Source: Sphingomonadales bacterium
Lineage (GTDB): Bacteria; Pseudomonadota; Alphaproteobacteria; Sphingomonadales; Sphingomonadaceae
Assembly (NCBI GenBank): GCA_028868335.1
Contig: JAGWUU010000003.1
Coordinates: 1-38,571 of the forward strand
DNA length: 38,571 nucleotides
Direction of reading: 5' to 3'
How positions within the stretch are numbered: the first letter of the stretch is position 1; each line of letters starts with the position of its first letter. The translations under genes were made by a program, and so were the position numbers. This document shows, piece after piece, positions 1 to 38,571 of the stretch. The notes beneath the pieces are model-generated. The model did no database searches. It saw nothing but the letters and a program-made list of their open reading frames with translations, and was not told where the DNA came from.

Positions 1-143
1 GCCGCTGAGGTAGAGCGAGCCGCCGATCGTCGCCGGCAAGGTGACTCCGGCGAGATCGCAGCCGCTGAGGTAGAGCGAGCCGCCGATCGTCGTCGGCAAG
101 GTGACTCCGGCGAGATCGCAGCCGCTGAGGTAGAGCGAGCCGC
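1..143. repeat. 60-bp direct tandem repeat, 2 full copies plus a partial third; copies 1 and 2 differ at one base
   Basis: Positions 1-60 and 61-120 are identical except one C/T; 121-143 repeats the first ~23 bases. Confidence 0.97.
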
Positions 144-237
144 TGACATGATATTCGCCTTGGATCGTTTTCGCCCTGATCAAGCGATAGGCGCGGTTAG
201 CGGTATATGTCGGAATCTTGGTTATTGTGTTTGTCAC
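1..237 (-). CDS. Partial CDS (runs off left edge): tandem 20-aa repeat (solenoid-like) protein, MTNTITKIPTYTANRAYRLIRAKTIQGEYHVSGSLYLSGCDLAGVTLPTTIGGSLYLSGCDLAGVTLPATIGG...
   Basis: Reverse-complement translation is open from GTG at 237 to the window edge; GGAG upstream; start overlaps the stop of the preceding frame (TAGTG). Absent from the supplied ORF track (GTG start, truncated). Confidence 0.7.
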   Translation of the reverse strand, partial: MTNTITKIPTYTANRAYRLIRAKTIQGEYHVSGSLYLSGCDLAGVTLPTTIGGSLYLSGCDLAGVTLPATIGGSLYLSG

Positions 238-335
238 TACCTGACTCCATCAAAATGCGGGCGGCTTCCGGGTCGCAAGGGGGTTGAAGCCGCCCGCAAG
301 GTTGCCGCTTCGGAGGCGGCGTCATGGACGCTCAT
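237..335 (-). CDS. Possible very small ORF (32 aa) MSVHDAASEAATLRAASTPLRPGSRPHFDGVR
   Basis: Tail of the 237..593 ORF with ATG at 335; no strong SD seen; stop overlaps the next GTG. Confidence 0.3.
   Translation of the reverse strand: MSVHDAASEAATLRAASTPLRPGSRPHFDGVR
257..297. other. Perfect 12-bp inverted repeat GCGGGCGGCTTC / GAAGCCGCCCGC with 17-nt loop; possible attenuator or terminator on the minus strand
   Basis: Arms 257-268 and 286-297 are exact reverse complements; on the minus strand followed by ATTTTG. Confidence 0.6.
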
Positions 336-361
336 GGCGACCAATTCGGATTGGTTTGGGC

Positions 362-475
362 TCACGGCAGCACCGCAGCGATCATCACGAACACCGCCAG
401 CCCGAGTGGCACGCACACCGCCATGCCGACCAGTTCGGCGCGGGGCATGGTGCGCAGGGTTTCGCGCAGGGTCAC
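362..475 (-). CDS. Small single-TM protein (37 aa) MTLRETLRTMPRAELVGMAVCVPLGLAVFVMIAAVLP
   Basis: GTG start overlaps the upstream stop (GTGA); hydrophobic C-terminal half. Confidence 0.55.
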   Translation of the reverse strand: MTLRETLRTMPRAELVGMAVCVPLGLAVFVMIAAVLP

Positions 476-753
476 AGCACGTCTCCCAGCTTGCGGGCGA
501 GCGCACGGCCAACCCCATGTTCGGTAAAAAGGTGATCCAGCAGGGCCGCGCGGGCCTCGTATGCCGCTTCGTCGGCGCGGCAGTATTGCGCATCGCTGAT
601 CGCGTCGCCCATGCCTTGCAGCGCGAGCAGGTTGTCGCTTGCCGCTGCAGCCCGTTCGATCATGGCGCGCAGGCTGGGCTTGCCCCACGCCTTCGCCGCG
701 ATCTCCTTCGCGGCGTAGGCGTCGAGCCGGGCGCGTTGGGCGGTGCGGCTCAC
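472..753 (-). CDS. Hypothetical protein (93 aa) MSRTAQRARLDAYAAKEIAAKAWGKPSLRAMIERAAAASDNLLALQ...
   Basis: GTG start within the 472..912 ORF, overlapping the upstream stop; downstream start also overlaps. Confidence 0.6.
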   Translation of the reverse strand: MSRTAQRARLDAYAAKEIAAKAWGKPSLRAMIERAAAASDNLLALQGMGDAISDAQYCRADEAAYEARAALLDHLFTEHGVGRALARKLGDVL

Positions 754-821
754 AGCCCCCACTCCGATGCGCTGATGCCCTTGAACAACCGGGCGATGAT
801 CCAGTCGATGAGGCGGGTCAT
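750..821 (-). CDS. Very small ORF (23 aa) MTRLIDWIIARLFKGISASEWGL
   Basis: ATGA overlap with the upstream gene stop; stop overlaps next GTG. Confidence 0.4.
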   Translation of the reverse strand: MTRLIDWIIARLFKGISASEWGL

Positions 822-1171
822 GCCGCCACCTGCACCGCCAGAGCCGCGTCAATCTCCAGCGCCAGCGCAGTGCGGCGCGCGGCGCGATCGGGATGCGCCC
901 AGTCGAGCCCATCGGGATCGCCGAACAGCGCGGCCAGAACCTCGTTGGCGCTGGTTTCGAGAAGTTCGCGGGCCGTGTCCGCGTCCCATCCCGCGCGGTT
1001 CATCGCTTCCCATGCGAGGGTGAAGCGGGTGCGCAGGGCATCGGCGTCGGCGCCGCGATAACCCGCGTTGGTCAGGAGCGGATTGCCGCTGGTGTTGCGG
1101 GCCAGTTCAGGCGGGGCAGCGCGAAGGCGCTTCAGGATCGCGAGGGCGGCAGGGGTGAGATACCAGGGCAT
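818..1171 (-). CDS. Hypothetical protein (117 aa), first gene of the left minus-strand operon
   Basis: ORF 818..1171; SD GGAG 7 nt upstream; operator-like sites upstream. Confidence 0.65.
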   Translation of the reverse strand: MPWYLTPAALAILKRLRAAPPELARNTSGNPLLTNAGYRGADADALRTRFTLAWEAMNRAGWDADTARELLETSANEVLAALFGDPDGLDWAHPDRAARRTALALEIDAALAVQVAA

Positions 1172-1175
1172 TGAC

Positions 1176-1195
1176 CATCTCCGTTGTTGGAGATG
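1176..1195 (-). promoter_or_regulatory. Hairpin CATCTCC-AACAAC-GGAGATG sequestering the Shine-Dalgarno of CDS 818..1171
   Basis: Perfect 7-bp inverted repeat; GGAG lies in the arm nearest the ATG at 1171. Confidence 0.6.
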
Positions 1196-1198
1196 AAA

Positions 1199-1247
1199 TT
1201 AGCATCATTGCTACATGATGCAAGCCCTAAATTAGCATTGTTGCAAA
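1199..1247. promoter_or_regulatory. Two operator-like sites: TTAGCATCATTGCTAC (1199-1214), TTAGCATTGTTGCAAA (1232-1247)
   Basis: Match the TTAGCA-N4-TGCTAA palindrome found between repressor and cro. Confidence 0.65.
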
Positions 1248-1269
1248 ATCAGCGATTGGCCAATCTAAG

Positions 1270-1734
1270 CTAGATGTTGTCGAGTGGCCGATCGTGAGAG
1301 ACAATCTTGATACCGCTGCAGCGATGAACGACCACATACCCTTGGAAACTGGCACCGCGACAATGCAGTTCGAGATCATCATGTGGCACGAGTCCGACCG
1401 CCATTGCTCGATCCACAATCTCGGCAGCGACAGGAATTGAGGTTCCACCTGTGTTCAGGTTGATCCTGGGCAGGTCATCTGAGCCCGACCGTGCATCTTC
1501 TACGCTTGTGACCCATCCCTTCAGGACAATGGAAGCGTCACCATATCGTTGATTGGCGTCAACAGAATTGGAACCAAACTGTTCATCAAGCTCAACCGCG
1601 CTGACGGAAATTGCTGACGAAGCGTCGAAGGATTGCGCAATTGACTGACGTTCATTTGCATCGGATCGGGGCTCTGCGTGGCAGCCGCTAGTCGCAATGA
1701 TCACAGCGATAGAGGCGCCGAAGCCGATCTTCAC
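1270..1734 (-). CDS. Putative lipoprotein with tRNA_anti-like (OB-fold) region; lysogenic-conversion candidate
   Basis: GTG start overlapping the repressor stop (GTGA); signal peptide with lipobox ATSGC; OB-like pattern RYGDASIVLKGWVTSVED...DDLELHCRGASFQGYVVVHRCSGI. Confidence 0.7.
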   Translation of the reverse strand: MKIGFGASIAVIIATSGCHAEPRSDANERQSIAQSFDASSAISVSAVELDEQFGSNSVDANQRYGDASIVLKGWVTSVEDARSGSDDLPRINLNTGGTSIPVAAEIVDRAMAVGLVPHDDLELHCRGASFQGYVVVHRCSGIKIVSHDRPLDNI

Positions 1735-2414
1735 ATCCTTCTCCCGACCCAGATCAATTTTCCGATGACGTGAATGTCCTCAATATCGGCCATCTGCGGC
1801 GGAACCTCCTTGTTGTCCGAGATTATCATGAATCTGTCAGAGCCGCCGTCTCGCACGCGCCGGAGCCGCTTGATCATACCGCCGCCGGCATAGGTGAACG
1901 CCCAGATTTGATCGGAGAGCGACGGATTGCGATCTGCGGTGTCGACCATCAGGAGGTCGGAGCGCAGCAATGTAGGCTCCATGCTGTCTCCATGCCCGGA
2001 CATCACCACGAGCTTCTCAGTCGTCGCCTTTGTGATCGCCCTGATAAAGCCGAGATTGAACGGGATCAGGCTGGTCGCTGGATGGTCCTCAACGACCATA
2101 CCGTCGCCCATCGCAAGTCGAATATCGACTTCGCGGACATAGACCAACTCGTCGGGCACCTCGTTTGGATCGGCGTGCTGACCCAGCATTCCAACCTGGT
2201 CCGGTGCCTCGGTTCGCCAACCCGGAAAATCAGGCCAACGCCGCTTCAGCTTTTCGAGCGTCGGTTGGCTAAGTCGCGTGGTCGCCGTGCCCTTGTAGGG
2301 CCGCAGGATTGTGGTGGCAGCGACGTCCACCTCTTTCGCAACCGCGCTCGGAGCGAGGCGCGCAAACCGGCAAAGCGCTTGGATTAATTCGGTATCAGAA
2401 GCGAGGCCATCCAT
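1731..2414 (-). CDS. CI/LexA-like phage repressor with S24 peptidase-type C-terminus
   Basis: ORF 1731..2594; start ATG at 2414 preferred because upstream codons overlap operators. N-terminal HTH-like region; S24-like motif VVMSGHGDSMEPTLLRSDLLMVDTADR. Confidence 0.85.
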   Translation of the reverse strand: MDGLASDTELIQALCRFARLAPSAVAKEVDVAATTILRPYKGTATTRLSQPTLEKLKRRWPDFPGWRTEAPDQVGMLGQHADPNEVPDELVYVREVDIRLAMGDGMVVEDHPATSLIPFNLGFIRAITKATTEKLVVMSGHGDSMEPTLLRSDLLMVDTADRNPSLSDQIWAFTYAGGGMIKRLRRVRDGGSDRFMIISDNKEVPPQMADIEDIHVIGKLIWVGRRM

Positions 2415-2424
2415 CGCTCGCTGA

Positions 2425-2509
2425 CTAGCAGGAATGCTAATCCCCAGCACTTTGCAAGATTGCTGTTGCAAAGTAGCATCATTGCTAATATCGTTAGCAT
2501 TATGGACCA
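2425..2509. promoter_or_regulatory. Immunity operator region: CTAGCAGGAATGCTAA (2425-2440), GTAGCATCATTGCTAA (2473-2488), half-site TTAGCA (2494-2499)
   Basis: Repeated palindrome between divergent repressor and cro. Confidence 0.75.
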
Positions 2510-2735
2510 GCAGGAAATCATCGCGAGCCTTGAAAGCCGTGCCCGCACCGCCGGATTGGCTATGTCGGAAGTGTGCCGACGCGCCAACATTCATCCGACG
2601 ACGTTTTCACGCTGGAAGCAGAGCGAGAAAAATCCCGACCCGATCGGTGCAACGATCAAGAGTTTGTCGGCTCTCGATGATGTTCTGAAGCAAACCGAGG
2701 CCGCCTCGCCCGACGCCACCCCGGAGGCAGCATGA
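2502..2735 (+). CDS. Cro-like HTH protein MDQQEIIASLESRARTAGLAMSEVCRRANIHPTTFSRWKQSEKNPD...
   Basis: ORF 2460..2735 with ATG at 2502; HTH pattern; divergent from repressor. Confidence 0.8.
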   Translation: MDQQEIIASLESRARTAGLAMSEVCRRANIHPTTFSRWKQSEKNPDPIGATIKSLSALDDVLKQTEAASPDATPEAA

Positions 2736-2869
2736 CGCTGCGCCGCGCCTTCACCGCGCTCTACCTCGCTGCGGTGGCCTCCAGTCTCGTGTTGCTGGCC
2801 CTGTTGGCCCGCGCGGGCGTCTGGACAGTGATCGCCAACGCGGCCTGCTCCCAAGTGCGGGGGAACTAA
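2732..2869 (+). CDS. Small membrane protein (45 aa) MTLRRAFTALYLAAVASSLVLLALLARAGVWTVIANAACSQVRGN
   Basis: ATGA overlap with cro-like gene; hydrophobic segment. Not in ORF track (short). Confidence 0.5.
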   Translation: MTLRRAFTALYLAAVASSLVLLALLARAGVWTVIANAACSQVRGN

Positions 2870-2921
2870 CGTGGCCTCCAATCGCCCTCCGCTGATCGAA
2901 TGGCCCCCATCGCTCGGTGAT

Positions 2922-3215
2922 CTATTCGTGGCGTTCGTCGTCGGTCCGTACACGGCGACGGTTGTAGCTCTGCACGGCGGAGAAGTAGGCGGCGGGAACG
3001 AACAGCGCGACCGCGCACACGCCTGCCGCGAACAGCGGCACGCTGTTGGGGTAGGCCATGCCGATGAGCAATGTCGCGCCCGGCAGAATGAGCAGCTCGG
3101 CGAGAGCGCGGACGACCTCGGTAACGCCCCCCCATTCAAGGCTGAATGCCCGCGCAATCTTCGGGCTGACCGTCGCCACCGCGATGATGATGGCGGCAAT
3201 TTCGCTGATTCCCAT
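2922..3215 (-). CDS. Multi-TM small membrane protein on the opposite strand within the early region (moron candidate)
   Basis: ORF 2922..3215; MGISEIAAIIIAVATVSPKIARAF...; SD-like GAGGAAG upstream; three hydrophobic segments. Confidence 0.6.
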   Translation of the reverse strand: MGISEIAAIIIAVATVSPKIARAFSLEWGGVTEVVRALAELLILPGATLLIGMAYPNSVPLFAAGVCAVALFVPAAYFSAVQSYNRRRVRTDDERHE

Positions 3216-3295
3216 CCTGCTTCCTCTGCCGGTCTTGACAACCGCAGAGTGGCCAAAGCCGGGCGGGAGTCAATCCTGCCCGGTGGAGGCGTCGC

Positions 3296-3376
3296 ATGAC
3301 GCCCGCCGCCGTGCCGATCGTCGTCCTGATCCTGTTTTTCGGCTTCTGCGCCGCGAAGATCGTGCGGGGGCGATAG
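3296..3376 (+). CDS. Very small membrane peptide MTPAAVPIVVLILFFGFCAAKIVRGR
   Basis: GGAGG upstream of ATG; stop adjoins next ATG. Confidence 0.4.
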   Translation: MTPAAVPIVVLILFFGFCAAKIVRGR

Positions 3377-3499
3377 ATGCTGACCCGCCTGCACCGCCTC
3401 GTCGCGTTCTACGCCGCGCGCGCGACCTATCGCCGCATGGGAGCGCGCCACTGGTTCACGGGGCTGTGCCTCAATTCCAACGACAATGGGATCGCCTAG
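3377..3499 (+). CDS. Small hypothetical protein MLTRLHRLVAFYAARATYRRMGARHWFTGLCLNSNDNGIA
   Basis: Starts directly after preceding stop. Confidence 0.4.
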   Translation: MLTRLHRLVAFYAARATYRRMGARHWFTGLCLNSNDNGIA

Positions 3500-3604
3500 A
3501 TGCTCAAGATAGCCCTCATCGGCATCCTTTTGCCCATTGTCACGGTCTTCGTCGTCACCGCCGCGCTCTACGTTCTCGCGCGGCGCGAGGGGCGCGGTCA
3601 ATGA
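3500..3604 (+). CDS. Small membrane protein MLKIALIGILLPIVTVFVVTAALYVLARREGRGQ
   Basis: Tightly packed; ATGA overlap with next ORF. Confidence 0.45.
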   Translation: MLKIALIGILLPIVTVFVVTAALYVLARREGRGQ

Positions 3605-3740
3605 GCGCCTCCATGCCCTGCCCTCGCCCCGGTGGGTCGCTGGCCCGGCACTCGCGCAACGCGGGGCCGGGCCTTGGTACTCGCTCGTCCGCCGTTGGAT
3701 CGGCGGGTTCTCCTAGCCTCCATGCACAGGGGTTTAGCGC

Positions 3741-4085
3741 ATGACGAACGGGCATGTCCTCGGCTTTTTGGCAGCTCCGGACCGGGAAACTTCCCTACGT
3801 GCCATCGCGCTCGCGCTGCTCAAGGTGCGCGCTCTCGATGGGATGAACTGCGAAAAAATAGCACAAACGCTGGCTTGCAGCGCCGACACGGTGCGCGCGG
3901 CGAGCAATGAGGAAACGCTGCTGTCGTTCGATACGGCCCAGCGGCTCGAATACTTCTTCCCCGAGCAATGCGGGACGATTCGCGAACTGCGCGATCATCT
4001 CGAATCTCAGATGAGCGCCGCAGACCATCGTGCGGCGATCGAGTTTCATGCGGCGGCCTTGGCCAAGATCGCGGAGGCAGCATGA
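3741..4085 (+). CDS. HTH-type DNA-binding early protein (114 aa)
   Basis: ORF 3741..4085; helical HTH-like MNCEKIAQTLACSADTVRAASNEETLLSFDTAQRLEYFF. Confidence 0.6.
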   Translation: MTNGHVLGFLAAPDRETSLRAIALALLKVRALDGMNCEKIAQTLACSADTVRAASNEETLLSFDTAQRLEYFFPEQCGTIRELRDHLESQMSAADHRAAIEFHAAALAKIAEAA

Positions 4086-4162
4086 CGCGCAGCATCCTCA
4101 ACGCCGCCCCGATCAGCCTCGCGCTGTGGGCGATCATCGGCAAGCTGGCGGGGGCGTGGTGA
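4082..4162 (+). CDS. Very small ORF MTRSILNAAPISLALWAIIGKLAGAW
   Basis: ATGA overlaps. Confidence 0.35.
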   Translation: MTRSILNAAPISLALWAIIGKLAGAW

Positions 4163-4317
4163 TGGTGGCGGCACAAGTCCAGCGCGACCGCACACTCTAC
4201 TCGCAGGTCTATCACCTGCCGTCCCAGCTTGCCCGCGCCCGCGCGAGGGTACGCCAGCTTGAAGCGCAGGCGCGGCGGCTGGGGATGACGGAACTTCTGG
4301 AGCGCGGCCCCGCATGA
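4162..4317 (+). CDS. Small hypothetical coiled protein (51 aa)
   Basis: ATG at 4162; end overlaps helicase ATG. Confidence 0.45.
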   Translation: MVAAQVQRDRTLYSQVYHLPSQLARARARVRQLEAQARRLGMTELLERGPA

Positions 4318-5687
4318 TCACCCTGCGCCCCTACCAGCAAGCTATGATCGACGAGGCCCGCGCGGCCTATGCGCGGCGGGAACGCGCAGTGCTGTTCCAG
4401 CTTCCGACCGGTGGCGGCAAGACCGTTACGGCATCGACCGTCGTTCACGGCGCGGCGAACAAGGGCAACGTGACGTGGTGGCTGACCCATCGCCGCGAAC
4501 TTGCCGGACAGGCTAGCCAGACCTTCCATAATCTCGGCATTCCGCATGGCACGGTTCAGGCCGGGCACGTCTCGAACCCGCGCGCCTCGGTTCAGGTGGC
4601 ATCGATCCAGACCATCGTGCGCCGGCTCGACGAACTTCCGGCCCCCAACCTGATCGTGTTCGACGAGGCTCACCACATGGGCGCGGCGCAATGGGAGATG
4701 ATTTTCGACCGCTTCCCTGCCGCGCGCATCCTCGGCCTGACCGCAACTCCATGGCGCCTCGACGGTCAGGGCCTCGGAAACTGGTTCTCCCACATGGTTT
4801 CGGGGCCGACCACGGCAGAGCTGATCGGCAACGGCTCGCTCTCGCCTTACCGCCTGTTCGCCCCGGCCACGCCCGACCTGACCGGCGTTGCCACCACGGC
4901 GGGCGATTTCCAGCGCGGCGCGCTCGCCAAGGCGATGGACAAGCCGGCGATCGTCGGGGACGCGATCGGGCATTATCAACGCCTGTGCCCGGGCAAGCGC
5001 GCCGTGGCCTTCGCCGCTGGCGTCCAGAACAGCATCAACATCGCCAGCCAGTTCAACGACGTGGGTATTCGCGCCGAACACGTCGACGGATCGATGTCCG
5101 CCGAGGCGCGCGATGCCGCCGTCGAGCGCTTCCGGCGCGGCGAAACCTTGATCCTGTGCAATGCCGACCTTTTCGGCGAGGGCTTCGACGTTCCGGCGAT
5201 CGAGGCGGCAATCCTGCTGCGGCCGACCAAATCACTGAGCCTTCACCTGCAACAGGTCGGGCGCGCACTGCGTCCCTGTGAAGAAAAGGCCGAGGCGATC
5301 ATTCTCGATCATGCTGGCAATTCGCTGACCCATGGCCTGCCCGATGACGCCCGCGAATGGTGCCTGGCCGATCGCGAGAAGAAGAAGCGCGCCGCCCCCG
5401 CCGATGTCGCGATCCGTTCATGCCCGGAATGCTTCTACGTCTATCGTCCCGCCCCGCGCTGTCCGCAGTGTGGCCATGCCGCGCCGGTCGTGGCGCGCGA
5501 GATCGAGCAGATCGAGGGCACGCTGGCCGAGGTCAAGCGGGTTGAGCCTCGCGCCAAGTTCCGGGAGCAGGGCAAAGCTGGATCACTCGAGGCTTTGATC
5601 GAGCTTGGCCGGTCACGCGGGTACAAGTCGCCTGAATTCTGGGCGCGGCGGGTTTGGGCCTCTCGGCAAGGGAGGCGCGCAGCGTGA
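4314..5687 (+). CDS. Superfamily 2 DEAD/DEAH-type helicase with C-terminal zinc ribbon
   Basis: Walker A FQLPTGGGKTVTA, DEAH motif VFDEAHH, GLTATPWR, QQVGRALRP; CPECFYVYRPAPRCPQCGH. Confidence 0.92.
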   Translation: MITLRPYQQAMIDEARAAYARRERAVLFQLPTGGGKTVTASTVVHGAANKGNVTWWLTHRRELAGQASQTFHNLGIPHGTVQAGHVSNPRASVQVASIQTIVRRLDELPAPNLIVFDEAHHMGAAQWEMIFDRFPAARILGLTATPWRLDGQGLGNWFSHMVSGPTTAELIGNGSLSPYRLFAPATPDLTGVATTAGDFQRGALAKAMDKPAIVGDAIGHYQRLCPGKRAVAFAAGVQNSINIASQFNDVGIRAEHVDGSMSAEARDAAVERFRRGETLILCNADLFGEGFDVPAIEAAILLRPTKSLSLHLQQVGRALRPCEEKAEAIILDHAGNSLTHGLPDDAREWCLADREKKKRAAPADVAIRSCPECFYVYRPAPRCPQCGHAAPVVAREIEQIEGTLAEVKRVEPRAKFREQGKAGSLEALIELGRSRGYKSPEFWARRVWASRQGRRAA

Positions 5688-6157
5688 AGCAGATTGAACT
5701 TTCCGCTGGGCGCGGGATCGTGCTGGTTTCGGACTGCGACTTTGAAGCATTGTCGGCTTTCCGCTGGCACCTTCACAGCGCGGGATACGCCTATCGCGCG
5801 CAGAAGAAATCCGGCAAGCAAACCAATTTTCTGATGCATCGCCAGATCATGCAGCCCGAAAAAAGCATGTTGGTCGATCACATCAACGGTAACAGATTGG
5901 ACAACAGGCGCGAAAATCTGCGCTTGGCTACCCATGCCCAGAATGCCTGCAACAACGCTGCGATCGTCGGCACATCGGCGCGGCGCGGCGTGAGCTGGCA
6001 CACATCGCGGGGAAAATGGCGCGCGACGATCAAGGTCGATGGGCGAGCCCGACATGTCGGATATTTTGCGACCGAGGACGACGCGGCTGCTGCTTACGAT
6101 AAGGCGGCAACTGATCTGCATGGGGAGTTCGCGCGACTCAATGAGGTGCAAGCATGA
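5684..6157 (+). CDS. HNH homing-type endonuclease with AP2-like DNA-binding domain
   Basis: VDHINGNRLDNRRENLRLAT (HNH) and GVSWHTSRGKWRATIKVDGRARHVGYFATEDDAAAAYDKAA (AP2); GTG start overlapping helicase stop. Confidence 0.9.
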   Translation: MKQIELSAGRGIVLVSDCDFEALSAFRWHLHSAGYAYRAQKKSGKQTNFLMHRQIMQPEKSMLVDHINGNRLDNRRENLRLATHAQNACNNAAIVGTSARRGVSWHTSRGKWRATIKVDGRARHVGYFATEDDAAAAYDKAATDLHGEFARLNEVQA

Positions 6158-6477
6158 GCCAGCCCCACAACGATCTTGTCCGCAAAATCCGCCTCTACCT
6201 GTCCGAGATCGGCGCAATGTCGGTTCCGGTCGATACCCCCGGCATGCTCTACACCCGCGATGGACGCCCGGCGAAGTTCGGGATCAAGGGCACGCTCGAC
6301 ATTGCCGCTACGGTCAAGGGCCGCGCGGTGTGGATTGATGCCAAAATCGGACGGGACCGCTTGAAACCGGCTCAACAGAAATTCGCCGCGGCACAGGAAC
6401 GCGCCGGGGGCATCGCCTTCGCCGCCTGGTCGGTGGGCGACGTTGAAGCCCGCCTGACCAAGGAGGGCCTGCTGTGA
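6154..6477 (+). CDS. VRR-NUC domain nuclease
   Basis: GIKGTLDIAATVKGRAVWIDAKIGRDRLKPAQQKF matches VRR-NUC style; ATGA overlaps. Confidence 0.8.
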   Translation: MSQPHNDLVRKIRLYLSEIGAMSVPVDTPGMLYTRDGRPAKFGIKGTLDIAATVKGRAVWIDAKIGRDRLKPAQQKFAAAQERAGGIAFAAWSVGDVEARLTKEGLL

Positions 6478-7109
6478 TCAACGCCATCTCCGAACTGTGG
6501 TTCGCCCGCGCCAAGGATAGCCCGGCCAAGGCGTGGTGGGGCGCCAGCCTGGACCGTGCCCCGGTGTTCCGCGCCCTGCGCATCGGCCCCAATGACGCCG
6601 GTGCGGTCTATGCCGCAGCCCCCTTTCGCGTGGCGCGCGATGCCAACGATCAATGGTGCGTGCTGGCAGCGTGGCCCAGCCCGGCGCTGTTGGGCGATCC
6701 AGATCCCGACTGGCTGGGAATCGAAACCGTGCTGGCGTGGAATCCGCTGGCCAATAGCGTGCAGATCCTTGGCGATACCATGTCCCAGCTCGTCGGCGCG
6801 TTCGAGCGCAGCGATCAGGGCACCCTCTTCGGCCAGCCCTTCGCCTTCTTCCGGACATGGGTCGAACAGCGCGCGGCCTTCGCCACGGCCTGGCAGGCGG
6901 CGCGATCGGCCCATTTCACCACCCCCCCGCCCGAAAAGGACACGCCCGGAATGCTGATCGTGGGTGATGCCCAGAAAGTCCTATGGCGCGGCCATGATCT
7001 GCCCGAGACACTGAACTGCGTCGGGATCGATGCCGCCACGGTCAACAAGGCGATCGTGCGCAGCGCCAACCTGCCCCGCGCGGTCAGTGCAATGAGGGCG
7101 GCGGCGTGA
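6474..7109 (+). CDS. Hypothetical replication-module protein (211 aa)
   Basis: ORF with overlapping junctions between VRR-NUC and VirE genes. Confidence 0.65.
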   Translation: MINAISELWFARAKDSPAKAWWGASLDRAPVFRALRIGPNDAGAVYAAAPFRVARDANDQWCVLAAWPSPALLGDPDPDWLGIETVLAWNPLANSVQILGDTMSQLVGAFERSDQGTLFGQPFAFFRTWVEQRAAFATAWQAARSAHFTTPPPEKDTPGMLIVGDAQKVLWRGHDLPETLNCVGIDAATVNKAIVRSANLPRAVSAMRAAA

Positions 7110-8323
7110 TGGCGGATGCTATTCCCCTCAACGCCTGGAAGGGCCGGCTCGCCTCGTCCAAGCAGGGCTACAAGAAGAGTATCACCAACCTGATGCTGTT
7201 CCTGAAAAACCTGCCCGACCTTGGCCCGGCGATCCGCTGGAACGAACTGGCCCAGCGCACGGAATGGAACGGCGCGGCGCTCGAAGATCATCACCTGATC
7301 GACATGCGCCTGATTCTGGAGCGCAACGAGTTCGATCCCTCGGTGGCGGACATGCTCGGCGCGGTCAATCGCCATGCCCGCGAGAACGCTTACCATCCGG
7401 TGCGCGACTACCTGCGCGCGTTGAAATGGGACGGCACCCCCCGGCTCGATCACTGGATGCACGCCACTCTCGGCGCGCCCGATACCCCGTTCGTCCGCGC
7501 CGTAGGCCGCAAGACCTTGATCGCCGCCGTGGCGCGCGCGTTCAAGCCGGGCTGCAAGGTCGATACCGTGCTTGTCCTCGAAGGACCGCAGGGCATTCGC
7601 AAATCGACGGCCATCGCCGCCCTGTTCGGCCCCGAGGTCACGGCGGAATCGGTCAACCTGTTCGACCAGCACAACAAGATGGTCATGGCCATGATGGGCG
7701 CGTGGTGCGTCGAACTAGCCGAGTTCATCGCGATCACCCGGCGCGACGAGAACACTGTGAAGGGCATGCTGTCGATGCGCAATGACCGCGTCGTGCTGCC
7801 CTATGCAAAAATGGCGTCGGAACACCCCAGGCAGTGCGTGTTCTTCGGCACGATCAACCCGGGCGAAGCGGGCTACCTGACCGACAGCACGGGCAACCGG
7901 CGCTACTGGCCGGTCGAAGTGACCAAGGCCGATGTCGAACTGATCGAGACGCGCCGCGACCAGATATGGGCCGAGGCGTTTCGCGCCTTCATGGCCGACG
8001 AACCATGGTGGCTGACCGACGCCGAGGAAAGTCTTGCCGCGCGCGAAGTCAGCAGGCGCGAGGAAATTGACGTATGGGACGAAATACTCGCGGCCAAGAT
8101 GGCCAAGCAGGAAGCCGACGACTATGCTCCGATCGGCTCATTGACCATCGGCGCGGCGTTGCAAATGATCGGCGTTCCGAACGAACGCATGGACCGAAAA
8201 GCGCGCGACAGGGCCGCTTCCGCGCTGCGCCGGCTGGGGTTCACGTCGAAGTTTGCCAAGGAGCGCGACGAAGCCGGCAACCGTTCGTCGGTGCGTATTT
8301 TCTTCCGGGGAGACGCGCCATAA
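7106..8323 (+). CDS. VirE/VapE-type phage primase/helicase ATPase
   Basis: PVRDYLRALKWDGTPRLDHWM, EGPQGIRKSTAIAALFG (P-loop), TDSTGNRRYWPVEV typical of virulence-associated E family. Confidence 0.88.
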   Translation: MMADAIPLNAWKGRLASSKQGYKKSITNLMLFLKNLPDLGPAIRWNELAQRTEWNGAALEDHHLIDMRLILERNEFDPSVADMLGAVNRHARENAYHPVRDYLRALKWDGTPRLDHWMHATLGAPDTPFVRAVGRKTLIAAVARAFKPGCKVDTVLVLEGPQGIRKSTAIAALFGPEVTAESVNLFDQHNKMVMAMMGAWCVELAEFIAITRRDENTVKGMLSMRNDRVVLPYAKMASEHPRQCVFFGTINPGEAGYLTDSTGNRRYWPVEVTKADVELIETRRDQIWAEAFRAFMADEPWWLTDAEESLAAREVSRREEIDVWDEILAAKMAKQEADDYAPIGSLTIGAALQMIGVPNERMDRKARDRAASALRRLGFTSKFAKERDEAGNRSSVRIFFRGDAP

Positions 8324-8337
8324 GCGCCCCGCCCACC

Positions 8338-8626
8338 TGTCCACCAGCCTGTCCACTAGGGTGTCCACCAGCCCACGGCGAAGCTGTATCTAGTGGACAC
8401 TTTGTTCATATTTCACCGAATAAAGATGAATTATTTGTCCACCATCCCACTTGTCCACCAATCCAAAACATGGCTAGTGGACACGATGGTGGACACCCTA
8501 AGTCCATAGAAATCAGACATTTTTCTGCCCTGTCCACTATCTTTTCTCTAATTTCTAAAAAAAGAAGAATAGAAGAGAAAAACGCCAAACCAAAGGAATA
8601 CGCGCGCGAGGGTAGACAGGTGGACA
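8338..8626. repeat. Iteron-like array: 10 exact TGTCCAC/GTGGACA heptamers in AT-rich non-coding DNA; candidate replication origin
   Basis: TGTCCAC at 8338, 8350, 8362, 8436, 8452, 8531; GTGGACA at 8393, 8477, 8489, 8620. Confidence 0.8.
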
Positions 8627-8647
8627 CCCCCACCAAGGAGGCGAGCC

Positions 8648-8830
8648 GTGGGTGAGCAATTCCTCGCAGGGGCCATCGTCGGCGCGGCCAGCGTGGTCGA
8701 GGTGCTGGTCATCCGCGCCATCCTCGCCGAGCGCCGCCGCATCGCCAAACGCCGGTTTCGCCGTGCGGTGTTGCGCGGGTTTGCCGATGTCGTGTTCCCG
8801 CCGGTCCATGTGCGGCGGGGGATGAAATGA
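8648..8830 (+). CDS. Small membrane-associated hypothetical protein (60 aa)
   Basis: GTG at 8648 preceded by AAGGAGG. Confidence 0.55.
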   Translation: MGEQFLAGAIVGAASVVEVLVIRAILAERRRIAKRRFRRAVLRGFADVVFPPVHVRRGMK

Positions 8831-9369
8831 TCCACGTCCATTTTCCGACGCCAACGGGGGTTCGCGTGAAGATTGCCAGCAAGTCACCGTTGAGTTTCCG
8901 GGGACATTATTGCCGTGATTGCGGCGCGCCGATCAGTTCTTCATCGCGCGGGCGCTGCAAGATTTGTTGCTATATCAAGCCGCCACGATCCATCCCTGAT
9001 GATTTCCTGGCCGTTCTTCGCGAGATCGGATCACATGGGGCGGCGCGGTATTATCGTGCGAGCCTCACCGATGTCACCCGCTGGCGCCGCGAACTCGATC
9101 TCCCCCCCCAAGCACGGATCAAGCGCGGGATAGGACGGCAACATACCTCGCGCGGGTTTGCGGAGCGCCCTCTGTTGGTCATGCGGGACCTGACCCTGGC
9201 TGGCCAAGCAGCAGACTTCCTGCGGCGCTTCGGCTCGGTCTACCGCTGCGACGTGACCGGCAAGCCGAACTCGAAGGGAACGCGCTGGAAGCGCAATTAT
9301 TCAGTGCTGACCGATGATGAGTTGATGCACCGCGCCCGCCGTTTGGGCTGGACACCGATGGAATTCTGA
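8827..9369 (+). CDS. Zinc-finger-containing putative DNA-binding protein
   Basis: CRDCGAPISSSSRGRCKICC plus HTH-like segment; just before terminase. Confidence 0.65.
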   Translation: MIHVHFPTPTGVRVKIASKSPLSFRGHYCRDCGAPISSSSRGRCKICCYIKPPRSIPDDFLAVLREIGSHGAARYYRASLTDVTRWRRELDLPPQARIKRGIGRQHTSRGFAERPLLVMRDLTLAGQAADFLRRFGSVYRCDVTGKPNSKGTRWKRNYSVLTDDELMHRARRLGWTPMEF

Positions 9370-9381
9370 TAGGGTGAGATT

Positions 9382-9825
9382 ATGGCAAAGGCCCCGACCA
9401 AGCAGGCAAAAGCACAAAGAAAGCCCAAGGTAGCTGCATCGACCGTGCGGACGAAGCGGAATGCCGAAGCCATCTGCGAGGGGCTGTCGAACGGAATACC
9501 GCTTCGCCAATTGTGCCGCGAATTGCACATCAGCAAGTCCGAGGTCTACCGTTGGAAGGATGATGATGTCGAGTTGGCGGGACGGATCGCGCGCGCACGC
9601 GAAATCGGGTTTGACGACATTGCAGAGGCGCTGATCGAGATCATCGACGACATGGCCGAGGACCCGGCATCGCGCAGGGTTCGGGCTGAATACCGGCTCA
9701 AACTGCTCGCGAAATGGGCGCCCAAGCAATACGGGGATCGCATCGACCTGACATCGTCGGATGGGTCGATGTCGCCGCCAAAGACCTTGGCGGACTTCTA
9801 CGGCGAAGGCCTGGCAGGCAAGTGA
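9382..9825 (+). CDS. Terminase small subunit
   Basis: HTH NAEAICEGLSNGIPLRQLCRELHISKSEVYRWKDDDVELAGRIARAREIGFDDIAEALIEI; upstream of TerL. Confidence 0.85.
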   Translation: MAKAPTKQAKAQRKPKVAASTVRTKRNAEAICEGLSNGIPLRQLCRELHISKSEVYRWKDDDVELAGRIARAREIGFDDIAEALIEIIDDMAEDPASRRVRAEYRLKLLAKWAPKQYGDRIDLTSSDGSMSPPKTLADFYGEGLAGK

Positions 9826-9828
9826 CCC

Positions 9829-11232
9829 GTGCCGCTACTCAACCCCAACCTTAAGGGCTTCTTTGAAACCCCGAACGTGCGCAACTACGCCCTCTACGGC
9901 GGGCGCGCGTCGAGCAAGACTTATCACACGGCCGGATTTTGCGTGTTCCTGGCGTCACAATATCGGGTGAAGTTCCTCTGTGTCCGGCAGTTTCAGGCAC
10001 GCATCGCGGATTCGGTCAAGTCGGTGATCGAGGAGGCGATCTTCGCGGCCGGGCTGCAGGCAGAGTTCTCCATCACGGACGACAGCATCTCCCACAAGCT
10101 GACCGGATCGACATTCACATTCCTCGGCATTCGCCGCAATCTACGCGAGATCAAGGGTATTGCCGGTATCGATGTGTTGTGGATCGAAGAGGCGGAAGAC
10201 CTGGACGAGGAGCAATGGGGCATTCTCGAGCCGACGATCCGTGCCGAAAGCTCGCGCGTCCTGATCGTGTTCAATCCTCGCTTCGCCAGCGATTTCGTGT
10301 GGAAGAAGTTCGTCGTGAACCCTTCTAGTGACACGCTCGTGCGCTGCATCAATTACGACGAGAACCCCTATCTATCCTCGACGATGCGCAAGATCATCGA
10401 TCGGATGAAGTGCGAAGACCCGGACGAATTCGAGCACATCTACCTCGGCGTGCCGCGCGACGATGACGACATGGCGGTGATCAAGCGCTCATGGATCATG
10501 GCCGCGATCGATGCGCACAAGGCGCTGGGGATCGATCCATCGGGTTCAAAGCGTCTCGGCTTCGACGTGGCGGACAGCGGCAAAGACAAGTGCGCCACGG
10601 TGTTCGCGCACGGCCAACTCGTCAGCCGCGCAGAGCAATGGAAAGCGGGTGAACACGAACTACTCAAATCGACCACCCGCGTCTGGAATGCCGCAATCGA
10701 ACTGGACGCCATGGTAGTATACGATTCGATCGGTGTCGGCGCCGGCGTCGGTGCCAAGATCAACGAACTCAACAAGACCGAACGTGATGGGCGTCCGTTC
10801 GCGCGTATCCAGCATACCGGGTTCAATGCCGGGGGCGAAGTCTACCGGCCCGACGCGATCTACGCCGGGACGCGCAAGTCGAACCGCGACATGTTCGCCA
10901 ACATCAAAGCCCAGGCGTGGTGGCATGTCGCCGACTTGTTCCGCAACACCTACAACGCGGTGCGCGGCGGCATGGATTTCAACCCCTCGGACCTGATCTT
11001 CATCGACAGCGGTATCGACAATCTCGCCCAGCTGATCGACGAACTGGCGACGCCCAGGCGCGACTTCGACAATGCCGGCAAGGTCAAGGTCGAGAGCAAG
11101 AAGGACCTGGCCAAGAGCAACCGCGAAGGCGGCGCGGTCCCTTCCCCCAACCTCGCCGATGCGTTCATCATGGCCTTCGCGCCGGGGCGCAAGGCCATGG
11201 CGATCAGCGCGGATACCCTGCGCGCAGCGTAG
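9829..11232 (+). CDS. terL: Terminase large subunit (PBSX-like family)
   Basis: YALYGGRASSKTYHTA (Walker A-like), IDVLWIEEAEDL (Walker B), nuclease-like LGFDVADSGKDKCATVFAHG. Confidence 0.93.
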   Translation: MPLLNPNLKGFFETPNVRNYALYGGRASSKTYHTAGFCVFLASQYRVKFLCVRQFQARIADSVKSVIEEAIFAAGLQAEFSITDDSISHKLTGSTFTFLGIRRNLREIKGIAGIDVLWIEEAEDLDEEQWGILEPTIRAESSRVLIVFNPRFASDFVWKKFVVNPSSDTLVRCINYDENPYLSSTMRKIIDRMKCEDPDEFEHIYLGVPRDDDDMAVIKRSWIMAAIDAHKALGIDPSGSKRLGFDVADSGKDKCATVFAHGQLVSRAEQWKAGEHELLKSTTRVWNAAIELDAMVVYDSIGVGAGVGAKINELNKTERDGRPFARIQHTGFNAGGEVYRPDAIYAGTRKSNRDMFANIKAQAWWHVADLFRNTYNAVRGGMDFNPSDLIFIDSGIDNLAQLIDELATPRRDFDNAGKVKVESKKDLAKSNREGGAVPSPNLADAFIMAFAPGRKAMAISADTLRAA

Positions 11233-11233
11233 C

Positions 11234-12778
11234 ATGAACCTTACACGTTCGCTGCGAGGCCTCATGTTCGACCGTATCCGCGCTGCCTGGCGCGCCTTCT
11301 GGAACAGCACTGCCGCCCCGGTGGTTGCCGCCAAGGCGGAAGCGCGAGACTTGCGGATCAGCAATGCGGTAATGTGGGAGGCCGAGCGGCACGGGGGCCG
11401 GGCGTTCATGCCCCAGGAGACGTTCCTGCGCGCCAGCCCGCTACCCGGCACGCTCCCGCAGGGGTTCGCCATGGACAGCCTGCCCGCAACCGACACGCTG
11501 GCGACCTATGCGCTGCAGCAACTGCACCACGAGGGTCTGGGCTTTCTCGGCTATCCCTACCTCGCCGAACTCTCCCAGCGCGGCGAATACCGCAAGATTG
11601 CTTCGATCTGGGCCGAGCACTGCACCCGCAAGTGGATCAAAATCAGCGGCGATGACGCGAAGGTCAAGAAGCTCGAGGCCGAACTCGAACGGCTCGACGT
11701 GCGCGAGACCTTTCGCAAGGCGATCGAGCGCGAATGCTTCTTCGGCCGGATGCAGCTGTTCATGGATTTCGGGGATTGGAATCGGCCGGACGAATTGACC
11801 GTGCCGCTCGCCGTCGATGATCGCAAGATCGGGCCGGAGCGCCCGCTCAAACGCCTGACTCTGGTCGAGCCGATGTGGTCCTACCCCGGCATCTACAGCG
11901 CGCAGAACCCGCTGGCACCGGACTTCTACAACCCCTCGAACTGGTTTGTCTCGGGCCTGACGGTCCATGCCTCGCGTCTCCTGACGCTGGTCGGCCACGA
12001 GATGCCCAACATGCTCAAGCCCGCCTATGCGTTCGGCGGTGTCAGCCTGACCCAGCTCTGCAAACCCTATGTCGACAACTGGCTGCGCACCCGGCAATCG
12101 GTGTCCGACCTGATCAGCGCCTTCTCGGTCATGGTGCTCAAGACCAACATGGAATCGGTGCTGGCCGGCGGTCCCGGCGACGCGCTGTTCACCCGCGTCG
12201 ACATGTTCAATAAGATGCGCGACAATCGTGGCGCGTTCGTGATCGACAAGGGCGAGGAAGATTTCACCAACGTCTCCGCGCCGATCGCCGGGTTGCACGA
12301 GCTGCAGGCGCAGGCCCAGGAGCAGATGTCATCGATCTCGAGCATTCCGCTGGTGATCCTGCTCGGCATCACGCCATCGGGCCTCAACGCCAGCTCGGAA
12401 GGCGAAATCCGCGTCTTCTACGATGCGATCATGGCCTACAATGAGCGGGTTTGCGCGCCAGCCCTGCGCACCTTGCTCGATGTGGTGCAACTCTCGGTGT
12501 TCGGCAAGATCGAGGACGATATCGCGTTCGAGTTCGAATCGCTGTGGGAGATGAGCGACAAGGACAAGGCTGACGTACGCAAGTCCGATGCCGAGGCCGA
12601 TGTGGGCTACATCAACGCTGGCGTCGTCGATGCCGAGGAAGTGCGCGAGCGACTGCGCAATGATGAAACCAGCCTGTTCCACGGCGTTGACCTGTCCGGC
12701 CCGCCGCCCGAGCCGCAGGTCGATATGAGCGATGACCTTAAAGGTGCGGAAGGCGCAACCTTGCCCAAGGCGGTGTGA
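11234..12778 (+). CDS. Portal protein (DUF1073-type)
   Basis: ATG at 11234 in ORF 11072..12778; LSQRGEYRKIASIWAEHCTRKWIKI...; GITPSGLNASSEGEIRVFYDAI. Confidence 0.88.
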   Translation: MNLTRSLRGLMFDRIRAAWRAFWNSTAAPVVAAKAEARDLRISNAVMWEAERHGGRAFMPQETFLRASPLPGTLPQGFAMDSLPATDTLATYALQQLHHEGLGFLGYPYLAELSQRGEYRKIASIWAEHCTRKWIKISGDDAKVKKLEAELERLDVRETFRKAIERECFFGRMQLFMDFGDWNRPDELTVPLAVDDRKIGPERPLKRLTLVEPMWSYPGIYSAQNPLAPDFYNPSNWFVSGLTVHASRLLTLVGHEMPNMLKPAYAFGGVSLTQLCKPYVDNWLRTRQSVSDLISAFSVMVLKTNMESVLAGGPGDALFTRVDMFNKMRDNRGAFVIDKGEEDFTNVSAPIAGLHELQAQAQEQMSSISSIPLVILLGITPSGLNASSEGEIRVFYDAIMAYNERVCAPALRTLLDVVQLSVFGKIEDDIAFEFESLWEMSDKDKADVRKSDAEADVGYINAGVVDAEEVRERLRNDETSLFHGVDLSGPPPEPQVDMSDDLKGAEGATLPKAV

Positions 12779-13560
12779 TGCTCAAGCCCATCCGCCCCGC
12801 CGCCCCGATCCGCGCCAGGTATGAAGCGCGGCTGACCGCCATGATCGACGATATGCACGCCAGCATCCTCCACTGGATCACGGCGGCGTGGAACAAAGCC
12901 GATCCCGAAACCACGCTCTACGGGCAGGACGAGGCTCCGGTGAAGGTGCTCAAGTCGATGATGTCGCAGCTTGGCCGCCAATGGAGCGACCGCTTCGACG
13001 AACTTGCCGACAGCCTCGCGGACTATTTCAGCAAGGCGGTGCTGGCCCGCAATGACCGCGCGCTTGCCGAGATGCTGCGCAAGGGCGGCTTTTCGGTTCG
13101 CTTCAAGATGACCAAAGCGATGCGCCAGAGCTATGACGCGGTCCGCGCGGAGAATGTCGGCTTGATCCGCTCGATCGCCGCGCAGCATCTAGGACAGGTC
13201 GACACGCTGGTGATGCAATCGGTCAGCCAGGGCCGCGATCTTGCCACGCTGACCAAGGCGCTGCACCGCCAACTCGGGGTCACCAAGCGCCGGGCCGCGT
13301 TCATCGCGCTCGATCAGAACAACAAGGCCACCGCCGTACTGCAGAAGTCACGGCACATCGAATTGGGCATCACCAAGGCCAAGTGGCTGCACAGCGCGGG
13401 CGGCAAGACCCCGCGCCCGGAACACAAGGCGTTCTCCGGCAAGGTCTACGACATCCGCGAAGGCCATGATTTCGGCGATGGCAACGGCCCCGTCTGGCCC
13501 GGCACGGCGATCAACTGCCGCTGCGTCTCTGTGCCGATCGTCCCCGGCTTCGACGACTGA
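12775..13560 (+). CDS. Phage Mu gpF-like head morphogenesis protein
   Basis: C-terminal AKWLHSAGGKTPRPEHKAFSGKVYDI...VWPGTAINCRCVSVPIV. Confidence 0.85.
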   Translation: MMLKPIRPAAPIRARYEARLTAMIDDMHASILHWITAAWNKADPETTLYGQDEAPVKVLKSMMSQLGRQWSDRFDELADSLADYFSKAVLARNDRALAEMLRKGGFSVRFKMTKAMRQSYDAVRAENVGLIRSIAAQHLGQVDTLVMQSVSQGRDLATLTKALHRQLGVTKRRAAFIALDQNNKATAVLQKSRHIELGITKAKWLHSAGGKTPRPEHKAFSGKVYDIREGHDFGDGNGPVWPGTAINCRCVSVPIVPGFDD

Positions 13561-13576
13561 TCCCGGTCCTTTCCCT

Positions 13577-13593
13577 CGTATCTTGAGATTACG
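13577..13593. promoter_or_regulatory. Imperfect palindrome CGTATCTTGAGATTACG (AGATTAC-type half sites)
   Basis: Intergenic; similar to sites at 15764 and 30586. Confidence 0.35.
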
Positions 13594-13607
13594 AAGGAGC
13601 ATCTGGC

Positions 13608-14660
13608 GTGAGCACACCCGTCAACCTGGTCAAGATCAACGTCATCAGCACCGGGTCCGGGGCGCTTATGCTGGGAAGCGCGGTCCCCGGCTATCGCGGC
13701 AGCGAAGTCCTGATCAGCGGCCGGGAATACAGCTATTCGATCAAGCAGAACGCGAACTATGAATTCGGACGCTGCACCTACTTCAATACCCCCTCGCCGC
13801 AGATGGTGCGCGCGCCGATCGATTCATCGGACGGCGGCGTGGCGATCTCGTTGACCGCAGGCGCGCAGGTAGCGCTTGTCCTGTTGGTCGAGGATCTGTT
13901 GGGTCTGGCGCTCCCCGGCGCGCTTGCCGTTGAAAACAACCTCTCCGACCTCGCCAGCGTCCCCACCGCACGCAGCAATCTGGCGCTCGGAACCGCCGCT
14001 GTCCTCAACTCGACCACCGACGTTACCTTGGCCGGGAACAGCGATTTCCTGCTCCCGACCGAGAAAGCGATTAAAACCTACACCGATACCGCGATCGCCA
14101 GCGCCGTGGTCGGTCTGCTCGACTTCAAGGGCGGCACGGACTGCTCTGCTAATCCTAACTACCCCGCAGCCCTCAAGGGCGACGCCTATGTCGTCACTGT
14201 CGCAGGCAAGATCGGCGGTGCATCCGGCACAGCGGTCGATGCTGGGGACTGGTACATCGCCAAGGCCGACAATGCCGGGGGAACCGAAGCGGCGGTTGGT
14301 GCGAACTGGACGTCGCTCGAGCACAATGGGGTGTTCGGGGCTCCGGCAATGAATACGCAGACTGTCGTTTCTGCCGCGACCGTAACTCCTTTGTTTACGA
14401 ATGATTTTGTGACGATCACCGCGCAGGCGATCGGGCTTACGCTGGCGAACTGGTCCGGCACGGCGGTCAATGGCTGGGGCATGGTGGTTCGCATCAAGGA
14501 CAATGGCACATCGCAGACGATCGCTTATGGCTCGAACTATATCGCAGCCGATGGAGTGACGCTGCCCGGTGCCACCACTGTCGGCAAGACGCATGAGCTG
14601 GGCTTCGTCTACAACGACGCGCTGGGCAAGTTCGTCTGCATTTCGACGCTAACCTACTGA
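13608..14660 (+). CDS. Tail-fibre/appendage-like structural protein
   Basis: NNLSDLASVPTARSNLALGTAAVLNSTTDVTLAGNSDFLLPTEKAIKTYTDTAI fibre-like segment; GTG start with SD. Confidence 0.7.
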   Translation: MSTPVNLVKINVISTGSGALMLGSAVPGYRGSEVLISGREYSYSIKQNANYEFGRCTYFNTPSPQMVRAPIDSSDGGVAISLTAGAQVALVLLVEDLLGLALPGALAVENNLSDLASVPTARSNLALGTAAVLNSTTDVTLAGNSDFLLPTEKAIKTYTDTAIASAVVGLLDFKGGTDCSANPNYPAALKGDAYVVTVAGKIGGASGTAVDAGDWYIAKADNAGGTEAAVGANWTSLEHNGVFGAPAMNTQTVVSAATVTPLFTNDFVTITAQAIGLTLANWSGTAVNGWGMVVRIKDNGTSQTIAYGSNYIAADGVTLPGATTVGKTHELGFVYNDALGKFVCISTLTY

Positions 14661-15685
14661 TGAGCCCGATCAATATCCATCGACGGCGGGCGGCAGTGGC
14701 GCCTTTGGCCACAACTACCTGGTCGCCCACTTTCAAAGGCACGAACATCGCGCTGTCGGGCGGCAATCTAGTGACCTCGGCTTCGGCGGCAGGCCATATG
14801 GTCTATTCGACCGATTGGAAATCGGGCGGAAAATATCGCTTTGAAGTCACCATCGGCGGCACAGGTTCGGGCTTGGCTCACCAGATCGGAGTCATGACCT
14901 GCCATGGATCGGGAACCGCTTTCCCAAGTCTCGCACCCGCTGCGATGCATGATGACCGTTATGGTGCCTACGTCACGGGCGATACTGGCAACATTTACCT
15001 TGGCGGCAACCCAGGGTCATTTGGGAACATCGGATCGTTTGGCGCAGGCGCCACGATCGCCGTCGAGATCGATACGAGCGCTGGCACGATCCAGTTCTGC
15101 AAGAGCGGGGGGACTTTTACCGCCCCGATCACAATTCCCGCCGGAAAATACTACTGTCCAGTGCTGCTGGTCAACAATACCACGAATATCTTGACCGCGA
15201 ACTTCGGGGCATCACCCTGGGCCATTCCGGCAAGCCCCGGATATGGTCCGTGGACCAAGAACGCATCACCATCGTTTGGGCGCTATTGGCGCTTCTGCTG
15301 CGTTACCGGCTATCAGGGCTTTGCGATCGCGGAAGCGGCGATGAAGACCGTTGCAGGCGGCGCGAACGTGATCGGCGGCGGCACTGCGTCGGCCAGTTCG
15401 ACCTACACCACGCTGGTTCCCGCCCAAGCTATTGATGGAAATCCGGCGACGATCTGGGGCGCAAACAGCAGCAACGGTAATGGCGAATGGTGGATGTATG
15501 ATTTTGCCGCCGGGAATTCCAAAGCGAACATCCAGGCCCAGCTGCAATCGCGCAATGATTTCGATCAATACGCGACCCAACTGCTGATCATGGGATCGCA
15601 AAACAACGCCGACTGGTTTCCGGCCTTCGGCACTACTGGGTTGGCCTGGGCGCGCGGCGAAACCAAGACTTTCACCTGGGGCTGA
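14660..15685 (+). CDS. Adhesin-like protein with SPRY-like region followed by F5/8C (discoidin)-like region
   Basis: GGKYRFEVTIGGTG..IGVMTCHG...VEIDTSAGTIQFCKSGG; then SASSTYTTLVPAQAIDGNPATIWGANSSNGNGEWWMYDF. Confidence 0.65.
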   Translation: MSPINIHRRRAAVAPLATTTWSPTFKGTNIALSGGNLVTSASAAGHMVYSTDWKSGGKYRFEVTIGGTGSGLAHQIGVMTCHGSGTAFPSLAPAAMHDDRYGAYVTGDTGNIYLGGNPGSFGNIGSFGAGATIAVEIDTSAGTIQFCKSGGTFTAPITIPAGKYYCPVLLVNNTTNILTANFGASPWAIPASPGYGPWTKNASPSFGRYWRFCCVTGYQGFAIAEAAMKTVAGGANVIGGGTASASSTYTTLVPAQAIDGNPATIWGANSSNGNGEWWMYDFAAGNSKANIQAQLQSRNDFDQYATQLLIMGSQNNADWFPAFGTTGLAWARGETKTFTWG

Positions 15686-15763
15686 CCGCGATCGCGTCGA
15701 TGCCCTACGCGCTCGTCGCACAACCTTAAGGGCCCACGCAGCCCCAATCCTCGCCTGATGCGC

Positions 15764-15778
15764 GTAATCTGACCTTAC
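15764..15778. promoter_or_regulatory. Imperfect palindrome GTAATCTGACCTTAC
   Basis: Intergenic; related to perfect palindrome at 30586. Confidence 0.35.
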
Positions 15779-15799
15779 GGCATCGAAAGGCAGGCGCGC

Positions 15800-16150
15800 G
15801 TGACCATCATCGCAGACTTCAGGATCGGCGAGACGGCATCGATCGAGCTTGACGCGGTTGCCGGTGATCCATCGACCGTGGTTGCGCCCGAAGCCTACCT
15901 TGCCCCGGCTGACATGCGGGGCGGCACCGCGACCATCCGCGAAGGAGCTGCTCGCACGGCCCTGACGATCACGCCCCGCGCTGCCAGCGGCACCGTCCCG
16001 GCGGGTTGGACCGTCACGCTCACCGCCACGGCCAGCGCCACCCTTTCCCCCGGCGTCTATGGCATCGACGTCAAGCTGCCGGTCGGCGGCACGATAGAGA
16101 TCACCGAAACCACGGCGTTCGTGCAACTGACCCGCTCGGCGGCGGCCTAG
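15800..16150 (+). CDS. Ig-like/beta-rich structural protein
   Basis: ORF 15800..16150; beta-strand-rich sequence in fibre cluster. Confidence 0.6.
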   Translation: MTIIADFRIGETASIELDAVAGDPSTVVAPEAYLAPADMRGGTATIREGAARTALTITPRAASGTVPAGWTVTLTATASATLSPGVYGIDVKLPVGGTIEITETTAFVQLTRSAAA

Positions 16151-16154
16151 CGCC

Positions 16155-16517
16155 ATGACACTGGCTCTCCGCTGGCGTGTGCCACCCCCCGCGATCCAAA
16201 CCCGCTGGCGTGGCCCTGCCGGGATGATCGAGGCGGTGCGGCGCGATCCGCTAGGGCCGATTGCGGCCGTGATCGGGCCTCCGGGGGCAACAGGCGTGCA
16301 AGGTCCAGCGGGACCGCAAGGCCCGCAGGGTGCCCCACGCCGATTCGACTTCACCAGTTCGGCAACATGGATCGGTGAACACGATCTGGGCCGGCTGCCG
16401 ATCGTGCAGGTTTACCTCGAAACCGGCGAGCCAGCGTTGGCCGATACCGTCGCCACTCCGATCAATTTTACCGTCACCCACGCCGACGCGCGCACCGGAT
16501 TTGTACTGCTGATTTAG
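16155..16517 (+). CDS. Fibre-associated protein with short collagen-like segment
   Basis: GPPGATGVQGPAGPQGPQGAP Gly-X-Y repeats. Confidence 0.65.
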   Translation: MTLALRWRVPPPAIQTRWRGPAGMIEAVRRDPLGPIAAVIGPPGATGVQGPAGPQGPQGAPRRFDFTSSATWIGEHDLGRLPIVQVYLETGEPALADTVATPINFTVTHADARTGFVLLI

Positions 16518-16532
16518 AAGGAGGGACGCAAA

Positions 16533-17318
16533 ATGAAGGTAACCAATGGGCTCGATCTTCTCAGTCAGAAGATCATCAACCTGGCCGATCCATCGTCTGC
16601 AACGGACGCTGTGACGAAGCAGTACGCCGACAACCTGATCCGAGGATCGAAGTGGAAAGACCCGGTGCGGGCCGCTACCACGGCAAACGGGACGCTCGCG
16701 ACGGCTTATGCCAACGGTCAGGTGATCGACGGCGTTACACTGGTCACCGGCGACCGCATTCTGCTCAAGGCGCAGACTACGGGCTCGGAAAACGGCATCT
16801 ACACCGTCAATGCCAGCGGCGCCCCGACACGGGCGGTTGATGCCGCCAGTGGGACCCAGATGTCTGCCGGTACTACGGTCTACGTAACTGAGGGTACGAC
16901 CAATGCCGACAAGGCGTTCGCCATTACCACCGATGGCACGATCACGATCGGCACGACTGCCACGACGTGGGGTCAGATAGGTGGAGGAACCACCTATTCC
17001 GCCGGAAACGGCCTCGCGTTGGGGGGCACTACGTTCTCGGTCACACCATCGACCGGGATCAACGTTTCGGGCGCGGGCGTGGCGATCGACCCCGCCGTGG
17101 TCGCGCGCAAGGCCAGCGCCAACATCGGCAATGGATCATCGACATCGATCGCCTTTGCTCACAATCTGGGAACGCAGGACATCACCGTCAGCGTGCGCGA
17201 CGCCTCCTCGCAGGCCGGAGTGCTGTGCGACTGGGTCGCCACCGATACCAACACGGTGACGTTGACCTTCGCCGTGGCGCCGGCCAGCAACGCCTACCGC
17301 GTCACGGTCACCGGCTGA
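16533..17318 (+). CDS. Tail-fibre-like protein
   Basis: NGLDLLSQKIINLADPSSATDAVTKQYADNLIRGSKWKDPVRAATT fibre-type N-terminus; SD AGAAGGAGG. Confidence 0.75.
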   Translation: MKVTNGLDLLSQKIINLADPSSATDAVTKQYADNLIRGSKWKDPVRAATTANGTLATAYANGQVIDGVTLVTGDRILLKAQTTGSENGIYTVNASGAPTRAVDAASGTQMSAGTTVYVTEGTTNADKAFAITTDGTITIGTTATTWGQIGGGTTYSAGNGLALGGTTFSVTPSTGINVSGAGVAIDPAVVARKASANIGNGSSTSIAFAHNLGTQDITVSVRDASSQAGVLCDWVATDTNTVTLTFAVAPASNAYRVTVTG

Positions 17319-18193
17319 TGCAGCTCACGTACAGCTTTGATGACCGCCCGGCGCTGTCGGTCGATCCGGCAGCACCGGCGGCGGGCTATGGCCGGTTCTA
17401 TGCCAAGAGCTGGGCCGGGCGGACCATGCCGTTCTGGAAAGGGCCGAGCGGGGTCAGCTATGGTCTCTCGCCGCATCTGGGCGAAAACAACGTCCGGGTC
17501 TGGCGCGGCGGAGCCACTGCGGTCGCGACCACCTTCGCCGCGACGATCGGGGCGATGCCCTATACCGGGGCCAGCCCGACCGCGCCGACGATCCCGGCGC
17601 TGACCGCGGCGGGTGGGGTTCAAACGGCAACCTACCGGTCGACCATCAGTACCGGCGCGACCGCTGGCGGCCTGGCCTATATCCGCGGCAACCAGGCGAC
17701 GGTGTTCCGCAGCGCCTCGGCCGGGCTGGGCAGTTTCCTGGTGGTGCACCGCTTTTCCCTGTCTGGCACGCTGCAGGCGGGCCTGCGCGCCTTTGCCGGA
17801 CTGGTCGACGTCACCGCCAACCCGACCAACGTCAATCCGACCACCACCACCACGCCGGGCGGGATCGGGCTGGCCTGCGCCGCCAACACCGGCAACTGGA
17901 AGCTGGTCAGCAATGTCACCGGCACGGCACGGACCGCGACCGACCTGGGGGCCAGTTTCCCGGTCGACAATACCTCGCTGCTCGAGCTGGCGCTGTGGTG
18001 CGCGCCCAATGACAGCGGGATCTCGTGGCAGGTCACCAACCTGTCGACCGGGGCCACGGCCAGCGGCAAGGTCACGACGAACCTGCCGGCGGCCAACACC
18101 TTCATGGCGCCGGCGGTGTGGGTGACCAACAACGCCACGGCCGCCGCACAGACGCTCGATTTCGTCTCGACCTACGTCGAAACCGACACCTGA
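17318..18193 (+). CDS. Fibre-module protein, beta-rich (lectin-like fold suspected)
   Basis: ATG at 17318 overlapping preceding stop, in ORF 16967..18193. Confidence 0.6.
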   Translation: MQLTYSFDDRPALSVDPAAPAAGYGRFYAKSWAGRTMPFWKGPSGVSYGLSPHLGENNVRVWRGGATAVATTFAATIGAMPYTGASPTAPTIPALTAAGGVQTATYRSTISTGATAGGLAYIRGNQATVFRSASAGLGSFLVVHRFSLSGTLQAGLRAFAGLVDVTANPTNVNPTTTTTPGGIGLACAANTGNWKLVSNVTGTARTATDLGASFPVDNTSLLELALWCAPNDSGISWQVTNLSTGATASGKVTTNLPAANTFMAPAVWVTNNATAAAQTLDFVSTYVETDT

Positions 18194-18242
18194 CGCAGCG
18201 CCGGTTGCCAGCGACAACCCGCGCCCAGACTATGACATTACG

Positions 18243-18590
18243 ATGTCCGCAACGCTCGCCCTGTTCTTTGCCCGCTTCAAAGCCGCATTGGCCGTGATGA
18301 CCGGACGCATCGTGCTTCCTGCCCAGATCGAAGGAATGATTCTCATGGCCGACCTTGCCAAGACCCTTGCCGCGCTATCCGCGCTTTCCATCACTGCCGA
18401 CCGGCTCCTTGCCAAGGCGCAGGCCGACGAGGCCGCGCTCGCCGCCGCTAACCAGGCGCTCGCCGATGCCGATGCCGAAACCTCGGCACAGATCGACGCC
18501 CTGACCGCAAAGATCGCCGCTGTCGCTCCGGATCCCGCTGCTCCTGTAGAACCGGCTCCCGTTTCCGCCGACCAGCCCGCGACCAACTGA
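18243..18590 (+). CDS. Ala-rich coiled-coil hypothetical protein
   Basis: ORF 18243..18590; heptad-like region, Pro-rich C-terminus. Confidence 0.55.
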   Translation: MSATLALFFARFKAALAVMTGRIVLPAQIEGMILMADLAKTLAALSALSITADRLLAKAQADEAALAAANQALADADAETSAQIDALTAKIAAVAPDPAAPVEPAPVSADQPATN

Positions 18591-18612
18591 TCCGACACAA
18601 GGGCTGCGCGCC

Positions 18613-19902
18613 GTGACCACGCTTATCATGGCCATGGACCGGGCATCGGTGCGCAGCCGCGATGCCAACGGCTATCTGCACGTTGAGATCAGCAACATCT
18701 CCAAGGCCAATGTCTGCCCTTATTACGGGCAGGAAATACCTGGATGGCAGGACCTCGGGCTCGAGGCTGACGAGGTCTATTACCTCTACCGCGATCCCGA
18801 GGAACTGGCCCGCGCGGCGGACACCTTCAATAATGTGCCCCTGCTCTCCGAACATGTTCCGGTCATCCCTGAGGAAGGGCTTCCCGAAAGCCTGATCATC
18901 GGGTCGACCGGGACCGACGCGGAGTTCGTATACCCACACCTGCGCAACAGTCTCGTGGTCTGGTCGGTCGAGGCGCAGGACGGAATCGAGGCCGAGCGCA
19001 AGCGCGAACTCTCCTGCGGCTATCGCTACACGCCGGACATGACGGCGGGGGTTTCGCCGGAGGGTTTGCGTTTCGACGGTGTAATGCGGAAGATCATGGG
19101 CAACCACGTGGCCCTCGTGATCGAGGGCCGGGCTGGCCCGGATGTTATGGTCGGAGACGAAGTGATGAAGCTCAAGTCGCGCACCGCGCTGATGATCTCG
19201 GGAGCCCTACAGGCTCACATTCGCCCGCTGCTCGCCAAGGATGCGAAAGTGGACATCGCCCCGGCGCTTGCCGAGGTAGACGCCAAGGCCATGGCCGCCG
19301 ATGGCGCGCTGAAGAAGCTGGCAAGCAAGATCGCCAAGCTGGTGAAGCCCCATCTCGCCGCCGACAAGGCGATTGATGCCGACGCCCTCTCCGGGATCAT
19401 TGCCGCCGTCCAGCCCCTCGCGCTCGACGAGGACTGCATCGAAGAGAAGCAGGCCGCCGATGAGGATGAGGACGAAGATGAGGACAAGCAGGCCGCTGAC
19501 GAGAGCGATGACGAAGACGACAAGGACGATCAGGCCGCCGACGAAGACGGTGACGACGACGAGGACGACAAGCCCGCGATGGACGCCGCCGCCGTGCGCA
19601 AGATGGTCCGCGCCGCCGAAACGCGCGGTGCCAAGCGCCAGGCGGCGATTGAGATCGCCAAATCCGAAGTTGCTCCGTTCGTTGGCGAGGTCCTGGGTCA
19701 CGACAGCGCGGAATCGATCTACAAGCTCGCGCTCGACCAGGCCGAAATCGACCTGAAGGGCGTGCCGACCACCGCCTACCGCGCGATGGTCAAGATGCTG
19801 CCAAAGCCCGGCGGTGCCATCGCGCAGGACCGCAAATTTGCGCCTTCCGGCAGCAAGCTCGCCGCCATGTTCCCCTCCATTCCCACCATGATCCGGAGCT
19901 AA
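18613..19902 (+). CDS. DUF2213-type prohead protease/scaffold-like protein with acidic region
   Basis: NTFNNVPLLSEHVPV-like segment, LSCGYRYTPDMT; acidic EDEDEDEDKQAADESDDEDDKDD. Confidence 0.8.
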   Translation: MTTLIMAMDRASVRSRDANGYLHVEISNISKANVCPYYGQEIPGWQDLGLEADEVYYLYRDPEELARAADTFNNVPLLSEHVPVIPEEGLPESLIIGSTGTDAEFVYPHLRNSLVVWSVEAQDGIEAERKRELSCGYRYTPDMTAGVSPEGLRFDGVMRKIMGNHVALVIEGRAGPDVMVGDEVMKLKSRTALMISGALQAHIRPLLAKDAKVDIAPALAEVDAKAMAADGALKKLASKIAKLVKPHLAADKAIDADALSGIIAAVQPLALDEDCIEEKQAADEDEDEDEDKQAADESDDEDDKDDQAADEDGDDDEDDKPAMDAAAVRKMVRAAETRGAKRQAAIEIAKSEVAPFVGEVLGHDSAESIYKLALDQAEIDLKGVPTTAYRAMVKMLPKPGGAIAQDRKFAPSGSKLAAMFPSIPTMIRS

Positions 19903-19906
19903 GCCG

Positions 19907-20596
19907 ATGGGTTTCCAGACTTCCGTTGCCGCACAGCAGTCGCCCGGTATCGAGGGCGGGTTTGCCGCTTCCAATCCCCTGTTCTCGCTGATCACGCCTG
20001 ATGAAGGCATGTTCGTCGCGGGACCGGCGGGTGTCACCATCGGCCAGTTCGGCTTCGTCAACACCGCCAATGGGCAGGTATCGAGCCAGCATCCCGGCGT
20101 CGTCACGGTGCGCGTCGGCTTCGTTCACCGCGATCAGCCTGCCGTGATCGGCGCGATGCTCGCCGGCACGACCAACATCGTGGTTGCCGGTCAGGGCATC
20201 GACGTTCTCGAGGACGGTGCCGTATGGGCGCGGTTCGCCGCTGGGGCGACCATCGGCCAGAAGGTATATGCGACTTATGGCGACGGTTCCTGCTCAGCTG
20301 CGGCTACTGCGACGCCCGCGACGGTCACCCGCTCGGTCACCACGACCAATACCTCGACCACGATCAGCTACACGGGCGGCGCGATCTTCCCGGGTCAGCC
20401 GGTCAGCGGCATCGGCATTCCGGCGAATGCCTACGCCGTCAGCGTCAACGCCGTCGCTGGCACTGCGGTCATCAGCGCCGCCGCCACCGCGTCGGGCACC
20501 GTGACCGGCACCTTCACCACCAATTTCGAGACTGCCTTCACCGTCCGTTCCACGGCCGGCGCTGGCGAACTCGCCAAGATCAGCGTCCGGGGGTAA
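19907..20596 (+). CDS. Capsid cement/decoration-like structural protein
   Basis: GIEGGFAASNPLFSLITPDEGMFVAGPAGVTIGQFG...; between scaffold and MCP. Confidence 0.7.
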   Translation: MGFQTSVAAQQSPGIEGGFAASNPLFSLITPDEGMFVAGPAGVTIGQFGFVNTANGQVSSQHPGVVTVRVGFVHRDQPAVIGAMLAGTTNIVVAGQGIDVLEDGAVWARFAAGATIGQKVYATYGDGSCSAAATATPATVTRSVTTTNTSTTISYTGGAIFPGQPVSGIGIPANAYAVSVNAVAGTAVISAAATASGTVTGTFTTNFETAFTVRSTAGAGELAKISVRG

Positions 20597-20602
20597 CTGA
20601 AA

Positions 20603-21706
20603 ATGCGTGATCTCGCCCTTCGCCAGGAATTCGCCGATCGCGGCGTGTTCTTCCCGACCACTGCGGTTCTCGCCTACGACGGCGAGAGCGCATCTGCCGA
20701 GGACAAGGCGCGTGCCGCCGCGTTCAAGCGCGACTACAACCTCGCGCTGGATCACTTCTCGCATCTGCGCATCGCGCTGGACGCCCAGCCCGGCCTCGTC
20801 ACTTCGCCCAACGCCGGAACGCTGCTTGCCGCCGTCTCGGTGATCGACCCGGAAGTCGTGCGGGTGATCTTCACTCCAATGCGCGCCGCCGAGATTATGG
20901 GGGGTGAAGCGCAGAAGGGTTCGTGGATCGACCAGGTCGCATACTTCCCGATGGTCGAATCGACCGGGCAGGTCGCGACCTACGGCGACTACAGCGCCAA
21001 CGGCAACGTCGATGCCAACGACCAGTGGAACTTCCGCCAGCCCTACCACTGGCAGTCGTTCAAGCGCTACGGCGAGCAGCAGCTCGAGCGTTGGGGCGCG
21101 GCCGGGCTCAACTACAGCGCCGAACTCGACATGAGCCTCGCGCTGACCTTCAACAAGTTCTCGAACAAGACCTACTTCTACGGGGTCAATGGCCTCGTGA
21201 ACTACGGCCTGCTCAACGATCCCTCGCTGCCCGCGACGGTTTCGCCCGCGACCAAGGCCAACGTTACGGACGGCGTGCGCTGGACCTATGCGACCGCGCT
21301 TGAAATCTTCAACGACTTCAAGAAGCTCTACAAGCAGCTCGTCACCCAGATGGGCGGCAACGTCGAGATGGACGATGCCATGACGGCGGTTCTTTCGACC
21401 ACCATGCAGCCCGCACTGCTGACTACCAACGACTACGGCCTCAACGTCGAGGACATGCTCAAGAAGGCATTCCCGAACCTGACGATCAAGGCCGCGCCGG
21501 AGTATTCGACCGGTTCGGGCGAGCTGATGCAGCTCATCCTGAACAACGTTGACGGCAAGAAGGTGGCCTACCCCGCCTACACCGAGAAGCAGCGCGCCCA
21601 TGCGCTGGTGACCGAGGCCTCGGCCTGGTCGCAGAAGAACTCGGCCGGCAGCTGGGGCACCATCCTGCGCTACCCCATCGCCATCGCCGGAATGCTCGGC
21701 ATCTAG
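20603..21706 (+). CDS. Major capsid protein (DUF2184-type)
   Basis: Length, position and FTPMRAAEIMGGEAQKGSWIDQVAYFPMVESTGQVATYGDYS. Confidence 0.85.
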   Translation: MRDLALRQEFADRGVFFPTTAVLAYDGESASAEDKARAAAFKRDYNLALDHFSHLRIALDAQPGLVTSPNAGTLLAAVSVIDPEVVRVIFTPMRAAEIMGGEAQKGSWIDQVAYFPMVESTGQVATYGDYSANGNVDANDQWNFRQPYHWQSFKRYGEQQLERWGAAGLNYSAELDMSLALTFNKFSNKTYFYGVNGLVNYGLLNDPSLPATVSPATKANVTDGVRWTYATALEIFNDFKKLYKQLVTQMGGNVEMDDAMTAVLSTTMQPALLTTNDYGLNVEDMLKKAFPNLTIKAAPEYSTGSGELMQLILNNVDGKKVAYPAYTEKQRAHALVTEASAWSQKNSAGSWGTILRYPIAIAGMLGI

Positions 21707-21716
21707 GGAGTTTTCC

Positions 21717-22097
21717 ATGTTCGTAGGTTCCAGGCTGCCGCACGGGCTCGAGATCGAGCATGGCGGCGAAACGATCGTCCTCAACGGCGCCAACGTCGGC
21801 TATGACGGCAACAACCCGTGGCGCTCCGGCGCAGCGCCGGACAGCGTCGACCGCATCAGCGGCGCGGGCCTGACCCTACTCGAAGGCAAGCAGGCCGATG
21901 CCTTCATGGAATGGTTCGAACTTTCCGGCAAGGGTTTCGGCCCGGTGAAGAACGGTCAGATTTTCATCACCGACAAGAGGACCGATGCCGCCAAGGAGGC
22001 CCAGAACCTCGAAGGCGAAACCACCGGTGCCGACCCGGTCGATCCGTCGAAGGACCTTCCCAAGGGCGTCGAGACGGACACCGAAAAGAAGGGGTAA
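21717..22097 (+). CDS. Hypothetical head-module protein
   Basis: ORF downstream of MCP. Confidence 0.65.
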   Translation: MFVGSRLPHGLEIEHGGETIVLNGANVGYDGNNPWRSGAAPDSVDRISGAGLTLLEGKQADAFMEWFELSGKGFGPVKNGQIFITDKRTDAAKEAQNLEGETTGADPVDPSKDLPKGVETDTEKKG

Positions 22098-22103
22098 CCG
22101 GCG

Positions 22104-22535
22104 ATGGCCATCGCGGTGTTCGACTATGCCGCGTGGAGCAGCCGGTATCCGGAGTTTGCGGGCGGCGTCGATGCAAATCGGGCCGCCCTCTTCTTTGCCG
22201 AAGCCGGGCTCTACCTCGACAACACCGACGCCTCTCCGGTGAGCGATGTTGCCACGCGCCTGATGCTTCTCAATATGCTCGTCGCGCACATTGCCGTGCT
22301 CGCTGGGGGGCTGGAACCGGACGGCAAGCCGACTGGGGTTGTCGGTAGGGTGTCGGGCGCTAGCGAGGGCAGCGTCTCGCTGACGATCGAGACGGGCTTG
22401 CTGCCGGGCACCGCTGTCTGGTTCCAGCAAACCCCCTATGGCCTGTCGTTCTGGCAAGCGACGCTCAATCTGCGCCAGGCGCGCTACATCCCCGCCCCGG
22501 CCTATATCTCGCAGCGCCCGTCATGGCGTCAGTAA
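22104..22535 (+). CDS. DUF4054-type head-tail connector
   Basis: FDYAAWSSRYPEFA...LNMLVAHIAVL...GRVSGASEGSVSLTIE. Confidence 0.8.
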   Translation: MAIAVFDYAAWSSRYPEFAGGVDANRAALFFAEAGLYLDNTDASPVSDVATRLMLLNMLVAHIAVLAGGLEPDGKPTGVVGRVSGASEGSVSLTIETGLLPGTAVWFQQTPYGLSFWQATLNLRQARYIPAPAYISQRPSWRQ

Positions 22536-22966
22536 GCGGCGGCCAGCGGCTCGAGGAAGCCCTGCGCGCGACCGGCGCGAAGATCGGCAAGGCACGCGAG
22601 GTCCGCGTCGGGTTCCTCGAAGGCGCGACCTATCCCGATGGCACCCCTGTCGCGATGGTCGCCGCGATCCAGAACTTCGGCGCGCCAGAGGCCGGGATAC
22701 CGCCGCGACCGTTCTTTTCGGACATGGTCGATGCAAAGTCACCCGGTTGGGGCGACCAGTTCGGCAAGGTGCTGAAAGCCGCGGAGAACGATAGCGCGCT
22801 GGCGCTCGAACGGATGGGCGAAGGCATCGCCGGGCAACTGCGCGAGGCCATAGTCGACACGAATTCTCCGCCACTCTCTCCAACGACGATCAAGCGCAAG
22901 GGCAGCGACAAGCCGTTGATCGATACGGGCCACATGCTGGCGAGCGTCGACAAGGAGGTCACATGA
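22523..22966 (+). CDS. Neck/tail-completion protein (HK97 gp10-like position)
   Basis: VRVGFLEGATYPDGTPVAMVAAIQNFGAPEAGIPPRPFF. Confidence 0.75.
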   Translation: MASVSGGQRLEEALRATGAKIGKAREVRVGFLEGATYPDGTPVAMVAAIQNFGAPEAGIPPRPFFSDMVDAKSPGWGDQFGKVLKAAENDSALALERMGEGIAGQLREAIVDTNSPPLSPTTIKRKGSDKPLIDTGHMLASVDKEVT

Positions 22967-23160
22967 TCCGCTGGCTGAAATCGTTGTTCGCGTGGAAACT
23001 GGTCCGCGATCAAGGCGTGTGGCGCTATTACGAGAATGCCGTGACCGGTCAGCGAAAGGCTGAGCGCATCTCAAGTTGCTGGTCACCCTTGGACCGTGAT
23101 TGGCTCGATCGCACCACAAGGCAGAATAGTCTCGGGCCGCCGCCAAGGCCCTCGAAATGA
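22963..23160 (+). CDS. Small hypothetical protein
   Basis: ATGA overlaps both neighbours. Confidence 0.5.
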   Translation: MIRWLKSLFAWKLVRDQGVWRYYENAVTGQRKAERISSCWSPLDRDWLDRTTRQNSLGPPPRPSK

Positions 23161-23561
23161 GACTGCGCGCCTCCGCCAACCGGATGACCGCACGGGTCAA
23201 TCCGAACCTCGCCGCGACGCTGCTGGTCAGCCGGGGCTATACCACTTCACCCTCGGGCAAGCGCGAGCCGGTGTTCGACCCGCCGCTTCCCGTGTCGGTG
23301 CAGGTCCAGACCCTGACCCAGAGCGAGCTTGAACATCTCGACCGGCTCAATATCTCCAACGGACAAGCCTCGGTGTTCATCGATCGCCAGTTGAGCAGCG
23401 TCGATCGCGCGACCGGTTCGGGCGGCGACATGCTCACCTTCGGTAGCGATGTGCTTACCCCGCCGGAGATGCGCGGCACGACCTGGCTGGTTGTTGCCCT
23501 GCTCGAAGGCTGGCCCGGTTCCGGCTGGTGCAAGGCCGCGATCACGAGCCAGATGCCATGA
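23157..23561 (+). CDS. Head-closure/neck-module hypothetical protein
   Basis: ORF 23157..23561 in connector module. Confidence 0.6.
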   Translation: MRLRASANRMTARVNPNLAATLLVSRGYTTSPSGKREPVFDPPLPVSVQVQTLTQSELEHLDRLNISNGQASVFIDRQLSSVDRATGSGGDMLTFGSDVLTPPEMRGTTWLVVALLEGWPGSGWCKAAITSQMP

Positions 23562-24064
23562 TGCCGATCAGCCTCACCGATGAGCAAGCCTTCACCGCCC
23601 TGCGCGGCTTCCTGCTCGATGTGTTGCCTGATGGCGCCGAAGTCGTGCAAGGACAGGACAACCGTGTGCCGATGCCGACCGCACCGGTCTTCGTCGTGAT
23701 GACCGCGCTTACCCGGCAGCAGATGGCGCAAACCACGCACGATTATCGCCCTGCCGATAATCAGGAGGACGTTGCCCGCTCGACCGGACTGATGTTCCAG
23801 ATCGACGTCTATGGCGACGGCGCAGCGGACAACGCCCAGATCATCACGACTTTGCTGCGCGATGCCTGGGGGGGCGCGTTTCTCAAGCCTTCCGGGCTGG
23901 CCCCGCTCTACTGCGAGGATCCGACGCAGATGCCGCTCTTGACCGGCGAACAACAATATCTCGCGCGCTGGACGATCAAGTGCGCGCTCCATGCGAGCGT
24001 GGCCATTACAGTCCCGGCCCAGTTCGCTGATAGCCTCGTTACAACCTTGCAGGAGGTCAAATAG
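23558..24064 (+). CDS. Neck protein of LIC_12616-like type
   Basis: ATG at 23558 in ORF 23528..24064; immediately upstream of sheath. Confidence 0.65.
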   Translation: MMPISLTDEQAFTALRGFLLDVLPDGAEVVQGQDNRVPMPTAPVFVVMTALTRQQMAQTTHDYRPADNQEDVARSTGLMFQIDVYGDGAADNAQIITTLLRDAWGGAFLKPSGLAPLYCEDPTQMPLLTGEQQYLARWTIKCALHASVAITVPAQFADSLVTTLQEVK

Positions 24065-25555
24065 ATGACGAGCATTCCCGCCTCGGCGATCGTAAATGTG
24101 CTGCCGAACGTGATCACCGCTGGCGGATCGGGCCTCGACCTTGTCGGCCTGTTCTTGACCAACAATACGCAGGTTCCGACTGGCGCAGTTCTTTCGTTCG
24201 CCAACAAGACCGATGTAGCAACCTACTTCGGCGCCACCTCGACCGAAGCCGGGCTCGCAGCCACCTATTTTGCGGGCTATGACGGCTCGACGATCAAGCC
24301 TGCAAAGCTGCTGTTCTACCGCTATGCGACGGCGGCTGTTCCGGCGTGGCTGCGCGGCGGCAATGTCGGCGCAGGCACCCTCGCCGCGATCCAGGCGCTT
24401 TCGGGTACGCTGACGATCAGCGTCAACGGAACGAACAAGACCTCGGGCGCGATCGATCTTTCGACTGCAACCAGCTTCAGCAATGCCGCGACGATCATCC
24501 AGGCCGCGTTCACCGCGCCGGGCTTCACGGTAGCCTTCGATTCCGTCTCTGGCGGCTTCGTGTTCACCAACACCTCGACCGGCGTCACCTCGACCATCGC
24601 CTTCGCCGCGACCGGCGCGCTGGCGACCGGGCTCAAGCTGACCCAGGCCATCGGTGCCGTTGTCAGCCAGGGTTCGGATGCCATGACCCCGGCCGCAGCG
24701 ATGAACACCATCATCGGCTCGACGCAGGATTTCGTCAGTTTCGCCACGGTCTTTGCGCCCACCGATAGCGATAAGCTTGCCTTCGCAGCGTGGGTCAATG
24801 CTCAGCCCAACCGCTATCTCTATGTCTGCTGGGACGCCAACACGGCTGCGACCAATCCCGGCGATACCAGTTCGTTCGGCGCGCTGGTCAAGGCCGATGC
24901 CTATTCCGCGGTTGTCGCGATCTACGATCCGGCCAATGGGGTCAACGTGGCCGCCTTCCTGATGGGGGCCATCGCCTCGGTCAACTTCGGCGCGAAGAAC
25001 GGCCGCGCGACCATGGCGTTCCGCACCGGGGCCGTGATCCCCGGCGTCACCAACCAGTCGACCGCCGACAACCTCAAGGCCAACGGCTACAACTTCATCG
25101 GCGCCTACGCGACCGCCAACGACGGGTTCGTGTTCTTCTATCCCGGTCAGGTCAGCGGTCCCTTCGAATGGATCGATAGCTGGATCGGCCAGGTGTGGAT
25201 GAACAACGCCTTCCAGCTCTCGCTAATGAGCCTGCTGACCAGCATCGGTTCAATACCCTACAATGACGACGGCAAAGCGCTGATCGCCTCGGCCTTGCGC
25301 GACCAGATCGACGCCGCCCTCAACTTCGGCGCGATCCGCGAAGGCGTGCCGCTTAGCGCGGAGCAGAAGGCCAAGATCAACTATGCCGCAGGCGGCAACA
25401 TTGCCGATACGGTCGAGCAGCGCGGTTGGTACGTGCTGGTCGGCGATGCCAGTGCGCAGGTTCGCTCCGCGCGCGGCTCACCGCCGATCAACGTCTGGTA
25501 CACCGATGGCCAGAGCGTCCAGCAGATCAACCTCGCCAGCGTCCTCGTGCAGTAA
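24065..25555 (+). CDS. Tail sheath protein (DUF3383-type)
   Basis: MTSIPASAIVNVLPNVITAGGSGLDLVGLFLTNNTQVPTG...; TVFAPTDSDKLAFAAWVNAQPNRYLYVCWD. Confidence 0.85.
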   Translation: MTSIPASAIVNVLPNVITAGGSGLDLVGLFLTNNTQVPTGAVLSFANKTDVATYFGATSTEAGLAATYFAGYDGSTIKPAKLLFYRYATAAVPAWLRGGNVGAGTLAAIQALSGTLTISVNGTNKTSGAIDLSTATSFSNAATIIQAAFTAPGFTVAFDSVSGGFVFTNTSTGVTSTIAFAATGALATGLKLTQAIGAVVSQGSDAMTPAAAMNTIIGSTQDFVSFATVFAPTDSDKLAFAAWVNAQPNRYLYVCWDANTAATNPGDTSSFGALVKADAYSAVVAIYDPANGVNVAAFLMGAIASVNFGAKNGRATMAFRTGAVIPGVTNQSTADNLKANGYNFIGAYATANDGFVFFYPGQVSGPFEWIDSWIGQVWMNNAFQLSLMSLLTSIGSIPYNDDGKALIASALRDQIDAALNFGAIREGVPLSAEQKAKINYAAGGNIADTVEQRGWYVLVGDASAQVRSARGSPPINVWYTDGQSVQQINLASVLVQ

Positions 25556-25567
25556 GGGGCCAAGCAC

Positions 25568-26008
25568 ATGAACAACCGCACCCTCACTTCGGCCGACTGC
25601 ATCCTCCTGCTCGCGGTCAATCCGATCTTCCCGGTGGCGCAGCGCATTCAGGGTTTCTCGGCCGATGACGTGTTCGATACCGAGCCAGTGCAGACCGGCG
25701 AAACCTCCATGGGCGTCGATGGTCGGCTGTCGGCGGGTTATACCCCGGTCCCGGTGCCGATGAACATCTCGCTCCAGGCAGATTCGCTCTCGAACGACTT
25801 CTTCGAGTTCTGGGCCGACTACGAGCGCGGCACGGGCCAGAAGCTGGTCGCGACCGGGACCGTGCTGCTGCCCGCGACCAAGCGGCAGTACGCGATGACG
25901 CGCGGCTTCCTGCGCATGGTCCCCCTGACTCCCTCGGCCAAGAAGATACTCCAACCCCGGCGCTACACGGTCGAATGGGAGCGCGTCAGCCCGGCCCCCC
26001 AGTTCTGA
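25568..26008 (+). CDS. Tail tube protein
   Basis: Position after sheath; DVFDTEPVQTGETSMGVDGRLSAGYTPVPVPMNISLQADS. Confidence 0.75.
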   Translation: MNNRTLTSADCILLLAVNPIFPVAQRIQGFSADDVFDTEPVQTGETSMGVDGRLSAGYTPVPVPMNISLQADSLSNDFFEFWADYERGTGQKLVATGTVLLPATKRQYAMTRGFLRMVPLTPSAKKILQPRRYTVEWERVSPAPQF

Positions 26009-26019
26009 TCGGATGATCC

Positions 26020-26559
26020 ATGCGCAAGCACAAGGTAGTGACCATCACGGCCCCCGGGCGTGATTACGGCAAGGCGTTCCTGATCCTCGAAAAGTCGGCT
26101 TTCGAAACCGAGCGCTGGGCAACCCGCGCGCTGCTCGCGCTTAGCCGGGCCGGTGCCGATGTTCCCGACGATGCGCTTCACGCCGGCGCGCTGGGCGTGC
26201 TGATCGCCGGGCTGGGCGGCCTGCGCAAACTGCCCTTCGAAGATGCCGAAGTGCTGCTTGCCGACATGATGCCCTGTGTCAGTTTCGTGCCCGATGCGAA
26301 CGTCAAGGACCCGGCCAACCCCGATCGTCCGATGACCCGCCCGCTGCTGCTCCCCGATGAGCGCGGCGACGGCGACATCGAGGAACTCGGGACGTTGCTC
26401 AAGGTGCGCGAGGAGGTGCTCGAACTGCACCTGGGTTTTTCTCCGGCCGCCGTTCTCTCGAGCTTGGTAGCGGCGGCGGACCCGATTTCGAGCCAGTCCG
26501 GTTCGCCAACGTCCCCCAGACCTGCGCGCAAGTCGTCGCGGCGGAAGGAGCCAGCCTGA
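26020..26559 (+). CDS. Tail assembly chaperone, short (0-frame) form
   Basis: Between tube and tape measure; VSFVPDANVKDPANPDRPMTRPLL. Confidence 0.75.
   Translation: MRKHKVVTITAPGRDYGKAFLILEKSAFETERWATRALLALSRAGADVPDDALHAGALGVLIAGLGGLRKLPFEDAEVLLADMMPCVSFVPDANVKDPANPDRPMTRPLLLPDERGDGDIEELGTLLKVREEVLELHLGFSPAAVLSSLVAAADPISSQSGSPTSPRPARKSSRRKEPA
26433..26439 (+). other. -1 programmed frameshift slippery heptamer G GGT TTT
   Basis: Read as CTG GGT TTT TCT in frame 0; -1 frame open to TAG at 26670-26672. Confidence 0.8.
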
Positions 26560-26672
26560 TCGAATTGCAGACCGTCTACAGTCTCGAGGACGTCTACGAC
26601 CTGCTCGAGATTGCGATGGTCCACTCCGAGAACGAGCGGCGGATGATGCAGGCCGCCGACAATGGCGGTTAG
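26439..26672 (+). CDS. Tail assembly chaperone, -1 frame extension: FSGRRSLELGSGGGPDFEPVRFANVPQTCAQVVAAEGASLIELQTVYSLEDVYDLLEIAMVHSENERRMMQAADNGG
   Basis: Open reading in the -1 frame with protein-like composition; not in ORF track. Confidence 0.75.
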   Translation, partial: FSGRRSLELGSGGGPDFEPVRFANVPQTCAQVVAAEGASLIELQTVYSLEDVYDLLEIAMVHSENERRMMQAADNGG

Positions 26673-26705
26673 CCTGTCCTTACAGGATCGAAAGCCGCCC
26701 AGCCC

Positions 26706-28172
26706 ATGAACATCGTCGACGCCTTCGTTGTGACCTTCGGCCTCGATTCCTCCGGGTTCAAGAAGGGCGAAAAGGACGTTTCCGAGGCCACCCGCAAGAT
26801 GCGCGAGGCCAACAAGCGCGCCTTCGACGAAATGGAGCAGCGCGGCAAGAAGGCCGCCGAAGCGTTCCGCTCGGTGCGCAACGAAACGGTCGGCATGTTC
26901 CTCGCCTTCATGGGCGCCAGCTCGCTCACCGGCATGATCGGCGGGATGTTCAAGGCATCGGTATCCGCCGACAGGCTCGGGCAGTCGATGGGGGTCTCGG
27001 CCGCGCGGGTTCGGGCATGGCGCCAGGCGATGAAGGAGGTGGGCAGCGATCCCTCGCAAGGCGATGCCGCGCTGCAGAAGATCGCGCAGGACCAGCAGGA
27101 TTGGCGGCTCACCGGGCAGACCGCGTCCGATGCACAATACCGCCGGTTCGGGATCACTCCATCCGACCTGATCAACAAGGACGCGTCCGACATCCTGCTC
27201 AAGATTTCGAAGGCCGGCGAAGGGATGAAGAAACCGGAGTTCGCGCGGCGGCTGCAGATGATGGGTTTGTCGCAGGACGTGGTGAACCTCCTGATGCAGG
27301 GCCATGATGCCGTGTCCCGGGCCATCTCGACCGGCGAGAAGAACGCCGCCCTCCTGAAGGATCAGGAGAAAAACATGCAGGATCTGCAAAAGACGATGGC
27401 CGACCTGCAGAACACCATCGTCAACAAACTAGTCCCGCCGCTTGCCGACATTGCCGGTGTGCTCAATCGTTGGCTGGGCGGTAAGGACAGCTCCGCTCCG
27501 ACCAAGGGTGGAGACGAACACGTTTGGGGTATTCCCGGCATCTTCGAATTCAAGCATCCGGGCAACAAAGCACCCCGTTCCGCTCCCTCGTCCGGATCGA
27601 CTAGCGGTGCGCACCCGGGCGGCGATCACCCCAGTTCAGCTAATGAAGGCACGATCCATCATTTCCTGACCGGCAAGGGTGCGGCGGCGGGAACCGCATC
27701 CGGCATCCTCGCCGGGATCGTTGCAGAAGGCGGAACGCTCGGCATGGCCGCCAATGGTGCGTTCGGCATCGGGCAGTGGCGCGGCGAGCGGGCCAAGCGA
27801 CTGTTCTCGCGCTTCGGGCGCAATCCCGGTCTGATGCAGCAACTCGAGTTTCTGTGGTGGGAACTGACCGGCGGCGATCGCGGCGGCAGGAGCGTCCTTT
27901 CGCAGAAAAGCGCTTCCTCGGCCCTGATGGCCTATATCACCAATTTCATGCGCCCACAGGGGCAACGGTGGGAGCACAGGTCTGATTGGGCCGCTGATAT
28001 CCAGCGCGGACAACGCTTCCTGCGCACTCATGGCGGCGGTACCACGGTCCATATCAGCCAGGTCACGATCCACACCAAGGCCACCGATGGCAAGGCTGTC
28101 GCCCGCGACTTCCGCGCCGAACTTGGCCGGCGCACGATGGTCAATCAGGCCAATTCCGGGTTGATGGCGTAA
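26706..28172 (+). CDS. Tape measure protein with C-terminal tail-lysozyme-like domain
   Basis: Helical N-terminus; GTASGILAGIVAEGGTLGMAANGAFGIGQWRGERAKRLFSRFGRNPGLMQQLEFLWWEL. Confidence 0.8.
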   Translation: MNIVDAFVVTFGLDSSGFKKGEKDVSEATRKMREANKRAFDEMEQRGKKAAEAFRSVRNETVGMFLAFMGASSLTGMIGGMFKASVSADRLGQSMGVSAARVRAWRQAMKEVGSDPSQGDAALQKIAQDQQDWRLTGQTASDAQYRRFGITPSDLINKDASDILLKISKAGEGMKKPEFARRLQMMGLSQDVVNLLMQGHDAVSRAISTGEKNAALLKDQEKNMQDLQKTMADLQNTIVNKLVPPLADIAGVLNRWLGGKDSSAPTKGGDEHVWGIPGIFEFKHPGNKAPRSAPSSGSTSGAHPGGDHPSSANEGTIHHFLTGKGAAAGTASGILAGIVAEGGTLGMAANGAFGIGQWRGERAKRLFSRFGRNPGLMQQLEFLWWELTGGDRGGRSVLSQKSASSALMAYITNFMRPQGQRWEHRSDWAADIQRGQRFLRTHGGGTTVHISQVTIHTKATDGKAVARDFRAELGRRTMVNQANSGLMA

Positions 28173-28786
28173 TGGCCGGGCCGATCTATCCCGATGTCCC
28201 GGCATCCGAGGGCGTTCCTCCAGTCAAGCGCGGCACCGACAGCCTCGGCGGCGGCACGACCGATGCGATCAGCTCCGACAGCATCACGGTCACCGCCAAC
28301 CGCGGCAACAAGTGGGGCATCTATACCGCAGGCGGCAAACTGGCGCTTGAGGCCGACACGATCGTCGCGGTCGGCTTCGACGGCGAATACCGCATCGCCG
28401 ATTTCCCGATCGAGGAAGGCGGGTTCGAAAGCTACGACAAGGTCGCGCTGCCCTTCGAAACCCGCGTGGTGATGACCAAGGGCGGAGACCGCGCCGCGCG
28501 CCAGGAATTCCTGACCGCGCTCGATGATCTGCGCAGCGACCTCAAGCTCTACAATGTCGTCACCCCGGAGCGGACCTATCTCAACGTCAATGTCGCCCGC
28601 GTCAGCCTCGACCGCACCCGCGAGCAGGGTGCCGGGCTGGTCACCATCGAAGTACGGCTGCGCGAAATCAGGCAGAACGCCACAGCATCGTTCTCGAAGA
28701 CCAAGGAGCCTGCCAGCGCCGACACGGTGAATAATGGTGCCGCGCAGGCCACGCCCTCTGCGACCGGAACGGACGGCGTCAAATGA
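28172..28786 (+). CDS. Distal tail/baseplate protein (Dit-like)
   Basis: VGFDGEYRIADFPIEEGGFESYDKVALPFETRVVMTKGGD. Confidence 0.7.
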   Translation: MAGPIYPDVPASEGVPPVKRGTDSLGGGTTDAISSDSITVTANRGNKWGIYTAGGKLALEADTIVAVGFDGEYRIADFPIEEGGFESYDKVALPFETRVVMTKGGDRAARQEFLTALDDLRSDLKLYNVVTPERTYLNVNVARVSLDRTREQGAGLVTIEVRLREIRQNATASFSKTKEPASADTVNNGAAQATPSATGTDGVK

Positions 28787-29076
28787 GCGCGTTCCAGATC
28801 CCGCTGATCGCGCGCCCGTCGCAGACCGTCACCGTGCAGCTCGGCACGCTCAACAGCCGGATCAAGGTCTACCAGAAGCGCACCGGGCTCTATCTCGACC
28901 TGCACGTCAACAACCGCGCCGTAGTGCTTGGCGTGCTGTGCCGCGACCGCGTGTACCTTCTGCGCGGGATCGATCCGACCTTCCAAGGCGATCTCTGCTT
29001 CGTCGATACCCAAGGGCTCGACGATCCGGTCTACAGCGGCCTTGCCGACCGGTTCCAGTTGCTCTGGAACCTGTGA
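28783..29076 (+). CDS. Small baseplate plug-like protein
   Basis: PSQTVTVQLGTLNSRIKVYQKRTGLYLDLHVNNRAVVLGVLCRDR. Confidence 0.7.
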   Translation: MSAFQIPLIARPSQTVTVQLGTLNSRIKVYQKRTGLYLDLHVNNRAVVLGVLCRDRVYLLRGIDPTFQGDLCFVDTQGLDDPVYSGLADRFQLLWNL

Positions 29077-29957
29077 TGACGTTTTCGCGGCGCATCATAA
29101 ACCTGCAATTTCGGCTTGGTCAGGGCGACTTCGGAGAAGATGGATCGGACACGATATCTCTGGAAGGACTGCGTTGCACCGCCAACATTACCCAGGCCGG
29201 CGGCGCGCAGCCTTCGCAGCTCGATCTGCGCGTCTGGGGCATGACGCTCGACCAGATGGCCAAGCTGACCGTGCTCAACAAGCTGGCCTATAGCGAGTTC
29301 GTCCAGAATACGGTTACGGTGCAGGCCGGAGACGAGGATTCCGGCGTCGCGGTCTGTTTTCAGGGGACCATCGCCGAAGCATGGGCCGATGGCCGCGAGC
29401 CCGCCGACATGGTCTTTCAGGTGTCGGCGTTCGCAGGGCTGTTCGCGAAGATGAAGCCGATCCAGCCTACAAGCTACAATGGATCGGCCGACGCCGCGCT
29501 GGCGCTCTCCGGCATTGCCCAGCAGATGCAATTGGGTTTCGAGAACAGCGGGGTCACCGCCAAGATCGACAACCCCTACTGGCCCGGCGATCTCGGATCG
29601 CAGCTTGACCAGATATGTCGCGCAGCGCACTGCGAATATGCGATCGACGATATCAACCAGGTCCTCGCCGTCTGGCCCAAGGGCAAGTCGCGCAATGGCG
29701 ATTCCCTGCGCCTCGCCGCCGATAGCGGAATGGTCGGCTATCCGTCCTTCACCCAGAATGGCATCCAGTTGACCGCGCTCTACAACCCCAGCCTCGCCTT
29801 CGGCCTGTCATCGGGGCGCAGCATCAATGTCGAGAGCCAGCTGAAACCCGCCAATGGCGCATGGGTCATCGCCGCAGTCGCGCACAACCTCGAATCCAAC
29901 ATGCCGGGCGGCGCGTGGTTCACGCAGGTTGAGTGCGGCTATCTGGGGCACATATGA
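29076..29957 (+). CDS. Baseplate hub protein
   Basis: ATG at 29076 overlapping previous stop, in ORF 28734..29957; position before spike. Confidence 0.7.
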   Translation: MTFSRRIINLQFRLGQGDFGEDGSDTISLEGLRCTANITQAGGAQPSQLDLRVWGMTLDQMAKLTVLNKLAYSEFVQNTVTVQAGDEDSGVAVCFQGTIAEAWADGREPADMVFQVSAFAGLFAKMKPIQPTSYNGSADAALALSGIAQQMQLGFENSGVTAKIDNPYWPGDLGSQLDQICRAAHCEYAIDDINQVLAVWPKGKSRNGDSLRLAADSGMVGYPSFTQNGIQLTALYNPSLAFGLSSGRSINVESQLKPANGAWVIAAVAHNLESNMPGGAWFTQVECGYLGHI

Positions 29958-30589
29958 CCGAACGGCTGCACACCTTCGCCGAGTTGGGCGATACTCACGG
30001 GGACTATGGCGCGGCGACAGCGGTAGTGCGCCAGTTGATGAACCGCATGGCCACTGCGACGCTGGTCAAGGTCAAGAAAGTCAGCGCGGATACGGTCGAT
30101 GTCCAGCCCATGGTCCACCAGATCGACGGCGATGGGAAGGCTACCGACCACGGCACGATCCACGCCATTCCGTGGTTTGCGCTACGCGCCGGCAACTCCG
30201 CCGTCCTGCTCAAGCCCAAGGTTGGCGACATCGGCCTCGCGATCTTCTGTCATTCCGACATTTCCAAGGTCAAGAAGACCAAGGCCCCCGCAACGCCCGG
30301 AAGTAGGCGCCGCTTCGACTGGGCCGACGCGCTCTACCTGGGCGGGTTCCTCGGGCCCACGCCAACGCAGTTCATCACGGTCGACGATGATACCGGGATC
30401 ACGATCACCGGAACCTCAAGCCATCCGGTCACGATCAACGCGCCGGGCGGCCTGACGATCAACGGCGACATCACACTGACTGGCAAACTGACCGCCAGTG
30501 ATGACGTGATCGCCAGCGGCAAGAGCCTCAAATCGCATACCCATGGCGGGATCCAGACGGGGAGCGGCACATCCGGACCTCCATCGTAA
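29954..30589 (+). CDS. Baseplate spike protein (Gp138_N-like)
   Basis: Gp138-like N-terminus; C-terminal beta-helix-like repeats TINAPGGLTINGDITLTGKLTASDDVIASGKSLKSHTHGG. Confidence 0.8.
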   Translation: MTERLHTFAELGDTHGDYGAATAVVRQLMNRMATATLVKVKKVSADTVDVQPMVHQIDGDGKATDHGTIHAIPWFALRAGNSAVLLKPKVGDIGLAIFCHSDISKVKKTKAPATPGSRRRFDWADALYLGGFLGPTPTQFITVDDDTGITITGTSSHPVTINAPGGLTINGDITLTGKLTASDDVIASGKSLKSHTHGGIQTGSGTSGPPS

Positions 30590-30600
30590 TCTAAGATTAC
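30586..30600. promoter_or_regulatory. Perfect 15-bp palindrome GTAATCTAAGATTAC
   Basis: 7-bp arms around a single base, between spike stop and gp25-like start. Confidence 0.5.
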
Positions 30601-30601
30601 A

Positions 30602-30940
30602 ATGGCAACCACCCTCCTCCTCGACCGCGGCACATGGGATTGCTGTCTCGATGCCAGCGGCAACATCGCGCTCGCGTCCGAGCCCTACAGCAAGGAGCAA
30701 GACGTCGCCTCGGAATGCCGCGTGTTCGAGGGTGAGTGCTACTATGACACCACGATCGGCATCCCCTATTTCGGAGCGATCCTCGGTGCGGCGGTCCCGA
30801 TCCAGATCATCAAGGAAAAGCTGATCACCGCTGCGCAGCGCGTCCCCGGCGTCGGCAAGGTGACGGTCTATCTCACCGACATCAGGGACCGTGCACTTGG
30901 CGGCCAGGTCCAGTTTGACGGCGGAGTTGTCGCGCTATGA
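30602..30940 (+). CDS. gp25-like baseplate wedge protein
   Basis: YDTTIGIPYFGAILG...VPGVGKVTVYLTDIRDRALGGQVQ; upstream of baseplate J. Confidence 0.75.
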   Translation: MATTLLLDRGTWDCCLDASGNIALASEPYSKEQDVASECRVFEGECYYDTTIGIPYFGAILGAAVPIQIIKEKLITAAQRVPGVGKVTVYLTDIRDRALGGQVQFDGGVVAL

Positions 30941-32145
30941 CCAATGTTCCCGCCGCCGTATTCGATCCGGTCGGCCTGATCATCCCATCGGAGAGCGATA
31001 TCAAAGCCGGTCTGTGGGCCGATTTCCAGACCGCGTTCGGCGGTGCGCTCAACGAATCCGACGCCACACCGCAGGGCCAGATCGTCGCAGCGCTGACGGC
31101 GGTGATCGGTGCCAGCAATGACCTGTTGCTGGAATACGTCAACCAGGTCGATCCGGCGTTCTCATCGGGCCGGATGCAGGATGCTATCGCGCGGATCTAC
31201 TACCTCACCCGAAAGGAAGCGCTCGACACCATCGTCACCTGCACATGTACGGGCGCGGCAGGCGCGGTCATCCCGCAAGGAAGCCTTGCCATCGCCAGCG
31301 ACGGCACGGTCTATGCCAGCCTCTCGGCCGCGACGATCCCGCCGGGCGGCTCGATCTCGGTTCCCTTTTCCGCGATCACGCCGGGACCGATCCCGTGCCC
31401 CGCAGGTAGTCTCAACGCAATCTACCGCGCGGTTTCGGGCTGGGACACGGTCTACAATACCGCCGATGGCGTGCTGGGGCGCGATACCGAGAGCCGCGCG
31501 CAATTCGAGGCGCGACGCGCGGAATCGGTCGCGGTCAATGCGACCGGCATCCTTCCCGCCATTCGTGGCGCGGTGATGAACGTTGCGGACGTGGTCGACG
31601 CCTATGTGACCGAGAATTCAACCGCGACGACTGCGACGATCGGCTCGGTCAGCATCGCGGCGCGCTCGCTCTATGTTGCGGTATATGGCGGAGCCGATGC
31701 TGACATTGCCGCCGCGATCTGGTCGAAAAAGCCGCCGGGCTGCGGCTATGTCGGGGGAACGACCGTCACAGTCGTCGACAACAGGTCCGGGTACAACCTG
31801 CCCTATCCGTCCTATTCGGTGAAGTTCCAGCGCGCGGCGGCGTTGCCGGTCTACATCGCGGTCACAATTGCCAACAACGGCCTGGTGCCCAGCGATGCCG
31901 TCGCGAAAATCCGCGCAGCGGTGCACGCGGCGTTCAGCGGCGATGATGGCGGCCCGCGCGCCCGGATCGGCTCGACGCTCTATGCGCTGCGCTACGTCGC
32001 CGGAATCCAAGGCGCGGGAAGCTGGGCGCAGATCATCTCGATCACCATCGGCACGAGCGCTAGCCCCACGGCGGCGGACATCCTGATCCCGATCGACAAG
32101 ATGCCGACGCTCGATGATGCCAACATCACGGTAACGCTGGCGTGA
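30937..32145 (+). CDS. Baseplate J-like protein
   Basis: GRMQDAIARIYYLTRKEALDTIVTCTCTGAAGAVIPQGS typical of baseplate J. Confidence 0.9.
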   Translation: MTNVPAAVFDPVGLIIPSESDIKAGLWADFQTAFGGALNESDATPQGQIVAALTAVIGASNDLLLEYVNQVDPAFSSGRMQDAIARIYYLTRKEALDTIVTCTCTGAAGAVIPQGSLAIASDGTVYASLSAATIPPGGSISVPFSAITPGPIPCPAGSLNAIYRAVSGWDTVYNTADGVLGRDTESRAQFEARRAESVAVNATGILPAIRGAVMNVADVVDAYVTENSTATTATIGSVSIAARSLYVAVYGGADADIAAAIWSKKPPGCGYVGGTTVTVVDNRSGYNLPYPSYSVKFQRAAALPVYIAVTIANNGLVPSDAVAKIRAAVHAAFSGDDGGPRARIGSTLYALRYVAGIQGAGSWAQIISITIGTSASPTAADILIPIDKMPTLDDANITVTLA

Positions 32146-32810
32146 GCACGCTGACATCAACCGGCGAGTTCCCCATTGCCTACACCGGCGAGGACGACGG
32201 CATTCAGCCACTGTTCCTCGATCCGCGCGCGATCGTCATCAGCCAGTATGCCAACAGCCCGGTATTGCTCGCGCTGCTCGACGCGCTTGGGCAGGCGCTT
32301 GACCGCCTCGCGCGCTTCAATGCGTTCTATGATGCGATCTGGAATGTGCTGACTGCGAACAGCCACGGCCTCGATGTCTGGGGGCGCATCGTCGGGGTCA
32401 GCCGAAACCTCTACATCCCGCCGACCGATACGCCGCCTCCGCCTAATTACCTGGGTTTCTCTGCGATGACCGATGCCACGCCGTTCGGGACGGGCATCTT
32501 CTACGGGGCCAGCGGGTTCAGCGGAGGCGGGGTCCATGCCCCCAACTTCAGTCTGACCGACCTGGTCTACCGCAGGCTGATCCTCGCCAAGGCTGCGCTC
32601 AACATCACCAACAGCGCCATTCCGGCGATCAACGCGATCCTGATCGCTCTCTTCCCCGGCTACGGCAACGTCTACGTGCGCGACAACACCGACATGACAA
32701 TGACCTTCGTCTTCGGCGCCGCCTTGTCGAAAGTAGATTATGCGATCGTCACGCAGTCGGGGGTGCTCCCCAAGCCTGCCGGCGTCTCGTTCACAGTGGA
32801 GCACCCGTAG
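32142..32810 (+). CDS. DUF2612-type baseplate protein
   Basis: FNAFYDAIWNVLTANSHGLDVWGRIVGVSR...ILAKAALNITNSAIPAINAIL. Confidence 0.85.
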   Translation: MSTLTSTGEFPIAYTGEDDGIQPLFLDPRAIVISQYANSPVLLALLDALGQALDRLARFNAFYDAIWNVLTANSHGLDVWGRIVGVSRNLYIPPTDTPPPPNYLGFSAMTDATPFGTGIFYGASGFSGGGVHAPNFSLTDLVYRRLILAKAALNITNSAIPAINAILIALFPGYGNVYVRDNTDMTMTFVFGAALSKVDYAIVTQSGVLPKPAGVSFTVEHP

Positions 32811-32812
32811 CC

Positions 32813-33541
32813 ATGCAGACCAGCGACCTTCCCGCCAGGTTCAAGATACCCTTCGCGAACGGTGCCGGGTCCGGCTACATCCGGCCCATCCCCGACGCGC
32901 ATCAGACCGCGACCAGCACCGACGCACCGGCCAGCTTCACCGATGGTTTCCCGCCCGAGACGTTCGTTCCCCAGGCATCGGGCGGCGTGCCGCCGTCGGG
33001 AGCCGATTTCAACGGCATCTTGAGCATGATCTCGAAGTGGGCGCGCTGGCAGGCAGCTGGCGGCCCGGCGATCTTCGACAGCGCTTTCAGCACGGCTGTC
33101 GGCGGCTATCCCAAGGGCGCCAAGCTCGATTCGACGGTCACCCCCGGCCTCGTCTGGATTTCGACGGCGGACAACAACACGACCGATCCGGACGGCGGCT
33201 CCCCGGCCAACTGGCTGAAGATGACCACGCCGGGCGGTTGGAATTCCTCGCTCTCGACCAACGGCTACCAAGTATTTCCGTCCGGGTTCATGGTCCAATG
33301 GGGCATCAACCGCTCGTATCATTCGGGCGAGGGCGGCGTGTACCAACCTTTTTCGATCCCGTTCCCGACCGCGTGCTTCGCGGTGATCGCGACCGAGTAT
33401 GTCATCAACCCGAATGACACCGGGAACGACATGTGGGCGCACGTCTCGAGCCGCACGGTATCGGGGTTCTACTACAACTACGGCGCGGCGAGCGGCGGCA
33501 ATAACGGCGAGGGGTTCGACTTCCTCGCGATCGGGGCATGA
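32813..33541 (+). CDS. Tail fibre protein
   Basis: PARFKIPFANGAGSGYIRPIP...GGVPPSGADFNGILSMISKWARWQAAGG fibre N-terminal motif. Confidence 0.8.
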   Translation: MQTSDLPARFKIPFANGAGSGYIRPIPDAHQTATSTDAPASFTDGFPPETFVPQASGGVPPSGADFNGILSMISKWARWQAAGGPAIFDSAFSTAVGGYPKGAKLDSTVTPGLVWISTADNNTTDPDGGSPANWLKMTTPGGWNSSLSTNGYQVFPSGFMVQWGINRSYHSGEGGVYQPFSIPFPTACFAVIATEYVINPNDTGNDMWAHVSSRTVSGFYYNYGAASGGNNGEGFDFLAIGA

Positions 33542-33801
33542 CCATGACCACGATGAGACAACTCGAAACGGAGACGCGCTCGACGATGACCAAGCTCGAA
33601 TGGGGGGTGCTGTTCTCCGTCATCGCCAGCGCGGCAAGCATCGTGTTCTCCGCCGGGGTCATCTGGACCACGGTAAAGGTGCACGACAGCCGCATTGCCC
33701 AGCTCGAGACGACGGCGAATTCCAACAACGACCGCCTGGCGCGAATTGAAACCAAGCTTGACGTGATCCTTGCGGACCGAACCGAGGGGGGCAGACGATG
33801 A
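33538..33801 (+). CDS. Small one-TM protein, holin/antiholin candidate
   Basis: TM WGVLFSVIASAASIVFSAGVIW followed by coiled region; lysis cassette. Confidence 0.6.
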   Translation: MTMTTMRQLETETRSTMTKLEWGVLFSVIASAASIVFSAGVIWTTVKVHDSRIAQLETTANSNNDRLARIETKLDVILADRTEGGRR

Positions 33802-34031
33802 TGCAACTGATCGACGACGCGCGACAATTCTGGCGCTTGTGGAGCGTGCGGATCATGGCGATCCCGGTGCTGCTCGCCGGAGCCTATGCCAGTAGCCCAG
33901 CGGTGTTCACCGGGCTCATCGCCTACGTTCCGGAGAAGTGGCGCCCGCTGGCGCTGTTCCTGGGGACGGTGGTGATGTCGGGGATCGGGACGCTGGCCCG
34001 CGTGGTCAAGCAGGGTCCGCGCGATGCCTGA
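33798..34031 (+). CDS. Holin-like protein
   Basis: Two hydrophobic segments; directly upstream of endolysin. Confidence 0.65.
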   Translation: MMQLIDDARQFWRLWSVRIMAIPVLLAGAYASSPAVFTGLIAYVPEKWRPLALFLGTVVMSGIGTLARVVKQGPRDA

Positions 34032-34545
34032 CCAGCCTCAATCCCCGCCGCGCTTTGTCCCGATGGCGCCGGACAAGCCGAGCGGAAAGGCGGTGCTGGT
34101 CGGCACGGTCGGGACCAGTGCGGCGGCGCTGTTGCTCGCGATGGTTGGGGCGTGGGAAGGCAAGCGCAACGACCCTTATGCCGATATCGTCGGCGTGATG
34201 ACGGTCTGTTACGGCGAAACCCATGTCGCGATGCGCCGCTACAGCAATGCCGAATGCAGCGACATGCTCGCCGGCTCGATTGCTGACCACGCCCGCCCGG
34301 TGCTGGCGCGCAATCCCGAACTGGCCGGGCACCCAGAGCAGCTCGCCGCCGCCGTGTCTCTGGCCTACAACATCGGGCCTGCCGCCTATGCGCGGTCGAG
34401 CGCGGCGCGGCTGTTCAGCGCGGGCCAGTGGCGCGAGGCCTGCGATTCGTTCCTGAAGTGGAGTTACGCGGGCGGGCGGCAGGTCAAGGGCTTGCTCAAG
34501 CGCCGCCAGGCCGAGCGCGCCATGTGCGTGAGAGGACTGCCATGA
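34024..34545 (+). CDS. Endolysin, T4-type lysozyme (GH24), likely SAR-type
   Basis: N-terminal weakly hydrophobic segment AVLVGTVGTSAAALLLAMVGA then WEGKRNDPYADIVGVMTVCYGET. Confidence 0.88.
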   Translation: MPDQPQSPPRFVPMAPDKPSGKAVLVGTVGTSAAALLLAMVGAWEGKRNDPYADIVGVMTVCYGETHVAMRRYSNAECSDMLAGSIADHARPVLARNPELAGHPEQLAAAVSLAYNIGPAAYARSSAARLFSAGQWREACDSFLKWSYAGGRQVKGLLKRRQAERAMCVRGLP

Positions 34546-34907
34546 CCACGGTTCCACCGGTCAACCAGCGGGGCAGCGCTCCGGCAGTGTTCACCCCCGA
34601 CTTCCACGAGGATGACGAGAACGAGCGCGGCGTCCGTCCGGGCCTGTTCCACTATTACACAGCCTATGCCGACGAGGGCCACGCGAAGGCCGGTATCCTG
34701 TTCGGGTGCCCGTGCGGCTGCGGATCGCTGTTCCACATCGGGTTCGATACCCATGAGGCCAAAAGTCCGCGCTGGCATTGGGACGGCAACGTGGAGACGC
34801 CAAGCTGCACCCCGTCAATCCTGATCTACCAGATGAACGACAAGGGCGAGCGGATCGGCGAGCACTGGCATGGCTTCCTGACAGCCGGGGAGTTTCGTTC
34901 GTGCTGA
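34542..34907 (+). CDS. DUF6527-like Cys/His-rich protein
   Basis: FGCPCGCGSLFHIGFDTHEAKSPRWHWDGNVETPSCTPSILIYQ...EHWHGFLTAGEFRSC; ATG overlaps endolysin stop. Confidence 0.7.
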   Translation: MTTVPPVNQRGSAPAVFTPDFHEDDENERGVRPGLFHYYTAYADEGHAKAGILFGCPCGCGSLFHIGFDTHEAKSPRWHWDGNVETPSCTPSILIYQMNDKGERIGEHWHGFLTAGEFRSC

Positions 34908-35482
34908 CTGCAATCCTCCTCCGTCTCCTCCCCCTCTGGAACTGGCTGCGCGGGGCCGCTGGGGCGCTGCGTGGCCTCATAGGCCGCTACCCCCTGCAAG
35001 CGGCCCTGATCGCGTCGCTGTGCCTCTCTGGCTGGCTGTGGCACGGCTGGGATCGCGAGAAGGCGCACCATCTTTCAGACCGCGCCGCCGCAGAGGAAAC
35101 CATGCGCCAGTTTCGCGCGGCCTCGGACGCCAACGCCGCCGCCGCGATTGCCCAGGTCAAGGCGGCAGAGGCGCGGTCGGCGCAACAGGCAAAGGACAAC
35201 ACCCATGTCGAAACTGAAATCCGCACCGTGTATCGCGATCGCGCTGGGGCTTATGCTGACCGGATGCGCCTCGACCAGGTATGTCGCAGCGACCCCGCCG
35301 CCGCTACCCAAGATCACCCTGCCCCGCTCGATCACGGCCCCGGTGGTGAAGCCGTCGTTCTTGAACGCGCCGACTTCGACCAGCTCGTCGCCAATACCGC
35401 GCGGCTAGAGGCGGCGCATGAGTGGGGCGAGGGGCTGATCAGGGATGGGGCTGCGGTGGCTCTGCCGGAGCTGGTGCAATAA
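34901..35482 (+). CDS. Rz: Rz-like i-spanin
   Basis: GTG start at 34901; N-terminal TM and coiled periplasmic region; contains nested Rz1. Confidence 0.75.
   Translation: MLTAILLRLLPLWNWLRGAAGALRGLIGRYPLQAALIASLCLSGWLWHGWDREKAHHLSDRAAAEETMRQFRAASDANAAAAIAQVKAAEARSAQQAKDNTHVETEIRTVYRDRAGAYADRMRLDQVCRSDPAAATQDHPAPLDHGPGGEAVVLERADFDQLVANTARLEAAHEWGEGLIRDGAAVALPELVQ
35205..35408 (+). CDS. Rz1: Rz1-like o-spanin lipoprotein nested in Rz
   Basis: MSKLKSAPCIAIALGLMLTGCAST...PPPLPKITLP: lipobox LTGC, Pro-rich, alternate frame inside Rz. Confidence 0.85.
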   Translation: MSKLKSAPCIAIALGLMLTGCASTRYVAATPPPLPKITLPRSITAPVVKPSFLNAPTSTSSSPIPRG

Positions 35483-35488
35483 GGCCGG

Positions 35489-35845
35489 TCAGTTCGGTCG
35501 GCGCGCCTGCCGAGCCAACAAGGTCGCCGCGCTCTGCCCGACCGACACCGGCCCTTCGCTCGACAGCACGAAGTCAGCCGCCGCCATCAGCGCAACGCCA
35601 TCCGCTTCGCTGTCGTCAAGTTCGACCGGCGGTGACCCCGCTGCTTCCCACCGCTCGCGCAGTTCTTCCGAACCGTCCATGATTGCAAGTTCAAGCACGC
35701 GCAGATCGTCCCACGCGCCTTGCGGCACCCGGTTGCGCCCCGATGACCATGATTTTACGGTGTCGAGCCGAACCCCGTGAAGCGCTGCCGCCCCGGACTG
35801 GGTTAGTCCGAGGCGGGCGAGGCAGGCGGTGTAGATGGTCTTCAT
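35489..35845 (-). CDS. HTH transcriptional regulator
   Basis: MKTIYTACLARLGLTQSGAAALHGVRLDTVKSWSSGRNRVPQGAWDDLRVLE in ORF 35489..35896. Confidence 0.7.
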   Translation of the reverse strand: MKTIYTACLARLGLTQSGAAALHGVRLDTVKSWSSGRNRVPQGAWDDLRVLELAIMDGSEELRERWEAAGSPPVELDDSEADGVALMAAADFVLSSEGPVSVGQSAATLLARQARRPN

Positions 35846-36135
35846 CAGTATGCCCCGCAAAGGATCGCGATGTCTCCGCCTTCGGGGTTGCACCATCCTT
35901 CAGTGGCTGCGCGGTTCGCGGCAGACCGCGCCTCGATGTAAACGAGTGCGAGTCCGGTCATTCCAGCCTCATCGTCGAGTTCCTGCAACTGCACCATGTA
36001 GGTCGCTTCAGCTTCGATCGGGTTGGCGTCAGCAGCTTGAAAAACAGCCAGCGCGGCGTCCTCGGCGCGGGATTCATCGGACGCGTCTCCGCGACCCAAG
36101 TTCCACTCGATACCGATGTGCATGGACTTGAACAT
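35845..36135 (-). CDS. Hypothetical protein (96 aa)
   Basis: Stop overlaps start of the HTH gene. Confidence 0.6.
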   Translation of the reverse strand: MFKSMHIGIEWNLGRGDASDESRAEDAALAVFQAADANPIEAEATYMVQLQELDDEAGMTGLALVYIEARSAANRAATEGWCNPEGGDIAILCGAY

Positions 36136-36188
36136 TCGAGGTCTCCTTACCTATCGCGGTGGGCCGTCCCTCCGCTCTTGATGAACAC

Positions 36189-36216
36189 AGAATACACCTA
36201 TCGTGTATTAAGTCAA
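36189..36216 (-). promoter_or_regulatory. Minus-strand promoter (TTGACT / 16 nt / TATTCT) overlapping operator-like palindrome AATACAC-N5-GTGTATT
   Basis: -35 at 36211-36216, -10 at 36189-36194, inverted repeat 36191-36209; upstream of CDS 35845..36135. Confidence 0.6.
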
Positions 36217-36251
36217 GCATCAATCGCACTCGGTTCGTCGCATTTTTCTGC

Positions 36252-36428
36252 TCATTGCCTCCCCAGATCCAGGCGCCAGATAGCCTCCCGCTCCGCCGCC
36301 TCGCGATGGGCGGCAAGATGCCGGACCAGCACGTCAGCCGCGCCGGAGGTAAAATCTTCGCATGAGATGCCGAGGGCGTGCGCGAGTTCGGCGGATCGAT
36401 CCTTGTCGGCCTGCGTCACCTCAACCAT
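36252..36428 (-). CDS. Small hypothetical protein (58 aa) MVEVTQADKDRSAELAHALGISCEDFTSGAADVLVRHLAAHREAEREAIWRLDLGRQ-like
   Basis: Reverse-strand reading from ATG at 36428 to TGA at 36252; not in ORF track. Confidence 0.5.
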   Translation of the reverse strand: MVEVTQADKDRSAELAHALGISCEDFTSGAADVLVRHLAAHREAAEREAIWRLDLGRQ

Positions 36429-36801
36429 CGGTCTTGTCCTTCAATGCGCGGATTGCCCTATATAGGCTTTTCCCTGCGGCATAGCGCGGTTCCTGCATCG
36501 TGCCATGCGGAAACCACGCCTCGGCCTCTGCCGCCGCCTCGTCCAGCGCCTTGGCCCGCGCTTCGGCTTCGCGGTTGGCGATGATGGGGAGGATGGCGCG
36601 GGCGCTGTGTAGGTAGTGACGACGCGCCTGTTCGGCATCGTGATCTTCATAGAAGGCAGCAACACAACTTCCACTGTCGCAATAGCCTTCGTCAGGATTG
36701 GCATCGACGCCGCAGACTTCATCGAAGTCCAGACCCTCGGCATCGGCCAGCTTACGCGCCAGTTCCTCAACCAGCGCGTCGTCAGTGGTCGGTCCGGTCA
36801 T
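36421..36801 (-). CDS. Hypothetical protein
   Basis: ATG at 36801 in ORF 36421..36843; overlaps next gene start. Confidence 0.6.
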   Translation of the reverse strand: MTGPTTDDALVEELARKLADAEGLDFDEVCGVDANPDEGYCDSGSCVAAFYEDHDAEQARRHYLHSARAILPIIANREAEARAKALDEAAAEAEAWFPHGTMQEPRYAAGKSLYRAIRALKDKTDG

Positions 36802-37163
36802 GGCTGTTCTCCGAAGTAGGCGCGGGCGCGCAGCACATTCCATGCGAAGTCAGTCCCTAAATCGTCGCGCGTAAGGTCAATCTCTGTGAACGGTCGCAAA
36901 GCCCCCTCCGCCTTCGCCAGCTTCTCGCGCAGGTCGAGGATTTCGGCCAGTGGGTTTTCCATCCCGTGCGGGACAAAGATACTTCTGACGTGATGCAGAA
37001 GCCCCTCGCTGTTGTCCGTAGTTAAATCTCGCATGTCGCTGTCCACTTTGGACCAAACGACCACACCGTCTCGTTCAAAGACACGAACTGGAATACCGGG
37101 ATCAAATCTGATCGATATAGCATCAGACTTGGCCCGCTCCACAATATCGCTTTGGTCAGTCAT
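36798..37163 (-). CDS. Hypothetical protein
   Basis: ATG (MTDQSDIVERAK) at 37163 in ORF 36798..37352. Confidence 0.6.
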   Translation of the reverse strand: MTDQSDIVERAKSDAISIRFDPGIPVRVFERDGVVVWSKVDSDMRDLTTDNSEGLLHHVRSIFVPHGMENPLAEILDLREKLAKAEGALRPFTEIDLTRDDLGTDFAWNVLRARAYFGEQP

Positions 37164-37425
37164 GGCGGACTCCTCGGTTTTCGATCCGCTGTAGGAACTC
37201 CGTGACGTTGGCGCGCCATGTAGGATAAGGAATAGGCATACCGACTGTTCGCTCCAAAAGATCGACAGCCTCATCCCTCTCCGCGATGATCCCCGCGACG
37301 TGTTCATCGACAGCTTTCTGGATGACGGTAGCGGTGTGCCCAGGGAAGCCACCTGCTTGGTAGTAGGATATGGCTTCTGCCCACACCTTCATCGCATCGA
37401 AGGCGGGTTTGGTTTGGTCAGTCAT
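37156..37425 (-). CDS. Hypothetical protein
   Basis: ORF 37156..37425 (MTDQTKPAFDAMKVWAEAISYYQAGG). Confidence 0.6.
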   Translation of the reverse strand: MTDQTKPAFDAMKVWAEAISYYQAGGFPGHTATVIQKAVDEHVAGIIAERDEAVDLLERTVGMPIPYPTWRANVTEFLQRIENRGVRHD

Positions 37426-37429
37426 TGGG

Positions 37430-37696
37430 TTAATCCAGTCCGGTTTCGAGGCGCGCTTTGCTGACGAGGTTCGCCATTTCGCGGAACGTGTCGGCCAGTT
37501 CCTTTCGCCGCTCCTTCGACTTCGGGAGCCGGAACGTCACGGCGCTGCGGTCATCGTCGGCGGGAGGATGGTGCAGCCTGTCGCTGCTATGCAGGATCAT
37601 CTGGACGGCGCTATAGACCAACCCGGTGTTGCTCTCCTTCTCGATCAGCAACACTTCTGGGGTCAGTTCCTGACTGTAGACGTTAATTCGCATCAT
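37430..37696 (-). CDS. Hypothetical protein
   Basis: ORF 37430..37696. Confidence 0.6.
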   Translation of the reverse strand: MMRINVYSQELTPEVLLIEKESNTGLVYSAVQMILHSSDRLHHPPADDDRSAVTFRLPKSKERRKELADTFREMANLVSKARLETGLD

Positions 37697-37979
37697 CGTT
37701 CTCCTTCATCGCTTCGTGAGCGCGGATAGCTGCGGCTGTTTGCGTTTTCCGCGCGGCTTCGGTCCATGGCTCAGCCCAGCCATCGACCACTTCGAGGCGA
37801 GTTTTCAGGCGTTCAATCACGGCTTCGATGGCGGGATTTTTAGCATAGAGAGGAGTTTCTTCCCATCCCCAACCAAGCAACTGGTGGTGTGCTGCATCCC
37901 GATGCTCGTGAATATAATGTTGGCCATCGGGGCCATCATACATCCATGCGAGCGGCGTCAACTCGTCGTTCGTGGTCAT
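37683..37979 (-). CDS. Hypothetical protein
   Basis: ATG (MTTNDELTPLAWMYDGPDGQHYIHEH) at 37979 in ORF 37683..38033. Confidence 0.6.
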   Translation of the reverse strand: MTTNDELTPLAWMYDGPDGQHYIHEHRDAAHHQLLGWGWEETPLYAKNPAIEAVIERLKTRLEVVDGWAEPWTEAARKTQTAAAIRAHEAMKENDDAN

Positions 37980-37980
37980 G

Positions 37981-38457
37981 TCAGGTGGTCCTTTCAAACA
38001 GCAGTTTCGGTTCGGTCGGGTGCTTGTCGTCACGCAATCGAGATGCCCGCGACCACGACCCGCCCGCCGTCTCTGCGATGCACTTCCACCCAGCAGCGGC
38101 GAGCGATGTTCCCGGCTCGCGCTTCAAAATGTATGTGCCGATCCGGGTGTAGCCGAGCGCGAACGCGGCGCGGGCGGCGCGGCCATAGAGGAATGAGGGG
38201 GCATTCGGCGTTCCATCGGTGCAGAGCCGGGTCACTTCCAAGGTGCGCCCATCATCGCGCCGACGTGCGACAGGCCGGCCGACGATCACGACGCCGACTA
38301 GCGCCTCGTCGAGAATGGCCCCAATACTGAACTTGTGGCCGACTGGCGGGGTGTGATGCCGGTGATGCTGGCGCACGAACTCAGCTGCTTCCGCGAAGTC
38401 GAGAGGGACGGCGCGAAGTCCCACCCCTCCCCCCTGCGAGACAGCGGGGCGCGTCAT
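37981..38457 (-). CDS. XF1762-like family protein
   Basis: LDFAEAAEFVRQHHRHHTPPVGHKFSIGAIL...VGVVIVGRPVARRRDDGRTLEVTRLCTDG. Confidence 0.8.
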   Translation of the reverse strand: MTRPAVSQGGGVGLRAVPLDFAEAAEFVRQHHRHHTPPVGHKFSIGAILDEALVGVVIVGRPVARRRDDGRTLEVTRLCTDGTPNAPSFLYGRAARAAFALGYTRIGTYILKREPGTSLAAAGWKCIAETAGGSWSRASRLRDDKHPTEPKLLFERTT

Positions 38458-38571
38458 GCAGCTTCACCCGCGCACCACAGCCCGCATTCCGCGTCCATTT
38501 CTGGATCATCATCGAACAGGCCACCTGCGAACAGATCGGGTTGGCGCTGCACGTCGCGGATCAATTCGGCG
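38454..38571 (-). CDS. Partial CDS, C-terminus only: ...AELIRDVQRQPDLFAGGLFDDDPEMDAECGLWCAGEAA
   Basis: Open reverse frame entering from the right edge; stop TGA overlaps the next ATG. Confidence 0.5.
   Translation of the reverse strand, partial: AELIRDVQRQPDLFAGGLFDDDPEMDAECGLWCAGEAA

Follow-up and report, generated by a model that had tools for sequence, protein, structure and literature searches.

A putative iteron origin behind the VapE helicase gene of a temperate myophage, with repeat words that covary with the predicted VapE wing

Results

Gene content of the phage and its replication module

The window analysed here, that is, the whole stretch of 38,571 nucleotides of contig JAGWUU010000003.1, carries a temperate myophage with a CI-like repressor, a replication module, terminase, portal, capsid, tail sheath, tape measure, baseplate and endolysin. 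The lack of structural genes that marks PICI satellites was not observed, as terminase, portal, capsid, sheath and baseplate are present. A locus from a genome of the same genus matches the N. mathurense locus in score and repeat words, suggesting that the phage host is probably Novosphingobium. The replication module lies on the forward strand, with an SF2 helicase, an HNH/AP2 endonuclease, an endonuclease-like gene and an unknown gene (4314-7109) followed by the VapE gene (7106-8323) and then by a repeat array, and a candidate for the next gene was located at 8648-8830 on the same strand. VapE is the only gene of the module that is present in 37/37 relatives. The HNH/AP2 endonuclease gene (5654-6157) has no counterpart among the 37 relatives and is therefore probably a mobile insertion. 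The gene at 6474-7109 has no match in Pfam or PHROGs; in most loci VapE is preceded by a strongly diverged homologue or positional counterpart of it.

The VapE gene, our proposed initiator gene, encodes a helicase of 405 aa with a VapE-like domain (PF05272, E 2.7e-69, 233 bits at a cut-off of 25), a match to the helicase family phrog_256 and a match to PriRep1 (PDB 7PDS, E 4e-50), which is the closest solved structure by sequence and fold and is bound to dsDNA. The molecule in 7PDS is named 'Similar to D. nodosus vapE', and PriRep1 is itself VapE-type by sequence. The first-pass annotation of this DNA had called the protein a primase; what was found is the helicase domain, and no primase domain was detected in VapE or the upstream proteins by the Pfam and PHROGs scan, though a diverged primase may be present among the scanned proteins. 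Its guess of a small winged-helix-like region at the C-terminus agrees with the AlphaFold2 model, in which residues 322-404 (8072-8320, forward strand) are predicted to form a winged-helix domain with block pLDDT mostly between 72 and 89; the central helicase region was modelled with low confidence. The beta hairpin of this domain, referred to here as the wing, covers about residues 377-400 (8237-8311, forward strand).

Organization of the repeat array

Ten exact copies of TGTCCAC, six forward and four reverse, were recounted within 289 bp (8338-8626) at the positions annotated before, and the distance from the VapE stop to the first iteron is 15 bp. The array begins with three forward iterons in 12-bp steps (8338, 8350 and 8362; 8338-8368), followed by a reverse iteron (8393-8399), an inverted GTTCAT...ATGAA element (8404-8430), two forward iterons (8436 and 8452; 8436-8458) and two reverse iterons separated by a 12-bp step (8477 and 8489; 8477-8495). 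The ninth iteron, on the forward strand (8531-8537), forms the left edge of a candidate unwinding element (8538-8597), which is followed by a GGAATACGCGCGCGAG box (8595-8610), a one-mismatch reverse copy GTAGACA (8612) and the tenth iteron, also reverse (8620), the last two spanning 8612-8626. The inverted element and the GGAATACGCGCGCGAG box, both recognised by alignment, are widespread among relatives and are common to many arrays regardless of the repeat word.

The GC content of the segment is 49.4%, against 63.3% for the window, and within the 38.6-kb window, duplex stability over 300 bp is lowest at 8337-8636, in line with the earlier description of this region as the most AT-rich part. 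The purine-rich stretch that had been put forward as an unwinding candidate (8555-8582) falls inside the 60 bp of lowest stability in the window (8538-8597), and this AT-rich segment is bracketed by the forward iteron at 8531 and the reverse copies at 8612 and 8620, as in origins of the SaPI/PICI type. Only two further copies of TGTCCAC occur in the remaining 38 kb of the window, and shuffling predicts 3.75 for the whole window. The commonest heptamer in the 400 bp 3′ of the VapE stop is present 10 times, whereas no heptamer exceeded 3 in 200 dinucleotide shuffles. The genome-wide count suggested in the first-pass annotation was carried out as a pattern search of the 3.05-Mb assembly; same-strand pairs of TGTCCAC 3-30 bp apart were detected at four places, all inside the array, and the heptamer forms no such cluster elsewhere in the assembly. 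A chance cluster of repeats was ruled out by the shuffle counts and this pair search. The GC skew, another suggested check, has no inflection at the array. The contig ends share no common terminal k-mer, and an Rfam search returned nothing above the gathering score, with two sub-threshold miRNA-family matches only.

Distribution and diversity of the arrays

The close-relative sample consisted of 38 VapE loci from viral contigs and genomes. For genome contigs, a single-sequence scan gave 0 loci and an alignment-based scan gave four, and a later scan of viral contigs gave almost only known contigs, so the collection looks saturated for this VapE family. An over-represented word was observed directly 3′ of the VapE stop in 38/38 close relatives, and in about two thirds of the distant VapE loci the 400 bp after the stop contain no significant array. 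A comparison of the relatives' downstream regions, proposed earlier as a check of conservation, revealed that the array and its position are conserved (38/38), but the repeat word itself is not. Twelve repeat words, curated by hand from k-mer counts, were obtained across the relatives, for example TGTCCACC, TGACTACA, TGTCTACG and TGTTACCACC. Type I words include TGTCCACC, TGTCCACG, TGTCTACA/C/G, TGACTACA and TGGCTACA, and type II words, which are two bases longer, include TGTTTCCACC, TGTTCCCACC, TGTTACCACC and TGTTCCAACC.

The layout of the arrays is largely common. The 5′ part has two to three direct repeats spaced at 11-12 bp, frequently a reverse copy, and further copies; the 3′ part has one or two forward copies, a purine tract and one or two reverse copies. 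In many type I loci the inverted GTTCAT...ATGAA element is placed between the first repeats and the further copies. Copies inside one array mostly carry the same word, suggesting that the arrays evolve in concert. One locus (L079) has the orientation flipped relative to the other relatives, with AGGTCGTGGA where these carry forward copies; its word looks chimeric, combining the type I CCACG with the type II ACCT, and its wing resembles the CCACG wings.

VapE with a downstream array was also found on plasmids, namely E. coli pLAO97 (L159/L166), a 12.9-kb Serratia plasmid (L160), Komagataeibacter pKNA06 (L165), a Roseomonas plasmid and a phage-like S. aureus plasmid. On pLAO97, VapE is the only recognised replication protein, with no other Pfam replication domain among the proteins scanned. 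The array words of the small plasmids (L159/L166, L160 and L165) include TGTTCCACCC and TGCCACCC. Pseudomonas phage U5 harbors VapE with the array one gene further on, and an Enterococcus locus contains VapE with TGTCTACC repeats.

Repeat words and the predicted VapE wing covary

With the body distance removed, the distance between repeat words correlates with that between wings at a partial r of 0.70 in type I and 0.74 in type II (partial Mantel; the permutation tests remove common ancestry only in part), and the profile peaks at the wing. The corresponding within-class values were 0.03 and -0.16 for the N-terminus and 0.15 and 0.02 for the upstream gene, and for the preceding helices of the winged-helix domain the correlation was lower than for the wing or absent. 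When both word classes were pooled, the upstream gene gave a partial r of 0.51, which was read as clade structure, and therefore only the within-class tests were relied on. At matched body distance, wings resemble each other more in pairs of loci that share a word. The near-swap pair L029 and L042, with a body distance of 0.05, a helix distance of 0.03 and a wing distance of 0.57, carries the words CCACG and CTACG. With respect to residues, wings with PRK occur with TGA, PRH (L025) with TGG, and KTYRxW or a close variant with CCACG. Two later-found loci were compared in the same way: the wing of L218 is closest to that of L042, and both carry TGTCTACG, while the wing of L219 is closest to the TGACTACA group, and its word is TGACTACA. 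By these sequence comparisons, changes of the repeat word follow the VapE wing much more closely than they follow the helicase body, the N-terminus or the upstream gene, and the protein-site pairing that the first-pass annotation had proposed gains support from this covariation and from the predicted fold of the C-terminus.

An open frame across the array

The array had been described as apparently non-coding, which is incomplete: the -1 frame relative to VapE is open across the whole array (8326-8655, forward strand, part of an ORF at 8074-8655) and ends inside the first codons of the next gene candidate, though its product lacks conservation at the codon level. Among 34 non-redundant loci, 28 have no stop in this frame over about 255 bp, where shuffles predict 1.3, and the remaining two forward frames are open in one and five of the 34. 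The frame usually starts with an ATG or GTG that overlaps or abuts the VapE stop (ATGA/GTGA), and in 22/28 loci (strict criterion; background 31%) it ends at or a few bases from the start of the next gene. Where the coupled start is present the frame is open in 27/28 loci, and where it is absent the frame is closed in 5/6 (Fisher p 1e-4); the single exception among the start-less loci is this window, in which ATGA reads ATAA and the frame is still open. Eight later loci comprised three open and one closed with the start, and none open and four closed without it, giving a one-sided p of 0.07 alone and about 1e-6 in combination, for loci that are not fully independent.

Mismatches in the -1 frame are level over the codon positions (0.264/0.273/0.263), against 0.237/0.211/0.412 for the VapE control. 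Frame sharing between aligned pairs is at chance level, about 0.36, and GC is flat over the codon positions. An ordinary coding repeat was ruled out by the absent codon periodicity and the flat codon-position GC. The array is kept in five loci with a closed frame (L010, L014, L020, L021 and L219). In two distant VapE loci from the same host family (L212 and L213), an open -1 frame running from GTGA to ATGA follows VapE, and in L212 it contains CCGAACCCC repeats.

Discussion

We consider it very probable that this temperate phage replicates from the array, with VapE as the initiator. The origin reading, already raised in the first-pass annotation, is favoured by the position and layout of the array, its low duplex stability, the arrays in all close relatives (38/38), the VapE and array units on small plasmids and the covariation of word and wing. 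The C-terminal winged helix of VapE would bind the TGTCCAC iterons directly behind its own gene. Oligomers of VapE might form on the iteron sets to both sides of the purine-rich stretch of lowest stability, melt this stretch and self-load as the replicative helicase, while host or other phage enzymes would provide the primers. The wing would contact the variable bases of the repeat, so that array and wing would change together and lineages would carry private words.

The array might instead control transcription, as a set of operators for VapE or for a different regulator of the phage. Sites that are numerous, scattered between genes and present in both orientations would suit operators, and the covariation shows only that the wing is matched to the sites. 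However, VapE is a helicase and not a member of a known repressor family, the unit of VapE and array accompanies small plasmids, and three iteron groups around a least stable segment are typical of origins (PMC6092414), so we regard this explanation as improbable. Still less probable is an origin whose repeats are read by a protein other than VapE, either the 6474-7109 product or a host factor. A counterpart of the former does stand before VapE in most loci, but it hardly covaries with the word within classes (0.15 and 0.02, against 0.70 and 0.74 for the wing), on which reading by the upstream gene was rejected, and a host factor would not account for 12 words. That the -1 frame encodes a conserved protein with the array as a by-product is very unlikely, since, for all its openness in 28/34 loci and its coupling at both ends in most, its codon positions mismatch equally, its frame sharing stays at chance, its GC is flat and the loci with a closed frame retain the array.

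Under the origin reading, the nearest relatives are known from satellites and other mobile elements. In SaPI Rep, the C-terminal domain is reported to read iterons directly downstream, and the C-terminal domain of Cch2 from SCCmec binds its own repeats (PMC7581432). In PICIs the origin is located 3′ of rep, and its iteron sets lie on both sides of an AT-rich region (PMC6092414). VirE-type ATPase domains are predicted to be helicases of mobile elements, and in primase families with such a domain a C-terminal winged helix might recognise origins (PMC5862659). As in SaPI/PICI rep-ori, PriRep1 and Cch2, short iterons grouped around an AT-rich segment come here immediately after a helicase-initiator gene, and the 38 relatives likewise have the iterons directly after the helicase gene; the C-terminal domain reported as the reader in SaPI/PICI and Cch2 corresponds to a predicted winged helix. 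Since PriRep1 (7PDS) is the closest solved relative and the array appears to be read by VapE, the array would by analogy be a self-loading-helicase origin of the SaPI rep-ori kind, placed in a temperate myophage. Unlike the SaPI/PICI systems, this phage has structural genes, no primase was found adjacent or fused to the helicase (Pfam, PHROGs), the iterons are more numerous and form several groups, the words form a matched series over relatives, and an open frame runs through the array. Phage P4 alpha is also a helicase-initiator with a C-terminal origin-binding domain, but a primase-helicase of another family, and the P4 origin iteron GGTGAACA is close to GGTGGACA, though the P4 origin layout differs. 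Our literature search, within the papers and terms it covered, found none linking VapE with iterons.

The nearest precedent for a translatable origin would be the lambda ori inside gene O (PMC7466680). In lambdoid phages, iterons lie beside an AT-rich, strand-asymmetric segment in an open frame (PMC7466680; PMC4488673), and the same arrangement is seen here. However, the lambda frame encodes the initiator, whereas the present array comes after the VapE stop, in a separate -1 frame that lies behind the initiator gene and has no conserved sequence. Judged from the frames and their codon positions, it seems that ribosome passage across the array, and not the product, is under selection. Ribosomes would restart at the ATGA on the VapE stop, translate in the -1 frame through iterons and unwinding element alike and pass on to the next gene, and stop codons would be purged by selection blind to the amino-acid sequence. 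The benefit might lie in coupling with the gene that follows, or in shielding the mRNA from polarity or premature termination. We put forward only tentatively, as something short of an even chance, the combined proposal that origins of VapE phages are kept translatable, with ribosome passage rather than a protein as the function, and that the VapE wing is a readable code of iteron words.

Concerted change of repeats and initiator is known from other replicons. In geminivirus Rep, the iteron-related domain covaries with the repeats (PMC2974675), and in PLE, RepA and its origin covary, probably driven by the origin-directed nuclease of ICP1 (PMC8263062). The repeat words and the DNA-binding part of VapE change together in a similar manner, but these initiators are unrelated to VapE, geminivirus Rep being a rolling-circle endonuclease and PLE RepA a RepA_N protein. 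Extra origin copies block lambda (PMC4488673). By analogy with these systems, titration or origin-directed attack may be selective reasons for the switching of VapE words.

The array would work like a SaPI/PICI rep-ori, placed in a phage that carries virion genes of its own and no recognised primase, and it comes with a wing-word series and an open frame that could be translated. The relatives provide a natural series of matched initiator-origin pairs inside one protein family, in which the members of the near-swap pair differ by a single base of the word and, in the protein, by little more than one hairpin. The code by which self-loading VapE helicases from phages, satellites and small plasmids recognise their origins thereby becomes directly testable, and the series suggests how VapE replicons might evade cross-talk, titration or origin-directed attack. 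The open frame, if its translation is confirmed, would represent a case in which translation itself is selected and the product is not.
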